In this document: positions 1 through 64,000 of the stretch, piece after piece
Position numbering within the stretch: the first letter of the stretch is position 1
Layout of the letters: the number at the start of each line of letters is the position of its first letter
Notes under the pieces: generated by a model
What the model was told of the DNA's origin: nothing
The model's input: the letters and a program-made list of their open reading frames with translations, nothing else
Database searches by the model: none
Program-made: the position numbers and the translations under genes
NCBI GenBank assembly: GCA_002304445.1
Contig: NEVA01000001.1
Location: 248,001-312,000 of the forward strand
From: Opitutia bacterium Tous-C4FEB
GTDB lineage: Bacteria > Verrucomicrobiota > Verrucomicrobiia > Opitutales > Opitutaceae
Direction: 5' to 3'
DNA length: 64,000 bases

Positions 1-887
1 CCGCTGATCACAAAAGCGCCCGCGCTGATCGCATCGGCCACCTTGGCGAAGGCCGAAATCAGCGAGTCGTTCGAGAGCAGTTCAAAATCATTGTCCTGCT
101 CCGGCCGCAAACCGCGGACGATGCGCATCGCGGTGATGATCTTGTCGACCGTCTCGTTGTAGCGCTCTTGCGACGGAGCCTGGATCGCGATGTTCACCGT
201 CCGCCGCGCACCGCCGAAATCGATCACGAACCGGGTGATCGGGATCATGAGCACATCGTCTTGGGACCGGCCGAATGAGGAGCCGCGCTCGGCAAACGTG
301 CCGATCACCTGATAAGTTTTGCCCAAAATCTTGACCGACTTGCCCAACGGATTCTCCGAGGGGAACAGCTTGGAGACGATCGACTGCCCGATGATAATCA
401 CCGGGCGGGCCAGATCGGTGTCGGCCTTAGTGAAATTGCGGCCGGTCGCGATGGAATACTGGTTGGCGATGAGAAAATACTCGTCCGTACCGCCGAAGGT
501 AAGGCCCGGAGTTGTCTTCCGGTTCTCGTAGGTGGCCTGGGCGATGCCGTCGCGGTTGAACAGTTTCAGGCACACCACCTCGGTGTGGCTCTCCAACAGC
601 TGGACCAACCGCTGCGCGTCGGCCAGAGTGATATCCCGCCGGTTCTCAAAGCGCCGGCGGTTGGAACCGTCGCTGCTGAAGCCCACCGGGGTTTTTCCGA
701 TCTGGATGATATTCGATCCGAGAAAACTAAGTCCCGACTCGACGGAGTCGCGGAGCGCGGTGACGGCGGTCATCACCCCGATCACGGAAAAAACTCCGAT
801 CGTGATGCCCAGCATCGTGAGCGACGAACGCAGCTTATTCGCTCCGAGGGAGCCCAAGGCCATGCGCAAAATTTCGGAGATTTTCAT
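1..887 (-). CDS. MacB-like ABC transporter permease (3' end outside window)
   Basis: The frame is open from an ATG at 887 to the window edge, giving about 295 residues without the C-terminus. It starts MKISEILRMALGSLGANKLR, the amphipathic N-terminus and first membrane helix typical of MacB/FtsX permeases. The periplasmic MacB_PCD domain follows and includes a LNPLGK-like stretch (SENPLGKSV). The sequence stops where the second helix should begin. It is the last visible gene of a minus-strand operon (adaptor, ATPase, permease, permease), 7 bp after the previous permease stop. Two permeases with one ATPase suggests a heterodimeric membrane part. Substrate unknown. Confidence 0.9.
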   Translation of the reverse strand, partial: MKISEILRMALGSLGANKLRSSLTMLGITIGVFSVIGVMTAVTALRDSVESGLSFLGSNIIQIGKTPVGFSSDGSNRRRFENRRDITLADAQRLVQLLESHTEVVCLKLFNRDGIAQATYENRKTTPGLTFGGTDEYFLIANQYSIATGRNFTKADTDLARPVIIIGQSIVSKLFPSENPLGKSVKILGKTYQVIGTFAERGSSFGRSQDDVLMIPITRFVIDFGGARRTVNIAIQAPSQERYNETVDKIITAMRIVRGLRPEQDNDFELLSNDSLISAFAKVADAISAGAFVIS

Positions 888-894
888 GCGCGGA

Positions 895-2145
895 TCATTC
901 GTAACGCAGCGCCACCACCGGGTCCAACCGCGACGCGCCCCACGCCGGCGCAAAGCCCGAAACGATTCCCGTCGCGATCGAAACCGCCATGCTGATGAAC
1001 ACCAGGCTCACCGAAAACTCCACCGGGATCGCCGGCAAGGTCACGCTCACGACCTGCACGAGCGTGTAAGTGAGCGCGAGCCCGGCGATACCGCCGATCA
1101 GACAGATCGACACGGCCTCGATGAGGAACTGCAGCAGAATCGTCCGGCGACGGGCGCCCAAGGCTTTGCGGGTGCCGATCTCCTTGGTGCGTTCCTTTAC
1201 GCTTACAAACGTGATGTTCATGATGCCGATCGCGCCGACAAAAAGCGACAGGCCGGTGATGAAGAGTCCCGCCAAGGCGATTCCCTGCTTGATCGGGTCG
1301 AGCTGCGCTTTGAACGCACCCTGTTCGTTAATGGTGAAATTGTCGCGCTCGCCCGGCAGCTGGCCGCGGACCCGTCGCATGGCACCCGTAAGTTCTTCGC
1401 GGGCATCGGCGACCCGGGTCTTGTCGTTGATCTTTACGCGCAGTTCGGCGCCGCGCCGCACGCTGAAATATTTCCGGAACGCCTCGAGCGGCAAAATCGC
1501 CTGATTGTCGAAGGAGAACAACCCAAGGAACGAGCCTTGCTTCGACACGACTCCGATCACCGTAAACGGATACCCACCGATCAGCACGGTCTCGCCCAGC
1601 GGCGACCGGGTCTGAAAGACCGCCTCCGCGACGTCGAAACCGAGCACGCACACCGGCCGCCCGCTGTTGGCTTCCGTTTCGTTGAATAACCGGCCCTCCG
1701 AAAAATCCGCGCTGATCAGCCGGCCGTATTCTGCGGTCGTGCCGATGGTGAAGACTCCGCTCACTTTGTTCTCCCCGTATTTCACGGAAGTGCTGCGGGA
1801 GGAAACCGGCACGGCAACCTCGAGCAGCGTGTCGGGCGTTTGTTCGATGATCCGGTTCAGTTTATCCGCCTGATCCGGCATAATCACCGGGCGGTTGGCG
1901 TAATTCCACCAGTCCTCAACGCCGCCCCACGGCCATTTCTGCACGTAGAGCACATCGTCGCCGAGCATCGCGAGACTCTTGTTGAACCCCGTGTCGATCC
2001 CGCGGATCGCGGTACCCATCAACGTGACGGCCACGATGCCGATGATGACCCCGAGCGCCGTCAGGACCGAGCGCAGCTTGTTCGCCCGGATCTGCGCAAA
2101 GGCGATGCGGAAAGATTCGGTGAGCTCATAAATCAGGCGAGTCAT
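895..2145 (-). CDS. MacB/FtsX-family ABC transporter permease
   Basis: A 416-residue protein. I chose the ATG at 2145 (MTRLIYELTESFRIAFAQIR) because the extra upstream residues do not look like family sequence and this start sits where MacB-type proteins begin. Features in order: first helix at about 20-40 (VLTALGVIIGIVAVTLMG), a periplasmic MacB_PCD domain to about 270, then the FtsX core with three helices. The core carries the conserved IGIMNITFVSVKERTKEIG and TRKALGARR segments. It should pair with the neighbouring permease and the ATPase encoded just upstream (64 bp gap) in a tripartite efflux or lipoprotein-type exporter. Confidence 0.93.
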   Translation of the reverse strand: MTRLIYELTESFRIAFAQIRANKLRSVLTALGVIIGIVAVTLMGTAIRGIDTGFNKSLAMLGDDVLYVQKWPWGGVEDWWNYANRPVIMPDQADKLNRIIEQTPDTLLEVAVPVSSRSTSVKYGENKVSGVFTIGTTAEYGRLISADFSEGRLFNETEANSGRPVCVLGFDVAEAVFQTRSPLGETVLIGGYPFTVIGVVSKQGSFLGLFSFDNQAILPLEAFRKYFSVRRGAELRVKINDKTRVADAREELTGAMRRVRGQLPGERDNFTINEQGAFKAQLDPIKQGIALAGLFITGLSLFVGAIGIMNITFVSVKERTKEIGTRKALGARRRTILLQFLIEAVSICLIGGIAGLALTYTLVQVVSVTLPAIPVEFSVSLVFISMAVSIATGIVSGFAPAWGASRLDPVVALRYE

Positions 2146-2209
2146 CGGATTTTTGAATTGGACGGCACGGTGACGGGATCGGAATGAGGAATTTCCTGAA
2201 GTTCGAAAA

Positions 2210-2947
2210 TCACCCGACCGGCCCATCGCTCTCGATCAAGCCGTCGCGGAGGCGGACGATGCGGCGGGCGTGGCGGGCGATGTCTTCCTCGTGGGTGACC
2301 ACGATGAGGGTGTTGCCTTGGGCGTAGAGCTGCTCGAACAGGGCCATGATTTCGACGCCCGTCTTCGAATCGAGATTACCCGTGGGTTCGTCGGCGAGGA
2401 TGATCGACGGCGAATTGACGAGCGCGCGGGCGATGGCGACGCGTTGACGTTGGCCGCCGGAAAGCTCGTTCGGGCGGTGGTGGAGCCGGGCCCCAAGACC
2501 GACATTCTCCATCGCCTGAATCGCCTTGGCCTTGCGCTCCGCCGGAGAGTGGCCGGCGTAGATCAGGGGCAGCTCGACGTTGGCGAGCGCGGTGGAGCGC
2601 GGGAGAAGATTGAACGTCTGAAAGACAAAACCGATCTCGCGATTGCGGATATCGGCCAGCTCGTCGTCGACCATCGTCGCCACGTTCTTCCCGGTGAATT
2701 CGTAGCGGCCGGCCGTGGGCGTATCGAGGCAGCCCAGCATGTTCATGAGGGTCGACTTCCCGGAGCCCGAGGGTCCCATGACGGCGAGGTATTCGTTGCG
2801 GTGAATCTTCACCGAGACGCCGCGCAGCGCGTGGATGGTCTCGTCGCCCATCTGGTAGAGCTTGGTGACGCCCGCGATGTCGATCACGAGCGGGCCGGCG
2901 GGGCGGGTGGTGCGGCCGGCGAGTTCCGGTGCGAGTGAGGGCGACAT
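2210..2947 (-). CDS. MacB/LolD-type ABC transporter ATP-binding protein
   Basis: A 245-residue cytoplasmic ATPase of the MacB/LolD/FtsE class. Visible motifs: Walker [10 protein letters not shown] at about residue 59, Q-loop in [12 protein letters not shown], signature [15 protein letters not shown], Walker [10 protein letters not shown] with the following NLDSKTG, and the H-loop VVTHE. All catalytic residues are intact. The LLPR and NLDSKTG forms are typical of this subfamily. It lies between the adaptor (28 bp upstream) and two permeases in one minus-strand operon and should energise them. Confidence 0.95.
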
Positions 2948-2975
2948 GGCGGGAGGCGTCGGGGATGAACCGAGC

Positions 2976-4340
2976 TTACTTCGAATCCTCGTCTTTTTTC
3001 GGTTTCTCGATCTTCACCGCCATCCCGTCCTTCAATTTGCGGCTGATCGCGGCATAGCTGCCCGAAACAATGTCTTCGCCCGGTTTCACACCGGACTTGA
3101 TCTCGATGGACATGTTGTCGGCGATGCCGGTCTCGACTTTGCGCATCTCCACCACGTCGCCGGTTTTGATGAACACCACACGATCCAGCTTGGTTAAGTT
3201 ACGGCGCGCATCGTCACGCTCGTTGGCGAGGTCGAGATCGTTGCCTGATTTCTCCTTATTCTCTTTGGCCTTGGCCTTCTGAATGTCCTCGGTGGTCTTC
3301 CCGCCGGCAGCCCGCACGGTGACGCTCTGGATCGGAACGGCGACCACGTCCTTCACGGTCTGAGTCTCAATGTCCACGGTAGCGCTCATGCCGGGGCGGA
3401 GATTCAGCTCGCGATCGACGATGCGGATCTTGACGAGGAAATTGGTCACCTCGTCGGTATTGAGCATTTGGTTCGAGCCCGAGCCGCCGGCTCCGATTCC
3501 TTGGGCCGAGGAGGAGATTTCGTAGACCGCGCCGGCAAATTTCCGGCCGGGAAACGCGTCGATCGAGATGATGGTTTTGTCGCCGAGCTTCACGTTGACG
3601 ATATCGTTTTCATTTACCTTCACGCGGACCTCCATGTTGGTAAGATCGGCGACGCGCATGATCTCGGTGCCCGTAAAGCTGCTTTGGGCGACGACCCGTT
3701 CACCCACTTCGCTGGTGAGGGAGCTGATCGAGCCGTCCATCGGCGAGTAGATGGTGGTCTTGTTGAGTTGGTCGCGGGATTGGCTCAGAGAGGCCTCGGT
3801 GCGGCGAATCTGAGCTTGGTAATTTTCCACGTTGGCTTGGGCGACTTCGAGCAAGGTCTTTGCGGCAGTGAAGTCGGCCTCGGAGACGAGGTTTCGCTTA
3901 TGCAACTCTTCGGATTGGGCGAAATCCTGGGTCGCCTTCGTGAGCTGGGCGCGGCCAAGGACGGCGGTGGCCTTGGCGGAGGCAAGCGCGGCTTCCTGTT
4001 GCTCGAGTTGCGCCTGATAGGTGTCGGGCTTGATCCGGACGAGCAAGGTGCCCTTTTTGATGATTTCGCCTTCCTTGACCGGAATCGCGATGATCTCACC
4101 GGCAACCTCGGGCGAGATCTTAACCTCGGTTTCGGGTTGGATCTTGCCGGTGGCGGTCACGAGCTGGGTGATCGTCTTGACGACCGCTTTTTCCACCGTG
4201 ATCGCCGTGGCTTCACTTTCTTTGCCCTTCTTGAAATAGACGCCCGCACCCAAGGCGGAGAGGAGCAAAATCGCGGCGATGACGATATAGATTGTCTTGG
4301 ATTTCTTGGGCTTGGCGGAGGCAGGTGCGGCGGCGTTCAT
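2976..4340 (-). CDS. HlyD/MacA-type periplasmic adaptor subunit
   Basis: A 454-residue membrane-fusion protein. A short cytoplasmic N-terminus rich in Ala/Lys is followed by one helix (about 17-37, [19 protein letters not shown]). Then come the split barrel-sandwich/lipoyl domain ([20 protein letters not shown], and [14 protein letters not shown] on the return strand), an alpha-helical hairpin rich in Ala/Gln (about 110-185), and beta-barrel and membrane-proximal domains ([26 protein letters not shown]). A Lys/Glu-rich insertion at about 355-390 is unusual for the family. It is first in the operon with the MacB-like ATPase and two permeases. No outer-membrane channel gene is visible here. Confidence 0.93.
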
Positions 4341-4393
4341 GGAGAGAAGAAGAAGACAGTGGTCGGCAAGACGTTGGAGGCGACCGGGGCTTA

Positions 4394-4452
4394 GGCAAGC
4401 CGCGCTTGCCGGCCTAAAATGAGTGTGGCGGGGCCCACAACGGCCCCGCCAC
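4394..4452. repeat. Two strong hairpins between the kinase and exporter genes
   Basis: Two inverted repeats lie in the 437-bp stretch 4341-4777, which has no credible gene. The first is GGCAAGC/GCTTGCC around 4394-4410, extended by flanking TTAG.../...CTAA bases. The second is a perfect 11-bp stem at 4425-4435 and 4442-4452 (GTGGCGGGGCC / GGCCCCGCCAC) with a 6-base loop. Read on the minus strand, the second hairpin is followed by a short T-run (TCATTTTAG). It could end transcription from the upstream kinase gene or act in the leader of the exporter operon. No classical U-tract is present. Confidence 0.45.
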
Positions 4453-4777
4453 GGTTACACAACTGCTGACTGGGAACAAAGAACGACAAACCCCAACCCA
4501 ACACCGGACTGAAGTCGGTTGCGCCAGACCGGCCCGATTCCGCGACCAATAAATTCTCCCCGGCGCTGGCCGGACTGAAATATAATGAGTCGAAAACAAC
4601 GGACATGAACCAACAACACGGGGTCCAAGAAAAAAGTTACAGACTACTTGGACGAGCGGCGTGGCCGCAGGCTGGACGGCAATCAGGTCGGCAGCAGACC
4701 ACACGGGGTTCAAATTGGCAAAAAGGCGGACTCCGAAGAGTCCGGCCAGCGCGGTCGTGGAAGGCGAACCGCCGACC

Positions 4778-6178
4778 TCAGCCCGCCGCGCCCAACGCCG
4801 GCAGGCTCGCCGCCGCCGTCGCCTGACCGTGACGTTTATTCTGCTCGTCCGGCGTGCGGAGACGGATCGTCGCCGCCAATTCCGGAAACTCCGCGCGCAA
4901 CACCGCCTCCGCCCGCTCAAGGATGATCTCGCCACCTTCGCCCGAGGTCACGCGACCCAGCACGAGTAAGTTTCTCACCTCATAAAAATCGGCGTAGTGC
5001 GCGATCGCGTAGCCGAAACCCACGCCGATGGTTTCGTAGATCGCCCGGGCCCGCGGGTCGCCCGCCTTCATCGCGGCCTGCACCGCGATCAACTGTTCCG
5101 GCAACGCCAGCGTGACCGGAAAATCGAAGCCCGCCTTCTTCGCCAGCCGACCCACGCCTTGCTGGGAGAAATACTGCACGCCGCAGCCGATGTCGCCCGA
5201 CCACTCGTCGCGCGGCGCATCCGGCCGGTAGTCCACCGGGGCAAACGCCAGCTCGTTGAGCCACGGGGTGATGTTGCCCGCGGGCGTCACATAGCCGCCG
5301 GCTTGGCTCGTGCCCATCGAGACGCCGAGGACCGCGTTGTCGCCCATCGACATCGAGCCGGCCAGCGCCGTGACCTCGCCGTCGTTGACCACTTCGAACG
5401 GCACGCCGCCCCACCGTTCCCGCAGCGTAAAAAACATCCGCCGCACCTGGTGCTCGAAATCCTCCGCCGACACTCCGCGAAACAACGACGCCGCGCGCAC
5501 CTCGTTGTTCACATACACACCCGCCGCGCTGCCGCCGATCGCATCGACCCGCGGCAGGTGCGCCGCCGCCCGCTTCAGCGAATCATGCACGCCTTCGAGG
5601 TGATAACCGGGGTCTTTTTGAAAATACGGGTCCCAAGCGATTTCCTCCGAGAACACGACCCGGCCGTCGATCAGCGCCGCCGCCTTCCGGTCGCTGCCAC
5701 CCAAGTCGAAGCCGATTCGGCAACCCCCGAGATTTCGCCCCATCGGCACACTCGTCTCGACGCTCGCCGGCAAGGCTCCCCACGGCGCCACCTCGACCGA
5801 AAACGGCCGGCCGAAAATCTTTTCCCCCATGAATTCGCAATCAAAAGCCCGGGCGCCCTGCGGTGAGTAAGTCTTCGCCAACTCCCGCGCGACTTCATCC
5901 GCGCCCGCCACGAGCACGCGCGGTCCGCCCTTCATCCACAGCAAAAACTTCAGGAGACGCTCGGCGTAGAGCGACGTCAGCGCCGCCGCCGGGTGCCCGG
6001 CGGAGAGCACGCGACTCTCATGCCGGAAGACCGCGCCGTCGTTCCGCACGAGCACGAGGGCGAACGGCCGCGCTCCCGGGTCGACCGCCACCAGGGCACG
6101 GTAAGCGCGCTGCCAAAGGGCCGCGGGGAGAAAATCAGAATCGAGGACCGGACGGAGTTTCGGGGCGACAGACAGCAT
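4778..6178 (-). CDS. ROK/ASKHA-fold sugar kinase-like protein
   Basis: A 466-residue protein. I took the ATG at 6178 over an upstream TTG. The ASKHA fold is shown by a phosphate-1 loop IGFDLGGSDRKAA at about residue 155, the NDGEVTALAG segment that carries the likely catalytic region, a second phosphate loop GVSMGTSQAGGY, and a Gly-rich adenosine-side motif VLGRVTSGEGGE. The N-terminal ~150 residues are an extra domain not found in short ROK kinases. Longer ROK-like proteins of this form occur in Verrucomicrobiota and related groups. Substrate not deducible; the next gene downstream on the other side is also a ROK kinase, so a role in hexose phosphorylation is inferred. Confidence 0.75.
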   Translation of the reverse strand: MLSVAPKLRPVLDSDFLPAALWQRAYRALVAVDPGARPFALVLVRNDGAVFRHESRVLSAGHPAAALTSLYAERLLKFLLWMKGGPRVLVAGADEVARELAKTYSPQGARAFDCEFMGEKIFGRPFSVEVAPWGALPASVETSVPMGRNLGGCRIGFDLGGSDRKAAALIDGRVVFSEEIAWDPYFQKDPGYHLEGVHDSLKRAAAHLPRVDAIGGSAAGVYVNNEVRAASLFRGVSAEDFEHQVRRMFFTLRERWGGVPFEVVNDGEVTALAGSMSMGDNAVLGVSMGTSQAGGYVTPAGNITPWLNELAFAPVDYRPDAPRDEWSGDIGCGVQYFSQQGVGRLAKKAGFDFPVTLALPEQLIAVQAAMKAGDPRARAIYETIGVGFGYAIAHYADFYEVRNLLVLGRVTSGEGGEIILERAEAVLRAEFPELAATIRLRTPDEQNKRHGQATAAASLPALGAAG

Positions 6179-6251
6179 GGAAATCAACAGACAACGTTAG
6201 TTCACCGGGCGCGAAGTTGGGAAGCGCTTTTCCCGCGGGCCGGCCGAAGAG

Positions 6252-6992
6252 TTACTTCCTCTCCGCCGCCCACAACGCCGCGCCCACGATGCCCGCGTTG
6301 TTGAAAAACTCCGCCGGCACCAGCTTAGCGCGCGGCTTGATGAACTTGAAGAACTTCTCGTGGTCTGCGCTCACGCCGCCGCCGATGATGATCAACTCAG
6401 GCCACAGCAGCTTCTCCAGCACGCCCACATACTCGCCAAGCGCCCCGCCCCATTTTTTCCATGAGAGGTCTTTCCGCTCGCGCACCGAGGCCGCGACATA
6501 GCGCTCCGCCGACTTGCCTTGTTTGCCCCAAGGAAAATGGCCCAGCTCCATCGGCGTCACGATACCTTGAAACGCAAAACACGAACCGACGCCCGTGCCC
6601 AACGTCAGCAGCAGGGTTTTGCCCATAAAGCCGCGGCCGGCGCCGAAGTGCATTTCGGCCGCACCCGCTGCCGCCGCGTCGTTGATCATCGCAACCGGCG
6701 AGCCCGTGGCCTTGCCAAAAAGAGCCGCGCCGTCGCAGCCGATGAATTTTTTGTGGAGATTGGCGGAGGTCCAGATGGTCGAGCCCTGAATCACGCCCGG
6801 AAAGCCGATGCCGATCGGACCTTTCCACGAAAAATTCTCCGCCATCGCCTCGACCGCGCCCGCCATCTCGTCGGGATTGAGGTTGTCGGGCGTATCGATG
6901 CGAAACCGCTCGGACACCAGTTTGCCGGTGGCCGTGTCCACCACCGCGCCTTTGAGAGCTGAGCCGCCGATATCGATGCCGAGGGTTTTCAT
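6252..6992 (-). CDS. Polyphosphate glucokinase-like ROK kinase
   Basis: A 246-residue ROK-family kinase starting at the ATG at 6992 (MKTLGIDIGGSALKGAVVD). It shows the DIGGSALKG phosphate-1 loop, the GIGFPGVIQG substrate segment, the NDAAAAG catalytic-Asp motif, LLTLGTGVGSCF, and MELGHFPWGKQG where ordinary ROK proteins carry a zinc site. The lack of the CxCGxxGC zinc motif and the LGHFPWG form match polyphosphate-dependent glucokinases. It should phosphorylate glucose at C6 with polyphosphate and/or ATP. It is 73 bp upstream of the larger ROK-like gene in the same orientation. Confidence 0.85.
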   Translation of the reverse strand: MKTLGIDIGGSALKGAVVDTATGKLVSERFRIDTPDNLNPDEMAGAVEAMAENFSWKGPIGIGFPGVIQGSTIWTSANLHKKFIGCDGAALFGKATGSPVAMINDAAAAGAAEMHFGAGRGFMGKTLLLTLGTGVGSCFAFQGIVTPMELGHFPWGKQGKSAERYVAASVRERKDLSWKKWGGALGEYVGVLEKLLWPELIIIGGGVSADHEKFFKFIKPRAKLVPAEFFNNAGIVGAALWAAERK

Positions 6993-7119
6993 GAAAAAAT
7001 AGAGCCGCCAGAAAACACCGGGGCTTATCATCCGCAACCGTCAAAACACACCCCATTGATCCACCGACGCCACCGGCGATCTGCTCCGCGTCCGCGATTT
7101 CGGCGTCGTCCCGGCCCGC

Positions 7120-7593
7120 TCAATGCCCACACGCCCCGTCGGCCCCGTGGGCGTGACCGTGGCGCAGTTCATCCGGTGTCGCCTCGCGCGTGCTGAGCAC
7201 CTCGACGTCGAAGGTCAGATCGACCCCGGCCAACGGATGATTTGCGTCGAGCAAGACCTCGTCGCCGTCGATCGAGACCACCGTGACCGTCGGCGCAAAT
7301 TGATCCTCCCCGGTCTTGAACTGGTCGCCCACGGTCAGTTCGCCCTCGACGGGCAATTGGCTGCGTTTCACCGGCTGCACCTGCTCGGGATCGCGTTCGC
7401 CGTAGGCCTTGGCCGCCGGCACGACGACGCGGGTTTTGAGTCCCGCCGCCGCGCCCCGGAGTTGCTCGTCAAGTCCGTCGATGATCTGCCCCGCGCCTTC
7501 GAGATAGGTGACGGCCTGCGCCCCCATTGAGGTGTCCAGCACCCGGCCGGAGGGATCGCGGAGCGTATAGTGAAAGGAAACGACGGAGGGCAT
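7120..7593 (-). CDS. SlyD-like FKBP-type peptidyl-prolyl isomerase
   Basis: A 157-residue protein; the ATG at 7593 begins MPSVVSFHYTLRDPSGRVLD. The FKBP half-domains are visible: YTLRDPSGRVLDTS, then GAGQIIDGLDEQLRGAAAG, VVVPAAKAYGERDPEQVQ, an insert-in-flap region (about 75-125), and HPLAGVDLTFDVEVLSTREAT. The LDANHPLAG motif is characteristic of the SlyD subgroup. A short His/Gly-rich tail (HGHAHGADGACGH) could bind nickel or zinc. It should catalyse proline isomerisation as a cytoplasmic folding helper. It is oriented with the permease upstream, 83 bp away. Confidence 0.92.
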   Translation of the reverse strand: MPSVVSFHYTLRDPSGRVLDTSMGAQAVTYLEGAGQIIDGLDEQLRGAAAGLKTRVVVPAAKAYGERDPEQVQPVKRSQLPVEGELTVGDQFKTGEDQFAPTVTVVSIDGDEVLLDANHPLAGVDLTFDVEVLSTREATPDELRHGHAHGADGACGH

Positions 7594-7676
7594 ATCCGCC
7601 AAAATTGCGGAGCCCCCGCCCCCGCTCCGAGCAAAATCTAAGGGCCCCGCGCCGTTCATCCGGCGAAACGCCCCGC

Positions 7677-10280
7677 CTACGTTTCCTGCCGCAAGATCTC
7701 CAGCGGCGGGTGATCCGTCACTCCGCGGCTCGTGAGCAGGCCCGTGACCACCGTCACAGCTGCCGCCGTCGCCACCGCGCCGAGGATCAGCAGCGGCGGC
7801 GTCGCCGGCGTCATCTTGAAGACAAAGTGCGCCACCAGCGCGTTGCCTCCGATGGACAGCACGCCGCCAACCACCGCCGCGAGCACGCCCAGGATCGCGT
7901 ATTCCACGAGTTGGATCTGCACGAGTTGCCGGCGCGTCGCACCCAGCGTACGGAGGAGAACGGTCTCGCGCACGCGTTGGTAACGGCCATTCAGCACCGC
8001 CCCCACCAGCACGATCACTCCGGTCAGCACCGTGAACAGCGCCATGAACTGGATCACAAACGCTACCTTCGAAAAAATTCCGTCCAGCGCCTGCAAGATC
8101 AGCGCGAGGTCGATCGCGGACACATTCGGAAACGCCGCGACCATCTCGCGCTGGATCCGCGCCGAGTCTTCCGGCTTCGCCGTGCGCAAGGCCGCCACAA
8201 AGGTCTTCGGCGCCGCTTCGATCGCGCCTTCGGGAAAGACCACGAAGAAATTTGATTCCAGCCGCCGCCACTCCACCGCGCGCACGCTCGTCACTTTCGT
8301 GCGCAAGGGCACGCCCTGCACATCCCACTCGATCTCGTCGCCGAGCCCGATTTGCAGATCGCGCAGCAATCCTTCTTCCACCGAGATCGGCACCACCGCC
8401 ACGCCCGGCGCGACCTTGCCTTCAAACGTGCCCGCCACCACGCGCTCCGAGCCCGTGATCTTCGAGCGATAGGTCGAGCGGTATTCTCGGTTCAACATCC
8501 CGCGGGAAACGCGCGGTCCGTCCCGGCGATTTTCCGCGCGCGGCGGCTCGGCGGCGCCGGGCTCCGTCGCCGGCGGTTCGGCCGACTGCTGCCGGCGACG
8601 CATGATTTCCTCAAGGGGCCGGCCTTTCAGCGACGCGATCTTCATCGTGACGATCGGCGCCGACTGCATGAGCGGCGCGCCGTTCTTCGCCGCGAGCGCC
8701 GTGAAGGGCTCGATCTGGTCGTCCTGGATGTCGAAAAACACGAGGTTCGGCCGGGAGCCTTCACCGGCGAGATCGATCTGGTTGAGCAGCGTCGTGCGGG
8801 TGAGGTAAAGCGTGAGAATCAGAAACGTCCCGAGCCCAAGCGCCAGCAGCAGCAGCACGGTGCGGTTGTTGGGCCGGTGCAGATTCGCGATGCCCTGCCG
8901 CACCACATACGGCAGGCCCCGCGGGACAAATTTCCGTGCGGCCCACGCGACGAGTTGCGCCAGACCCGCGAGCACGCCGAAGCCAACCGCGAGCGCCACC
9001 GTGAAGCCGACCCCAATCTTCCAGTCCCGCGCCTGCCACGTCGCAAACGTTGTCACCGCCGCGATGATCACCACACCCAAAATCAACCGCCACGGATCGG
9101 TCGCTGCGCCCGTGCGTTCGATGAACGCCGAGCGCAGCGCCACGAGCGGCGACACCCGCCGCACCGCCAGCAGCGGCAGTAACGTGAACAGGAAACAGAT
9201 CACCAACCCCGCCCCCATGCCGCGACCGACCGCCGCCCACGAGATGAAGAAATTCACATCGAACGGCAGCATGTCTTTTAGCAATACCGGCAACAGCAGT
9301 TGCAGCCCGAGACCGAGTCCGGCGCCCAGCACCGCGCCGAAAACTCCGAGCGCGAGCCCTTGGACCACGTAAACCGCGAAACTCTGCCACGCGCTCGCGC
9401 CCAGACACCGCAGGACGGCGACCGTGTTGATCTTCTGCCGCACGTAGACATGGATCGCGCTCGCGACCCCGATCGCGCCGAGAAACAGCGCGACGAAGCC
9501 CACGAGATTCAGGAAGCCTTCAATATTGGTCAGCGCCGCCCCGAGATTCCGTTTTCGCTCGGCGACCGTGGAGAATTGGAGGCGTTCGCCCAAAAACCGC
9601 GCCCGCATTTCGCGCTCGATGATCTCCGCATCACGGCCCGCCGGCAATTTCACGAGCACCCGGTGCCGGGTGATGCTCTCCCGATCCGCCAGCCCCGTCG
9701 CCTCGAGCGTGCCGAACGGAATGAACGCGCGGGGCGCAAATGTCGAAATCGCCGCCGTCTCGCCCGGCACTTTTTTCAATGCGCCCGCGATCGTGAAAAC
9801 GGCCTGCCCAAGTTTTACCGGATCGCCGACCTTTACGCCGAACTGCGTGAGCAACGTCTCCTCCAAAATCACGACCTGTTTCCCCGTGCGCAACTCGGCG
9901 GGGGCTTCCGCCGGCACCGCTTCAAATTCGCCGAAGAACGGGAAATTCGCCTCGACCGCGCGCACCTGCACGAGCCGCGTGGCATCGTTAGCCGACTGAA
10001 ACACGAGCATCGAGGAAAACTCCCGCGTGCGCGACTGTTCGCCGTCGATGCCCGCCAGATACTCGAGCACCGGCGCCGAAAATTCCGTGCGGGACGACAC
10101 CACGAGATCGGCCCCGAGCAGACCCTTGGCCTGTTCGTCGATCGCCTGCTTGAGGTTGACCGTGAACGAGCCGATGGCGACGAGCGCCGCAATCCCGAGC
10201 ACAACGGAGAGCGAGAACAACAAGAGCCGTTTCCGCGAAGCCCGCGAATCCCGCCAAGCCATTTTGAGGATAAAAGTCAT
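7677..10280 (-). CDS. YbbP-type FtsX-family ABC transporter permease
   Basis: An 867-residue permease with two FtsX cores, the layout of E. coli YbbP. The N-terminal helix LLLFSLSVVLGIAALVAIGS is followed by a periplasmic domain. The first FtsX set (about 240-390) contains GAIGVASAIHVYVRQK and AVLRCLGASAW. Central helices and a second periplasmic domain follow. The last FtsX set (about 745-860) contains VLLRTLGATRRQLVQIQ. Its ATPase partner is the gene ending at 10719; the two are now separated by the GxxExxY gene. The inverted-repeat end at 10288 lies 8 bp from this start codon, so its translation signals now lie within or beside the repeat. Confidence 0.92.
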   Translation of the reverse strand: MTFILKMAWRDSRASRKRLLLFSLSVVLGIAALVAIGSFTVNLKQAIDEQAKGLLGADLVVSSRTEFSAPVLEYLAGIDGEQSRTREFSSMLVFQSANDATRLVQVRAVEANFPFFGEFEAVPAEAPAELRTGKQVVILEETLLTQFGVKVGDPVKLGQAVFTIAGALKKVPGETAAISTFAPRAFIPFGTLEATGLADRESITRHRVLVKLPAGRDAEIIEREMRARFLGERLQFSTVAERKRNLGAALTNIEGFLNLVGFVALFLGAIGVASAIHVYVRQKINTVAVLRCLGASAWQSFAVYVVQGLALGVFGAVLGAGLGLGLQLLLPVLLKDMLPFDVNFFISWAAVGRGMGAGLVICFLFTLLPLLAVRRVSPLVALRSAFIERTGAATDPWRLILGVVIIAAVTTFATWQARDWKIGVGFTVALAVGFGVLAGLAQLVAWAARKFVPRGLPYVVRQGIANLHRPNNRTVLLLLALGLGTFLILTLYLTRTTLLNQIDLAGEGSRPNLVFFDIQDDQIEPFTALAAKNGAPLMQSAPIVTMKIASLKGRPLEEIMRRRQQSAEPPATEPGAAEPPRAENRRDGPRVSRGMLNREYRSTYRSKITGSERVVAGTFEGKVAPGVAVVPISVEEGLLRDLQIGLGDEIEWDVQGVPLRTKVTSVRAVEWRRLESNFFVVFPEGAIEAAPKTFVAALRTAKPEDSARIQREMVAAFPNVSAIDLALILQALDGIFSKVAFVIQFMALFTVLTGVIVLVGAVLNGRYQRVRETVLLRTLGATRRQLVQIQLVEYAILGVLAAVVGGVLSIGGNALVAHFVFKMTPATPPLLILGAVATAAAVTVVTGLLTSRGVTDHPPLEILRQET

Positions 10281-10287
10281 AGGAAGG

Positions 10288-10768
10288 GCCCGCTAATTGC
10301 GCGAATCGACGCGAATGCAGCATAAGGCGAAGGTTTCATTGTCGGGTGCGCACGATACGGCGGTGTTCCAGTTTCGGGTTGCCGCCGAAGTTCACTAACA
10401 AGCCGAGCGCGTAGCCGGTCGCGTTAAGGTAATTCAATACTTGCGCGACGTGCTCGTCGGTCAGGCGTTCAACAGCCTTTAGCTCCAGGATGATTTTCCC
10501 GCAGCATTCAAAATCCGGGCGATAACTTTGCTTCAAACTCACTCCTTTGTAGCTCAAAGGCAGCGCCACTTGAGGTCTCGAGGGAATCGTCTGTAAACCG
10601 AGCTCGATCTCCATGCATTCTTGGTAAACGGGCTCGAGAAATCCGCAGCCCTTGTCGTTGTAGACTTCAAAGCAGGCACCGATGATTTTGTAGCTCTCTT
10701 CAGGGTAGATCAGGGCGGTCATGATTCTGAATCTCCCAATTCGCGTTCATTCGCGTGATTCGCGGGCA
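10288..10768. mobile_element. GxxExxY gene bounded by inverted CGCGAAT repeats (putative cassette)
   Basis: Two imperfect inverted repeats bound the GxxExxY gene. The left is at 10288-10316 (GCCCGC...ACGCGAAT). The right is at 10739-10768 and reads as its reverse complement with about 5 mismatches in 29 bases. GCCCGC is outermost on both sides and the CGCGAAT units point inward. The right repeat is inside the 3' end of the ABC ATPase gene and encodes its last residues; the left repeat ends 7 bp from the permease start codon. The same repeat pair, without a gene, recurs at 21312-21427. Mobility is inferred; no target-site duplication was established. Confidence 0.5.
10336..10722 (-). CDS. GxxExxY-family protein with PD-(D/E)XK nuclease-like core
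   Basis: A 128-residue protein with the family signature GFLEPVY (GxxExxY) at about residue 27. A nuclease-like core follows: YRPDFECCGKIILELKAVE, i.e. PD...(E)xK with spacing like PD-(D/E)XK enzymes. The C-terminus HVAQVLNYLNATGYALGLLVNFG is typical. The biochemical function of the family is not established as far as I know. Its ATG overlaps the stop of the upstream ABC ATPase (ATGA, 10719-10722), so it is probably translationally coupled. It interrupts an otherwise standard ATPase-permease pair and is bracketed by inverted repeats, which argues for insertion. Confidence 0.92.
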   Translation of the reverse strand: MTALIYPEESYKIIGACFEVYNDKGCGFLEPVYQECMEIELGLQTIPSRPQVALPLSYKGVSLKQSYRPDFECCGKIILELKAVERLTDEHVAQVLNYLNATGYALGLLVNFGGNPKLEHRRIVRTRQ

Positions 10769-11459
10769 AGACTACTTCATCGCTCACCACCGCGCCGCTC
10801 CTCAGTCGGATGATTCGGCCGCACTTCTTCGCCAGATCGAGATCATGCGTCACCAGCACCAACGTCGTGCCTTTCTCCCGGTTCAACCCAAAGACCAACT
10901 CCACCATTGCCGCCGCCGTGTCACCGTCGAGGTTCCCCGTCGGCTCGTCGCAAAACAGAATCTTCGGCCGGTTCATGAACGCCCGGGCCAACGCCACGCG
11001 CTGCTGTTCGCCCCCCGAGAGCTGCACCGGGTAATGGTCGCAACGCGCGCCCAGCCCCACGCGCCCGAGCAGCGCCGTCGCCTCCGCCTCCACCGCCGCG
11101 CCGCCCTCGCCGCGCAACTCCAGCGGCACGAGCACGTTTTCCAGCGCCGTGAGCGTCGGGATGAGTTGGAAATTCTGAAACACAAACCCCACGTGCGCGT
11201 TCCGCACTCGCGCCCGCCCGTCCTCGTCGAGCGCGCCCAGCTCGCTGCCAGCCAGCGTCACCGTGCCGCCCGAAGCCCGGTCGAGCCCCGCGCAGAGCCC
11301 GAGCAACGTCGTCTTGCCGCTGCCGCTCGGCCCCACGATCGCTAGGCTCGCCCCAGCAACGAGGTCAAAGCTGACCTCTTTCAGCACCGTCAACGGCCCC
11401 GCCGCCGTCCGGTAATCCTTGGTGAGCCGCTCGACTTTCAAAATGGATTCAACACTCAT
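10719..11459 (-). CDS. YbbA-type ABC transporter ATP-binding protein
   Basis: A 246-residue ATPase starting at the ATG at 11459 (MSVESILKVERL); a GTG further out is less likely. Motifs: Walker A GPSGSGKTT, Q-loop GFVFQNFQLIPTLTALEN, signature LSGGEQQRVALARAF, Walker [14 protein letters not shown]-loop LVTHD. It belongs to the LolD/YbbA group and should drive the 867-aa permease. The last ~14 residues (ANHANERELGDSES) are encoded by the inverted repeat of the GxxExxY cassette, so the natural C-terminus may have been replaced. It is divergent from the tesA-like gene, as ybbA is from tesA in E. coli. Confidence 0.93.
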   Translation of the reverse strand: MSVESILKVERLTKDYRTAAGPLTVLKEVSFDLVAGASLAIVGPSGSGKTTLLGLCAGLDRASGGTVTLAGSELGALDEDGRARVRNAHVGFVFQNFQLIPTLTALENVLVPLELRGEGGAAVEAEATALLGRVGLGARCDHYPVQLSGGEQQRVALARAFMNRPKILFCDEPTGNLDGDTAAAMVELVFGLNREKGTTLVLVTHDLDLAKKCGRIIRLRSGAVVSDEVVLPANHANERELGDSES

Positions 11460-11501
11460 TGGTCCGACCACGAAACACACGAATCTTTCAAAATCGAGCC
11501 C

Positions 11502-12197
11502 ATGTCCCGTTTCCTTTTGGCCCTCTCCCGCTCTTTGCCCGCTTGGGTGTGTTTCGCCGCGATCTGCTTCCCGACCCTACCGCTCCCCGCCGCCGAGCCC
11601 ATCACCAAGACTTTGGTCTGCTTCGGCGACAGCCTCACCGCCGGTTACGGACTCGAAAGCGCCGCGACCGACGCCTACCCCGCTCTCCTGCAAGAGAAGC
11701 TCGACGCCTCAAGCTCCCCGTCCGCCACCGGCTCCAACGGCACCGCGCCCACCGTGCGCTGGCGGGTCGTCAATGCCGGTCTCAGCGGTGAAACCACCGC
11801 CGGCGGGGCGCGCCGGCTCGATTGGATCCTGCGCCAACCCGCCGACATTTTCCTGCTCGCGCTCGGGGCCAACGATGGGCTGCGCGGTATCGATCCCGCG
11901 ATCTCCGAGAAAAACCTCCAAACCATCATCGACCGCGTGCGCACCCGCTACCCCGACGCCAAAATCATTCTCGCCGGCATGATGATGCCCCCGAGCATGG
12001 GCGAAGATTACGCCCGGGCGTTCGCCGCGATGTATCCGAAACTCGCCACCCGGAATAACCTCACTCTTTTGCCCTTCCTGCTCGAGGGCGTGGGCGGTCG
12101 ATCCGATTTTAACCAAGCCGACGCCATTCACCCCAACATCGCCGGCCACAAAATTCTGGCCGCCACCGTCTGGTCCTACCTGCGCCCCTTGCTTTAA
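11502..12197 (+). CDS. tesA: TesA-like SGNH arylesterase/lysophospholipase
   Basis: A 231-residue exported SGNH hydrolase. A signal peptide (MSRFLLALSRSLPAWVCFAA... up to about residue 31) precedes the blocks. Block I is FGDSLTAGYG with the nucleophile Ser, block II is NAGLSGETTAGG, block III is LALGANDGLRG with the oxyanion Asn, and block V is DAIHPN with catalytic Asp and His. It should hydrolyse acyl esters in the periplasm. Divergent placement from a YbbA/YbbP transporter reproduces the enterobacterial tesA-ybbAP order, suggesting a conserved functional link. Confidence 0.93.
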   Translation: MSRFLLALSRSLPAWVCFAAICFPTLPLPAAEPITKTLVCFGDSLTAGYGLESAATDAYPALLQEKLDASSSPSATGSNGTAPTVRWRVVNAGLSGETTAGGARRLDWILRQPADIFLLALGANDGLRGIDPAISEKNLQTIIDRVRTRYPDAKIILAGMMMPPSMGEDYARAFAAMYPKLATRNNLTLLPFLLEGVGGRSDFNQADAIHPNIAGHKILAATVWSYLRPLL

Positions 12198-12355
12198 TGC
12201 CGTCCTTCAACCGGACCCGCGTTGCCGCCGTTTTCGCTTCCGTGCTGCTCGCGCTCGGCGGCTCCGCCACTCTCCGCGCCGACCTCCGCTGGGCCGCTTA
12301 CGGCCGCGCCGGTTGGGCCGAGAATGTTTCCCGCTCGTCCTTCCCGCTTAATTGA
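12197..12355 (+). CDS. Small exported hypothetical protein (52 aa), possibly a gene remnant
   Basis: The ATG overlaps the esterase stop codon (TAATG), which suggests translational coupling. The 52-residue product begins MPSFNRTRVAAVFASVLLAL and has a good signal peptide with a plausible cleavage near SATLRA. After it only about 24 residues follow (DLRWAAYGRAGWAENV...). So short a mature part after a full signal peptide may mean the gene is truncated. I do not recognise a family. Confidence 0.4.
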   Translation: MPSFNRTRVAAVFASVLLALGGSATLRADLRWAAYGRAGWAENVSRSSFPLN

Positions 12356-12589
12356 AAGGATTCCGCCATTCTTGAATTCACATTCGAGGCCACCCCGGCT
12401 AACCCGGCCAAAGCACGAAGCGGCGGGCGGGGTTCACAGGCATGGCAGGAGGTTGATTTACCGCATCGCGCAAATGGAGCTGGCGCGTTCCTCGTCAAAA
12501 GCTCAACGATCACCCTCTGCCGCCGCGCCCCCGGCCAACGCCGGTGGCCGGATCGTCCGCCACCCCCAACCCCGATCCGAAGAAATCTT

Positions 12590-15500
12590 ATGCGCCTCCC
12601 CGCCCAGCTGCGCCACCCCTCGTTCTCGGCCTTCCTCCTGGCCCTCGCCTGCGCGATCCCGCCCACCCACGGGCAAATCGCCCCGGCCCCCGCCGCCCCC
12701 GCCCCGGGCGCCGGCGAAGCCAAGGCGGCCGAGGCCAAAAAATTGGCCGACAATCTCGTCAGGTTGAATCCGTTCGAGGTCAAATCCTTGTCTGACAACA
12801 GCTACGGCGCACTCAATTCCAACTCGCTCACCCAGTTCGACGCCGAACTCAAGAACGTCCCCGTCTCCGCCGATATCTTCACCGAAGATTTCATCCGCGA
12901 CGTCGGCGTCACCAACCTCGAAGACCTCATGCTCTCCTACGGCGCCGGCGCGGGCACCGTCATGTCGAACCCCGCGGCCGATGCCCTCAGCCAGCAACCC
13001 GGCGACCGCGTCGGCAATCAGACCATGGGCGTTCGCGGCGTCGGGGTGGGCGCCCCGCGTCGCGACGGTTTCGCCGGCACCTTCGGCACCGGCGTTGGCA
13101 TGAACAGCCTTTTCGACATCGAGCGCGCCGATGTCGTGCGCGGCCCGCAGGGCCTGCTCTACGGCGCCAGTGGTGCAGGCGGTACCGTCAACATCGTCTC
13201 CAAACGCGCCAATTTCAACCGCACCTCCGGCCGCGTCGATTTCCGCGTCGATCAACACGGCTCGAAACAGGCGCTCTTCGATTACAACTGGGGCACCCAA
13301 AATGTCGCCGTCCGCATCGCCCTGCTCAACGACCACCAACTCTACCGCCGCGTCTTCATCGGCCATGAAACCCAAGGCATCTACACTCAGGTCGCCGCTC
13401 GCGTCGCCCCACTCCGCACCGTCGTCCGTCTCATCGCCGGCCAAACCGAAAACACCCGCGTGCTGAACTCGAATCAGGAAAACATCGCGTTCACCAACGC
13501 CGCCACCGACCCCCGGCACAACTTCGGCCTCGCCTACCTTCTGCGCAACAACATGGCCGGCGCCAAAGACCCCGTCACCGGCAATCCCTACCCCCGCGGC
13601 GCCATCGCCAACGGCCAACTCACGTGGGACAATCTCAACTCTTGGGCCGGCACCGCCGCCTCCGAATACGTCACCAACAAATACTTCATCGCCACGGCCG
13701 AGACCGTCTGGACTCCGTGGCTCGCCACGCAATTTTCCACGCTCTACAACAACGCGCCCACCGACCGCGCCAACGGCGGCCTCGCCCATCTCAGCGCCCC
13801 GCTGCTCAACGGCAATCCGCTCGATGTCTGGGCCAACGGCGGCACTCTCGCCGACACCGAGCAGCCCACCCGGCGCTGGGCCACCCGCGGCTCCGCTATT
13901 GTCACCAACGATCTTTTCCGCGGGTTTGCCCGGAGCCAGACGCTCGTCGGCTTAGATATCGACTGGGCCGATACCGGCCCGACCGATTTCAGCTACTACC
14001 TCGCCGATGCCAACTTCAACGTCATCTACAACCCCGCCATCCCCTCCAACCTCGGCCGCACCCCGATGCCCCGCATCTGGTGGTCCGTCGCCAACGGTCC
14101 GGTCAAAGATCCGCTCGGCCGCGGCGGCTGGCTGACGCCACGCCTGACCAACGGCGGGCAAAACTACGTCCGTATGGCCAACAACCCCCGCGACCCGAGC
14201 TGGGTTCGCCCCAACAATCCCCTCGGCCTCGCCAGCCTCGCGGGCAATCCCGGCGTATCCGGTCAAAACAACGATGGCCACAACTGGGAAAGCCGCGTCG
14301 CCGGTGTCTACGCCGCCAACAACACCGCTTGGTGGAAGAACCGCATCCACACCCTCGTCGGCCTGCGCATCAACGAGAGTTTCAAAAGAACGCCCAACCT
14401 TTCCACGCTCGCCTCCGCGCCGCCCTGGGCGGAGTCGAACAAGACCAACAAGAGCTACAACCTCGGCATCAACGGTGCCATCCGCCCGTGGTTGAACGCC
14501 TACTACAGTTTCTCCAGCACCTACAACACGCCCCTCGTCAACGCCAACGACCCGCTCGGCAATCCCCCCGCCACCTCCAGCGGCGTCGGTCACGAATTCG
14601 GCCTCAAGTTCGGCGACGAGCGCGGCCGCATCTCCGGGTCCATCCAGTATTACAACACCGACTCGAAGGATGAGATGATCAACGCCGGCGGCGGCGTCCG
14701 AGACCTCGTCAACCCCACCGGACTCAACGGCTCGTTTGACGGCCCCGCGGGTTTTAAAAACCAATGGGTCAACCTCGACCGCACCACCCGCGGCCTCGAA
14801 GTCATCCTCACGGCCAACCCGGCGCCCAACTGGAAGGTTCGCCTCGCCGCCACCACCTCCGACGGCCGCAATCTCTCCGACAAGAAATACCCAATACTCT
14901 GGAACGACGATTTCCACGTGCGCAACGGCGGCGTGACCTACCAGAACGGCAACCCCGTCCTCGTCCCCACCACGCCCAACGTCATCACCCCCGCCATCAC
15001 TACCCTCAATCGCCAGGTCGACCCCGCCGTCCTCCAGGCCCAAGTCGGCGGCACGTGGGAGCCGCTCACCCTCGCGATGATGAACGACCGCACCAACCCC
15101 TACTGGGCCACGCCTGCCGACGACAACGGCCGCATCCAGACCAGCAACCTCCGCCGCGTGCTCCAGTATTTCGTCGGCGCCAACGGCAGCGCCCTCACCG
15201 GCAAGACCGGCCGCTCCACCTCCGACATCCCCTACGCCTGGTCCGACCCCAACGGCACCAAAGGCGAGACCACCGTCGCCAAGAAGGGCGAGAACACCGT
15301 GGGCTACGCGCAATATGTGTTCTCGATGACCAACAGCTACAGCTTCACCGGCGACAATTTCCTCAAGGGCATCAGCGTCGGCGGCACCATCGGCCTCGGC
15401 CTGAAGAACCGCACGTTTTACTACAACATCCCTGGTGGCCGCCGCGAACTCTACAGTTCGCCCGACACGTGGCAGGCCAACACTTTTGTCTCTTACCGTC

Positions 15501-15679
15501 GCAAAATCGGCAAACGCTACGGCTTCTCCACCCAGGTCAACGTCACCAACGTTTTTAACCACTACGTCTTCGGCACGCTCCCCAACAACGGCTCCGGCTA
15601 CACGAACCCCGCCAACCTCGGCGTGAGCTTCTACGGCCAACCCCGCCTGTATGTCTGGACCAACACCGTGACCTTCTGA
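12590..15679 (+). CDS. TonB-dependent outer-membrane receptor
   Basis: A 1029-residue receptor. A signal peptide of about 28 residues (LLALACAIPPTHG) is followed by a Pro/Ala-rich linker and the motif VRLNPFEVKS, which probably serves as the Ton box, as in related Opitutaceae receptors. The plug domain is visible at about 85-210 (VPVSADIFTEDFIRDVGVTN, GVRGVGVGAPRRDGF, IERADVVRGPQGLLYGASG, GGTVNIVSKR). The remainder is a 22-strand type barrel ending in an aromatic residue (LYVWTNTVTF). It should import a ligand using TonB energy. A GH95 fucosidase lies downstream, so a fucosylated glycan fragment is a reasonable but unproven substrate. Confidence 0.93.
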   Translation: MRLPAQLRHPSFSAFLLALACAIPPTHGQIAPAPAAPAPGAGEAKAAEAKKLADNLVRLNPFEVKSLSDNSYGALNSNSLTQFDAELKNVPVSADIFTEDFIRDVGVTNLEDLMLSYGAGAGTVMSNPAADALSQQPGDRVGNQTMGVRGVGVGAPRRDGFAGTFGTGVGMNSLFDIERADVVRGPQGLLYGASGAGGTVNIVSKRANFNRTSGRVDFRVDQHGSKQALFDYNWGTQNVAVRIALLNDHQLYRRVFIGHETQGIYTQVAARVAPLRTVVRLIAGQTENTRVLNSNQENIAFTNAATDPRHNFGLAYLLRNNMAGAKDPVTGNPYPRGAIANGQLTWDNLNSWAGTAASEYVTNKYFIATAETVWTPWLATQFSTLYNNAPTDRANGGLAHLSAPLLNGNPLDVWANGGTLADTEQPTRRWATRGSAIVTNDLFRGFARSQTLVGLDIDWADTGPTDFSYYLADANFNVIYNPAIPSNLGRTPMPRIWWSVANGPVKDPLGRGGWLTPRLTNGGQNYVRMANNPRDPSWVRPNNPLGLASLAGNPGVSGQNNDGHNWESRVAGVYAANNTAWWKNRIHTLVGLRINESFKRTPNLSTLASAPPWAESNKTNKSYNLGINGAIRPWLNAYYSFSSTYNTPLVNANDPLGNPPATSSGVGHEFGLKFGDERGRISGSIQYYNTDSKDEMINAGGGVRDLVNPTGLNGSFDGPAGFKNQWVNLDRTTRGLEVILTANPAPNWKVRLAATTSDGRNLSDKKYPILWNDDFHVRNGGVTYQNGNPVLVPTTPNVITPAITTLNRQVDPAVLQAQVGGTWEPLTLAMMNDRTNPYWATPADDNGRIQTSNLRRVLQYFVGANGSALTGKTGRSTSDIPYAWSDPNGTKGETTVAKKGENTVGYAQYVFSMTNSYSFTGDNFLKGISVGGTIGLGLKNRTFYYNIPGGRRELYSSPDTWQANTFVSYRRKIGKRYGFSTQVNVTNVFNHYVFGTLPNNGSGYTNPANLGVSFYGQPRLYVWTNTVTF

Positions 15680-15690
15680 GCCTCCGCCCC

Positions 15691-15714
15691 GCGGGTCGGC
15701 GTGCCACGACCCGC
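15691..15714 (+). terminator. Hairpin after the TonB receptor gene
   Basis: A perfect 8-bp stem GCGGGTCG / CGACCCGC with an 8-base loop begins 12 bp after the receptor stop. There is no T-tract, so it is a weak or factor-assisted terminator candidate, or an RNA-stabilising hairpin. Confidence 0.4.
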
Positions 15715-15800
15715 AGGTTAAACGAGCCCGATGCGCCGCCGCACGATTCATCCGCCAATCCTTGCCTTGAATTCTCAACTGTCCGCCGCATGGTTTTGGC

Positions 15801-16034
15801 ATAGCTCTCACCGTCGACCAAGTTGCCTCCGATGCCCTCGGTCTGCCGAGCGCAAGCCGGGCCGAGCTCGTGGAGAAACTCTTGGCGAGTCTCGCCGGCC
15901 AAACCAATCCGACCGTCGAACGCCTGCACTTGGATGAGGTTCGCCGTCGCCGTGTGGCCAAGCGCTCCGGCCCCTCCACTTTTGTCGACGGCGACGAAGC
16001 CCTGCGTCTCGCCCGCACCGCCCTTGGGCAATGA
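15801..16034 (+). CDS. Addiction-module antitoxin (Unstab_antitox-like) with ATA in place of start codon
   Basis: This frame encodes 77 residues: (I)ALTVDQVASDALGLPSA, then RAELVEKLLASL, the N-terminal pattern of the 'putative addiction module component' antitoxins (PF09720-type). Homologues normally start M-x-L-T; here that position reads ATA, with an in-frame TGA upstream and no ATG, GTG or TTG between. An ATG at 15790 lies in another frame and stops after four codons. The 3' end overlaps the toxin ATG (ATGA). The gene may use a rare start, carry a start-codon mutation, or have a one-base indel near 15795-15802. Confidence 0.65.
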   Translation: MALTVDQVASDALGLPSASRAELVEKLLASLAGQTNPTVERLHLDEVRRRRVAKRSGPSTFVDGDEALRLARTALGQ

Positions 16035-16306
16035 CCCATCGGTTTAACGCCGAAGCTCTGGCCGAGTTCATTTCGGCCGGCCGTTACTATAACCAGCAGG
16101 TGTCCGGTCTGGGCGATGATTTCATCGACGAAGTGGAATCTGGCAGCCACACGATTCTTTCCAACCCCACGGTTTGGAAAATTCTGGAGGACGATGTGCG
16201 GCGCTTTCTCGTCCTGCGTTTCCCCTACGGCATCTACTACACCGTCGAGTCCGATGTCGTCTTCATTTGGGCGGTAAAACATCTCCATCGCGACCCAGAC
16301 TACTGA
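16031..16306 (+). CDS. RelE/ParE-superfamily toxin
   Basis: A 91-residue protein beginning [20 protein letters not shown], the helix that opens ParE-like toxins. It continues with [13 protein letters not shown] and ends with the beta-sheet motifs [17 protein letters not shown] and [15 protein letters not shown]. The RxFPYxIYY and HxxRDPxY patterns are standard for plant-pathogen-type RelE/ParE toxins. It overlaps the antitoxin frame by four bases. The usual order antitoxin-toxin is kept, but the antitoxin start is abnormal, which bears on whether the toxin is still active. Confidence 0.9.
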
Positions 16307-16346
16307 CAAGATCGTCGAGGTTAGTGCCCGTATCCGCAATTTCCCC

Positions 16347-18959
16347 ATGTCCTTCCACCGCCCCACCGCCTTCGTCCTCCTCGCCCTCACCACCGCGCTC
16401 ACGCCCGCCGCCTTCGCCGCTCCCGGCGACCCGCTCACGCTTTGGTATGACCAGCCCTCCGAGCGCTGGACCGACGCCCTGCCTATCGGCAACGGCCGTC
16501 TCGCCGCCATGGTTCACGGCGGCCCACTCCGCGAGCAGCTCCAGCTCAACGAAGACACCCTCACCTCCGGCGAGCCGCCCTCCGATCTCCGCTCCGTGAA
16601 CCTCACGAAGGACTTCGGCCACGTCACCGCGCTCATCAAGGCCGGCAAAAACTCCGAGGCCGATGCCTACGTCTCCAAACACTGGCTTGGCCGCAACCAA
16701 CCGTGTTACCAGCCGCTGGGTGATCTCTGGCTCGATTTCGCCGGCACCGGGCCCGTCACGGCTTACCGCCGTTGGCTCGACCTCGCAACCGCCACGGCCG
16801 GCGTGAGCTTCCAACGCGACGGCGCCACCTTCACCCGCGAGATCATCGCCAGCGCCCCCGACCAGGTGATCGCCCTCCGCCTGCGCACCGACAAACCCGG
16901 CACCCTCTCGTTCAAAACCTCGTTCACGTCCGTCCATCCCACGGCCAAGGCGTCCACTGCGGCCGGCGAACTCATCTTCCGCGGCCAACTCCCCGGCTAC
17001 GTCGGCCGCCGCGATCTCAAGATCGTCGAGCAATGGGGCGACCAGCACAAATACCCGGAGAATTTCAATCCCGACGGCTCTCGCAAACCCCACGCCGCCC
17101 AAGTGCTCTACGGCGCCGACATCGACGGCAAAGGCATGTTCTTCGAGGCCCGCCTCACGATCCGCACCGATGGTAAAGTCATCGCCGACGCCGACGCTAT
17201 ACGCGTCGAGGGTGCGACCGAGGCCACCGTCCTTGTCACGGCCGCCAGCAGTTTTAACGGCCCGTTCAAAAGCCCCAGCCGCGAAGGTCTCGATCCGTCC
17301 CTGCGGACCACGCACGACCTGCGCGAAGCCGCCGCGCAATCCTACGCCGCCCTCCGCGCCGCCCACCTCGAAGACTATCAAGCCCTCTTCAACCGCGTCT
17401 CGTTTCGCATCGACGGTGATCCCGCCAAAAACCAATTGCCCACCGATACGCGCATCGCCGCATTCCGCGCCAACGGCGACCCCGGACTCGCCGCGCTGCT
17501 TTTCCACTACGGCCGCTACCTCTTGATCGCCGGCTCCCGCACCGGCACCCAGCCCCTCAACCTCCAGGGCAAATGGAACCCCTTGGTCATCCCTCCTTGG
17601 GCTTCCAGCTACACCATCAACATCAACGCCCAGATGAATTACTGGCCCGCCGAGTCCACTAATCTCTCGGAGCTCCACGAACCGCTCTTTCGCCTCATTC
17701 GCGAAATCGCCGCCAACGGCACCCGCACCGCGCGCGACATGTATGGCCGCCGCGGCTGGGTCGCCCACCACAACACCTCGCTCTGGCGCGACACCTTCCC
17801 CGTCGACGGCCGCGCCAGCTCCGCCTTTTGGAACATGGCCGCCGGTTGGTTCAGTTCCCATCTGTGGGAGCACTGGCTCCACACCGGCAACAAAACCTTC
17901 CTCGCCGAAGAGGCCTACCCGATCATGAAGGGCGCGGCCGAGTTCTGCGCCGACTGGCTCGTGCCCGACGACAACGGACAGCTCATCACCCCCGTCAGCA
18001 CGTCGCCAGAAAACACCTTCTTCGCGCCCGATGGCCGCAGCGCCTCGATCACCGCCGGCGCCACCATGGACCACGCCATCATCCGCGAACTCTTCACCCG
18101 CACCATCGCCGCCGCCGAGATGCTGGGCCGCGATCCCGCTCTCGTCACCGAGCTCCGCGACAAACTCGCCCGGCTTGCCCCCTACCGTGTCGGCGTCCGC
18201 GGCCAGCTGCTGGAGTGGCGCACCGATTACAAAGAGCCCGACCCCAAGCACCGCCACCTGTCCCACCTTTACGGCTTCCACCCCGGCAACCAGATCACCC
18301 CCGACACCGCGCCCGAACTTTTCCGCGCCGTCGCCCGCACCCTCGAACTCCGCGGCGACGAAGCCACCGGTTGGTCCATGGGCTGGAAAATCAATTTCTG
18401 GGCCCGCATGTTGGACGGCGACCACGCTTACAAAATCATCCAAAATCTCTTCAATCTCGTGGGCACTTCCGAAACCTCGATGAAGGGCGGCGGCCTCTAT
18501 CGGAACCTGCTCGACGCGCACCCGCCATTTCAGATCGACGGCAACTTTGGCTATACCGCCGGCATCGCTGAACTGCTCGTGCAAAGTCATGGCGGCGTCC
18601 TGCAACTCCTGCCCGCGCTCCCGTCCGCCTGGCCCAGCGGCGCGGTCACCGGCCTCAAGACCCGGGGCGGCTTCGAAGTCGATCTCGCGTGGGCCGAGGG
18701 CAAACTCACCCGCGCCGTCATCCGCTCCAAACTCGGCGGCAACCTCCGCCTGCGCACGAGCGCTCCCGTAACGATCACCGGCGCCCAGCCTAAACCCGCC
18801 ACCGGACCCAACCCCAATTTGTTTTTCGCCACCGTCGCCGCGGGCACACCCGAAATCGCGGACCCCGCCACGCTCCCCGGCATCACGCTCCGACCCGTAA
18901 CCACCGTCGATTTTACCACCACCCCCGGCGCGACCTACACGGTCACGCCAGCCCCCTAA
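16347..18959 (+). CDS. Glycoside hydrolase family 95 alpha-L-fucosidase
   Basis: An 870-residue exported enzyme with a signal peptide (to about AAFAAPG). It contains the GH95 N-terminal beta-domain ([34 protein letters not shown]), an (alpha/alpha)6 catalytic domain and a C-terminal beta-domain. Residues matching the known GH95 active site are visible: NINAQMNYW near residue 425 for the two Asn, SPENTF near 553 for the acid Glu, and IDGNFG near 731 for the Asp. It should release alpha-1,2-linked fucose (or galactose, as in some members) from plant or host glycans. It stands 40 bp after the toxin gene and near a TonB receptor. Confidence 0.93.
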
Positions 18960-18970
18960 TTCCGCCTTCG

Positions 18971-18991
18971 GGGCGCGCCTCGTACGCGCCC
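18971..18991 (+). terminator. Hairpin after the fucosidase gene
   Basis: A perfect 7-bp stem GGGCGCG / CGCGCCC with a 7-base loop begins 12 bp after the stop codon. No T-tract follows. The rest of 18960-19174 holds no gene; 19088-19140 contains degenerate TTCCG.../GATTCGCG repeat pieces resembling those at 21.3-21.5 kb. Confidence 0.35.
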
Positions 18992-19174
18992 TCCGCCCCA
19001 ATGCAGGGGGAGTAACCCCACCCCACTCCACCTGCGGCTACGGCATGCTCCCTCCTTCTCTCGGCTCTGATTTGTTCTCCGATTTTTCCATGTCTTCCGA
19101 GACTTCTGTGGGCACCCCTCCGACTCTCGCCTGATTCGCGTCTGTCGCTGGCCCCGACCGACCCCACCCCGCCC

Positions 19175-20056
19175 TCAGCGCCGTTTCAGCAACTCCGCCC
19201 GCGCCGTTTCCAACCGCGCGCGCTCTTTAGCCGTCAGACTGCCGATGCCCGACTGCGCGATCTTATCCAGCAGCGCGTCGACTTCACTCGTTGCCGTTTT
19301 GTCCAGCCCGACCCGAGTTGTGGTCGCCTCGGCTCGCTTCGGCTCGACCTTGGCAGTCGTCTTTGCCGCCGGCTCAAGATCGGGCAAAACCCGCAATTTC
19401 GTTTTCGGCTTCTTCTCCAGCCACTCGATGCGCGGGAGCGTCAAATCCAGCCGACCCTGCTTCCAGCGCACATAGGCCAACGCAAATCCGGCCGTCGACC
19501 AGAGCGTGATCAGCGCCGTCCAATTCCGTGAGCTCAGCGCCATCAGCGTATAAAGCCCGACCAAAATCACCGCCATCCATGCCGCGAGCACGTTGAAGAA
19601 CATCGGCACGGTCGGATAGATCGCCGCAAACGCCACAAACAACGCGAGCGAACCCGATTCACCCACCAGCTTGGCGGGCAACCACGCACCGAAAACCGTG
19701 AAGATCAGCGGCGAGATCAAATACAGACACCCGTAGAGCGCCAAAAATGAATTCCGGCTATAGACGCGTTCTACCTCTCGCCCGAACCAACCGATCATCG
19801 CCATATCGATGACGAACCCGAGGCTCGGGGGATTCACGAGGCCGTAGGTGAGGATGCGCCACACATCGCCACCCAGCACCGCTGCGCTTTCAAACGTCAG
19901 CCAGCCGAGCCAAGCCTCCAGCTTAAGGGCCAGCAACAACGTGGTCGCGAACAACGACACCACGTAACCCAGCACGACCAAATGCGCCGCATACACGGGA
20001 TACCCCTTCACCCAGGTCACGGGCTGATGTTCATCGGTGTTCTCGTAAGGGTTCAT
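19175..20056 (-). CDS. Rhomboid-like membrane protein lacking the catalytic His
   Basis: A 293-residue protein starting at the ATG at 20056 (MNPYENTDEHQPVTWVKGYP). About six membrane helices span residues 22-205. Rhomboid features are the WR-like loop (GDVWRILTYGLVNPPS), GREVERVYSRNSFLALY, and VGESGSLALF at the position of the GxSG nucleophile. In the last helix the expected HLGG motif reads LWSTAGFALAY, so the catalytic His appears replaced. The C-terminal EVDALLDKIAQSGIGSLT...RLETA tail is the short domain often found on Bacteroidetes/Verrucomicrobia rhomboids. It is likely an inactive rhomboid acting in protein binding or turnover. Confidence 0.75.
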   Translation of the reverse strand: MNPYENTDEHQPVTWVKGYPVYAAHLVVLGYVVSLFATTLLLALKLEAWLGWLTFESAAVLGGDVWRILTYGLVNPPSLGFVIDMAMIGWFGREVERVYSRNSFLALYGCLYLISPLIFTVFGAWLPAKLVGESGSLALFVAFAAIYPTVPMFFNVLAAWMAVILVGLYTLMALSSRNWTALITLWSTAGFALAYVRWKQGRLDLTLPRIEWLEKKPKTKLRVLPDLEPAAKTTAKVEPKRAEATTTRVGLDKTATSEVDALLDKIAQSGIGSLTAKERARLETARAELLKRR

Positions 20057-20241
20057 GCAGGGCTGAAAGGAAACCGTGGCCGCTAGTCCAACACTCCGCA
20101 AGCCGTGAGCACACGAAGTGGGGCAAAGTCTCGGACCCGCCCGCCGCGCCCACGCCCCACGCCTACGGCCACGTCACAACGCCCTCCGCCCTGCCGTCCG
20201 CCCGAACCGCTTCCGCTCCGATCGCCCGCCCGCTTCCTCAC

Positions 20242-21225
20242 TTAACCATACATCTGCCCCAACCGCGCCACCGTCGCCTTGACGCTCGCGCGAAACTCGG
20301 CCGGCCCGATCACCTCGGCCGCCGCGCCCCAACCCAGCACCCACTGCTCGACCTCCACCAGCGCGCCCAGCCGCAACTTCAGCTCCAACGCGCCGCCCGG
20401 CAATTCGCGCATCTCTTGCGACTCATGCCATTCCCGCTCCCGCACGCGCTCCGCCACCGTGGCGTCGAACCGGATCACCACCGCGAAATTCCCTTCGCCC
20501 CCGAGCACGCCCAGCGCACTGGAGAAAAACTTCTCCGGCGAAAAATCCTCCGGCCGCTCAAACTCCACCGCCGTCGTCACGACGTCGCCGATACGCGGCA
20601 ACGCAAACGTCCGCAACGCCCCGCGCTCAAGATCAAAGCCCACGAGATACCACGAGTTTTCCCGGTTCGCCAAATGGTAGGGCTGCACCCGCCGGGGCTC
20701 CGTCTTGGTCTCGCCCGGCTTCCGATAGGCGAAGCCCACTTCGGTGCTCTTCAGCACGGCAGCGCTCAGCGCATTGAACACCGTGAGATCGGTCTTCCCC
20801 AGCCCGATATTTTTAAACGAAACCGCGCGCAGCTCGTCCGCCGGCGAAAACGAAATCTTGTCCCGCAACCCGCCCGACAACTTCGCAAACGCCACCTCCA
20901 GCTGATGGTGAAACGGCGTCCCCCGATACTGCTCCAGCGCCCGTTGCGCCACGAGCAGCGCGAGCAGTTCGCCCTCGGTCACATTCACCGTGGGAAACGC
21001 GCTCACCTTCTCCGTGTAGCGATAGGCCTGGATCCCGCTGTCGAACTCGATCGGCAGCTCCAGCCGGTCCCGCATGAATGCAATGTCGCGCACCACCGTT
21101 TTCCGCGACACCTCAAGCGCGTGCATGAGCATGGTGCAATTCACGAGCGCGCCGCGCCGCAGCTCCTCGTGAATCCGCAGCATCCGCTCCAAAGGGGGCC
21201 GGGAAGACTGGGAGCGAAGATTCAT
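20242..21225 (-). CDS. WYL-domain transcriptional regulator
   Basis: A 327-residue protein. I chose the ATG at 21225 because a GGAG lies 9 bases upstream; an ATG at 21240 is also possible. The N-terminus is a winged-helix HTH (MLRIHEELRRGALVN, LEVSRKTVVRDIAFMRD, IEFDSGIQAYRY). The WYL ligand-binding domain follows (about 140-225, VGFAYRKPGETKTEPRRVQPYHLAN, WYLVGFDLERGALRTFAL), then a WCX domain at the C-terminus (VVIRFDATVAERVRER). The classical WYL tripeptide is intact. Targets unknown; the upstream region is repeat-rich. Confidence 0.9.
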   Translation of the reverse strand: MNLRSQSSRPPLERMLRIHEELRRGALVNCTMLMHALEVSRKTVVRDIAFMRDRLELPIEFDSGIQAYRYTEKVSAFPTVNVTEGELLALLVAQRALEQYRGTPFHHQLEVAFAKLSGGLRDKISFSPADELRAVSFKNIGLGKTDLTVFNALSAAVLKSTEVGFAYRKPGETKTEPRRVQPYHLANRENSWYLVGFDLERGALRTFALPRIGDVVTTAVEFERPEDFSPEKFFSSALGVLGGEGNFAVVIRFDATVAERVREREWHESQEMRELPGGALELKLRLGALVEVEQWVLGWGAAAEVIGPAEFRASVKATVARLGQMYG

Positions 21226-21311
21226 GATGACTGGCTCCATCCGGCCCCAGCCGTTTCCCCGGCGCAATTCGATTCCGCACCCGCCCGATTTTTCCCGATC
21301 CAAAAACGATC

Positions 21312-21427
21312 TGCCCGCGAATCACGCGAATCTACGCGAATAAAACCCGAGCCAAGAAATTCAAAAGAGGAGCTCCCCTCTTTCCGTCATTCGCGCCCAT
21401 TCGCGTGATTCGCGTGATTCGCGGGCA
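21312..21427. repeat. Gene-less inverted CGCGAAT repeat pair (solo/MITE-like)
   Basis: The left arm at 21312-21341 reads TGCCCGCGAATCACGCGAAT followed by CTACGCGAAT. The right arm at 21389-21427 is its reverse complement, with one extra GATTCGCGT unit. They enclose 47 bp that include an AAGAGG...CCTCTT hairpin. Orientation and outer GCCCGC ends are the same as in the repeats that flank the GxxExxY gene at 10288-10768. It looks like an internally deleted copy or a mobile REP-like unit. Confidence 0.7.
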
Positions 21428-21477
21428 CCCAATTCTTCCTGTCCCATTATTCCAGTTCTCCTTCTCCTCCTCGATTC

Positions 21478-21506
21478 TTCCGTGTATTCCGTGTGTTCCG
21501 TGGGCC
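21478..21506. repeat. TTCCGTG short direct-repeat unit
   Basis: Three near-perfect copies of the 9-base unit TTCCGTGTA/TTCCGTGTG/TTCCGTGGG lie in a row, 50 bp after the inverted CGCGAAT pair. Degenerate relatives occur at about 19091-19112 and, on the opposite strand, about 11467-11483 upstream of the YbbA-like gene. The remaining part of 21428-21573 has no gene. Confidence 0.5.
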
Positions 21507-21573
21507 AAAGATTCTTTCACGATTTTGATCCCTGACCCAGCCAATGTCCCACCCCCTGCGCTAGAGTGGGTGC

Positions 21574-22254
21574 ATGATCTCACTTCCATCTCCCCTCCGC
21601 GCCCGCTCCGCCACCCGCCCCGCTACCATCACCGGCCGCGCCCGCCGCGTGCTCTGCTCCGTCCCCCTCGCTCTCACGTGGTCGCACGGCGGCATCCTCC
21701 ACCGCGTCACCCACTGGCCCGAGGTCCAGTTCGAGCGCCTTTACGGCACCGAATGGATCGCGTTCGCCCCGAGCCCGGAATCCCTCGCCACCGCCGCCAA
21801 GACACTCACCGCCGCCGATTGGCAACCCTACCTCGAATTCGTCCCCGCCGCCGTCCGCGAATTCATCGCCCAATTCGCCTTCGCCCGCCTGGAGGCACTC
21901 CAAGTCGCCGCCCGCTGCCCCAGCCTGCTCGCCGATCTCGCCGAGACTCCCGCGCTCGCCGCCTTCGTCTCCGCCCACGTCGAACTCCGCGGCACCTCCG
22001 CCCCTCGCTGGTCCGAGATCAACGTCGTCCACGAGCGCAACGGCGTCTTCGGCCTCCTCGAATGGCTCGGCCTCCCTGCGTCGCGCCAGACTCTCGCGAT
22101 CCTCCGCAACGTCGTTCAACCCAATCTCCCCCGCCGCTTCCTCGATCCGCTCCGCAGCATGTTGTGGGAACCAAAAGCTCTCACGGCCCTGCAACGCGAC
22201 CACGCCCTCACCGACCGCCAGCTCTCCCACTACATTCACGCGCTCGCAGCGTAG
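21574..22254 (+). CDS. Hypothetical protein (226 aa)
   Basis: A soluble 226-residue protein with no signal peptide or membrane helix that I do not recognise. It is Ala/Leu/Arg-rich and largely helical by eye, with a conserved-looking middle (HGGILHRVTHWPEVQFERLYG, EWIAFAPSPESL) and a C-terminal helical part (RRFLDPLRSMLWEPKAL, TDRQLSHYIHALAA). Codon use and GC3 agree with neighbouring genes, which supports it as a real gene. It follows the repeat cluster and has no operon partner. Confidence 0.65.
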   Translation: MISLPSPLRARSATRPATITGRARRVLCSVPLALTWSHGGILHRVTHWPEVQFERLYGTEWIAFAPSPESLATAAKTLTAADWQPYLEFVPAAVREFIAQFAFARLEALQVAARCPSLLADLAETPALAAFVSAHVELRGTSAPRWSEINVVHERNGVFGLLEWLGLPASRQTLAILRNVVQPNLPRRFLDPLRSMLWEPKALTALQRDHALTDRQLSHYIHALAA

Positions 22255-22696
22255 TTTAAGCCGGGCACCGGCGCCCTTTAGCCATTTCGTCTCCACCCCG
22301 AGCCGCCACATCGTCGAGCTGTATTGGTTTCGCGTCACCCGGCACGCCGTCGCTTCTTAGCTGCGCTCGGGAGCGTGGGTCAGGTCCGTCCCGGCCATCG
22401 TCGCCCGCCGGTCGGGTCGGCACCGTTGCCCGCGATGCCGAGTAAGTGTTGTTACGCTCAGATCAACCCGCCCCGTGCCCAATTAGAATCGCCGCGGTCA
22501 CTGCACCTGCGCGCCGCGTATCCGCCCGGGGTCGCCATTTTCTATCCGAGTCACCCTATAGAGATCGCCGTTGATCGGCCCGCGTCCTGAGCCGAGCGCA
22601 AGAACTCCCGTGCTCTAAACGAGCCGACGCCAGCTTTCTTGGGGAACCCGGAAAACTTTTTTGCCTCCGCCGCCCACCGTCCGTTTCATCTCCCCC
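22255..22696. other. 442-bp gap without a recognisable gene
   Basis: No frame resembles a known family and short open frames here lack coding character. A weak inverted repeat (TCTAT/ATAGA around 22542-22562) is the only structure seen. The region presumably holds the promoter of the OppA-like gene. Confidence 0.4.
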
Positions 22697-24310
22697 ATGC
22701 GCCTTCGTGTCCTCGCCCTTTTGCTCGCTTCCATCGCTTTGTTGCTCACCGCCTGCGGTAAACGTGAGACCCCCGCCGAGGCGGGTCTCCGCACGAAAAC
22801 TCTCCTCCTCGGCAATCAGAACGAGCCCGCCTCCCTCGATCCCCATGTCGTCGATTCGCTCACCGATGGCATCATCCTCGCCTCGCTCTATGAGGGACTC
22901 ACCGTCACCGACGAAAAATCCTCCTCCGCCCTCCCCGGCGTGGCCGAGCGCTGGGAAATTTCCGCCGACGGCCTCGTTTACACGTTTCACTTCCGCGCCG
23001 ACGCCCGCTGGTCGAACGGCGATCCCGTCACCGCCCGCGACTTCGCGTTTTCCTTTCAACGCATTCTCACCCCGGCGTTCGGTGCCGGCTACTCCTACAT
23101 GCTCTGGCCGCTCAAAAATGCCGAACGTTTCAACAAGGGCGACCTCAAGGATTTTTCCGACGTCGGCGTTGAAGTCATCGACGACCGCACGCTTCGACTC
23201 CGCCTGACTCACCCCACGCCCTATCTCCCCGCGCTCGCCGCCCACAACACCTGGATGCCCGTGCACCGCGCCACGATCGAGAAATTCGGCCGGATCGACG
23301 ACCGCGCCAATCCGTGGACCCGCCCCGGTAATCTCGTGGGCAACGGCCCCTTCACTCTCGCCGAGTGGTCGCCCAACGCCCGGCTCGTCGTCGCGAAAAA
23401 TCCCCGCTACTGGGACGCCACCCGCACCACGCTAGAAAGCGTCGTCTTTTTTCCCACCGAGAAATCCGACACCGAGGACTTCAACTTCCGCGCCGGCCAA
23501 GTCCACGTCACCTTCGATGTACCGAAGTCAAAGCTCCCCACCTACCGCGCCCAGTCCCCCTCGCCCCTCCGCATCGATCCGCTGCTCAACATCACCTATC
23601 TCAATTTTAACGCCACCAAGGCCCCCTTCACCGATCCACGCGTGCGCCGCGCCCTCGCCCTCGCGGTGGATCGCGACGCTCTCTCACAAAAAGTCCTCAA
23701 CGGCGCTTTTCTCGCCGCCGCCTCGGTGGTTCCGCCCGACTGTGGCGCCTACGTCTCCCGCACGCGTCTCGCCCTCGACTACGCCGAAGCCCGCCGCCTC
23801 CTCGCCGAGGCCGGCTTTCCCGGCGGGAAGAATTTCCCCTCCATCCCCGTGCAGGTGCTCAACGACGAGAACCAACCCCGCATGATGGAAGCCATCCAAG
23901 CCATGTGGCAGCGCGAGCTTGGGATCAATGTGACGATCGAGCCCTTCGAACAGAAAACCCTGTTTCAAAACCAACAAAACCTCGCGCACACCCTCGGCTT
24001 CCTCGGTTGGACCGCCGACTTCCCCGACCCCGCCACCTTCCTTGAAATCTTCCGCACCGGCAACGGCCAGAACTGGACCGGCTGGGGCGACAAGGCCTAC
24101 GACGCGCTCCTCGACCAAGCCACCGCCACCGCCGATCCGGTGCGACGTTTCGCTCTTTTTCAAGAGGCCGAGGCGCTCCTGCTCAATCAAGCCCCGGTCG
24201 CCCCACTCGTCCACCGCGCCCGCACCTACCTGATCCATCCCGCCGTGAAAAACTGGGAACCCGCTCCGCTGAGCATCCGTCGCTTCCAATTCGTCCGGCT
24301 GGAAAAATGA
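22697..24310 (+). CDS. Peptide ABC transporter substrate-binding lipoprotein (OppA-like)
   Basis: A 537-residue SBP_bac_5 protein. I used the ATG at 22697 because it is followed directly by a lipoprotein signal (LLASIALLLTACGKRE, lipobox LLTAC). Family landmarks: LGNQNEPASLDPHVVDS, ALPGVAERWEISADGLVYTFH, WSNGDPVTARDFAFSFQRI, VGNGPFTLAEWSPNARLVV, FTDPRVRRALALAVDRDAL and GWTADFPDPATFLEIF. It should bind oligopeptides at the outer face of the inner membrane. No opp permease or ATPase genes lie nearby, so it is an orphan receptor. A small exported protein follows after 52 bp. Confidence 0.92.
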   Translation: MRLRVLALLLASIALLLTACGKRETPAEAGLRTKTLLLGNQNEPASLDPHVVDSLTDGIILASLYEGLTVTDEKSSSALPGVAERWEISADGLVYTFHFRADARWSNGDPVTARDFAFSFQRILTPAFGAGYSYMLWPLKNAERFNKGDLKDFSDVGVEVIDDRTLRLRLTHPTPYLPALAAHNTWMPVHRATIEKFGRIDDRANPWTRPGNLVGNGPFTLAEWSPNARLVVAKNPRYWDATRTTLESVVFFPTEKSDTEDFNFRAGQVHVTFDVPKSKLPTYRAQSPSPLRIDPLLNITYLNFNATKAPFTDPRVRRALALAVDRDALSQKVLNGAFLAAASVVPPDCGAYVSRTRLALDYAEARRLLAEAGFPGGKNFPSIPVQVLNDENQPRMMEAIQAMWQRELGINVTIEPFEQKTLFQNQQNLAHTLGFLGWTADFPDPATFLEIFRTGNGQNWTGWGDKAYDALLDQATATADPVRRFALFQEAEALLLNQAPVAPLVHRARTYLIHPAVKNWEPAPLSIRRFQFVRLEK

Positions 24311-24362
24311 CATCGCACGCCCGCGCTTGTCCCTGACCCCGCCCGCCCGCATCCTTCGGCCC

Positions 24363-24842
24363 ATGAATCGCAGCCGCATTCTGTTTTTTATCGGGATCGT
24401 GTTGTTCGCGATGCCGCTCGCGTCGCACGCCGCCGATGTCGAATTCGTTCGGATCTGGCCCGCGTGGCGCACCGCCGAGTCCTTCGACCGGATCTCAGAG
24501 TATTTCGACGGCCAGGAGAACACCGGTAGTCACACCGTCCTTCGCAGCCAACCGGACACCCGCGCCGGTTACTATTTTCTCGTGCGCACCAAGACGACGC
24601 TCAACGCCGCGGACGCGAAATTTGTGCTCCAGATCATCAAGCCCGACGCCCCGCAGGCGAAGACCTACACCTTTCCAGTCGGGCTCATCGGCCGGGAGGT
24701 TGTCTTCAACCTCGGTCTAACCGGGATCGATTGGCCCGATCGCAAAACCCATCCCGTCGCGTGGCGCCTCGCCCTCCTCAACGGCAAGGGCGAAGAGCTC
24801 GCGAGTCGCGAAAGTTTCCTCTGGGCCAAATCCGCGCGGTGA
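24363..24842 (+). CDS. Exported hypothetical protein
   Basis: A 159-residue protein starting at the ATG at 24363 (MNRSRILFFIGIVLFAMPLA) with a clear signal peptide cleaved near SHAADVEF. The mature part looks like a beta-sandwich (VRIWPAWRTAESFDRISEYF, YYFLVRTKTTLNAADAKFVL, GREVVFNLGLTGIDWP, WRLALLNGKGEELASRESFL). I do not know the family. The stop overlaps the GTG start of the DNA glycosylase (GTGA), so the two are co-transcribed. Confidence 0.8.
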   Translation: MNRSRILFFIGIVLFAMPLASHAADVEFVRIWPAWRTAESFDRISEYFDGQENTGSHTVLRSQPDTRAGYYFLVRTKTTLNAADAKFVLQIIKPDAPQAKTYTFPVGLIGREVVFNLGLTGIDWPDRKTHPVAWRLALLNGKGEELASRESFLWAKSAR

Positions 24843-25738
24843 CGACGGCCCGTTGGACTCCTTGGCAACCGCTCGCGCTGACCCACGCGCTGTCCGCGGC
24901 GGTCCTCGCGGAGACGGTTGACGGCGGGCAAGCATTTCGTTGGCAGCCCGAGCCGGGCGGTACCTTCCTCGGCCAATGGGATCGCCACGTCGCGCGCCTC
25001 AGCCTCGACCCCGACGCCCGACTGCACTGGTCCGCCCTCGCCACCGATACCGGAGCTGCGTTGCTGCGCTACCTCGATGGCAACGGCGATCCCCGCGCGC
25101 TCGCCGATACGCTACCATGGCGCAGCGACGCCCATCTCGCCCGGTGTATCGCCGCGTTTCCCGATCTGCGCATTCTGCGTCAGCCCTTCGGCGAAACCCT
25201 GCTTGGCTTCCTTTGCAGCGCCACCAAGCAGATCGTGCAGATCAAACAAATGATGGCACTCCTCGCCGAGCGCCATGGAGCCGCCATCGGTGACGCAGGT
25301 TCGCCAAATCCCGCCCTGCTCCGGTTTAACCGCCTGCCGACGTGGGCGGAAATCGCCGTCATCCCCGAAGCCGAGCTACGCGGGTGCCTCCTAGGCTTCC
25401 GCGCCCGCTACATCCACGAGACGGCGCAGTTTATCGCCCAACGTCCTGGCTGGCTCGAAGAGACAGAAGCCGCGCCCTACGCCGAGGCGAAGACGCGGCT
25501 CATTTCGCTCCCGGGCGTGGGCGAGAAAGTCGCCGACTGCGTGCTCCTCTTCGGCGCCGGCCGGCTGGAAGCGTTTCCCGTCGATGTGTGGATTCTAAAG
25601 ACGATGGAGCGACGCTACGGCCTCGTCGGCTGGAAACCCGCGCAAGTCGCGCAGTTTGGCCGTGCTCACTTCGGGCCGCTCGCCGGGCTTGCCCAGCAAT
25701 ACCTCTTCGCTTGGGAACGCGCCGAGGCGCGTCGCTGA
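24839..25738 (+). CDS. OGG1-like 8-oxoguanine DNA glycosylase/AP lyase
   Basis: A 299-residue HhH-GPD glycosylase. The start is a GTG overlapping the previous stop by four bases; no ATG fits. The N-terminal OGG domain is visible (AETVDGGQAFRWQPEPGG, LGQWDRHVARLSL), followed by LGFLCSATKQIVQIKQMM and the helix-hairpin-helix SLPGVGEKVADCVLLFG. Lys230 in GVGEKVADC and Asp249 in FPVDVW match the catalytic Lys and Asp of OGG1. It should excise 8-oxoguanine and nick the abasic site. Such eukaryotic-type OGG proteins occur patchily in bacteria. Confidence 0.9.
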   Translation: MTTARWTPWQPLALTHALSAAVLAETVDGGQAFRWQPEPGGTFLGQWDRHVARLSLDPDARLHWSALATDTGAALLRYLDGNGDPRALADTLPWRSDAHLARCIAAFPDLRILRQPFGETLLGFLCSATKQIVQIKQMMALLAERHGAAIGDAGSPNPALLRFNRLPTWAEIAVIPEAELRGCLLGFRARYIHETAQFIAQRPGWLEETEAAPYAEAKTRLISLPGVGEKVADCVLLFGAGRLEAFPVDVWILKTMERRYGLVGWKPAQVAQFGRAHFGPLAGLAQQYLFAWERAEARR

Positions 25739-25742
25739 CCGC

Positions 25743-26768
25743 TCAACCGCGGATTTGCAACGCCGCCACCTGCCCGCGCAGGACCTCGCCCAGCGCCAGC
25801 AAATGAGGCGTCGCCGGAAAATCCGCCCATGGTGCCAGCGCCGCGCACGCAGTGGCAATCTCTTCGTGCACCGACGCCGTGACGGCGGCGAAGACGCCCA
25901 AGTCATTCATCTGTTGCAAGCGGAGCGCGAGCTGGGCCGGGCGCTTGCCCGTGATCTCCTCGGAGAGCGCCTCCCGCTCGAGAACCGACAGCCGCTCGCT
26001 GAGTTTGATCAACGGCAGGGTTATCTTCCCGCTCGCGAGGTCGGTGCCGAGCGTCTTCCCGATGCGGGCTTCGTTGCCGAAATAATCGGCGAGGTCGTCG
26101 TAAATTTGGTAGCCGATCCCGAGATGGCGGCCAAACCGGGCCACCGCCTCGGCGCAAGCGGGCTCGGCGCCGGATAGCTTCGCGCCGAGATAGCATGAGA
26201 CCCGGAACAGCTCGGCGGTCTTGAGATCAATGATCCGCTGGTAATCGGCGAGCGTGATATTGAGGGAACCGCGGCGCAGCGTCTGCACGATCTCGCCCGC
26301 GCAAACCCGGCGCGTGGACTCCGAGACCGCCGCACACACCTCGGTCGTGGGAAACTGGGTGGCAAGATGCAGGGCATGGGCGAAGAGTGCATCACCCAAC
26401 AAAACGGCGGCGACCGGACCAAACTCGCGGGCCGCCGTGCGACGGCTTCGGCGTACATCGGCCTCATCCATGATGTCGTCGTGCACGAGGGTCGCCAAAT
26501 GGACCAGTTCGACCACGGCGGCGACTCGCACGAGGTCCGGCATGATCACGCCCGGCCCGCGCCAGCCGCTCAAGAAGACCAAAGCAGGGCGAATGCGCTT
26601 GCCCGACGTATCGATGCAGTAGTCGGCCATCTCGCGAATCTCCGGCTCGAACGTGGCAAGTTCGTGATGAAGAAAGCGGTCAAGCGCCGCCATGTGCGGC
26701 GCAAGGTGCCCAAATCCAGCCGCAAAGGTGGACGGAACTGGTTTTGCGGGAGAAGCGAGGCTAGTCAT
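25743..26768 (-). CDS. Polyprenyl diphosphate synthase (IspB/octaprenyl type)
   Basis: A 341-residue trans-isoprenyl diphosphate synthase. The first Asp-rich motif is LVHDDIMDEADVRR and the second is IYDDLADYFGNE, both intact. GKRIRPALVFLSG binds the allylic substrate and LATLVHDD precedes the first motif. DDLADYFGN in place of DDxxD is the form seen in IspB-like enzymes. It should elongate FPP with IPP to the side chain of a respiratory quinone. It converges tail-to-tail with the glycosylase, 4 bp apart. Confidence 0.93.
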   Translation of the reverse strand: MTSLASPAKPVPSTFAAGFGHLAPHMAALDRFLHHELATFEPEIREMADYCIDTSGKRIRPALVFLSGWRGPGVIMPDLVRVAAVVELVHLATLVHDDIMDEADVRRSRRTAAREFGPVAAVLLGDALFAHALHLATQFPTTEVCAAVSESTRRVCAGEIVQTLRRGSLNITLADYQRIIDLKTAELFRVSCYLGAKLSGAEPACAEAVARFGRHLGIGYQIYDDLADYFGNEARIGKTLGTDLASGKITLPLIKLSERLSVLEREALSEEITGKRPAQLALRLQQMNDLGVFAAVTASVHEEIATACAALAPWADFPATPHLLALGEVLRGQVAALQIRG

Positions 26769-26869
26769 AGGAAAGGGGATGATCTATTGGGATATTCAAA
26801 ATAGACAACCCCCGGAGACGCCAAAAGCCGATGAATCATCCGCGGCTCCCTATTTTGAAGACCGCCGCC

Positions 26870-27290
26870 GGTCTCTATTGCGCGTGGTTATGGCGCGGAG
26901 ATCTACGGGCCAACCTTGCAGGGGCTCGAACTTCTGGATAAAAAAATCCGGCGGTGGAAGCCTCCCCGGTACTAAACCGGCACCCACCCGCGAGAGCCAA
27001 AACGAAATCTCTGGCGGGTAGAAATTAGTGGCTACCCGCTCGGCTTCGATTTAAAATCCAGGGGGAGGCGTCTCGGAGGATTTTGCCGGGTGCAGAGGAA
27101 GAACGCTACGCCCCCGGCCTTTTCTGACTCCGCCACCGCGCACCAGCCAAGGCGGAGCCAGACTCTCGTTGGCCTACACCTCCTCCAGTCGGAGCCGGGT
27201 CGACTCCCTGAGACAAATCCTTAACTTCGAGCCGCAGCTTGTCGCTGGAATCCCAGGAGCGTAGATCGGACGAAGCCCGATTTACGGACA
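26870..27290. other. Intergenic region dense in inverted repeats (possible structured RNA)
   Basis: The gap 26769-27291 has no convincing gene but several stems. A CCCGCGAGAG/CTCTGGCGGG stem at 26986-27017 (9 of 10 pairs) competes with a perfect GCGGGTAG/CTACCCGC stem at 27013-27038. Others are AAAATCC/GGATTTT at 27052-27058 and 27078-27084, and ACTCCGCC/GGCGGAGC around 27127-27160. Competing stems are what one expects of a regulatory or housekeeping RNA. I tried to fit tmRNA, RNase P and SRP RNA and could not. A short frame near 26880-26975 (YGAEIYG...RRWKPPRY) might instead be a protein remnant. Confidence 0.3.
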
Positions 27291-27291
27291 C

Positions 27292-27320
27292 AAAAAACCC
27301 GCCACGAATATGAGGCGGGT
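27292..27320 (-). terminator. Intrinsic terminator after the 33-aa ribosomal protein gene
   Basis: On the minus strand ACCCGCC and GGCGGGT pair (7 bp) and are followed directly by six T residues. It lies about 42 bp past the stop of the small gene. A second stem (GGGCG...CGCCC, 27333-27358) sits in between. Confidence 0.9.
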
Positions 27321-27362
27321 CAAAGAGCTATGGGCGTTCGCTCGGAGCGAGCCGCCCGATAC

Positions 27363-27464
27363 TTACTGCTGCCACGAACGCTTCTTATGGCGATGGGACT
27401 TCAAACGCTTGCGGCGCTTGTGCTTGTTCATCTTTAAACGACGTTTCTTTTTCAGATTGCCCAT
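27363..27464 (-). CDS. AURKAIP1/COX24-domain small ribosomal protein (bS22/mS38-like)
   Basis: A 33-residue, extremely basic protein, [19 protein letters not shown] followed by [14 protein letters not shown]. KMxKHKxRKRxKxxRxKxR is the AURKAIP1/COX24 signature of mitochondrial mS38 and its bacterial small-subunit counterparts. Such proteins of 30-35 residues are found in Bacteroidetes and Verrucomicrobia. It should bind 16S rRNA. It lies 72 bp downstream of the AddA-like gene and has its own strong terminator, which supports an independently transcribed real gene. Confidence 0.85.
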
Positions 27465-27536
27465 GGTGCTTGAGAATTGGTGAGGGTCGAACGTGTAAGT
27501 GCCATTCCCGCCTGTAAAGCCCGAAGTTATTAAGTT

Positions 27537-30500
27537 TCATGGCCCCTCCCAAGGAATAGGGGTCGTGCAACGTAGCCGGGTAAAAACCACCTCGCAGCGT
27601 ATGCGCGAGATCTCAATTTGAGTAAGCGTCGCGACGACGCGACGATACAGATTTAGTTGGGCCGTATGCTTATCGGCCGCACTTCTGATCGCGGACTCGC
27701 CCAATATCCGATCAGTCTTGAAATCAACCACCGTTGCCTCAACCGCCCGGCCGTCGGGACTCCCTCTGACGACCACCCGGTCGAAGACACCCGAAATCCA
27801 TTCGCCGTCGAGCACCACCTCGAACGGTCGTTCGCGCCACACTTCAACCACCGACATTCCCATGTCGGACGAACTCGGTTCGACCCAAATTTCGGCCAAG
27901 CCCGGCGCCGAAAGACATGCCACCGCTTCGTCCGTTGCCTCATCCGGGCCAAGTCTGGCCCGCCAATCCGCCGCCTTGGCCGCGATGCGTGAGGGCAGTA
28001 TCCATTCGATTTCCGCAAATCGCTCATGCACCGCCGTGCCGAAATCGGCCGTCCGTCCCCGGTTCAGCTCAAACAACAACGCGCCGTTTAACTCACTCTG
28101 TTTGATCGCCGACGGGGTTCGAGTGAGCCGTCTCACGCGCCGCGAGAAGGGCCCCGTCGCTTCGCCCCGGTCGAGAGCCTCGGAAACAGGCCCGCCCGCA
28201 GCTTCTATGGACTCGAACCAACGCGCATCTCCATGGCTCCACGTTGCGCCTAAAGTATCCCGCAAAAGCCGTGTAAAGTTCAACGACGTCGATTTCGCCG
28301 GCGCCGGCTCGACAATTAGATACATCGCCCGTTTCGCCCGGGTCATCGCGACGTAGAGCAGACACAGGTTTTCATAAGCCGCCGCGCTTTCGTCTTCGAG
28401 CACCTGCGCCGCCAGCACCGTATCCCGCTCCGCAAAAATCTTGGCCGGCAATTCAAACACCCATTCCACGGTCCGCTCGCTCGTGCGTTTCACCGCCATC
28501 CCGTCGCGCCGCGTCGCGAGTTTCTTGCCTTCGATATCGGGCAAAATCACCAGGTCGAAGCCCAGGCCTTTTGCTTTGTGCACCGTCATCACCCGCACCA
28601 CGCCGGCCAAATCCGTATCCCGCACCACATGGCGCTCCGCAAAGTCCAGAAACTCGGCCACATCCCGGCTCCCGCCCTCGTCGAACCGCTCGGCCGCCGC
28701 CACCAAACGCCGCCCCCGCTCGACGCTAAATCCATCTCCTTCGATCACGCTCGCGAGTCGCCGCAACCACTGCTCGAACGTCCGGGCAAAGCCACGATCA
28801 TGAATCTCGCCCAGGATTCGCGCCGTCAATTCGTCGCGCCCCTGAATTCCTTCCGCGGCCAACACCGGTTCGAGCGGTGTCATCCGCACCAACTCCCGCG
28901 CCGCCGTATCACCGGGGAAAGCGGCGGCGCGCACCAGCGCCAACAGCGCTGTCGTCAGCGGATTATCCGTCGCCACCCGCAAATCGCTTTCCGCAACCGC
29001 CCCCATTCCTCCTTCCCGACGCAGAAAATCCGCCAAGGCCGTCGCCGTCGCGTTCCTTTGCACCAACACCGCTACGTCAAGCCCGCGCCGCGCCGGCTCA
29101 ACTTCACGCAGGATCCGCAAGGTCTCGGCAAAACGCCCAGCTTCGTCGGGCGCCTCGCGCACCGTCGCATAGCCCCCTAACTGCGGTTGCGCGCTCACAT
29201 GCGCCCGCCACTCACCCGTCCATAATGCGGCGGCCGCTGGCGGCACCAACTCCTCCAGCACCGCCTCGGCTCCGAACACGCGATTCACCAATTCGATCAC
29301 GGCCGGACCGGATCGCCATGACTGGTCCAAACGCCGCTCTGTGATCGTTCCCGCATTGATCCGGTTATAATGGAGGAAAATCTCCCGAAACAGCAGGGGG
29401 TCTCCCCCTCGCCACGCAAAAATCGCCTGCTTGACGTCGCCCACGTAAAACAAACTCCGCCGTCCCTCGGGGTCCTGCACGGCCTCGTCGATCAGATTTC
29501 GCAACACGCTCCATTGCTCCGCGCTCGTATCCTGAAACTCATCCAACAGCCAATGATCGTACCGGGCGTCGAGCCGCCAATCGATCATCAACCGCGCTTC
29601 CTGCGTCTCGTCATCGGGGTGACTTGAGAGCCGCGGCGCACCGCCGCCCGGCAACAGGCGCCGCAACACGTCCGCGAATGTCAATCGTCCCGCCCGCCGC
29701 ACCGCCGCGTCGTAACTGTGCTCATAGCCGCGCAACACGGCAAAAATCCCGCGCGTCATCTCCAGTCGTCGCGCCAGTTCCATTCCCATGATGCCCGCCA
29801 CCACCGCCCGCAACGCGTCGCGGGCCGCTTCGGGGAGCGCCACCCGCTTCCGCTCGACCACGATCTCCTCCAATTTTGGCCACGCCTCGAAAGCATTCTT
29901 CAAAAGATACTCGACCGGCTTTGGTAGCATCGCCCCGGGCGACCATTCGTCCAGCGCCGCAAAGAAATCGTCGATCCGCACCCGTTGCTTCTCGTTCAAC
30001 TCCATCACTCCCATCGCCGCTTTCAGGTCCCGTGCCGCCGGCTCCACGACTTTCGCAGCCATCGGCCACTCGCAACCCTCCGGCCAGATTCGACCGGGAT
30101 TTCCCCACTGCGCTTCGTTGGGCGCCGCCAAAAATGTCTCGCCGTGTTCGTCCAGAAATCCGTCGAGCACGCTCGCCAGTCGTTTCTCTTCCACGCCAAA
30201 CGTCGCCCGCTTAAACGCCTCGATAAACTCCCGCTGCGCCGCATCCGGCTCCCCGGCCGCCGTGAACATCCGCCGCAAGACCCGCCGCCGTTCCCGCCGT
30301 GCCGTCGCGTCGTCCAAGATTTGAAACTCTCCGTCGAGTCCCAGCTCCCGGGGAAACGCTTGCACCACCCGCGCGAAGAATCCGTCCAGCGTGCCGAGGT
30401 TCAGCCGCGGCATCGCCGTCACCACCTCGCGCAACATTCGCAAGAAATCGGCCGAGCCGTTTTCCGGCCGCCCGATTTCCTCCGCCAATCGCCGCGCAAA

Positions 30501-30701
30501 CGCCGGCTCAGTCGCCGCTCGCGCCAGCTTTTTCAAAATCTCATCGAAAAATTCTCCGGCCGCCTTCCGGGTGAACGTCAACGCCACGATCCGCTCCGGT
30601 GCCGCCCCGTGCGCGAGCAGTTGCACGAAACGATGCGTGAGCGCATAGGTTTTCCCCGATCCCGCCGACGCCAGAATCATCTCATGGCCGATCTGCTTCA
30701 C
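27537..30701 (-). CDS. addA: AddA-like UvrD-family helicase/nuclease
   Basis: A 1054-residue superfamily 1A helicase with a C-terminal nuclease. I chose the GTG at 30701, which overlaps the AddB-like stop (GTGA); a TTG at 30716 is an alternative. Motifs in order: I ASAGSGKT, Ia ALTFTRKAAGEFF, II DEFQDTSAEQW, III YVGDVKQAIFAWRGG, V TVHKAKGLGFDLVILPD, VI LLYVAMTRAKR. Near the end a PD-(D/E)XK site reads SGVFDRVVV...VVDFKTDR. It should unwind and resect double-strand breaks with its partner encoded upstream. Confidence 0.9.
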   Translation of the reverse strand: MKQIGHEMILASAGSGKTYALTHRFVQLLAHGAAPERIVALTFTRKAAGEFFDEILKKLARAATEPAFARRLAEEIGRPENGSADFLRMLREVVTAMPRLNLGTLDGFFARVVQAFPRELGLDGEFQILDDATARRERRRVLRRMFTAAGEPDAAQREFIEAFKRATFGVEEKRLASVLDGFLDEHGETFLAAPNEAQWGNPGRIWPEGCEWPMAAKVVEPAARDLKAAMGVMELNEKQRVRIDDFFAALDEWSPGAMLPKPVEYLLKNAFEAWPKLEEIVVERKRVALPEAARDALRAVVAGIMGMELARRLEMTRGIFAVLRGYEHSYDAAVRRAGRLTFADVLRRLLPGGGAPRLSSHPDDETQEARLMIDWRLDARYDHWLLDEFQDTSAEQWSVLRNLIDEAVQDPEGRRSLFYVGDVKQAIFAWRGGDPLLFREIFLHYNRINAGTITERRLDQSWRSGPAVIELVNRVFGAEAVLEELVPPAAAALWTGEWRAHVSAQPQLGGYATVREAPDEAGRFAETLRILREVEPARRGLDVAVLVQRNATATALADFLRREGGMGAVAESDLRVATDNPLTTALLALVRAAAFPGDTAARELVRMTPLEPVLAAEGIQGRDELTARILGEIHDRGFARTFEQWLRRLASVIEGDGFSVERGRRLVAAAERFDEGGSRDVAEFLDFAERHVVRDTDLAGVVRVMTVHKAKGLGFDLVILPDIEGKKLATRRDGMAVKRTSERTVEWVFELPAKIFAERDTVLAAQVLEDESAAAYENLCLLYVAMTRAKRAMYLIVEPAPAKSTSLNFTRLLRDTLGATWSHGDARWFESIEAAGGPVSEALDRGEATGPFSRRVRRLTRTPSAIKQSELNGALLFELNRGRTADFGTAVHERFAEIEWILPSRIAAKAADWRARLGPDEATDEAVACLSAPGLAEIWVEPSSSDMGMSVVEVWRERPFEVVLDGEWISGVFDRVVVRGSPDGRAVEATVVDFKTDRILGESAIRSAADKHTAQLNLYRRVVATLTQIEISRIRCEVVFTRLRCTTPIPWEGP

Positions 30702-33538
30702 GTCGTTTCCTCCCAATCGATGCTAGCCGCCGCGCCGTGATGAAAGAGATCGGCAAACTCATCCGATTCCGCCGCGCGCCCCGACTTTTCCTGCGGCGGC
30801 CAAAATTCTTCCGCCGCCACCGCCGCGACCACTCCCAACGCGCACCGCTCGGCGGCCGCTTGGGTCTCCCGCGAGTAATTCGGCCAGATCGAAACCCGCG
30901 TTTCCCCAACCGCTTTCGGCAGCAGAAAATAACCGGCCGCAACCTCATCGCCAAACTCCGCCGCTACCGCCCGCCGATAAAGCGGCAGTTGCAGGTCCAC
31001 CCATATCTGCGTTTTCCCATCCTCGCCCGTCCAATGCATCCACTCCGCCCGCTCGGCGTCATCTTCCGCCCGAGCCGAACGCGTGTGCGCTGCGGCCGGT
31101 TCGGCCGTCTTGTCGCCGGTCTTGTAATCCAGCACCCGCACGCGTCCGTCGCGATGCCGGTCGATACGATCGATTTTCCCACTCACCGTGAGCCCACCCA
31201 GCGGAAATTCAAATTTCCACTCCACCCGCTCCGTCCGCCATCCGTCCTGCCGTTCCCGCGCCTCCGTTTCCGCCGCCGCCCGCAGGCGTTGCCGCGCCGA
31301 TTCAAACTGCACCACCAAGGGCAGCGTCAGTTCTCCCCCAAACCGTTGCCGGGCCGCCCGCTCAAATTGCTCCAACAAGAAATCCCGCAGGACCGCCAGA
31401 TCAGTGCAATCGCGCAGCGCCGTTGCCTCACCGAGACACTGCAATGCCTCGTGCAACAGCGTGCCAAAATCCCCCGCGTTCAGCTCGGCTTTCCCCGGCT
31501 CGACCGTGGTCATTTTCAGTCCGTGTTTGAGATAAAAACGAAACGGACACGCCAACCAGTCCCGCAGCGCCGTCACCGACAACCGCCGCAATTTCACCCC
31601 CCGCCGCGGTCTTAAAAGCCACGCCCGCGCCCACGGCGGGCCCGGCCGCGCCACCGCCACCGGCCCAAAGAGTTTGGCCACCCGCGTCGGCAACTCCTCA
31701 TCTTTGCAACTCAACAACAGCCGCGAGGGCCGCAAGGGATCACCCGCCGCCGAGGTCTTCCCAAAGACCACCTCAAGCCGGCCGCGACCTTCAGACCGGG
31801 CCGCCGCGATCGCCGCGAAAAAATACGCATCGCACGCCAGCCGCTCCGCATTCCGCTTGAGGCCCAATCGTTCCCGCAACGTCTCCGGCAGGTAGGCATC
31901 GCCGACGATCGCCGAAGGCACCCGACCTTCGTTACAGCCCGCCACGATCAAGTGCGGCGCATCGTCCCAAAGCACCTCGAGCCAGCCCAACAAATCCACC
32001 GCGCCCGCCGTCCGCTCCGCCGTGCTCACTTCGCCGGCCAGCTCCTCCAGCGCCAGCTCCCACGCCTCGGCCAACCCGAGCTGCACCGCGCCGCCCGCCG
32101 CCAAGGCCCGCCCGATCTCCTTGAGTTTCGCCATCCACACCTCGGCCGACTGCGCCAACGGCCCGGCCGCATCAAGGGACCGCGCCGAAAAAATCTCCGC
32201 CAACGCCCCGGCCGCATTCGTCGGAAACTCACCCGCCAAAAGCATGGCTCGCAACGCGGCCACATCCGCCAGAGCCGGCGCGACCGCCGGATAATGCTCC
32301 CCGTGCACCCGGGCCGCGTCGAGCGTCGGAGGCAGGTGCCGCGCCGCCAGCTGATCGAGTTCCGCCAAAAGTTCGGCCGGAGAAAATCGCGACCTGCCGC
32401 CGGACCGACGCCCCAACCACGCCCAGACATCCGGGCAGCGCAGCAGCCCGGCCACCGTTTCAAAAGCCGGTTCCGCCACCAAAGCCGCCACCGCGGCCAA
32501 CAAAGGATAAAGCCCGTCGTGACGGCGGGACCGACCTTCGGGATTAAACGCCGCGATTCCGACCCGTTCCAACGCATTCTCCAGCACCGGCAACAGTTCC
32601 GGATCCGCGATTCCGATCCCGAGCGCCGCTCCCGGTTCGTCGTAGGCCCGGGCCTTCGCCGTGATCCACGCCGCTTGCTCCGCCGGGTCGGCGCACAAAT
32701 GAACGCTGCGCTCGAAATCCGGCACGACCAACTCCCGCCGCGCCCACGCCTCCGCGCGCGGTCGCCCCCAATCGTCGAACACCTCCGCCTCGGCCGCAGG
32801 CGCATACACCACGACTTCGACCGGAATCGCCGCCGCATGAATGGCCAACGCCGAGATCGCCAGCGGCAGCGGATCGGGCGTTCCGATCATCACGATCCGC
32901 GTTACACCGGGTATCAACGAAGGCTCGCGGGCGGCCAAAATTCTCGCCGCCGCACCATCCCGCAACCCGCGTGCCGCCAGCAAAACCTCAAGCCGCCGCT
33001 CCAGCTCCCCGAGCTCTCCCCACCGCGCCGACTCCGGACAGTCCTCGCCAGCCCGCTCTCTCACGTCCGCCAACCGCAATCCACCTTCGGCCAACGTCGC
33101 TTGCAAAAGAGCCAGTTCAGCCGCCCAGCGCCGCGCCCACGCAAAATCCCGCGTCGGCGGCTCGTAGGGCAACAAGGCGGGAAACTCCCCCGGTCGCACT
33201 CCGCTCACCACCTCCGTCCAAGCCAGCAACGACTCCAAGCGCGTCGCCGTGCCCGCCGCCATCCCCTGCGAGATGAACGATTCCGGCGTCACCACCCTCG
33301 GGGGAAACACCGCTTGGCCCGCCTCCGCCGCGTGTTCCGCCAGCGCTTCCCGCAAACGGCGCCCTGCCTGCCGCGTCGGCACCACTACCAGCCAGCGCGC
33401 AAGATCCAAGGGGCCAGCGCCATCCCAATCCCGCGCCAACCACGCGACGGCTTGGGGCAACAACGGCCGGTCCCACGGCAGAAAATGGCGGCTAATGTTG
33501 GCGGGGAGAGGCGACACGGCGAGGAACCGCATCAACAT
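30698..33538 (-). CDS. addB: AddB-like PD-(D/E)XK nuclease subunit
   Basis: A 946-residue protein starting at an ATG at 33538 (MLMRFLAVSPLPANISRHFL); the open frame further upstream runs antisense through rpsT and is not coding. It has a helicase-like but degenerate N-terminal half (LVVVPTRQAGRRLREALAEH, lacking a P-loop GKT) and a C-terminal nuclease (ALRDWLACPFRFYLKHGLKM, GKIDRIDRHRDGRVRVLDYKTG). That is the AddB/RexB layout. The four-Cys iron-sulphur site of classic AddB is not evident: only one Cys flanks the nuclease. It forms a coupled pair with the AddA-like gene. Confidence 0.85.
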   Translation of the reverse strand: MLMRFLAVSPLPANISRHFLPWDRPLLPQAVAWLARDWDGAGPLDLARWLVVVPTRQAGRRLREALAEHAAEAGQAVFPPRVVTPESFISQGMAAGTATRLESLLAWTEVVSGVRPGEFPALLPYEPPTRDFAWARRWAAELALLQATLAEGGLRLADVRERAGEDCPESARWGELGELERRLEVLLAARGLRDGAAARILAAREPSLIPGVTRIVMIGTPDPLPLAISALAIHAAAIPVEVVVYAPAAEAEVFDDWGRPRAEAWARRELVVPDFERSVHLCADPAEQAAWITAKARAYDEPGAALGIGIADPELLPVLENALERVGIAAFNPEGRSRRHDGLYPLLAAVAALVAEPAFETVAGLLRCPDVWAWLGRRSGGRSRFSPAELLAELDQLAARHLPPTLDAARVHGEHYPAVAPALADVAALRAMLLAGEFPTNAAGALAEIFSARSLDAAGPLAQSAEVWMAKLKEIGRALAAGGAVQLGLAEAWELALEELAGEVSTAERTAGAVDLLGWLEVLWDDAPHLIVAGCNEGRVPSAIVGDAYLPETLRERLGLKRNAERLACDAYFFAAIAAARSEGRGRLEVVFGKTSAAGDPLRPSRLLLSCKDEELPTRVAKLFGPVAVARPGPPWARAWLLRPRRGVKLRRLSVTALRDWLACPFRFYLKHGLKMTTVEPGKAELNAGDFGTLLHEALQCLGEATALRDCTDLAVLRDFLLEQFERAARQRFGGELTLPLVVQFESARQRLRAAAETEARERQDGWRTERVEWKFEFPLGGLTVSGKIDRIDRHRDGRVRVLDYKTGDKTAEPAAAHTRSARAEDDAERAEWMHWTGEDGKTQIWVDLQLPLYRRAVAAEFGDEVAAGYFLLPKAVGETRVSIWPNYSRETQAAAERCALGVVAAVAAEEFWPPQEKSGRAAESDEFADLFHHGAAASIDWEETT

Positions 33539-33597
33539 GGCCCGAGCCGCGAAGTTCAAATCCGTTTCGCAGGAATCGTCCGCTGACCTTGAAAAAC

Positions 33598-33627
33598 AAA
33601 AAACCCCGGAGCCAAAAGGCACCAGGG
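33598..33627 (-). terminator. Intrinsic terminator of rpsT
   Basis: On the minus strand CCCTGGTGCC and GGCTCCGGGG pair (9 of 10) around a TTTT loop and are followed by TTTTTTGTTTTT. It lies about 45 bp after the rpsT stop and separates it from the addB gene. Confidence 0.9.
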
Positions 33628-33669
33628 TCGGATGAAGCAAACCGGCCGGAGCGGGCGCGGTCGCGAGGT

Positions 33670-33936
33670 TTACGCCTGCTTGGCGAGCACGTATTTGGCG
33701 ACGTGGGCCTTGGCACGGCTGGCCGCGTTGCGGTGCACGACCCCGGACTTGATCGCCTTGTCCATCGCCGAGGCATATTTCGCGCCTGCGGCCTTGGCGG
33801 TGACCATATCCTTCGCGACGACAGCCGCATCGAACTTCTTGCGCAAGGTCTTGATGGCAGTCTTGGTGCCGCGATTCCGGGTGGTGAGACGAGCGGCCTT
33901 GCGGGCGGCTTTCATTGCAGATTTGGTGTTGGCCAT
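33670..33936 (-). CDS. rpsT: Ribosomal protein bS20
   Basis: An 88-residue basic protein beginning MANTKSAMKAARKAARLTT and continuing NRGTKTAIKTLRKKFDAAV. These are the conserved helices of S20; the C-terminus IKSGVVHRNAASRAKAHV is the SGVIHKNxAARxKS segment. Length is normal. A TTGACT at 33991-33986 could be a -35 element. It is transcribed alone, with its own terminator. Confidence 0.97.
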   Translation of the reverse strand: MANTKSAMKAARKAARLTTRNRGTKTAIKTLRKKFDAAVVAKDMVTAKAAGAKYASAMDKAIKSGVVHRNAASRAKAHVAKYVLAKQA

Positions 33937-34207
33937 GGTCGTAGGAGAGTTTTAAGCCGGCCAAAGACTCAAACGCCCACCGGAGAGTCAAGGGTTTTGT
34001 CGGGCAGGAAATACATGCCGCAAGGTAATCCGCTGAAGCGTGGTAAAGTGTTAGTGGCCTTAGTCCGCATTATTTTCTGACTAAATCCACACACAGGCGC
34101 AGGGTAGACGGTAGCATGTCAGCCTCCACGTCTTATCTCAACCTCGCAGGCGTGCAGGTTCGCGGCGCGCGAGCCGACGAAATCGCCCGCTGCGAGAAGC
34201 AACTGGT

Positions 34208-34375
34208 GGCGACCACTCGCGCGTCGAAAGCGCCCATCACTACCGCCGCGACGTAACTTGGCGCGAAAACGCCGAACTCGGCCGCCATGCCCGCCGCGCC
34301 TACAACCTCGCTCTGCTGCGCTGCACCCTCTTCAGCGCCCTACGATTCCTCCACACTTCTCGCCCACCCCCTTGA
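34208..34375 (+). pseudogene. C-terminal fragment of an ISAs1-family transposase
   Basis: This frame encodes GDHSRVESAHHYRRDVTW, then RENAELGRHARRAYNLALLR and a short tail to a TGA. The HWRxEs..HHxxRDVTxxED...R....NLALLR pattern is the C-terminus of ISAs1-type DDE transposases. No start codon or upstream domains are present, and a 46-codon open frame from 34116 overlaps in another frame. It is thus a decayed remnant in the 624-bp gap before rpiB. I saw no terminal repeats. Confidence 0.6.
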
Positions 34376-34440
34376 GGCCATACTAGGATTTCGTGGCCGT
34401 TTTGCCCCCCTCGCCTCAAAAAACCGCTCACCCCGGCGAG

Positions 34441-34463
34441 TTTGTCATCTATTCGATGACAAA
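34441..34463. promoter_or_regulatory. Palindromic operator upstream of rpiB
   Basis: A perfect inverted repeat: TTTGTCATC, a 5-base spacer TATTC, then GATGACAAA. It lies 98 bp upstream of rpiB. The same core (GTCATC-N5-GATGAC, spacer YATTM) occurs twice at 45768-45841. Half-site spacing suits a dimeric winged-helix or TetR-type regulator; the adjacent marR gene product is the obvious candidate, by inference. Confidence 0.6.
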
Positions 34464-34560
34464 CCACTGCGGCAAATTTCCGGCGAACGTGCGGCCGCGC
34501 CCCCGGCCGACTCTTTCGGCTCGCACCTTTTCAGCCCAAGCCCCTCGCTTCTGCTTCGCC

Positions 34561-35004
34561 ATGCCCAACACCTTTTCCATCGCCATCGGTTCCGATCACG
34601 CCGGCTTTGCCTACAAGGAAGCCATCAAGGCCATGCTCCTCAACGCCGGCCACACCGTGCGCGACCTCGGCGCCTACTCCGAGGCGAGCTGCGACTACCC
34701 CGATTTCATCCGGCCCGTGGCCGAGGCCGTCGCCCGCGGCGAGTATCAGCGCGGCATCGTCCTTGGCGGCTCCGGCAACGGCGAAGCCATCGTCGCCAAC
34801 CGCGTCAAAGGCGTCCGCTGCGGTCTCTGCTGGAGCGAACAGGTCGCCATTTGGAACCGCTCGCACAACGACGCCAACGTCCTTTCCCTCGGCCAACGCA
34901 CCGTCACCGAGGCCGAAGCTCTGCACATCGTGAAAGTCTGGCTCGCAACGCCCTTCGAAGGCGGGCGCCACGTCGCCCGCATCAATAAAATCGACGCCGC
35001 CTAG
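34561..35004 (+). CDS. rpiB: Ribose-5-phosphate isomerase B
   Basis: A 147-residue RpiB starting at the ATG at 34561 (MPNTFSIAIGSDHAGFAYKE). IGSDHAG binds the phosphate; ASCDYPDFIRPVAEAVARGE is conserved. The loop GGSGNGEAIVANRVKGVRC has Glu75 where E. coli-type enzymes use a Cys base, the same arrangement as in the actinobacterial (M. tuberculosis) type. It should interconvert ribose-5-phosphate and ribulose-5-phosphate in the pentose phosphate pathway. A MarR gene follows in the same direction after 63 bp. Confidence 0.95.
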   Translation: MPNTFSIAIGSDHAGFAYKEAIKAMLLNAGHTVRDLGAYSEASCDYPDFIRPVAEAVARGEYQRGIVLGGSGNGEAIVANRVKGVRCGLCWSEQVAIWNRSHNDANVLSLGQRTVTEAEALHIVKVWLATPFEGGRHVARINKIDAA

Positions 35005-35067
35005 ATCACACTCGCCGGCGTCGCGCGATGAGTTGACCTCAAAACAACATCCCTGCGTTTTTTTGAA

Positions 35068-35529
35068 ATGGGCACCCATCACCAAGGATCGAAAAGCGAG
35101 ATTCTCGCCCTCGACGCCTACATCAAGTTGATGCGAGCCGCCGACTCCATCACCGCCCGCGCCCACCTCGTCCTGCCCGACGGCGTCACCCTCACACAGT
35201 TCGCCGCCCTCGAAGCCCTCTACCACCTCGGGCCGCTCTTCCAATCCGAGCTCGCCGCCAAACTGCTCAAGAGCGGCGGCAACCTCACTCTCGTCGTCGA
35301 CAACCTCGAGCGCGACGGCCTCGTCTCGCGCACCCGCGATCCCTCCGACCGCCGCTTCGTCAAAGTCGAGCTCACGCCCAAGGGCCGCCGCTTCATCGGC
35401 GTACTCTTCCCAAAGATCGCCGCCGGCCTGACGCGCGAATTCTCGGTCCTTTCCAGCCGCGATCAGCTCGCCCTCGCCCGGATCTGCAAACGTCTCGGCG
35501 TCGGCCGCGCCGCCCCGGTCGCCGGCTGA
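35068..35529 (+). CDS. MarR-family transcriptional regulator
   Basis: A 153-residue winged-helix protein. The MarR core is visible: LTQFAALEALYHLGPLFQSE (helices 2-3), LAAKLLKSGGNLTLVVDNLE (recognition helix), RDGLVSRTRDPSDRRFVKVE (the D-x-R-D-x-R wing), then LTPKGRRFI and a C-terminal dimerisation helix. It may control rpiB and, given the shared palindrome, the HlyD/ABC exporter near 44-47 kb; this is inference. Confidence 0.92.
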   Translation: MGTHHQGSKSEILALDAYIKLMRAADSITARAHLVLPDGVTLTQFAALEALYHLGPLFQSELAAKLLKSGGNLTLVVDNLERDGLVSRTRDPSDRRFVKVELTPKGRRFIGVLFPKIAAGLTREFSVLSSRDQLALARICKRLGVGRAAPVAG

Positions 35530-36059
35530 GGCCGCGCCCGGTCTGCGCCGCGAATCCACCGATCCGAGCCTATGGAGACCTTCAAAGGCCCGCCGCCTTC
35601 GACCCCAAGGGACGCATCCATCGCTTCAAATTCTGGACCTGCATCAACGCTCCCGACGCCCCGCCCTGTTGCTACGTTTTTTGGCGGCGCATCGCCGGCT
35701 TCACTTCGGTGCTCGCCCTCAGAGGTGGGCTCGCCGCTACTGCCGCCGCCTGGAGCTTTTTCTGCACGGCCCGCGATTTCTCCCGCGTCAGCCTCATCAC
35801 CGCGCCTTCCTCGGCCGACACGACCTCGCCCGCGCCCCGATCCAAACGGCCAGCCGCGGGTTGCTCGCCTTGGTCCAAATCCGCTACGGCCGCCCTGCCC
35901 TCGCGCCGAAATCCCCCAAACCCTCGAACACGCCACCCCCACCCCTGCACCCGAGCCACTTACTTTTTGTCCTCGCGCGGAGCACGGCGTCGCGCCGCTC
36001 TGCCTGAGACTCCATCGACCTTAGGGCCTCGCTACGCAGCCACCGCTTCCACCTTTTTA
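35530..36059. other. 530-bp gap, possibly degenerate coding DNA
   Basis: No intact gene is visible. One frame around 35570-35690 reads FDPKGRIHRFKFWTCINAPD and another from 35669 gives 112 residues rich in Arg and His, but neither matches a family and they lie in different frames. This may be a decayed gene; the promoter of xdhC must lie at its end. Confidence 0.35.
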
Positions 36060-36839
36060 ATGCCCACATTCTACGAGCAACTCGCCGCTCTCGAACGCGA
36101 ATCCGCCGCCTTCGTGCTCGTCGTGCTCGTCGATGCGCTCGGCAGCACCCCGCAAGACACCGGGGCCAAGATGCTCGTTACTCCCGCCGGCCTGCTCGCC
36201 GGCACCGTCGGCGGCGGCCGCATCGAAGCCCAAGCCATCGCCCTCGCGCAGGAGCTCCTCGCCACCGGCGCCACCGGCCCACGCTTCGTCAACTGGAGCC
36301 TTAAAGCCGATGTCGGCATGACTTGCGGCGGCTCCGTGAAACTCTACTTCGAACCCCACGCCGCCACCGGCCCTTGGCCCCTCGTGATCTTCGGCGCCGG
36401 CCACGTTGTCCAAGCCCTCGTCCCCGTCCTCCTGCCGCTCCCTTGCACGCTCACCGTGATCGACCCGCGCGCCGACTGGCTCGCCCGCCTCCCCGCCGCC
36501 CGCACGCTCCGCACCATCACGCACGATAACCCCGCCGACCTAATCCCCACGCTCCCCGCCAACGCCTTCGTCCTTTGCATGACGAAAGGCCACGCCAGCG
36601 ACCGCCCCATTCTCCAACGCGCCCTCGCCGAACGAAATTTCCCGTATCTCGGAGCCATCGGCAGCGCCGCCAAAGCCACTGTCCTCCGCCGCGAACTCGT
36701 GGCCCACGGCCTCACCCCCGAACGCGCCGAAAACTTCTTTTGCCCCATCGGCGAACCCATCGGCTCCAACCACCCCCACGAAATCGCCCTCAGCATCGCC
36801 GCCCAGCTGCTCCGCGTCCGAGACGCCCTAACCCCTTAG
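36060..36839 (+). CDS. XdhC-family protein
   Basis: A 259-residue protein from the ATG at 36060 (MPTFYEQLAALERESAAFVL). The XdhC/CoxI N-terminal domain is shown by VLVDALGSTPQDTGAKMLVT, AGTVGGGRIEAQAI and DVGMTCGGSVKLYFEP. The C-terminal Rossmann domain is shown by VIFGAGHVVQALVPVL and TVIDPRADW, ending in GAIGSAAKATVLRREL and CPIGEPIGSNHPHEIALSI. XdhC proteins sulphurate or insert molybdenum cofactor in xanthine dehydrogenases. No molybdoenzyme gene is in the window, so its client is elsewhere. Confidence 0.93.
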   Translation: MPTFYEQLAALERESAAFVLVVLVDALGSTPQDTGAKMLVTPAGLLAGTVGGGRIEAQAIALAQELLATGATGPRFVNWSLKADVGMTCGGSVKLYFEPHAATGPWPLVIFGAGHVVQALVPVLLPLPCTLTVIDPRADWLARLPAARTLRTITHDNPADLIPTLPANAFVLCMTKGHASDRPILQRALAERNFPYLGAIGSAAKATVLRRELVAHGLTPERAENFFCPIGEPIGSNHPHEIALSIAAQLLRVRDALTP

Positions 36840-36915
36840 GCCGAAAGCTCGCCCTCGCACCGGCCTCCTATCGCCGACATTCCACCGCTGTTCTCTCCAT
36901 TGATGGCGCCCCAGA

Positions 36916-37014
36916 TCACGCGGAAATCACAACCAACGAGGTCGCCCCCGGCAGCGTAGAGACCTCCGCGATCCAGCGGCCATCGTCTTCGCGCTCTGCG
37001 TCGATTTGTGTGGC
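36916..37014 (-). pseudogene. Possible HicB-type antitoxin fragment
   Basis: On the minus strand a frame reads IDAEREDDGRWIAEVSTLPG and then stops at a TGA after a few unrelated residues. V-x-REDDGRWIAEVPxLPG is the N-terminal hallmark of HicB antitoxins. Nothing of the C-terminal part or a HicA partner is visible, so only a ~30-residue relic remains. The rest of the gap 36840-37246 holds no gene. Confidence 0.4.
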
Positions 37015-37246
37015 GGGTCGATGAAGCCGCCCGTCCCTCAGGCAAATGCTTCTCCGCCGGATCATCGGCGGCGATGGCCCGGCATCACCACGAGCCTCGG
37101 GTCGAGAGCCGGCCTATCCCTTCGCACCGAAGCGTAGCCCGCCTGCACCCGGAGAAGCTGCGGCAGAATGCCATAGCCGAAGTTTTACCCGGCGCAGCCA
37201 CCCAGTGTGGCGTTGCCGAGTCAGCCCAATCTTCCACGCTCGCTCC

Positions 37247-38503
37247 ATGCCCCCTCGCCCCGTCCGCTTTGCATTGCTTGTGTTTGCCGCCGTCTCCCTC
37301 GCCCGCGCCGATGTGTCGTGGCTCCCACCCGGTCTCCCGCCCGCCCCTGCCACCGGGCCTGCGCTTTGCCCGGGCGAATTCCTCAAACCCGCCCAAGGTG
37401 CCGCCGTCCTCGACGCCGCCCTCGCCCAGTTTCCCGACCGTGCACGCTGGGACACCTACGCCGCCCACCTCCGCACCCGTATCCAGGAGGCCGCCGGCCT
37501 CGCCCCGTGGCCAAAGCGCACGCCCCTCAACGCCGTCATCCGCGACCGCCGCACGCACGACGGCTACACGGTCGAAAATGTCGCCTTCGAATCCGCCCCC
37601 GGCGTCTTCGTCACGGGCAACCTCTACCGCCCCACCGGCGCCATCGGCAAACACCCGGTGATCCTCTCCACGCACGGCCACGCGCGCACCGTGACCAAGC
37701 CCGAGGACTACGACACCCACGCGCGGTTCTCACCCACGATGCAGACCCGCTGTGCCAGTCTCGCGCGCATGGGCGCGATCGTGTTCTCCATCGACATGTT
37801 TGCCAACGGCGAGGGTATCCAACTCTACGGCCTCGCCGCGCACCGCGATACGCTCGCCATCACGATCCACGTGTGGAACGGCATCCGCGCCCTCGATTTC
37901 CTCCTCGGGCTCGACGGCGCTGATGCCTCACGCGTCGCCGTCTCCGGCGAATCCGGCGGCGGCACCCAGACGTTTCTTCTCGCCGCTCTCGATCCACGCG
38001 TGACCGTGACCGCGCCGGTGGTGATGGTCTCCGCCCATTTCTTCGGCGGTTGCCCCTGCGAGAGCGGCGTGCCCGTCCACCGCGGCGCCGACTACTTTGC
38101 CAACAACGCCATGATCGCCGCCCTCACCGCGCCGCGCCCTCAACTGCTGGTCTCCTGCGGCAAGGATTGGACCTCGAACACTCCGCGCGTGGAGTTCCCG
38201 TTCCTCCAAAAAATCTACGGCTACTACGGCGCCCCCGGCAACGTCGCCAACGTCCACCTGCCCGATGAGGGCCACGACTACGGTCCGTCAAAACGTGACG
38301 CCGTCTATCGCTTCTTCGCCGCGCAGCTCGGCCTCAATCTCGCCGCCGTCACCGACGTCGTCGGCCAAATCGACGAGTCCCGCGTCACGATTAACCGCGC
38401 CGCCGCCCTGCGCGTCTTCACCGCTGATTTCCCCGTGCCACCCCACGCGCTCCATGATGCCGCCGCTATCGGCCGCGCCCTCTCGGCGCTGCAAAAACCG
38501 TAG
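37247..38503 (+). CDS. Exported alpha/beta-hydrolase (acetylxylan-esterase-like)
   Basis: A 418-residue protein from the ATG at 37247 (MPPRPVRFALLVFAAVSLAR) with a signal peptide. The alpha/beta-hydrolase fold is shown by HPVILSTHGHA (oxyanion region), AIVFSIDMFANGEG, the nucleophile elbow VAVSGESGGG, and LPDEGHDYGPSK carrying the catalytic His. Related large esterases in Planctomycetes/Verrucomicrobia sit in polysaccharide-degradation loci. The specific substrate cannot be told from sequence. It stands alone in the plus direction. Confidence 0.82.
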   Translation: MPPRPVRFALLVFAAVSLARADVSWLPPGLPPAPATGPALCPGEFLKPAQGAAVLDAALAQFPDRARWDTYAAHLRTRIQEAAGLAPWPKRTPLNAVIRDRRTHDGYTVENVAFESAPGVFVTGNLYRPTGAIGKHPVILSTHGHARTVTKPEDYDTHARFSPTMQTRCASLARMGAIVFSIDMFANGEGIQLYGLAAHRDTLAITIHVWNGIRALDFLLGLDGADASRVAVSGESGGGTQTFLLAALDPRVTVTAPVVMVSAHFFGGCPCESGVPVHRGADYFANNAMIAALTAPRPQLLVSCGKDWTSNTPRVEFPFLQKIYGYYGAPGNVANVHLPDEGHDYGPSKRDAVYRFFAAQLGLNLAAVTDVVGQIDESRVTINRAAALRVFTADFPVPPHALHDAAAIGRALSALQKP

Positions 38504-38661
38504 CCGGACATTCACGAATTCTCTGTCGGCCCGAACGATCGTCGGGCAAAGGATCCGTCTGCGTTTGGCCAGCTTCGGAAACCGACGGGCGGCCGGTTCT
38601 ACAACCAGTCCACCCGGTCCGCGCACGCCGCCGCAGATGACACCTTGCCATTTCCGGGCAC

Positions 38662-38694
38662 AAAAAAACCGCCGCGAGCGAACTCGCGGCGGTT
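38662..38694 (-). terminator. Intrinsic terminator of the SWIB gene
   Basis: A perfect 12-bp stem AACCGCCGCGAG / CTCGCGGCGGTT closes on a four-base loop that reads TTCG on the minus strand, the very stable UUCG tetraloop. Seven T residues follow. It lies 24 bp after the SWIB stop and may also serve the converging esterase transcript. Confidence 0.93.
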
Positions 38695-38718
38695 AAGTTG
38701 ATTCGGACGAAAGCCGGA

Positions 38719-38988
38719 TTAGGCGACGTGCTTCGAAACGAGCTTCGTCATTTCGAACATGCTGACCTTGGCCTTGCCACCGAAGACGACCTTGAGGGCG
38801 GAATCGGCATTGATCTGCTTCTTGTCCTTCTTGTCCTGCAGACCGTTCTTCTTGATGTAGTCCCACAGCTTCTTGGTGAGCTCCGTGCGTGGGAGGGGCT
38901 TCGAGCCTACGACGGCCGCGAGGGCGGCGTCAGGCGTAACAGGTTTCATGAACGCGGCGTTTGGTTTACGAGCAGCTTTTTTGGCCAT
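38719..38988 (-). CDS. SWIB/MDM2-domain protein
   Basis: An 89-residue basic protein. A Lys/Arg/Ala-rich N-terminus (MAKKAARKPNAAFMKPVTPD) leads into a SWIB domain: LAAVVGSKPLPRTELTKKLW, DYIKKNGLQDKKDKKQINAD, LKVVFGGKAKVSMFEMTKLV. Single-domain SWIB proteins are known from Chlamydia and other PVC bacteria, where a chromatin or topoisomerase-linked role has been proposed. It is monocistronic, with a strong terminator. Confidence 0.93.
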   Translation of the reverse strand: MAKKAARKPNAAFMKPVTPDAALAAVVGSKPLPRTELTKKLWDYIKKNGLQDKKDKKQINADSALKVVFGGKAKVSMFEMTKLVSKHVA

Positions 38989-39136
38989 AGTGGATTTGGG
39001 ATTAAGTGCTTTCGACTGAAAGCGTCGTAGTTCTAGGCGGAAGCCCGGGGCATTTCCGAGGAAATTTTTTCGAAATCGTCGAATTCTCAGAGGGAAAACG
39101 TCCTTGCGTCCCTCTCAAAGGCTCGCTTATCGCGCC

Positions 39137-41026
39137 TTAATCCCCGTCGTCCACCTGCACGAATTGCTCGTAAAGCGCGGCGTAGCGTCCGCCGGCGGCG
39201 AGCAGTTGGTCGTGCGTTCCGCGCTCGATGATCACGCCTTGGTCGAGCACGAGCACGAGGTCCGCGTGCCGGATCGTGCTCAACCGGTGCGCCACCACGA
39301 AGCTCGTGCGACCGCGCAGCAGTTTCAGCAACGCCGTCTGCAGCCGCGCCTCGGTCAGCGCGTCGATCGAACTCGTCGCCTCGTCGAGAATCACGAGCCG
39401 CGGATCCGCGAGCAGCGCGCGGGTGAAGCACACGAGCTGGCGTTGTCCCACCGAGAGACTCGCGCCGCGCTCGCCGACTTCCGTCAACAGGCCTTGCGGT
39501 AGCGCCTCCAGGATATCGAGACAATCGAGGGACGCGGCCGCCGCGCGCACTTCCGCATCCGTCGCCTCCGGTTTGGCGAGGCGGAGATTCTCGAGCACCG
39601 TGCCGCTGAAGAGAAAATTCTGCTGCTGCACCATGCCCATCTGCCGGTGCAGCGAGCGGCTGGTGAGCGTACGGATCTCGCGGCCGTCGATCAGCAGTTC
39701 GCCGCTCGTGGGCAGGTAGAACTTGGAAACGAGATTGATGATCGAGCTCTTCCCGCTGCCCGTGTGCCCGACGAGCGCGACGGTCTGCCCCGGCTCCGCC
39801 ACGAAATTGATGTCGTGCAGGACGGGACGGGCCGGATCGTAACCGAACGAGAGCCCGCGGAATTCCACGCGCACGCCGGGCGCGGCGAGCAGCGGCGGCG
39901 GCTCGGGGGAAACTCCCGCGACCTTCACCCGCGGATCGGGCAGCGCGACCGCTTCGGGCGCGTCAACCCACTCAGGCACGGTGTCGATCAGTTTGAAGAC
40001 GCGCTCGGCTCCGGCCATCGCGACCAGCGCTTGGTTGTATTGATTGCCGATGATCGCGATCGGGGAGAAAAACTGGTTTGCGAGCAGGAAAAACGTGATT
40101 AACGCACCAAGCGTCATGTCGCCGTTGAACACCCGCCAGCCGCCAAACATGAGCAGGGTCGCCACGAAAAACTGGCTGTTCAGCTCGAGCAGAGGCGTAA
40201 GGATCGCCGAGGTGCGGGCGAGCGCGATGTTGTAGGCCGAGTGGTCGGCGAGCAGACTGCGGAAGAGCCCGGCATTGGTCTCCTGCCGCACGAAACCTTG
40301 GGTCACGCGGATGCCGTTGACCGATTCCGCGAGCGTCGCCGTCACGCGGCTGAAGCTCTCGCTCGCGGCGCGAGAGTAGAGACTCAGTTTCACGCGGAAG
40401 TGGCGGTTGATCGCCCAAAGCACCGGCGCCATCCCGAGCACAATCAGGAAAAGCTGCCAATCGCTCCACGCCATCACGATCGCGGAGAACACCATCGTAC
40501 CGCCTTGGATCACGCTCACGAAGAGCACGTCTTGGATGCCGCTGCGCACCGATTCGACGTCGCTCGTCACGCGGCCGATGATGCGGCCGAGCTTCATGCG
40601 CTGGAAAAAGCTCATCGGCTGACGCTGGACCTTGTCGAAGATATCCGCGCGCAATCCGTTCACCACCGTTTCGCCGACTTGAAGCGCGTAGCGCTGACGG
40701 AAGTGAAACAGACCGTCGGTCGTGATCGCGAGCAGACCGTAGCCCACCACGCCAAGAGCAATGCCGACGTAATTCGCGCTAGAAATCGGCCCGTTGATCA
40801 CAAGGGCCATCACCCAGCCCAGCGCCGGGAGTTGCGCCGAGCGGATCACGGAGAGCCCGATCAAGGCCGAGAGTTTGCCGCGCACCGGCCGGGCATAGGT
40901 GAAGAGCCGGCGCATCAGGCCCCACTCGAGCGGCTTGAACTGCTCTTCCTGATCGTCGTCGTCGGGCAGTCGGTGCACGAGGCCCATGGGCTTCGGCGGC
41001 GGAGGTGGGGGGACGACGGGAATCAT
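39137..41026 (-). CDS. ABC exporter half-transporter, subunit B (degenerate signature)
   Basis: A 629-residue TMD-NBD protein. Six helices lie in residues 50-330, with VVNGLRADIFDKVQRQPMSF as the coupling region. The ATPase has Walker A GHTGSGKSS, Walker B RLVILDEATSSID with the catalytic Glu, and H-loop VVAHRLST. The signature reads LSVGQRQ instead of LSGGQ. It overlaps the preceding half-transporter by four bases (ATGA). With that partner it should form a heterodimeric exporter with one active and one degenerate nucleotide site. Confidence 0.93.
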   Translation of the reverse strand: MIPVVPPPPPPKPMGLVHRLPDDDDQEEQFKPLEWGLMRRLFTYARPVRGKLSALIGLSVIRSAQLPALGWVMALVINGPISSANYVGIALGVVGYGLLAITTDGLFHFRQRYALQVGETVVNGLRADIFDKVQRQPMSFFQRMKLGRIIGRVTSDVESVRSGIQDVLFVSVIQGGTMVFSAIVMAWSDWQLFLIVLGMAPVLWAINRHFRVKLSLYSRAASESFSRVTATLAESVNGIRVTQGFVRQETNAGLFRSLLADHSAYNIALARTSAILTPLLELNSQFFVATLLMFGGWRVFNGDMTLGALITFFLLANQFFSPIAIIGNQYNQALVAMAGAERVFKLIDTVPEWVDAPEAVALPDPRVKVAGVSPEPPPLLAAPGVRVEFRGLSFGYDPARPVLHDINFVAEPGQTVALVGHTGSGKSSIINLVSKFYLPTSGELLIDGREIRTLTSRSLHRQMGMVQQQNFLFSGTVLENLRLAKPEATDAEVRAAAASLDCLDILEALPQGLLTEVGERGASLSVGQRQLVCFTRALLADPRLVILDEATSSIDALTEARLQTALLKLLRGRTSFVVAHRLSTIRHADLVLVLDQGVIIERGTHDQLLAAGGRYAALYEQFVQVDDGD

Positions 41027-42903
41027 GCGCGTTTCTCCCCGGGTTTGGCGGTACCGAGCGACTGGAGTTCGCGGCCGTCCACGAGTTGCAAGCTCGCGAC
41101 GCGGCGGTAGGAACCGGGCTGCGCCATCAACTCGGCATGGGTGCCGCGTTGGGCGATCCGGCCTTGCTCCATCACGATGATAAAATCGGCGCGGCGCAAC
41201 GTGCTGAGGCGATGGGCCACGATAAACGTCGTGCGGCCCGCGATGGCGCGGTCGAGCGCTTCAAAGATCTCGTGCTCCGTCTCGCTGTCGATCGCCGCCG
41301 TCGGATCGTCGAGCAGCAAAATCGCCGGCTCCAACAACACCGCGCGCGCGATGGCCAACCGCTGCCGTTGCCCGCCCGAGAGACTCGCCCCGCTCTCGCC
41401 GAGCACGGTGTCGTAGCCGAGCGGTAACGCCGTGACAAAGTCGTGCGCGGCGGCGATCCGGGCGGCGCGCTCGATCTGCTCACGGGTCGCCGCGGGGTGA
41501 CCAAAAGCGATGTTGGCCGCGATCGTGTTCGAAAAGAGAAAGCTCTCCTGAAACACGATGCCGATGTTGCGCCGCAGATCGTCGAGATCGAGCTCCCGAA
41601 TATCCACGCCGTCGATCAAAACGCGGCCGGCGGTCGGGTCGAAAAAACGCGGCAGCAGGCTCATCAGGACGCACTTGCCCGCACCGGTCGCACCGAGGAT
41701 TGCGACGCATTGGCCGGGCTTCACCTCCAGGTCGATGTCACGCACGACCGCCTCGGCCCCGGCGTAGGCGAAGGAGACGTTTTCGAACCGCACCAATCCC
41801 GTGCACCGCGGGAGGCGGATCGCGGCGGGCGCGTTCTTCACTTCGACCGGCGCATCGAGGATTTCAAACACCCGGCGCGCGCCGATCAGCGACTGCTGCA
41901 CGGAGTTCACGATGTTGGCGACGTTGTTGACCTGACCGGAAAACTGCTCGAGCAGACCGGCAAACACGATGAGCCCGGTGCCCAGCGGCAGTTCCCCGTT
42001 CGCCACGAGCCAGCCGCCGTAGCCGAGCAGCACCATCATGTTGATGCGCGTGATAAAACCCACCGCCGGGGAAAACAGGCTCACGCGCCAGAAAATGCCC
42101 TGCTGCTGGTCGAAGCACGCCTGGTTCGCCGCATCGAATTTCGCCCGCGCTTCGGGCTCGCGGCCGAAGCCCTTCGTCACCGCCACGCCTTGCAGGCTCT
42201 CCGCGAGGATCTGCACCATGCGTTCGACGAGCGTGCGGTTGTGCGCGTAAGAAGGTTGGATTTTTTTGGAAAACCAAGTCGACAGCACCGCGAGCAACGG
42301 CGTCGTCGCCAGGCAGGCCAACGTGAGCGACGGACTCAGGCTCGCCATGTAGATCACATAGACCGTGAGCGACACCGCCATGATCACGCTTTGGATCATG
42401 ACTTGGTCCACAAACATCCGCACCGATTGCACATCACCGGTCACGCGCGTGATGATCGAGCCCGTGGAATTCGCATCGAAGAACCGAAAACTGAGCCGCT
42501 GCAACTTGTCGTAAACCTCGCCCCGCAGATCGACCACGAGTTTCTGCTGCACGAGTTTGTTGATCGAAACCGCGAGCACGTAGTTGAGCAGCGCCCGGCT
42601 CAGCGCCAGCACGAGGATCAGCCCCGCCAAGAGCCCGAGCACCTGCAACGGCGCCCACGCCATCGGCAACGCAACGTGCAGGACGTTGTCGCCCATCGGC
42701 GTGTCATCGAGTTTATGCCGGATGTAGTCGATTCCGAGGCCGGTGAAACTCAGGCCGCCGATGCCCATCACCAACAACAACAGTTGCAAGCCGAGCACCT
42801 GCAGACAGTGCAGCCGATAACGCCACGCCAACCCGAACAGCCGCCGGATCAACGCCCCGTTGGAGGGGCCGACGACGTCGGACATGGACGGTGGCAAAGA
42901 CAT
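41023..42903 (-). CDS. ABC exporter half-transporter, subunit A (degenerate Walker motifs)
   Basis: A 626-residue TMD-NBD protein, start ATG at 42903 (an ATG at 42885 is possible). After six helices the ATPase shows Walker A GATGAGKCV, where the usual Ser/Thr is Cys. The signature LSGGQRQR is intact. Walker B reads AILLLDDPTAAID, with Asp instead of the catalytic Glu. Together with the LSVGQ of its partner this builds one degenerate site, the pattern of TM287/288- and LmrCD-type heterodimers. Substrate may be a lipid or a drug; not deducible. Confidence 0.93.
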   Translation of the reverse strand: MSLPPSMSDVVGPSNGALIRRLFGLAWRYRLHCLQVLGLQLLLLVMGIGGLSFTGLGIDYIRHKLDDTPMGDNVLHVALPMAWAPLQVLGLLAGLILVLALSRALLNYVLAVSINKLVQQKLVVDLRGEVYDKLQRLSFRFFDANSTGSIITRVTGDVQSVRMFVDQVMIQSVIMAVSLTVYVIYMASLSPSLTLACLATTPLLAVLSTWFSKKIQPSYAHNRTLVERMVQILAESLQGVAVTKGFGREPEARAKFDAANQACFDQQQGIFWRVSLFSPAVGFITRINMMVLLGYGGWLVANGELPLGTGLIVFAGLLEQFSGQVNNVANIVNSVQQSLIGARRVFEILDAPVEVKNAPAAIRLPRCTGLVRFENVSFAYAGAEAVVRDIDLEVKPGQCVAILGATGAGKCVLMSLLPRFFDPTAGRVLIDGVDIRELDLDDLRRNIGIVFQESFLFSNTIAANIAFGHPAATREQIERAARIAAAHDFVTALPLGYDTVLGESGASLSGGQRQRLAIARAVLLEPAILLLDDPTAAIDSETEHEIFEALDRAIAGRTTFIVAHRLSTLRRADFIIVMEQGRIAQRGTHAELMAQPGSYRRVASLQLVDGRELQSLGTAKPGEKRA

Positions 42904-42987
42904 TTGGCCCGCAACCTAAGCCCGAGCCCCGGCACTGCACGAAATTTTTTTGTTCACCCCTAGCGTCGCCGACCGCGCGACCCCGTC

Positions 42988-43656
42988 TCAGTTCCGCTGC
43001 TTCGGGCGATTCTGATTCTGGCCCTGGGTCGGGGCGCGTTGGCCGCGCTGCGCCTGCGCCTGCGCAGCGGGAGCCGGAGCCGGAGCTTCGACAACCGGCG
43101 TCTGGCCTTGCGCGGCCTGAATCGAAGCCTGTTCCCGCAGCGCGCGGCGGCGGCGCACTTCGGTCGCGACGGCCTCGAGCCGACGCTGCTCATCGGCCGG
43201 CGTGGGGTTGAGCACCACGCTCTGGGTCACGGCCGTGGGCATCCCGGTGGGAGCCGACATCGGCGGCGGCGCCGTGGCTTGGCCCGAAGAAGCTACCTTG
43301 GAAGCGCGCATCGCCAGATTGAGCGTTCGCCCACCGTGCTGGACCGTTACCATCTCGTTGGTCGCATCGTAGGATTTCACCAAAAAATCGTGGTCCTTTT
43401 CGTTCAGCTTCGACCACACGCTGACTTTCTTCGCCGGATCAAAAATCCCAAAGAGTAGCCCCGAGCCCGTATCCATCACCCCGCGCAATTCCAAGGGAGC
43501 ACCTTCGGTCACCGCGGTAGTTGCCGCCGCCTGCGCCGGCATAAAGGGCGAACTCTGGGCCAACTGCGCCCCACTGCGCGTGACCGTCCCGAGCAGCAGC
43601 GCCGCAAGCAACGGCAGGAAAAAAAGGGGAGTTCGAGGCGCGGACATAAACAGCAT
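42988..43656 (-). CDS. Exported hypothetical protein with Pro/Gln-rich tail
   Basis: A 222-residue protein with start ATG at 43656 or 43647. A signal peptide (PLFFLPLLAALLLGTVTRSG) is followed by a small beta-rich domain at about 50-110 (LELRGVMDTGSGLLFGIFD, SVWSKLNEKDHDFLVKSYD, VQHGGRTLNLAM). A low-complexity tail rich in Ala, Pro, Gln and Arg fills the rest. The beta-domain resembles the small periplasmic modules of pilus/type II secretion accessory proteins, but I cannot assign it. It lies 84 bp upstream of the ABC exporter genes in the same direction. Confidence 0.75.
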   Translation of the reverse strand: MLFMSAPRTPLFFLPLLAALLLGTVTRSGAQLAQSSPFMPAQAAATTAVTEGAPLELRGVMDTGSGLLFGIFDPAKKVSVWSKLNEKDHDFLVKSYDATNEMVTVQHGGRTLNLAMRASKVASSGQATAPPPMSAPTGMPTAVTQSVVLNPTPADEQRRLEAVATEVRRRRALREQASIQAAQGQTPVVEAPAPAPAAQAQAQRGQRAPTQGQNQNRPKQRN

Positions 43657-43813
43657 GGGAAACAGAGTAGACGCACCCGCCCGGGTCAAGTAACAGGGTT
43701 TTTCCGGCAGCGCCTTCCAGCAGCGCCTGAACTGCCGTCGCAGTAAATTTCGGCACGGCGCGCGGGCCGCTTCGTCCTTTGACACCCTCCAGCCCCACCG
43801 CAACAATCCGCCC

Positions 43814-44764
43814 ATGCGAATGTCGCTGCTGTTTCTCTGCGCCGCCTGCCTCGGCCTCACCGCCTGCTCCCGCCCGAAGTCGCCCGGCTATCAAGGTTAC
43901 CTTGAAGGCGAATTCGTCTACGTCGGCGCCCCTCTTGGCGGCCAACTTGAAAAACTTGCGGTCATCAAAGGCACCCGCATCCCCGCCGGCGCTCTCCTTT
44001 TCACGTTGGAACACGCCAACGAGCTCGCCGCCCAACGCCAAGCCGCCGACCAACTCCGCGCCACCGAGGCCCGTCTCGCCGACGCGCAAAAGGGCTCACG
44101 CCCGAGCGAGCTCGCCAGTCTCACCGCCCGTCTCGACCAAGCCCGCGCCGCCGCCGAGCTCTCCCGACTCGATCTTGCCCGCCAAAAGAATCTCTTTGAG
44201 ACGCGCGTCCTTCCTGCGAGCGACTACGACCGCGCCCGCCTCACGCACGAGAAAAACACCCGCGCCCTCGATGAACTTGCCGCCCAACTTACCACCGCCG
44301 GCCTCGGCGCCCGGCCCGACGCTCTCGCCGCCGCGATGGCCGAGGTGAGCGCCGCTGCCGCGGCCAAAGCAAGAGCCGACTGGGCCGTCGCTCAAAAATC
44401 CCAAGCCGCCCCACAGGCCGCACTCGTCTACGACACCCTTTACCGCGTGGGCGAATTCGTCGCCGCCGGCAACCCCGTCGTCTCCTTGCTACCCGCCGAA
44501 AACATCAAGGTCCGTTTCTTCGTCCCAGCAGCCGAATTCGCCGCCCTCACCGCCGGCGCCCCTGTCCGCATCGCGATCACCGGCCGCCCCGCCCCGCTCG
44601 AGGCGCGCATCAGCTACCTTTCGCCTTCGACCGAGTACACGCCGCCCATTCTCTACAACCGCGAGAACCGCTCAAAACTCGTCTTCATGGTCGAAGCCGC
44701 CTTCACCGACGCCAACGCCGCCCGCGACCTGCACCCCGGTCAACCCGTTGACGTTCTGAAGTAG
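43814..44764 (+). CDS. HlyD-family adaptor lipoprotein
   Basis: A 316-residue membrane-fusion protein. It has a lipoprotein signal (LFLCAACLGLTACSRPK, lipobox LTAC). The lipoyl half is GYLEGEFVYVGAPLGGQLEK, and a long Ala/Arg/Gln-rich helical hairpin covers about 70-190. The return lipoyl/beta-barrel part includes VYDTLYRVGEFVAAGNPVVS and VRFFVPAAEFAAL. It is YbhG/YhiI-like. It is followed after 36 bp by an ATPase and then an ABC-2 permease, forming a typical three-gene exporter. Confidence 0.92.
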   Translation: MRMSLLFLCAACLGLTACSRPKSPGYQGYLEGEFVYVGAPLGGQLEKLAVIKGTRIPAGALLFTLEHANELAAQRQAADQLRATEARLADAQKGSRPSELASLTARLDQARAAAELSRLDLARQKNLFETRVLPASDYDRARLTHEKNTRALDELAAQLTTAGLGARPDALAAAMAEVSAAAAAKARADWAVAQKSQAAPQAALVYDTLYRVGEFVAAGNPVVSLLPAENIKVRFFVPAAEFAALTAGAPVRIAITGRPAPLEARISYLSPSTEYTPPILYNRENRSKLVFMVEAAFTDANAARDLHPGQPVDVLK

Positions 44765-44800
44765 GGCGGTGTCTCCGACCCGCCCTCCGTGCCTGCCCCG

Positions 44801-45745
44801 ATGAGCCCGCCCGCCGCCGCCACCCCGACCGATCTAGCCATCGACGTCACCGGTGTGACCAAACGCTTTGGTGAAAAAACCGTCGTCAACGCCATCGACC
44901 TCGCCGTGCGCCGGGGTGAGATCTACGGTTTCCTCGGTCCCAACGGCTCGGGCAAGACCACGTTCATCCGCATGCTCTGCGGTCTGCTCACCCCCGATGC
45001 CGGCACCGGCACCTGCCTCGGTTACGATGTCCGTTCGCAACAGGCCGAGATCAAACGCCACGTCGGCTACATGACGCAGAAATTCAGTTACTACGAGGAC
45101 CTCAGCATCCGCGAGAACCTCGACTTCATCGCCCGCATCTACGCCGTGCCCGACCGCCGCGCCGCCGTTCAGCGCAGCCTCGACCGCTTGGGTCTGGCCA
45201 ACCGCAGCCATCAAATCGCCGGCCAACTCTCCGGCGGCTGGAAACAACGTCTCGCCCTCGCAGCCTGCCTCATCCACGAGCCCAAACTTCTCCTGCTCGA
45301 CGAACCCACCGCCGGCGTCGACCCCAAAGCCCGCCGCGAATTCTGGGACGAAATCCACCAGCTCGCCGCCGACGGCCTCACTGTCCTCATCACCACGCAC
45401 TACATGGACGAAGCCGAGCGCTGCCACCGCCTCGCCTACCTCGCCTACGGCCACCTCCTGACCCGCGGCACTCTCGCCGAAGTCCTCGCCGCCGCCAAGC
45501 TCACCACGTGGAGCATCACGGGCCCCGACCTCCGCACGCTCGCCACCACCCTCCGCGACCGCGCAGGCGTCGAACAAGTCGTCGCGTTCGGCAACACCCT
45601 TCATGTGAGCGGCCGCGACGCCGCCCGTCTCACCGCCACAATCGCTGCCGTCCGCGACCCGCGTCACGATTGGAAGCAAATCACCTCCGGCCTCGAGGAT
45701 GTGTTCATCAGCCTCATGGACGAAGCGAAGGACAACTTCGCATGA
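44801..45745 (+). CDS. YbhF-type ABC transporter ATP-binding protein (single domain)
   Basis: A 314-residue ATPase, start taken as the ATG at 44801. Motifs: Walker A GPNGSGKTTFIRML, Q-loop GYMTQKFSYYEDLSI, signature LSGGWKQRLALAACL, Walker B LLLLDEPTAGVD, H-loop LITTHYMDEAERC. The GPNGSGKTT and YMTQ(K)FSLY-type Q-loop place it with the YbhF/drug-export group. Unlike E. coli YbhF it has one ATPase domain. It works with the ABC-2 permease 149 bp downstream; the gap carries two operator-like palindromes. Confidence 0.93.
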   Translation: MSPPAAATPTDLAIDVTGVTKRFGEKTVVNAIDLAVRRGEIYGFLGPNGSGKTTFIRMLCGLLTPDAGTGTCLGYDVRSQQAEIKRHVGYMTQKFSYYEDLSIRENLDFIARIYAVPDRRAAVQRSLDRLGLANRSHQIAGQLSGGWKQRLALAACLIHEPKLLLLDEPTAGVDPKARREFWDEIHQLAADGLTVLITTHYMDEAERCHRLAYLAYGHLLTRGTLAEVLAAAKLTTWSITGPDLRTLATTLRDRAGVEQVVAFGNTLHVSGRDAARLTATIAAVRDPRHDWKQITSGLEDVFISLMDEAKDNFA

Positions 45746-45767
45746 CCCCCCGCCCCCAAAAAACCAC

Positions 45768-45841
45768 TTGTCATCCATTAGATGACAATTTTTCCGGATC
45801 ACCCGTGGAGAATTGCCACGAATGTCGTCTAATGGATGACG
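45768..45841. promoter_or_regulatory. Pair of operator-like palindromes inside the exporter cluster
   Basis: Site 1 at 45768-45788 is TTGTCATC-CATTA-GATGACAA, a perfect 8-bp inverted repeat. Site 2 at 45823-45841 is TGTCGTC-TAATG-GATGACG, an imperfect copy in the opposite orientation, 55 bp away centre to centre. The core equals that upstream of rpiB (34441-34463). They lie between the ATPase and permease genes, suggesting an internal regulated promoter. A TTTTT run after site 1 also makes it a weak terminator candidate. Confidence 0.6.
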
Positions 45842-45893
45842 TTTGCCCGGTGGCTTGTGGCGCGCAGTGCACGCGCGGTGCGCTGGACTGACC

Positions 45894-47027
45894 ATGCCCC
45901 GATTCACCTTTCACCGCCTATGGGCGATCGTCCTAAAGGAGTTCATCCAGATGAAGCGCGACCGCGTGACCTTCGGGATCATGATCGGCATCCCGCTCAT
46001 GCAACTCATGATGTTCGGGTTTGCGATCAACTCCGACCCGCGCCACCTCCCCGCCGCGCTTCGGGTCGCCGACCAAGGCCCGTTCGCCCGCACCCTTGTC
46101 CAAGCCCTGCGCACCAGCGATTACTTCGCATTCGTCCACGAAACCTCCGACGAAGCCGAGGCCCAGCGTCTCCTCCAACTCGGCGACGTGCAGTTCGTCA
46201 TCAACATACCCGCCGATTTTACCCGCCAGCTTCTCCGCGGCGAACGTCCCACCGTGCTCATCGAGGCCGACGCCACGGATCCCGCCGCCACCGGCCCGGC
46301 CCTCGCCGCCGTCAACGCCCTCGCCGCCACCGTCTTCAACCGCGACCTGCCCGGCCCGCTCGCCCGTCTGCGCGCGAAGGACGGCCCCGTCGATTTCCGG
46401 GTCCACGCGCACTACAACCCGGAGAACATCACCCAGTTCAACGTCGTCCCGGGGCTCATGGGCGTCGTGCTCACGATGACGATGGTGATCATCACCGCCC
46501 TCGCAATCACCCGCGAACGCGAGCGCGGCACGATGGAAAATCTCCTCGCTACTCCCGTGCGCCCGTTCGAGGTGATAGTCGGAAAAATCCTGCCCTACAT
46601 CGTCGTCGGCTACATCCAAGTTTCCCTGATTCTGGTCGCCGCGCATTTCGTCTTCGACGTTCCCATGGTCGGCAGCCTGCCGCTGCTCTACGTCGTTTCC
46701 CTGCTTTTCATCGCCGCCAATCTGGCTGTCGGCATCACGTTTTCCACCCTCGCAAAAAACCAGCTCCAAGCCGTCCAGATGGCATTTTTCTTTTTCCTGC
46801 CTTCGATCTTGCTCTCGGGCTTTATGTTTCCGTTTCGCGGGATGCCGGATTGGGCGCAGGCCGTCGGCTCATGCCTGCCCAACACCCATTTCCTCCGCAT
46901 CGTGCGCGGCATTCTGCTCAAAGGAAACGGCTTCTCGGAAATTGCTCCGCACCTCTGGCCGCTCTTGGTCTTTCTCGTGATCGCCATGACGATCGGCGTG
47001 AAACGCTACCGGCAAACGCTGGACTGA
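45894..47027 (+). CDS. ABC-2 type transporter permease (YbhS/YbhR-like)
   Basis: A 377-residue permease from the ATG at 45894 (MPRFTFHRLWAIVLKEFIQM). The first helix is at about 25-45 (VTFGIMIGIPLMQLMMFGFA). A large extracytoplasmic domain runs to about 175. Five C-terminal helices follow, with the hallmark ITRERERGTMENLLATPVRP and FFFFLPSILLSGFMFPFRGM. ABC2_membrane_3 family. Only one permease is encoded, whereas E. coli has YbhS and YbhR, so it probably homodimerises. Confidence 0.93.
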   Translation: MPRFTFHRLWAIVLKEFIQMKRDRVTFGIMIGIPLMQLMMFGFAINSDPRHLPAALRVADQGPFARTLVQALRTSDYFAFVHETSDEAEAQRLLQLGDVQFVINIPADFTRQLLRGERPTVLIEADATDPAATGPALAAVNALAATVFNRDLPGPLARLRAKDGPVDFRVHAHYNPENITQFNVVPGLMGVVLTMTMVIITALAITRERERGTMENLLATPVRPFEVIVGKILPYIVVGYIQVSLILVAAHFVFDVPMVGSLPLLYVVSLLFIAANLAVGITFSTLAKNQLQAVQMAFFFFLPSILLSGFMFPFRGMPDWAQAVGSCLPNTHFLRIVRGILLKGNGFSEIAPHLWPLLVFLVIAMTIGVKRYRQTLD

Positions 47028-47044
47028 GGTCATCCTTGACCATT

Positions 47045-47071
47045 AGTAAGGCTGGTAATACCGACCTTACT
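47045..47071. promoter_or_regulatory. 27-bp palindromic operator of the AbrB/PemK module
   Basis: AGTAAGG at the left and CCTTACT at the right enclose an inner GGT-AAT-ACC palindrome; 11 of 13 symmetric pairs match. It ends 5 bp before the antitoxin ATG at 47076. Autorepression by the antitoxin or the complex is the norm for such modules. Confidence 0.65.
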
Positions 47072-47075
47072 TCCG

Positions 47076-47312
47076 ATGCAAACACTCTCGGTCAGCAAGC
47101 TCACCACCAAAAGTCAGGCCACGATTCCGGATCGGGTGCGCCGCAAACTAGGGCTCAAGCCCGGAGACTCCATCGTCTTCAAAACAAAGGACGGCCACAT
47201 CTACCTCCAAAAGGCCCGGCCGATCGACCGGGTGCTGGCCGGCGCGGTCGAAGAGACGCTCGCGGACGAATGGAACTCGGCCCACGACGACAAAGCCTAT
47301 GCCGACTTATAA
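47076..47312 (+). CDS. AbrB/MazE-type antitoxin
   Basis: A 78-residue protein with the swapped-hairpin SpoVT/AbrB DNA-binding domain: LSVSKLTTKSQATIPDRVRR, then KLGLKPGDSIVFKTKDGHIY. The acidic C-terminus (ADEWNSAHDDKAYADL) is the toxin-binding tail. It overlaps the toxin gene by 14 bp. The palindrome just upstream is its probable operator. Confidence 0.93.
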   Translation: MQTLSVSKLTTKSQATIPDRVRRKLGLKPGDSIVFKTKDGHIYLQKARPIDRVLAGAVEETLADEWNSAHDDKAYADL

Positions 47313-47643
47313 GCCGTTTGAGGTCGTGGTCGTCCCGTTTCCATTCACGGACAGCGCCACGACAAAGCGGCGACCGGCTCTTGTGTTGTCCACCCAAGGC
47401 TTCAACGAACGCGCCTCGCATGTCGCGCTTGCGATGATTACCAGCCGGGAGAATCGCGGCTGGCCGCTCGATACGCAGATCGGCGATCTTACGGCCGCCG
47501 GCCTGAGCCATCCTTCGGTGGTGCGGATGAAGCTTTTCACCCTCGACGAACGTTTTGTGCTCCGAAAATCCGGCGCGCTGGCCCCGGCGGACGTTGCCTC
47601 CGTAGCCAGCGCTTTGAAACTTTTGCTGCCGTCGAAAAACTAG
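47299..47643 (+). CDS. PemK/MazF-family toxin endoribonuclease
   Basis: A 114-residue protein: FEVVVVPFPFTDSATTKRRP, ALVLSTQGFNER, VALAMITS, GLSHPSVVRMKLFTLDER. These are the PemK/MazF sheet, the RPALV motif and the SVVR(M)..LFTLD segment. It should cleave mRNA when released from the AbrB-type partner. It converges on the 1296-aa gene, 18 bp apart. Confidence 0.93.
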   Translation: MPTYKPFEVVVVPFPFTDSATTKRRPALVLSTQGFNERASHVALAMITSRENRGWPLDTQIGDLTAAGLSHPSVVRMKLFTLDERFVLRKSGALAPADVASVASALKLLLPSKN

Positions 47644-47661
47644 CGTGGCCGCCGCTCGGCG

Positions 47662-50600
47662 CTACGGCACCTCGTAGACTTCGACCAACGTCAGTCCGCT
47701 GGCGCTGTTCGCTCCGCTCACTTGCACCGTGTAACTGCCGGGCGTGAGGGTGGCCGTCAGCATCGCGTCGCGGCTGGCGGCGTTCTCCACCGGAAACGAA
47801 CCGATCCGACCCGCCGTCGTCCGCAACAGGGCGGCGCCGCCCCAGTTATCATTCGACTGAACCACCGCCTGCGTCTGCAGGTTGAACAGATTAAGCCGCG
47901 GGTCGGCCATCGCGGTCGGGATGTTGAACGGCGCCAACGCCAGCGCCGGCCCGATCGCCCGCACGAGCACTTGTCGCGACGTCGTCCCGCCCACCACAAA
48001 GCCCACCGTCAGAATTTCCCCCGCCTCGATCTGCTTGAGCACCGACACGCCTACGAGCCGCGTCGTGCTCGGGGCAAAGCTCGCCGCCGCCGTGCCGTCG
48101 TAGAGTTCCGCGATCACCGTGCCCGTCGCACCTGCGACGCCGCGCACTTGCACGGTATAGCCCCCGGCCGGCAGTCCTTCGCGGAAGATCGCCGCGTCTT
48201 TCGAAACCCCCGATTCGAAGGGAAACGCCCCCAAGCGCCCGAACGCCGCCGTCAACACCGGGGCTCCGGCCCAATCGTCATTCACGGCCAACGGCGTCAC
48301 CGAGTCGGCATCGGAGTAGAGGCTGATCGAGGGATCGGCCAACACGCCGCCCACTCCGAGCTTGGTCAACGCCGGCCCCGCCGCCCGCAACAGCACGGGC
48401 TTCGTCCCGCTCGTGCCCGCGCCGCCGATCGCCGTGCCGACCGTGAAGAAGGGTGACTCGGCCGTGACCGAGGTCAGCACCGACAAGCTGCTCAACCGGC
48501 CCGGGCTGCCCGCCGGGGCCAGCGTGATCGCGGCCGACGCACTCGTCAGCCGGCTGCCGCTGCCGGCGTCGGAGACCACCACATCGTAGCCCGCCGCATC
48601 CGCCGTCGTGAGCCCGGCCAAATTCAGCGTGTCGGCCGTCGCGCCCGGAATCGCCACGCCGTTTTTCCGCCATTGATAAGCCAACGCACCCGCGCCCAGC
48701 GCCTGCACGTAAAGCCGCGCGCTCCCGCCAACCGCCGCGACCTGCGCCTGCGGCTGCCCGGTGAGATAGAGATGCGCCCCGCTGATCGCAAAGCTGGCGT
48801 TCGCGCTCGCCGCGACCGCGCGGCTGCGCGGCAGGTGTTCGGGGACGTTTAACCGCCCGTTACCGGATACGCCCCAACCCACCACCGAGCCGTCGGCCTT
48901 AAGCGCGAGGGAGTGAAATTGCCCCGTCGCAATCGCGACCACGTCCCTGAGGCCGGCCGGCACGGTCGCCTGGGTGTTGGAATTGATCCCCCAGCCCACC
49001 ACCGTTCCGTCGGCCCGCAACGCCAAGGTGTGCGCCGCGGCGGCATGGGTCGCGAGCGCCGTGACTCCGCTCAAACCGGCGGGCAACGGCAGTGCGCCGG
49101 TAAAGTTTGTGCCCCAACGCACGACCGTGCCGTCGGCTTTCAACGCGACGCTGCCCCGATCATTCGCCGCCACCGCGATCACCCGGCCGATATCCGCCGG
49201 CGGTGTCGCCTGCCCGCGCGAGTTATCGCCCCACCCCACCACCGTGCCGTCACTCTTCAACGCGAGGGCGTGGTAAATCCCGACGGTTTGGCTGCCCCCG
49301 ATCACGAGCTGCGTCACACCCGCAAGCCCGGCCGGCGGCGTGGTCACGCCCCCGAGGACCGAACCCCAAAGCCGCACCGTGCCATCGCGCCGCACCACCC
49401 CGCTGATCTGGCCGCCGGCGGCGACCGCGACATTGTCATTGCCCAGATCGGTCGGGACCAAGATTTGGCCGCTCACATTGTTCCCCCATGCGACCACCGA
49501 TCCGTCGGTCTTGAGCGCGAGCGCGTGGGCGTCGCCGGCCGCGATTTGGCGCACCTCGGTCAAATTCTGCGGCACCGCCGTCTCGGGCGCGGGGGTGACC
49601 AACTCCCCGGTGTTGGCCGCAAAAAACGACGCACCGTCCCGCCCCCAAGCGGCGGCCACCCCGGGCGGCGCCGGCGGAATGGTCACCTCGATATCGAGGT
49701 AAAGCGCCGCCTCCGCCCCGCCCCGGCCAACCGGCTTGATGGTGATGCCGTAAATCGGGTCCGTGAACGTCTGCCCAACGGCCAAGACCGCGTCGTTGGC
49801 GCTGACTCCGGGCGTCGTCAGATCGAGCAGTTGGCTCTGTTTGTAATCGCCGTAGGCCCACGTGATGTAGGCGCCCTGCGTTTGCAGCGATCCGGTGGAG
49901 AAATTCTGCCGATAACCGATCCAATAGGAACGCACGCCATCGCGGAAGATGCGCAGCGCCATCGGCTGCTTGAGCGCGGCCGAGGCCGGATGATCAAAAC
50001 GGAAAACCCGGTAAGTCCCGCTCGTCGTAACCGTCGCCACCGCCGAGTCGGACAGCCAACCGAGGATATTCTTGAAGCGAGGATTGAAATGGTGCCGCGC
50101 ATCGCGCGTGACGTTGGTCGCCGTGGACGACCCCATCATGTCGAACGGATCGCCATACTCGAGCGTCGTGCCGGCGGCCGAGAGCGGGTCGCCATTTACC
50201 GCGCGCCACAGATTAGCGTGCAAGATCCCGTAGCTGTGCCCCAGTTCGTGAGCCATCGTTTGCCACCCGAACGCACCGTTCATCCAAATATTCGGCCCGG
50301 CGCGGTTCGCCTGCCCGGCAAACGTGATGAGCGATCCCGGCACCCGCGCCGTCCCAATACTCGGAAAAGTGACGACGATGCGCTGAAAATCGGTCAGCGT
50401 AAAATCGGCCGCCGCCAGTGAACGCGCGTCGGTGTGGAGCTGGACTTCATTGTCCGCCAAAGCATAGGCACTGCCTGTCTGCGGCAACCGATAGACCTTC
50501 GAACTCACCGTCGTCACGATCGTCGTCTGGCCATAGCTCGCACTCTCCAAAAACTCCCGCACGTTCCCGTCCATCGTCGCCTGAGCCTCGGACGCCGTGA

Positions 50601-51552
50601 CCGATGCGCCCGGGAAATCCGAAAAATCCGCCCGGATCACGAGCACAGTCTGCGGACCCACGGTTCGACTCGACGAGGGTTCCGCCGCCGTCGGCGGCAC
50701 GTTCGGTCCCGCTACGCGCGGATCGGCCTTGTCCTCCGCCGCTTCAGCGTTGCGCACAAACTCACCCAGCGCAGCCCCGTCTTCCTCCGCAAAATCGTAC
50801 TCCCGCCCAAAGGCAGCCATCCAAACCCGCCCGGCGGCCGCAGCCTCCGCTTCGCCCGGTTCCAAAATCCGCACCGGACTTTCGTGCAATGCCAAGTCCC
50901 GGCCGAGCGCGATGCCGTGCAATGAAGCGCCGAGTTTCGTGAGTTGGCCTTCGCGCCGACCATAGGTGTATGCCACGTAATTTTCCGCACCGACGGTCGC
51001 ACTCCGCCATTCATCCGGCCCCGTCCGCACCGTGCCCGGCGGATGCTCGCACTCTATGACCGTTGTAAAGTCGCCCGCGCCGGCCACCCGCGCTTCAAGC
51101 TCCGCCAACACCGCCGCCGGCAACACCCGTCGCACCGTCATCGGCACCGTCACCGCGAGCGCACTCGCCGGATCGAGCTTGATCAACCGGAGTAACTCCG
51201 GGCGCCGCGCCCGGGCGAGCGCCAACCCTTCCGCCTCCAAACTCGCGCGCGGCGCACCCGCAGCGGCCGCGAGATACCGCTTCGTCCAGTCACGAAATGC
51301 AGTCTGCGAAACCGTGAGTTCGCGGTCCCACCGCTGCGCGTAGGCGGCCCGCTCTCGCCGTTGCTCGAGCACTGAAACCTCAACCTCCCGGTTTGGCGCC
51401 TGCGCCGGGGCCGGCGAGGTAACCGCCGTTCGAACCACGCGTTCCTTCACCGCCTCAGACGTCGGGTTCATCCGCCAAACCGCTACGCCACCTCCCCCGC
51501 CGACCAGCACCATCGCAACCCAGAGCAATTTCCAACGCCGGCGGTTTTTCAT
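47662..51552 (-). CDS. Large surface protein: M6-like metalloprotease, RCC1 repeats, Ig-like and paired C-terminal domains
   Basis: A 1296-residue exported protein with an uncleaved or cleaved N-terminal helix (LLWVAMVLVGGGGGVAVW). A propeptide-like region reaches about 290. A zincin domain carries HELGHSYGILH near residue 435 (HExxHxxGxxH) and the Met-turn DMMGSS. From about 634 to 925 there are six or seven RCC1-type repeats (ADGTVVGWGxN, HALALKxDGSVVAWG). An Ig-like domain follows (AYQWRKNGVAIPGATADTL). Two tandem ~130-residue modules end the protein, each with VLLRAAGPAL / VLVRAIGPAL, NDDWAG / NDNWGG and YTVQV. Protease and ligand-binding roles are inferred; RCC1 blades here probably bind extracellular partners. 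Confidence 0.85.
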   Translation of the reverse strand: MKNRRRWKLLWVAMVLVGGGGGVAVWRMNPTSEAVKERVVRTAVTSPAPAQAPNREVEVSVLEQRRERAAYAQRWDRELTVSQTAFRDWTKRYLAAAAGAPRASLEAEGLALARARRPELLRLIKLDPASALAVTVPMTVRRVLPAAVLAELEARVAGAGDFTTVIECEHPPGTVRTGPDEWRSATVGAENYVAYTYGRREGQLTKLGASLHGIALGRDLALHESPVRILEPGEAEAAAAGRVWMAAFGREYDFAEEDGAALGEFVRNAEAAEDKADPRVAGPNVPPTAAEPSSSRTVGPQTVLVIRADFSDFPGASVTASEAQATMDGNVREFLESASYGQTTIVTTVSSKVYRLPQTGSAYALADNEVQLHTDARSLAAADFTLTDFQRIVVTFPSIGTARVPGSLITFAGQANRAGPNIWMNGAFGWQTMAHELGHSYGILHANLWRAVNGDPLSAAGTTLEYGDPFDMMGSSTATNVTRDARHHFNPRFKNILGWLSDSAVATVTTSGTYRVFRFDHPASAALKQPMALRIFRDGVRSYWIGYRQNFSTGSLQTQGAYITWAYGDYKQSQLLDLTTPGVSANDAVLAVGQTFTDPIYGITIKPVGRGGAEAALYLDIEVTIPPAPPGVAAAWGRDGASFFAANTGELVTPAPETAVPQNLTEVRQIAAGDAHALALKTDGSVVAWGNNVSGQILVPTDLGNDNVAVAAGGQISGVVRRDGTVRLWGSVLGGVTTPPAGLAGVTQLVIGGSQTVGIYHALALKSDGTVVGWGDNSRGQATPPADIGRVIAVAANDRGSVALKADGTVVRWGTNFTGALPLPAGLSGVTALATHAAAAHTLALRADGTVVGWGINSNTQATVPAGLRDVVAIATGQFHSLALKADGSVVGWGVSGNGRLNVPEHLPRSRAVAASANASFAISGAHLYLTGQPQAQVAAVGGSARLYVQALGAGALAYQWRKNGVAIPGATADTLNLAGLTTADAAGYDVVVSDAGSGSRLTSASAAITLAPAGSPGRLSSLSVLTSVTAESPFFTVGTAIGGAGTSGTKPVLLRAAGPALTKLGVGGVLADPSISLYSDADSVTPLAVNDDWAGAPVLTAAFGRLGAFPFESGVSKDAAIFREGLPAGGYTVQVRGVAGATGTVIAELYDGTAAASFAPSTTRLVGVSVLKQIEAGEILTVGFVVGGTTSRQVLVRAIGPALALAPFNIPTAMADPRLNLFNLQTQAVVQSNDNWGGAALLRTTAGRIGSFPVENAASRDAMLTATLTPGSYTVQVSGANSASGLTLVEVYEVP

Positions 51553-51620
51553 GCGCCGATTCCCGCCTCTTCCGCTTCTATTGGCGAGCTAACACCATGA
51601 ACGGACGTTGGGTTTCCGCG

Positions 51621-52907
51621 TCACCCTTTTCCACCCACCCACTGCTTCGCCACCGGCCCATCGAGGTGCATGGTCTGGGTCGGGAACGCGAACGACAAAC
51701 CTCGCGCCGCCACCGCCCGCATGATCGCCAGGTTCACGCGCTGCCGCAGTGCGAGGGCCTCTTGGAAATCATCTCCGGTCGTGAGATATACAATCCAAAG
51801 GTCGAGCGAGGACGCGCTGAAGTCCCGGAAGAACACCATCACGGAAGTTACATCCACCGTCGGCTCGGCCAAAATGATCTGCCGCACCTCCTCGACGATC
51901 GCCTCCATCTGGTCAGGTCTCGTATCGTAGGTCAGGCCGATCACCTGCTCGACGCGCCGCTGGGTGAACCGGGAGAGATTCACGATCGCCTCCGACGAGA
52001 CCAATTTGTTCGGAAGGATCACAAGCGACTTGTCGATCAGCCGGATCTTCGTGGAACGCAGTCCGATGTCTTCCACCAGGCCGGTGTTCGCCCCGATCCT
52101 GACCGTTTCCCCTACTTTGAACGGTTGGTCGATCGCGACCACGATCGAGCCGAAGAGGTTGGCGATCGTGTCTTGCGCCGCGAGCGCGAAGGCCAAACCG
52201 CCAATCCCAAGACCGGAGAGGATCGTCGAGACGTTGAAGCCGAGACTCTGGACCGTGATCAGGACGCCGATGACGACGAAGATCGCGACGAGGGTTTTTT
52301 TGATCCACGGCATAAACGCCGCCACGCCCATTTGCTTCTCCCGCGCGACTTCGTGCATGTGGTCCAACACCGCGCCGAACGCCCGCAGCAAGCCCCAGAA
52401 GACCACCAGCGAGAACGCGACCGTCGAGCCGTAGCCGATGGTGCGATCTGTCGTCTCGGAAAGCTTCAGCACTTTCACCGCGGCGAAAATACCCGTGACC
52501 ATCACGAACGTTGTCACCGGTCCTTCGAGGGCCGGGAACAGCTTGTCATCCAGCGTCGTCTCGGTCTTGGCCGCCAACCGCTTGAGCCGGTTGAAAATGA
52601 TCGTGGTGACAAAGCGCCGCAGCAAAATCGCCCCGACCAGAATCAGCGCGAAAATCGCGTAGTGCGTCGCCGTGTTGCCGCTGCTCCCCACGTTGAAGAG
52701 CCCGAGGACCTCATCGACGAGATGCTCGAGCAGATCGGGTGTTCGCGGCACCCCGCTCTTGGCCAAGACCGTGGTCGCCGCGGCAGCCGTCGTGGTCGTT
52801 TGCGCCGCTTCGGTCGCCGCCATGGTCGTTTGGGCGAGCACGGAACCGAGCAGCATCCCGCCGCCCAAAAGCAGCGATCGAACAAGGGTCACAATCATCC
52901 GTTTCAT
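51621..52907 (-). CDS. MscS-family mechanosensitive channel
   Basis: A 428-residue membrane protein with a signal-like first segment and Thr/Ala-rich linker. Helices lie at about 85-105, 130-150, 165-185 and 205-225. The pore helix and beta-domain read FNVSTILSGLGIGGLAFALA, QDTIANLFGSIVVAIDQPFK, GETVRI, GLVEDIGLRSTKIRLIDKS and LVILPNKLV, the standard MscS core. A C-terminal alpha/beta vestibule follows. It should open under membrane tension and release osmolytes. It runs divergently from the TerC gene. Confidence 0.93.
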   Translation of the reverse strand: MKRMIVTLVRSLLLGGGMLLGSVLAQTTMAATEAAQTTTTAAAATTVLAKSGVPRTPDLLEHLVDEVLGLFNVGSSGNTATHYAIFALILVGAILLRRFVTTIIFNRLKRLAAKTETTLDDKLFPALEGPVTTFVMVTGIFAAVKVLKLSETTDRTIGYGSTVAFSLVVFWGLLRAFGAVLDHMHEVAREKQMGVAAFMPWIKKTLVAIFVVIGVLITVQSLGFNVSTILSGLGIGGLAFALAAQDTIANLFGSIVVAIDQPFKVGETVRIGANTGLVEDIGLRSTKIRLIDKSLVILPNKLVSSEAIVNLSRFTQRRVEQVIGLTYDTRPDQMEAIVEEVRQIILAEPTVDVTSVMVFFRDFSASSLDLWIVYLTTGDDFQEALALRQRVNLAIMRAVAARGLSFAFPTQTMHLDGPVAKQWVGGKG

Positions 52908-53015
52908 CGGACGGCGAACTCACCGCGCTCCGCCATCCGTGTCAAAAGCATTGCCCGCCTCCGCCCCAACTCCCCGCTTGCACGCCCGCCCCGACCCAAG
53001 CCAAAACGTTCCCCG

Positions 53016-53972
53016 ATGTTGCAACTCCTATCCGTCATCGACGCCATGCCTCTCTGGGCTTGGGTCACTTTTTTCACATTCATCACCGCGATGCTCGCGC
53101 TCGACCTCGGCGTCTTCCAACGCGAGACGCACGTCGTCAGCATGAAAGAGGCCCTGATTTGGTGCGGCGTCTGGGTCACGCTCGCCCTCAGTTTCGGGGC
53201 CTTGCTCTGGCAATGGCGCGGCGCGGAACCCGCCCAACAGTTCCTCGCCGGCTACCTCATCGAGCTCTGTCTGAGCGTGGACAACGTCTTTGTTTTCATC
53301 CTCGTTTTCGCCTATTTCAAAGTCGAACCCCGCTACCAGCACCGCGTCCTTTTTTGGGGCATCATCGGCGCAGTGCTGATGCGGGCGGTGTTCATCATCG
53401 TCGGGGTCGAGGTAATCGAGCGTTTCCACTGGGTCCTCTACATCTTTGGGGCATTCCTCGTCTACACCGGCATAAAAATGGCCCTGCCCAGCAAAGAGGC
53501 GGAGGTCGATCCCGAGCATAATTTCACGGTCAAACTTTTCCGCCGCTTCTATCCCGTCGCCCCGCACAACGACCGCGGCCACTTTTTCACCATCCACAAC
53601 GGCCGGCGGATGGCCACCCCGCTCTTTATCGTCCTGCTGGTGATCGAGACCACCGATCTCGTCTTCGCCCTCGATTCCCTGCCCGCCGTGCTCTCGATCA
53701 CCAAGGACAGCTTCATCGCGCTCACCTCAAACATTTTTGCGATCCTCGGGCTGCGCTCGCTCTACTTCGCCCTCAGCGGCATCATGGGGCTCTTCCGTTT
53801 TCTCAAGGTCGGGCTGGCCGTCATTTTGGTGTTCATCGGCGTCAAGATGCTGATCGAGCACTGGATGAAAATCACCACCGGCACCTCGCTCGCCGTGATC
53901 GGCGGCGTGCTCGTTACTTCGATTCTGATGTCGGTTTTGATCAAAGCGCCGCCGGCCCCGGAGACGCGTTGA
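53016..53972 (+). CDS. TerC-family integral membrane protein
   Basis: A 318-residue protein from the ATG at 53016. Nine helices are visible. Characteristic segments are LALDLGVFQRETHVVSMKEA, YLIELCLSVDNVFVFILVF (acidic residues within the membrane), VFWGIIGAVLMRAVFIIVGV and VIETTDLVFALDSLPAVLSI. The paired Asp/Glu-bearing motifs are those proposed to carry metal ions; related proteins export Mn2+. No yybP-ykoY riboswitch was recognised upstream. It precedes the sbtA-like gene by 10 bp. Confidence 0.93.
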   Translation: MLQLLSVIDAMPLWAWVTFFTFITAMLALDLGVFQRETHVVSMKEALIWCGVWVTLALSFGALLWQWRGAEPAQQFLAGYLIELCLSVDNVFVFILVFAYFKVEPRYQHRVLFWGIIGAVLMRAVFIIVGVEVIERFHWVLYIFGAFLVYTGIKMALPSKEAEVDPEHNFTVKLFRRFYPVAPHNDRGHFFTIHNGRRMATPLFIVLLVIETTDLVFALDSLPAVLSITKDSFIALTSNIFAILGLRSLYFALSGIMGLFRFLKVGLAVILVFIGVKMLIEHWMKITTGTSLAVIGGVLVTSILMSVLIKAPPAPETR

Positions 53973-53982
53973 TCCTCCGCGC

Positions 53983-54984
53983 ATGAATTTCGATCAGCTG
54001 CTCACCAACTTCCTCAGCCCGCCGATCCTGTTTTTTTTGCTCGGGCTCCTCGCCACGCTGGTCAAGAGCGACCTCGAGCTACCGGCCCCGCTGCCCAAGA
54101 TTCTTTCGCTTTATCTGCTCCTCGCGATCGGCTTCAAGGGCGGCGTCGAGCTCGCCCATAGCGGTCTCACGCTTCAAATCGCCTCCACTCTCGGCGTCGC
54201 GATGGTCGCGGCGGTCGTGGTCCCGGTCTATACCTACTTCGTCCTGCGGCTGAAACTCGACTCCGCCAACGCCGCCGCCATCGCCGCCACCTACGGCTCC
54301 ATCAGCGCGGTCACCTTCATCACCGCCGCCGCCTTTCTCGACGCCACCAAGGTCCCCTACTCGGGCCACATGGTCGCCGCGATGGCGCTCATGGAATCGC
54401 CCGCCATCGTCGTCGGCGTCGTCTTTGCCCGGTTCGCCGCCAAGCGCTCAGCGAAACCCGGCGCCGATTCCGCCGATGCCGAGCCCGTCGATTGGGGCCA
54501 CATCGGGCGCGACGCGTTTCTCAACGGCTCGGTGTTCCTGCTCGTGGGCAGCCTGATCGTCGGCGCGCTCACCGGCAACCGCCCGGGCGCCGTGGCCCTC
54601 GTGCCGTTCACCAACGAACTGTTCACCGGCGTGCTCGCCCTCTTCCTCCTCGATATGGGTATCATCGCTGCGCGGCGCCTCGGGGATCTCCGCCGGGCCG
54701 GCGTCTTTCTCACGTGTTTTGCGATCATTGTTCCGCTGTTGAACGCCGCCCTCGGCCTGCTCGGCGCGTGGCTCCTCGGCCTCGGCCACGGCGACGGCCT
54801 GCTCTTCGTCATTCTGTGCGCCAGCGCCAGTTACATTGCCGTGCCCGCGGCCATGCGCCTCGCCATCCCCGAGGCCAACCCGAGCCTCTACGTCACCATG
54901 TCTCTCGCCCTAACGTTTCCTTTTAACATCCTTATCGGCATCCCGCTTTACGAAGCCGCCGTCACCGCCGTCCTCGGCCCCTGA
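53983..54984 (+). CDS. sbtA: SbtA-family sodium-dependent bicarbonate transporter
   Basis: A 333-residue protein with about ten helices. Recognisable SbtA segments: FLSPPILFFLLGLLATLVKS, DLELPAPLPKILSLYLLLAI, GFKGGVELAHSG, AAIAATYGSISAVTFITA, GHMVAAMALMESPAIVVG and LLDMGIIAARRLGDLR. The central loop (about 150-165) is shorter than in cyanobacteria. It should take up HCO3- with Na+. The next gene encodes a PII-like protein, matching the sbtA-sbtB arrangement. Confidence 0.92.
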   Translation: MNFDQLLTNFLSPPILFFLLGLLATLVKSDLELPAPLPKILSLYLLLAIGFKGGVELAHSGLTLQIASTLGVAMVAAVVVPVYTYFVLRLKLDSANAAAIAATYGSISAVTFITAAAFLDATKVPYSGHMVAAMALMESPAIVVGVVFARFAAKRSAKPGADSADAEPVDWGHIGRDAFLNGSVFLLVGSLIVGALTGNRPGAVALVPFTNELFTGVLALFLLDMGIIAARRLGDLRRAGVFLTCFAIIVPLLNAALGLLGAWLLGLGHGDGLLFVILCASASYIAVPAAMRLAIPEANPSLYVTMSLALTFPFNILIGIPLYEAAVTAVLGP

Positions 54985-54995
54985 TTCCCCACCCC

Positions 54996-55286
54996 ATGCA
55001 AGCCCTCAAAAAAGTTGAGATCATCCTTAGCGCCCCTGAATTGCCGAAACTTCAGCGGCTCGTGGAAAAGCTCGGTCTCAACTACACGGTCTTCCACCGC
55101 GTCAGCGGTCGCGGCGACCGCGGCATCCGGGCCGATGACGATCTCACCGGCGTCTTCACCAACATCTGCCTGCTCACCGCCTGCAAGGCCGAGCAACTCC
55201 CCGCGCTGGTCGATGCCGTGCGCCCCCTGCTCAAGAAAACCGGCGGCCTCTGTCTAGTGAGCGACGTGTTGAGCGTCATGCACTGA
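54996..55286 (+). CDS. sbtB: SbtB-like PII-family regulator
   Basis: A 96-residue ferredoxin-like-fold protein: KKVEIILSAPELPKLQRLVE, LGLNYTVFHRVSGRGDRGIR, GVFTNICLLTACKAEQLP, PLLKKTGGLCLVSDVLSVMH. The shape and GRGDRG T-loop base match SbtB, which binds cyclic AMP/adenylates and gates SbtA. It lies 11 bp after sbtA. It has no C-terminal CGPxGC redox motif. Confidence 0.88.
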   Translation: MQALKKVEIILSAPELPKLQRLVEKLGLNYTVFHRVSGRGDRGIRADDDLTGVFTNICLLTACKAEQLPALVDAVRPLLKKTGGLCLVSDVLSVMH

Positions 55287-55302
55287 TCGGCCGCGAAACC
55301 GT

Positions 55303-55743
55303 TCACGGCATAAACCGCGTCGCCCATTCAGCCCGGGCCAACGGCCGCGGCGTCCACTCGCCCCAAATCTGGTAGCGATACCGCGCGACCAATCTGTAGG
55401 CCGCGTCGCGCCAACGTGCCGGGATCACCCGCGCCCAGGAGAGCGCCCGACCCAAGCCGCCGACCGCCCGCGCCGCCGCCAGCGCCCCGTCGGTGCGCAG
55501 CAAAAATTCCGGCCGGTCGCGTCGCGCCCAATCCGGCACGAAGACCAGCGAATCAAAATCTGCCGTCGGCAACCCGTGGGCCCGCAGATACGCCTGCGCG
55601 GTCGGCCCCTGGAGCGGTGCGAACCGCAACACGGCCCGCCGGTCCAGCCTCAGCAGCAAGCGCACGATCCGGTTGCACAGCCCGCATTCGCCGTCGAAAA
55701 ACAGCACCGGGCCCGAGGGAGCGTTGGAAGCAGGCAGGGACAT
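55303..55743 (-). CDS. DCC-family (DUF393) thiol-disulphide oxidoreductase-like protein
   Basis: A 146-residue protein, start ATG at 55743 (MSLPASNAPSGPVLFFDGEC). The DxxCxxC motif is FFDGECGLCNR; LRFAPLQGPTAQAYLRAHGL and SLVFVPDWARRDRPEFLLRT follow, and the end YRYQIWGEW is typical. Family members are thioredoxin-fold proteins of unclear role. It converges on sbtB with a 16-bp gap. Confidence 0.92.
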   Translation of the reverse strand: MSLPASNAPSGPVLFFDGECGLCNRIVRLLLRLDRRAVLRFAPLQGPTAQAYLRAHGLPTADFDSLVFVPDWARRDRPEFLLRTDGALAAARAVGGLGRALSWARVIPARWRDAAYRLVARYRYQIWGEWTPRPLARAEWATRFMP

Positions 55744-55972
55744 CGCGTCGCACCACCACCATGCGCGGCCGCGGCCGAAAAGAAAGCCTCCGCCAGTGAC
55801 CCGCGGAAATAATTTTTCCGGGCAAAACCCCTCGCCAATCCCCGCAGCGAAACCCAAACGTAACGCGGCGCCAATTGCCCTGCCTCGACGTCCAACTCCA
55901 GACTCGCACGTGCTCAATTCTATGCTCTGCCGCCCGCTTCATCCGCTCTCCGCTGCCTTTCCTCTGATCAAT

Positions 55973-58648
55973 ATGCTACGTTCCTATGTCCGCCCCCGTC
56001 CCTCGCTCCCTCTCATCTTCACCGCCACGGCGCTGGGATTATTCGCCTTGGCGCCGGCCCGCGCCCAAATCGCGCTGCCGCCCAAGCCCGACGCGAACGC
56101 CACGGAAGCGGCGGCGGCCAAGAACGCCGAAGCGGTGAAGCTCTCGGTCTTCACCGTCTCGGAGCAACAGGACCTCGGCTACGAATCCATGCAGACGACC
56201 TCCGGGATGCGCACCGTGCAGGACCTCAAGAATGTCGCCAATTCCATCTCGATCATCAACGCGCAGTTCATCGAAGACATCGGCGCCACGAACCTCGACG
56301 AGATGTCCAAATGGTTCGTCACCGGCGAGGCCAATCCCGACCCCGCCCTCCCCAACAAGGGCATCTTCCGCGGCATCGTGAACAACTACGCCGTGCGCAA
56401 CGGCTGGATCTGGTATTCCCCGATGGAGTCCTACGCCACCGAGCGCGTGGAAATCCTCCGCGGCCCCAACGCCTTCCTCTACGGCGAAGCCGACCTCGGC
56501 GGCGCCAACAACCAGATCACCAAGCGCGGCCTCTTCACCCGCAATCTCAACCGCGTGAAGCTCATGATCGGCAGCAACGAACTGCACCGCGCCGAGCTCG
56601 ATCTCAACCGCCGCCTCAATGACAAGGTCGCCGTCCGCATCGCCGCCGTGCAGCAGAAAAACGAATCGTGGGTCCACCACGTCCGCCGCGAATTCCGCGG
56701 TATTTACGGCGCCGTCACCTACCGCCCGTTCCGCCGGACCACCATCAGCCTCATGGCCGAGCACGCCAAGAGCACGGGCGTCAACGCCCAGGGTCTCTTC
56801 ATCGACGGTTACTCGTTCAACACCGTCACCACGCTCACCAACACCGCCGGCTATGTTTACGTGCCCGCCAGCGGCACGTTTTTCCGCGCCAATACCATGC
56901 GCCGCAGCGCTGGTAGTAATCTTACCGCCATCGATCCGACCATCGTCCCCAAGGACCTCCAAGTCACCGGGCCCAACGGCACCGCCAAGAATTACTACGA
57001 CTCCGTCACCCTCGATGCCGAACACCACATCGGCGAAAACCTCCACCTAATGCTCTCGGGCAACTTCTACCAACAGAAGCTCGACACCTGGGGCGCCGCC
57101 GCCGCCCGCACCATCTATCGCGACCTCTCGCCCACGCTGCCCGGCGGTGCGATTAACCCGAATTTCAACCAACTCTATACCGAGTATTTCCGCACGCGGA
57201 ACATCAACGGCAACATCGTCCGCGACGTCCGTCTCTCCGCTGTCTACGACCTCAAGCTCTCGTGGATGCAGCAGCAGTTCGTCTTCAACGCCCAGCAGCA
57301 CCAAGACAATCCCGGCGCCATGAGGCCGAAGTGGGGCGAATACGTCGATCCCTCCAACCCCAACTTCGTCGGCTCCATCAACACCGCCGGCACCCAAGCC
57401 GCCTTCACGGCCAACCGCGCCACGTTTACCAACAACCGCTTCATCCGCCGCTACTACCTGCGCGACGGCGACGGCGGCAGCATCACCGGCGACCTCGGCC
57501 CGATCCCCGGCGTCTCGGCCTGGTTTCCGGATTTCTCCAACCTCGTCCCCGCCGGCGGCAACCAGATCTCCCGCCGCTTTTACACGCCGTCGCTCGGCGC
57601 CGGCGCATCAGGCAGCTATTTCAACAACCGCCTCTTCACTCTCGTCGGCCTCCGCCAAGATGCCTTCAAGATGAAAACCACCGTCGGCGCCCCGCGCCCG
57701 ATCGCCAACACGTGGGTCAACGACAACATCCCCGGCGCCTTTGCGCCCAACCCTTCCTTCGTTAACTACAAGCTCAGCGGCTCCAATTACGGCGTCGTCT
57801 ACCGGCTCAACGACATGTTCGCCGTCTCCTACAATCGCGCCCAGTCCTTCCGCATCTCCCTCGGCGAGGGCTCCAATCTCTACACCGTCGGTTCCAGGCA
57901 GAGCATCCCAACCGGCGAGGGCTCCGACATGTCCGCCCGCTTCACGCTCCTCGGCGGCCGCCTCGAGGCCAACCTCACCCGCTACGACAACTACCAGCCC
58001 AATGCCCGCATTTCCCCGGCTCCGGTCGTCGCTATCCGGGATGAGGTCGCCGCGATCTTCCCCACAACCTTCAATCCCACCGGCACCGACTACCAAAAGC
58101 TCACCACCAGCGGCTATGAACTGGAGTTGATCGCCAACCTCACCCGCACGTGGCGCCTCTCCCTCAACGCCTCGACCAACGAGCTCGTCACCGAGGACCG
58201 GCTGCCGTTGTTGAAGAGCTTCCAATCCGAGGCCCGCGCCCTCAACCGTGCCACCCCGTTGCTCGACACGTTCCTCCTGAATTTCCCCGAGGGCGTGCCC
58301 AACGCCGGCTACACCAAGACGCGTTTCAACGTCTTCACGCGCTATGAATTCCCGCGCGGTGCGCTCAAAGGCGTCTACATCGGCGGCGGTGCCAACTGGC
58401 GCGACCGCACGTTCCGCGGCAACGGCACGCCCGTTCAGGGCTCGCCGGTCCAGGCGCTCTGGTCGCCTTCCTACACGCTCATCAGCGTCCTCGCCGGCTA
58501 CCGCACCAAGATTCTCAACCGGCCCACGACCTTCGCCCTCAACGTCGATAACGTGCAGGACACCGACTACTACGTCTCCGCGACCCTCAACACCGGCTCG
58601 TGGGGTGCGCCGCGTAGCTTCCGCTTCTCCACGTCGATCGACTTCTGA
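55973..58648 (+). CDS. TonB-dependent outer-membrane receptor
   Basis: An 891-residue receptor; ATG at 55973 gives MLRSYVRPRPSLPLIFTATA and a signal peptide ending near APARAQ. An ATG at 55922 in frame is an alternative. The mature N-terminus has VKLSVFTVSEQQDLGY (probable Ton box). The plug reads TVQDLKNVANSISIINAQFI, ATNLDEMSKWFV and TERVEILRGPNAFLYGEADL. A C-terminal barrel ends in FRFSTSIDF with the terminal aromatic. Ligand unknown; no degradative gene is adjacent. It has its own terminator. Confidence 0.92.
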   Translation: MLRSYVRPRPSLPLIFTATALGLFALAPARAQIALPPKPDANATEAAAAKNAEAVKLSVFTVSEQQDLGYESMQTTSGMRTVQDLKNVANSISIINAQFIEDIGATNLDEMSKWFVTGEANPDPALPNKGIFRGIVNNYAVRNGWIWYSPMESYATERVEILRGPNAFLYGEADLGGANNQITKRGLFTRNLNRVKLMIGSNELHRAELDLNRRLNDKVAVRIAAVQQKNESWVHHVRREFRGIYGAVTYRPFRRTTISLMAEHAKSTGVNAQGLFIDGYSFNTVTTLTNTAGYVYVPASGTFFRANTMRRSAGSNLTAIDPTIVPKDLQVTGPNGTAKNYYDSVTLDAEHHIGENLHLMLSGNFYQQKLDTWGAAAARTIYRDLSPTLPGGAINPNFNQLYTEYFRTRNINGNIVRDVRLSAVYDLKLSWMQQQFVFNAQQHQDNPGAMRPKWGEYVDPSNPNFVGSINTAGTQAAFTANRATFTNNRFIRRYYLRDGDGGSITGDLGPIPGVSAWFPDFSNLVPAGGNQISRRFYTPSLGAGASGSYFNNRLFTLVGLRQDAFKMKTTVGAPRPIANTWVNDNIPGAFAPNPSFVNYKLSGSNYGVVYRLNDMFAVSYNRAQSFRISLGEGSNLYTVGSRQSIPTGEGSDMSARFTLLGGRLEANLTRYDNYQPNARISPAPVVAIRDEVAAIFPTTFNPTGTDYQKLTTSGYELELIANLTRTWRLSLNASTNELVTEDRLPLLKSFQSEARALNRATPLLDTFLLNFPEGVPNAGYTKTRFNVFTRYEFPRGALKGVYIGGGANWRDRTFRGNGTPVQGSPVQALWSPSYTLISVLAGYRTKILNRPTTFALNVDNVQDTDYYVSATLNTGSWGAPRSFRFSTSIDF

Positions 58649-58702
58649 ACGCGCAAAACGCCGGACGCGCCTATGCGCCGTCCGGCGGTTGCATTGCTTT
58701 CC

Positions 58703-58730
58703 AGCCGCGGTTTTTGCCGCGGCTTTTTTT
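58703..58730 (+). terminator. Intrinsic terminator after the second TonB receptor
   Basis: AGCCGCGG and CCGCGGCT form a perfect 8-bp stem around a six-base loop and are followed by TTTTTTT, about 55 bp after the receptor stop. An additional GCCGGACG/CGTCCGGC pair lies just upstream. Confidence 0.9.
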
Positions 58731-58745
58731 GCGGGCTGACGGGGA

Positions 58746-59150
58746 TCAGTTCACCGCGATCTTGCGCGGCTTCAGCGCCTCGGTTTTCGGGAGCGAAAGC
58801 CTCAGCACGCCGTCGCGCAACTCGGCCGCCACCGCATCGGCATTGATCGCGTTGTCATGCGCGAGGACCAACTCGTAGGCCACGTCGGCCGTCTCCCGAT
58901 GGAGCGCAGTCCACCCGGCTGGCGATCGCCACGAACGCCGGCCGAGGACCCGGACCAAGCCGTCCTCGAGGGTCAGCTCGAGTCCGTCTTTGTCCACGCC
59001 GGGCAAGTGCACGGTGACGCCGTAAGCTTCGGCCGTTTCGTTGATCTCGAAGACCGGTTTGCGGGTGGGAACCGTCACTGTGGACGCCGAATCGGCAGTG
59101 GCTGCGGGTTTACGACTCAGCGCGGGAATGATGGAATTTAACAGGCTCAT
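58746..59150 (-). CDS. Hsp20-family small heat-shock protein
   Basis: A 134-residue protein beginning MSLLNSIIPALSRKPAATAD. The alpha-crystallin domain covers about 35-130: FEINETAEAYGVTVHLPGVD, KDGLELTLEDGLVRVLGRR, AELRDGVLRLSLPKTEALK, ending RKIAVN. The A-x-x-x-n-G-V/I-L motif is intact (AELRDGVLRL). It lies 57 bp downstream of another hsp20 gene and is probably co-transcribed with it. Confidence 0.94.
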   Translation of the reverse strand: MSLLNSIIPALSRKPAATADSASTVTVPTRKPVFEINETAEAYGVTVHLPGVDKDGLELTLEDGLVRVLGRRSWRSPAGWTALHRETADVAYELVLAHDNAINADAVAAELRDGVLRLSLPKTEALKPRKIAVN

Positions 59151-59207
59151 AGCAGTATGGGTTTTGATTGGAAATTTTGTAACGGAGGGAAACGAGCGAC
59201 CGGGCGC

Positions 59208-59663
59208 TCAATTCACCGCGACGGTGATTTTGCGCGGTTTAGATTCTTCGCGTTTCGGCAGCGTGACCGTGAGCACCCCGTGCTCGCTGGCGGCCGAGAT
59301 CTTGTCGGTCTGCACTTCCGCGGCGATGGGAACGGAACGACTCAGCGAGCAAGACTGCTCGGCTTGGTCCGCCACTGCCGGCGTCTTGCGTGTGGCGAGG
59401 AGGGTGAGCGTGCCGTCGGTGAATTCGACGCCGATGTCGGCTCGGTTCACCCCGGGCAGCTCAGCGCGGACGTAGACGTTGGCGTTGTCCTCGAACAAAT
59501 CGACCGGGAAGCGGCCGGCCGTCGACGCGGGCTCATGACCGAGCGCAGACTCAAACAAACGGTCGATTTCGGTCTCAAGGCCTGACCACGGCGAGCGTTG
59601 AAAGCTGCCAAAGGCCGGCGTGAAGTTGCGGACACTGGGATAGGTATATCGGACGATTCTCAT
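59208..59663 (-). CDS. Hsp20-family small heat-shock protein
   Basis: A 151-residue protein; ATG at 59663 gives MRIVRYTYPSVRNFTPAFGS. The N-terminus has FQRSPWSGLETEIDRLFESA, then the alpha-crystallin domain: FPVDLFEDNANVYVRAELPG, VNRADIGVEFTDGTLTLLAT, SASEHGVLTVTLPKREE-like end (SAASEHGVLTVTLP). It should hold unfolded proteins. It leads a two-gene hsp20 unit. No CIRCE or clear heat-shock promoter was seen in the 286 bp to the aminotransferase gene. Confidence 0.94.
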   Translation of the reverse strand: MRIVRYTYPSVRNFTPAFGSFQRSPWSGLETEIDRLFESALGHEPASTAGRFPVDLFEDNANVYVRAELPGVNRADIGVEFTDGTLTLLATRKTPAVADQAEQSCSLSRSVPIAAEVQTDKISAASEHGVLTVTLPKREESKPRKITVAVN

Positions 59664-59949
59664 GGTAATGATTGGATTGATTAGCGTGTTTTTGCTCGCG
59701 GGCGGGATGCCCTCGGAGCGCCGAACCTTTCGCACATTCGATGCCGGACTAAGCCGAAGATATCTCGCTACAATACAGAGATTTGTCTGAAACCAGCTTC
59801 AGGCCGTGTGCGAAAATTGCGCGCCTGCGCCGTCGCACCCGAGCAAAATCGACCCGGCCCCGTGCAACACCGCTCTCGCTTCGGCCTTAACCGCGGAAAA
59901 TTCGTGCTCCGCCGCCCAAACCGTGGTTCGTTTCGCGCACGCTTACACC

Positions 59950-61104
59950 ATGACCTTCGACTTCGAAACGCCCCACGTCCGCCTCGGCACCGATTCCCAG
60001 AAATGGCAAAAGTATGCCAGCCGCGACATCCTCCCGCTCTGGGTCGCGGACATGGACTTCAAATCGTCGCCCTCAATTTTGGCCGCGCTGCACGCCCGCG
60101 TCGACGAAGGTATCTTCGGCTACTCCCGCCCGGTGAAGTCCACCGTCGATGCCGTCGTCGATGCCTGCGCCCGCAACTATGGCTGGCAAATCGACGGCTC
60201 GTGGATCGTCTGGCTACCGGGGCTCGTTTGCGGGCTCAACGTCACCGCCCAAGCATTCGCCCAAAGCGGCGATGCCGTGCTCACCCTCACGCCGGTCTAC
60301 CCCCCGTTCATGAGCGCACCGAAAAATTCCGCGCGCGTATCCACGCAAGCCCCCTTTGTTTTCTTCGCGGGCCGCTGGGAAATCGACTGGGCCGCACTTG
60401 AACGCGCCGTCACGCCGCGCACCAAACTTTTCTACCTTTGCAATCCGCACAACCCCCTCGCCCGCGTCTGGCGCCGCGACGAACTCACGCACCTCGCCGA
60501 ATTTTGCGAACGCCACAACCTCGTGCTCTGCGCCGACGAGATCCACTGCGACCTCATCCTTGATCCGACGCTGCCCCATATTCCCGCCGCCTCGCTCTCA
60601 CCCGCACTCGCCGCGCGCACGCTCACGCTGATGGCGCCGAGCAAGACCTACAACGTCCCCGGCCTCGGCACATCCTTTGCAATCATCAGCGACCCGACGT
60701 TGCGCGCCCAATTTGTGCGCGCCACCGCCGGCATTGTGGCCGAAGTCACTTGCCTCGGTTTCACCGCCTGCGAAGCCGCCTATCGGGACAGCGAGCCATG
60801 GCGCCAGGCCTTACTCACCACGCTGCGCGGCCATCGCGATTTCCTCCTCGATTTCATCGCGCGCGAACTTCCCGGCATCCGCGTCGAAGCGCCCATCGAG
60901 GCCACTTATCTCGCTTGGCTCAACGTGACCGATCTCGGCCTCGCCGATCCCATCGCTCACTTCGAAAAACACGGGGTTGGCCTGAGCGACGGCACCTATT
61001 TCGGCGCCCCGCCGGGCCACTACCTGCGCCTAAATTTCGGCTGCACCCGCGCCACGCTCACCGAGGCGCTTCGACGCATGAAGACCGCCATCGCCGCCCG
61101 TTAA
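59950..61104 (+). CDS. MalY/PatB-type cystathionine beta-lyase/aminotransferase
   Basis: A 384-residue fold-type I PLP enzyme from the ATG at 59950. Landmarks: LPLWVADMDFKSSPSILAAL, GIFGYSRP, WIVWLPGLVCGLNVTAQAF, PVYPPFMS, FYLCNPHNPLARVW, CADEIHCDLI and MAPSKTYNVPGLGTSFAI with the PLP-binding Lys. The usual GRVW after CNPHNP is changed to LARVW. It should cleave cystathionine/cysteine C-S bonds; PatB/MalY group by sequence. Confidence 0.92.
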   Translation: MTFDFETPHVRLGTDSQKWQKYASRDILPLWVADMDFKSSPSILAALHARVDEGIFGYSRPVKSTVDAVVDACARNYGWQIDGSWIVWLPGLVCGLNVTAQAFAQSGDAVLTLTPVYPPFMSAPKNSARVSTQAPFVFFAGRWEIDWAALERAVTPRTKLFYLCNPHNPLARVWRRDELTHLAEFCERHNLVLCADEIHCDLILDPTLPHIPAASLSPALAARTLTLMAPSKTYNVPGLGTSFAIISDPTLRAQFVRATAGIVAEVTCLGFTACEAAYRDSEPWRQALLTTLRGHRDFLLDFIARELPGIRVEAPIEATYLAWLNVTDLGLADPIAHFEKHGVGLSDGTYFGAPPGHYLRLNFGCTRATLTEALRRMKTAIAAR

Positions 61105-61353
61105 CTCGCCCCTGGCCTCGGTGCCCTTTTTCAACGTCCCGTTCTCAACCGAGCCAGATATCTCGTAATGCGTGGCACGGGATTCGCGGCCGATCTCTCT
61201 GGGTTATCGGCAGCACACACCCGACGGGGCGCCCCCGTATCACCCTAGGTCTTGCCGGTTTGGTTATATCTCGTTTGGCCGGTATCTCCGAGCCTGTGAC
61301 ACCGCCTTGGGAGTTGCGGGGTCAACGGCGGCAAACCACGTTTGAGGCCGTCC

Positions 61354-62466
61354 ATGCGCATCGGGCCTTACCAGCTTTCGTCGAATCTGTTTCTCTCGCC
61401 ACTCGCGGGTTATACCAACCTGCCCATGCGGCTCACCGTGCGTGAACTCGGCGGACTCGGCTGGGCCACCACCGATTTGGTCAACGCCCGTTCATTGATT
61501 GAGCGCAACCGCGTCGCACTCCAGCTCGCCGCCTCGTCGCCCGAAGACCGTCCGCTGGCGATTCAACTTTTTGGGAGCGTGCCCGAGGAGATGCGCGACG
61601 CCGCCGTGATTTGCCAGGAACTCGGAGCCCAGTCGGTCGACATCAATATGGGCTGCCCGGTAAAGAAAGTCGTCAATATCGGCGGCGGCTCCGCCATGAT
61701 GACCGCGCTCGACAAGACCGCGTCGCTCGTCCGCGGCATGATTGCCGCCGTGAAGATTCCTGTCACGGCCAAGATGCGCCTCGGCTGGGACGACGACAAT
61801 CTCACCGCGCCCGACCTCGCGCGCGTGCTCGAGGACGTGGGGGTCGCCGCGATCTTCGTCCACGGCCGCACCCGGGCGCAGGGCTTTTCCGGCACGGTCA
61901 ATCTCGCCGGCATTCGCAGCGTGGTGGAAGCCGTCAAAAGCATTCCCGTCATCGGTAATGGTGACGTGACGACTCCCGCCGCCGCCCAACACATGTTTGC
62001 CGAAACCGGTTGCGCCGGGGTGAGCATCGGACGCGGCGCCTTCTACGATCCTTGGATTTTCCGGCGCACCGAACATCTTTTACGGACCGGTGAACTCTTG
62101 CCCGAGGCGACGTTTGCCGAGCGGATCCGGGTGCTGCGCCGCCATTTTGAACGGTACATCGAGTTTTACGGCGAGGACCATGGAGCGCGGCTTTTTCGCA
62201 AAGTCGCCCCGTGGTATGCGAAGCGTTTCGGGCCTTCAAAACTGTTCAAGCAGCGCATCGTTTCCATCGCCTCGCGGGCGGATTTTGAGGCCGCGCTCGC
62301 CGAATACATCACCTGGCGTGCGCCCTTCTGCGACGAACACGGCGAGTCACTGCCGAAGTATTCTCCCGCGCCGATGGTCGCGTCATTCATGCGCGATCCG
62401 GCTGATGTCGAAGTGTTCTCGCGCGAGTCGATCCCGGTGCCCAAGGGCCCGGTTGACACGTGGTGA
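61354..62466 (+). CDS. dusB: tRNA-dihydrouridine synthase (DusB type)
   Basis: A 370-residue FMN enzyme from the ATG at 61354 (MRIGPYQLSSNLFLSPLAGY). Motifs: SPLAGYTNLPMRL, IQLFGSVPEEMRDAA, DINMGCPVKKVVNIGGGSAM with the catalytic Cys, VTAKMRLGWDD, FVHGRTRAQGFSG and IGNGDVTTPAAA. The C-terminal helical domain follows. It should reduce uridines in the tRNA D-loop. The 249 bp upstream (61105-61353) holds no gene. Confidence 0.93.
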   Translation: MRIGPYQLSSNLFLSPLAGYTNLPMRLTVRELGGLGWATTDLVNARSLIERNRVALQLAASSPEDRPLAIQLFGSVPEEMRDAAVICQELGAQSVDINMGCPVKKVVNIGGGSAMMTALDKTASLVRGMIAAVKIPVTAKMRLGWDDDNLTAPDLARVLEDVGVAAIFVHGRTRAQGFSGTVNLAGIRSVVEAVKSIPVIGNGDVTTPAAAQHMFAETGCAGVSIGRGAFYDPWIFRRTEHLLRTGELLPEATFAERIRVLRRHFERYIEFYGEDHGARLFRKVAPWYAKRFGPSKLFKQRIVSIASRADFEAALAEYITWRAPFCDEHGESLPKYSPAPMVASFMRDPADVEVFSRESIPVPKGPVDTW

Positions 62467-62469
62467 GAC

Positions 62470-62493
62470 GCGCCGCGCCCGGTCACGCGGCGC
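62470..62493 (+). terminator. Hairpin after dusB
   Basis: A perfect 8-bp stem GCGCCGCG / CGCGGCGC with an 8-base loop begins 3 bp after the stop. It lacks a T-tract, like the hairpins after the first TonB receptor and the fucosidase. Confidence 0.4.
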
Positions 62494-62546
62494 ACCCCTG
62501 ACGGCGCGGGATTGCGCGCTGCCCCGCGCGGCGTAATCATTTTTCC

Positions 62547-63227
62547 ATGCCCACCGTCAGTCACTTCTGGGAACTCATTCTCGGCACGATCATCGCGTTG
62601 ATCCCGATGATCAACCCGCTTGCTTCGGCCCCGACGTTTCTCGCCATCACCGAGGGCGATACGCACGAACGGCGTCTACAGCAGCTGCGAATGGCGTGCG
62701 TCTACATGGTCGCGATCCTCGTGAGTTTCCTGATCGGCGGCACGTTTATCATGGGCTTTTTCGGCATCTCGATCCCAGGTTTGCGCATCGCAGGCGGTTT
62801 GCTCGTCGCCGGCATCGGCTCGACCATGCTGATGGCGGCGCCCCGCGAGGTCTTCACCGACGATGCCGCCCAACAGGCGGCGCGCGCGAAGCGCGACGTC
62901 TCGTTCTCCCCGCTCGCGATGCCGATGCTCAGCGGCCCGGGCGCGATCGCGGTCACCATCGGCTTTACCTCGCTCGCGACGGGCTGGCTCGACTACGTCG
63001 CGATCATTCTCGGCATTCTAGTCGTGGCGGCGATCACCTACTGCACCCTGCGGCTGTCGGAGCGCGTGGTGCTCGTGATCGGCACCAACGGCATGAACGC
63101 GCTCTCAAAAGTCATGGGCTTTTTGATTCTCTGCATCGGGATTCAGTTTGTGGTGAACGGGGTCGTGGGCATCGCGACCGATCCGGTCTTGCTGCGGGGC
63201 ATCCGAGACGCCGTGCAGCCCCGTTGA
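62547..63227 (+). CDS. MarC-family integral membrane protein
   Basis: A 226-residue protein with six helices. MarC landmarks: LIPMINPLASAPTFLAITEG, FFGISIPGLRIAGGLLVAG, SFSPLAMPMLSGPGAIAVTI, and VMGFLILCIGIQFVVNGVVG. Family members were once linked to antibiotic resistance but no firm function is established. It is followed by a convergent small gene. Confidence 0.92.
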   Translation: MPTVSHFWELILGTIIALIPMINPLASAPTFLAITEGDTHERRLQQLRMACVYMVAILVSFLIGGTFIMGFFGISIPGLRIAGGLLVAGIGSTMLMAAPREVFTDDAAQQAARAKRDVSFSPLAMPMLSGPGAIAVTIGFTSLATGWLDYVAIILGILVVAAITYCTLRLSERVVLVIGTNGMNALSKVMGFLILCIGIQFVVNGVVGIATDPVLLRGIRDAVQPR

Positions 63228-63250
63228 GCGCCCTCCGCTCGAAGCCCGAA

Positions 63251-63499
63251 TCAGTATCGCTTGGAAACTCTCGCTCCGGAGCGATCCACGAAGTTCAGGA
63301 TCCGATTCTCGGCATCGATACCTGCGAACGAAATCGCCAAGCCTTCATCAAGCATCTGCCCCACCCGAATCAGCCGCCCGTTAATCAAGGCGCGCGGAGG
63401 TGAGCCCTGATATACACCGGTGACTTTCGCGTCGGTCACGATGTAGCGAAAACCCGCACTCGCCTCTTTGCTGGATTGAATCTCGGTCGTCACGCTCAC
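63251..63499 (-). CDS. Periplasmic domain of a membrane-anchored protein (likely split from upstream frame)
   Basis: An 82-residue product from a GTG at 63499. It reads FRYIVTDAKVTGVYQGSPPR, ALINGRLIRVGQMLDEGLAI, DRSGARVSKRY, a compact beta-module that by memory resembles C-terminal modules of single-pass Verrucomicrobial envelope proteins. It has no signal or membrane helix, but the overlapping upstream gene ends right after one. Reading this frame back past the GTG gives AIAPRVSVTTEI and then a stop, so a one-base indel near 63510-63525 would join the two into one protein. Confidence 0.6.
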   Translation of the reverse strand: MSVTTEIQSSKEASAGFRYIVTDAKVTGVYQGSPPRALINGRLIRVGQMLDEGLAISFAGIDAENRILNFVDRSGARVSKRY

Positions 63500-63999
63500 T
63501 CTCGGCGCAATCGCGGCCGATCAAATGCTCCGCCGCCCGCCAAACCAAACAGCACCAGATCGCCGACCAACGCGCAAAGCCCAACTTTTTTCCGTCGGCG
63601 CGGGGGAGTAACGACTATCTCGGCCGCCGCGGCCTGATCGCTGGCGACAGCGATTTGGGGAGCCCGGATATGAATGGGAACCGGCGGGCGCGGACCGGCA
63701 CCAAGTGGCGGTGCTATGACCGGGAACGGAGGTGCCGACTCCGGCCTTGAGGCCGTAATTCCTAACGCGGGCGCTTCGAGCTCAGGCTGGGGAGGCAACG
63801 GGGCCCCCTCGGAGGATTTTGTCCTCAGCTTAAACTTCGGCACTTCGCCGTCGCCCAACGCTGCTGAGCCAACACCCGCCGAAAACGACGGGGGCGGAGG
63901 CGGGCGCACCGCTTCGGAATCTGCCGTCAGTTCCGGGGCGGCGGGCGGAGGACTCTCCGGTCCGGCAACCTGAGCCACTCGCGGGCGGAGTTTGATCAT
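63496..63999 (-). CDS. Pro-rich protein with a C-terminal membrane helix (probable 5' half of a split gene)
   Basis: A 167-residue product from an ATG at 63999, at the window edge. A long Pro/Ala-rich segment (about 15-125) precedes basic PPRRRKKVG and one helix (GLCALVGDLVLFGLAGGGAF). It ends abruptly in DRPRLRRE. The stop overlaps the GTG of the next frame by four bases. A cytoplasmic Pro-rich part plus helix without an outer domain is incomplete, which supports a frameshift. The start may lie further upstream, outside the window. Confidence 0.6.
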   Translation of the reverse strand: MIKLRPRVAQVAGPESPPPAAPELTADSEAVRPPPPPSFSAGVGSAALGDGEVPKFKLRTKSSEGAPLPPQPELEAPALGITASRPESAPPFPVIAPPLGAGPRPPVPIHIRAPQIAVASDQAAAAEIVVTPPRRRKKVGLCALVGDLVLFGLAGGGAFDRPRLRRE

Positions 64000-64000
64000 A

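Follow-up and report, generated by a model that had tools for sequence, protein, structure and literature searches.

A gene-less inverted repeat pair of 116 bases, located in intergenic DNA at positions 21312-21427 of the window (the whole stretch of 64,000 nucleotides of Opitutia bacterium Tous-C4FEB that was analyzed), is a member of a widespread, nuclease-linked family of elements. The coupling of a helper gene to interspersed hairpin repeats is known, and the type of helper is new. Repeat arms of this kind are associated with genes of the GxxExxY family and are polymorphic for insertion between related genomes. On balance, the pair is probably a gene-less insert of an element family that a small Cas4/lambda-exonuclease-like enzyme, inferred to act on the arms, spreads and maintains in trans.

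To our knowledge, the recurrence of ACCACGGAGGACACGGAG-type sequences in the intergenic DNA of many environmental bacteria is unexplained. Should these repeats belong to nuclease-linked elements as their arms, a gene could be assigned to a widespread class of bacterial repeats, along with a clear prediction and a biochemical test, and a candidate function to a common family named only 'GxxExxY protein'. Direct tests can start from the empty and filled junctions identified in this analysis. Within the literature and terms searched, no paper was found that links such arms to GxxExxY and none matched arm-like strings. The passage of PMC8934634 that mentions GxxExxY is unrelated to repeats, and the term also occurs in PMC12085832.

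The gene-less pair and the census of arms

The original prediction, made from the window alone, held that the pair shares its sequence, orientation and outer GCCCGC ends with the pair around a GxxExxY gene and encloses only 47 bp with a hairpin. Both points were confirmed: the two pairs end in GCCCGC/GCGGGC and an inner stem is present in the loop (Table 1). The left arm matches the three outermost heptamers of the right arm, 21312-21332 and 21407-21427 being 100% complementary over 21 nt. The heptamer count is unequal, four on the right and three on the left, and an alternative register (21316-21341 with 21389-21414) is 88% complementary over 26 nt. The arms pair as a hairpin of about 29 bp enclosing the 47 bp, with fold z-scores of -8.2 as DNA and -9.6 as RNA (0/200 shuffles as stable in each). 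Among the 25 listed of the 53 inverted repeats of the window, only this pair has arms of 100% complementarity. The 18-mer core of the arm has eight matches in the window at three or fewer mismatches, against 0.23 expected. A separate 18-nt inverted repeat, 94% complementary with a spacing of 35 nt, was noted at 45770-45840.

Table 1. Features of the window and, in the last two rows, arm places throughout the genome
Feature	Position	Strand	Remarks
Left arm	21312..21341	-	Three CGCGAAT heptamers at 21316, 21325, 21335; outer end GCCCGC
Loop	21342..21388		47 bp without gene; inner 9-bp stem 21363-21384
Right arm	21389..21427	+	Four ATTCGCG heptamers at 21389, 21399, 21408, 21417; outer end GCGGGC
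Separate single arm, other family	21478..21505	+	TTCCGTG x3 then GGC; shares the intergenic region of the 21312-21427 pair
GxxExxY gene	10336..10722	-	128 aa, PD-(D/E)XK family; TIGR04256 E 3e-39; PF13366 E 7e-40
GxxExxY element, 3' arm (gene direction)	10288..10316	-	First heptamer degenerate, CGCTAAT
GxxExxY element, 5' arm (gene direction)	10739..10767	+	Arm-core match
Gene-less pairs	C1:269315 (the 21312-21427 pair), C4:35829, C9:62408, C9:64026, C36:106323		
Single arms	C2:114843, C5:98592, C35:179100, C36:6398, C37:19114		No antisense array within 250 bases

The pair lies between divergent genes, a WYL regulator and a gene at 21574; it adjoins protein genes and is not in any 23S rRNA gene. 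An Rfam search of 9800-22500 returned zero matches up to an E of 1. A terminator or promoter role was rejected: near the pair, the lone terminator-like match (21363-21384) is weak and at shuffle level (0.4 expected), and no promoter-like match was found.

The host genome is 96% complete at 3.76 Mb in 39 contigs; the exact arm pattern ATTCGCGTNATTCGCGG matches it 12 times, at 11 places, and the reversed control pattern 0 times. The genome-wide count proposed with the original prediction gave one GxxExxY-bearing element, five gene-less pairs and five single arms. Arms that are unpaired everywhere and have no tie to GxxExxY, which the prediction had named as the contrary outcome, were not observed; yet five of the 11 places do hold single arms. 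A looser pattern, with 64 matches against 5 for its control, adds two more arm families, TTTCGTG and TTCCGTG, neither of which has a cognate GxxExxY gene in this genome. The arms of 21312-21427 match arrays of the heptamer CRCNRA(G/T/A) in 8-10-nt steps, inverted and with GG/CC outward. Among the matches listed in 11 genomes, opposite-strand neighbors less than 600 bp apart form 16 outward and 0 inward pairs, one of the 16 using a coding-region match at 10233; four inward pairs, spaced 709-886 bp, were found. That match (10233-10250) lies inside a permease gene and is kept in relatives with an empty site, and therefore belongs to no element. At the arm places of this genome, pairs included, the upstream gene is co-directional in 13/17 clear cases and the genes on both sides in 9/17 (25 sites scored), which is a trend only. 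In another genome (G197; C1, C2 and C3), one and the same set of two arm cores, 139 bases from each other, is found in four locations, a pattern suggestive of a larger mobile element carrying arms.

GxxExxY genes and their arms across genomes

The GxxExxY gene of the window is the sole copy in the genome and scores 134 bits against TIGR04256 (curated cut-off 35) and 136 against PF13366 (cut-off 22). Residues D70, E80, K82, Q94 and Y98 are present in its product, and the E, D, ExK, Q and Y positions are invariant in the family (22 sequences); a copy in G006 lacks the E of ExK and reads QPK. The structure model (mean pLDDT 94.5) is closest in fold to SSO0001 (4ic1), which we take to be a Cas4 (Foldseek E 3.5e-5; VIA Z 10.0, 103 residues, rmsd 4.4), followed by LHK-Exo and lambda exonuclease; most remaining VIA rows are at Z 8 or below and may reflect a mere common arrangement. 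A sequence search against solved structures gave no match. As modeled, the protein is a PD-(D/E)XK nuclease with a predicted Cas4/lambda-exonuclease-like fold. Carriage of GxxExxY by plasmids is rare (8/72,556 records), and none was found in 50,697 phage records.

A tie between the arms and GxxExxY, part of the original prediction, was recovered well beyond this genome. Eighty loci from many phyla and from archaea were fetched and 78 analyzed after two with short flanks were dropped. The same heptamer frames the gene on both sides, inverted, in 58/78 of these loci, against 0/64 in the far-flank control, and the inverted-repeat score exceeds all shuffles and far flanks in 56/78; the other 20 of the 78 have no common heptamer. 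In the host family, 25/31 loci exceed all controls by this score, and the arms around the genes of these 31 loci read CACGGAG, CGCAGAG, CACGAAG, CACAGAG and ACGCAGAG. Mean arm self-similarity peaks at a lag of 8-9.

Arm number follows gene presence, with exceptions. Among 200 genomes of the host family, the median arm-pattern count is 42 (control 6) in the 168 with GxxExxY and 13 (control 5) in the 32 without (p 4e-15). Outside the family, the corresponding medians in 175 genomes are 25.5 (control 6) in 86 positive and 8 (control 4) in 89 negative ones (p 4e-11), and nine of the 12 families having both states agree with the trend. The exceptions lie on both sides: zero-GxxExxY genomes still show arm counts twofold over control, an arm excess is seen in ten zero-GxxExxY genomes outside the host family, and few arms are present in 11 of the 86 positive genomes. 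Six of these ten belong to a single family, f35 (G255, G310, G312, G318, G329 and G370, with zero GxxExxY matches), for which another helper or a recent loss is possible. Coevolution of arm and protein was considered and found weak, with a correlation of similarities of r -0.07 (249/2000 permutations as low); an identical heptamer was nevertheless seen at the nearest other-phylum protein in 25/58 cases (20% expected).

Gene orientation was assigned by a codon-position score, which was tested on eight segments of the window (margin below 2 in two). The genes are co-directional with both neighbors in 21/22 host-family and 32/38 cross-phylum loci with clear calls, ambiguous loci (9/31 in the host family, 27/80 in the cross-phylum set and 3/30) being left out of the counts. 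The score replaced a longest-open-frame test that was too noisy in GC-rich DNA (both neighbors co-directional in 15/31, 38/63 and 11/29). This co-direction means either transcription from host promoters or insertion tied to the transcript.

Genes of another kind are framed similarly. Four-helix-bundle genes of the TIGR02436 family are multicopy in 50/61 host-family genomes; a profile search for this family gave no match in the genome of the window. Their loci (L128-L157) are framed by inverted arms with a strict 7-nt period, 22/29 exceeding all controls, and the genes are co-directional with both neighbors in 26/26 clear cases. One junction, which from its translated ends we take to be gatA-gatB, holds GxxExxY elements in L083, L086 and L090 and four-helix-bundle elements in L145 and L149.

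Presence and absence at orthologous junctions

The comparison of flanks with related strains, suggested at the outset, revealed insertion polymorphism: the 21312-21427 pair is present in three congeners and absent from eight. At the WYL regulator junction, it is found progressively decayed in G010, G007 and G001 (regulator identity 97, 96 and 90%), and the junction is without arms in G002, G003, G004, G005, G008, G009, G011 and G012. Six of these eight (G002, G003, G005, G008, G009 and G012) also lack GxxExxY; G006 has no clear ortholog and was excluded. Beyond the genus, the same intergenic region carries arms in G015 and is short and clean in G028, G032 and G034. Two further observations were made at this junction: in G005 (L048) the insertion is another, longer one that contains cggccctgaagggccggg as an inverted motif, and an extra TTTCGTG array lies near the equivalent of 21505-21540 in G010, G007 and G001, with no counterpart in the genome of the window.

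The GxxExxY junction is empty in the six genomes that lack the gene, with a stop-start distance of about 30 bp. It holds elements with three arm families in G000, G004, G006, G007 and G010, and an unrelated insert in G011, a genome with two GxxExxY genes, yet with arms at neither tested junction. Between G000 and G010, the flanks of this junction are 93-94% identical and the genes 66%. The flanks of empty and filled junctions are too divergent for a target-site duplication to be read.

Among 16 further arm places, 14 have at least one ortholog with both flanks; C13:27260 has no ortholog and C5:98592 one flank only. The same arm family is kept across orthologs at C36:13628, C36:106324, C35:179101 and C12:135269, among others. 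Arm families differ between species at C9:62408, C9:64026, C36:6399, C2:114844 and the GxxExxY junction. At C9:62408, the gene-less pair of G000 is matched by an unrelated repeat pair in G010, by an empty junction in G001 and, in G007, by a GxxExxY-like gene (129 aa, E 2e-24) with ACACGGATG-type arms. The 21312-21427 hairpin itself, shared by only part of the sister species, behaves like inserted DNA. Two junctions (L263, L268) that carry ATTCGCG arms in the genome of the window are occupied in G010 by gene-less inverted pairs of a third kind, of ctttctcgttctc type, and in the same G010 tandem repeats of about 34 nt (accgctagccaatttccctcc...) adjoin arms at L273.

Mechanism, rival explanations and known systems

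The proposed full element would consist of a nuclease gene of about 125 aa flanked by two inverted arrays, each with two to four copies of a heptamer of the type CRCNRA(G/T/A) in steps of 8-10 nt. Such elements would occupy short gaps between co-directional genes and be transcribed with the operon. The nuclease may recognize the arms as a hairpin or cruciform and cut, upon which host repair would either place copies of arm-bearing DNA at new junctions or overwrite arms that are already in place. In this way single arms and gene-less pairs alike would be spread and kept in trans, 21312-21427 being a trans-maintained pair between divergent genes. This explanation is backed by the presence of identical arms both at the GxxExxY gene and at ten more places, by the cross-phylum tie of arms to the gene, by the arm counts, by presence and absence at orthologous junctions, by the orientation bias, by the invariant residues and predicted fold of the protein, and by the replacement of whole elements or of arm families at junctions that stay fixed. 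Several observations argue against it: the unrelated loops described below, the arm families without a cognate gene, the 20/78 loci without a common heptamer, the arm excess of ten zero-GxxExxY genomes, six of them in f35, the twofold elevation over control in zero genomes at large, the arm-poor positive genomes, G011, the rarity on plasmids and absence from phages, the weak arm-protein correlation and the QPK copy of G006.

It is also conceivable, although unlikely, that the paired arms are a host regulatory or architectural site which binds an IHF/HU-like protein or acts as an RNA hairpin, aiding the neighboring genes. The strong hairpin at 21312-21427 fits such a role, some gene-less pairs are conserved across species (C36:106324 in G000 and G007, for example), and paired tandem-repeat sites of the TCTCCGTS[Y] class in Geobacter metallireducens are read as IHF/HU sites in the available part of PMC2700814. 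A host site does not account well for the empty junctions of relatives that share the gene order, for arm families exchanged at fixed places, or for an arm number that tracks the nuclease gene framed by the arms; the vicinity of the pair offers no promoter-like and one weak terminator-like match.

The co-direction of GxxExxY elements with the operon (21/22 and 32/38 clear cases) would also suit an element acting at the RNA level like a 23S intervening sequence, its arm stem trimmed by RNase III so that operon insertion is tolerated, and its mobility possibly passing via RNA. In Coxiella, according to the accessible text of PMC4990558, the intervening sequence is excised by RNase III and has both heptameric repeats and a terminal stem of 28 bp. 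TIGR02436, the family of the intervening-sequence protein, is framed in the host family by inverted arms of 7-nt period. We regard this reading as quite improbable: the 21312-21427 pair, between divergent genes, need not be within a transcript, and protein and repeat period differ.

In the original prediction, the gene-bearing and gene-less copies were related as autonomous element and deletion derivative, or as REP helper and its units. The arms, orientation and outer ends, being the same in both, agree with an internal-deletion (MITE-like) derivative copied by the same transposase-like activity. The inner sequence is not shared: for the five gene-less loops against the interior of the GxxExxY element, 10 to 195 of 300 shuffles were as good, and for the ten loop-loop comparisons 3 to 100 of 200, so that none of the 15 comparisons revealed shared sequence beyond chance. 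With loops that have nothing in common with the gene-bearing copy, the deletion-derivative relation is not supported in its simple form; the protein, moreover, has a nuclease fold and no transposase fold, and we hold this origin to be very unlikely. At C4:35829, the loop is conserved between species (25-29 of 2000 shuffles as good) under arms both changed from CACGGAA to CGCGAAT, a single case in which the right arm is decayed in relatives. Private loops together with a conserved loop under changed arms fit arm overwriting better than deletion-derivative copying, on few cases. Overwriting leads to a bolder and decidedly tentative proposal within trans maintenance by GxxExxY, a selfish repeat without transposase, in which a minimal Cas4-like nuclease would cut any arm copy and repair from another copy would replace arms or element in place. 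It is favored by the loop of C4:35829 and by the differing families at fixed junctions. If true, arm families would sweep through the genome while junctions stay fixed and loops private, and the four-helix-bundle elements, with their 7-nt arms, would form another class in parallel at the same operon junctions.

That the arms are REP units moved by a RAYT (Y1 transposase) is extremely improbable: the genome does hold five Y1_Tnp genes, but the arm pattern occurs at 0/5 of these loci, four of which are flanked by other, true palindromes (by eye), and single arms are neither palindromic nor tagged with GTAG, so that RAYT was rejected as helper and the prediction of REP units with their helper fails in the strict sense. 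Each of the RAYT-like genes of this genome (L278-L281) is surrounded by its own kind of palindrome, differing in sequence from gene to gene.

Trans maintenance by a GxxExxY nuclease can be set against several known systems. As described in the available portion of PMC2700814, the class 2 sites of Geobacter metallireducens are intergenic, with three tandem repeats TCTCCGTS[Y] per site, and form pairs across the two strands, variably spaced (21 pairs and one possibly vestigial single site); their binding of IHF/HU is a proposal of that paper. The 21312-21427 pair is similar in architecture, the sole basis of comparison, with paired opposite-strand arrays of about three 8-9-nt repeats. The Geobacter sites differ from GxxExxY elements in being gene-less and read as IHF/HU sites, and that portion of the paper mentions neither a nuclease link nor empty sites. 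In the 23S intervening sequence of Coxiella, the part of PMC4990558 at hand places the heptameric repeats before the ORF. It is comparable to the GxxExxY element as a small, operon-borne ORF within a long terminal stem with short tandem arm repeats, and is distinguished by its location in 23S rRNA, its S23/four-helix-bundle protein and its 7-nt repeats.

With MITEs, the pair has in common that it is short, gene-less and polymorphic for insertion, with inverted ends common to a gene-bearing element; it differs by the lack of shared inner sequence and of a transposase, and its flanks are too divergent for a duplication to be read. GxxExxY is predicted to share its fold with Cas4, lambda exonuclease and RecB-type nucleases, with ExK and QxxxY invariant in the family; it is half their length, has no sequence match among solved structures, and its function is putative. 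The family differs from the REPtrons and BIMEs described in PMC3733652 by its helper, a PD-(D/E)XK nuclease instead of a Y1 transposase, and by arms that are direct heptamer arrays with the outer end GCCCGC instead of a 20-40-bp palindrome with a GTAG end. It resembles them, as far as the accessible text of that paper describes them, in consisting of interspersed hairpin repeats, single or paired and in many cases gene-free, which are linked to a gene that repeats of the same kind enclose.
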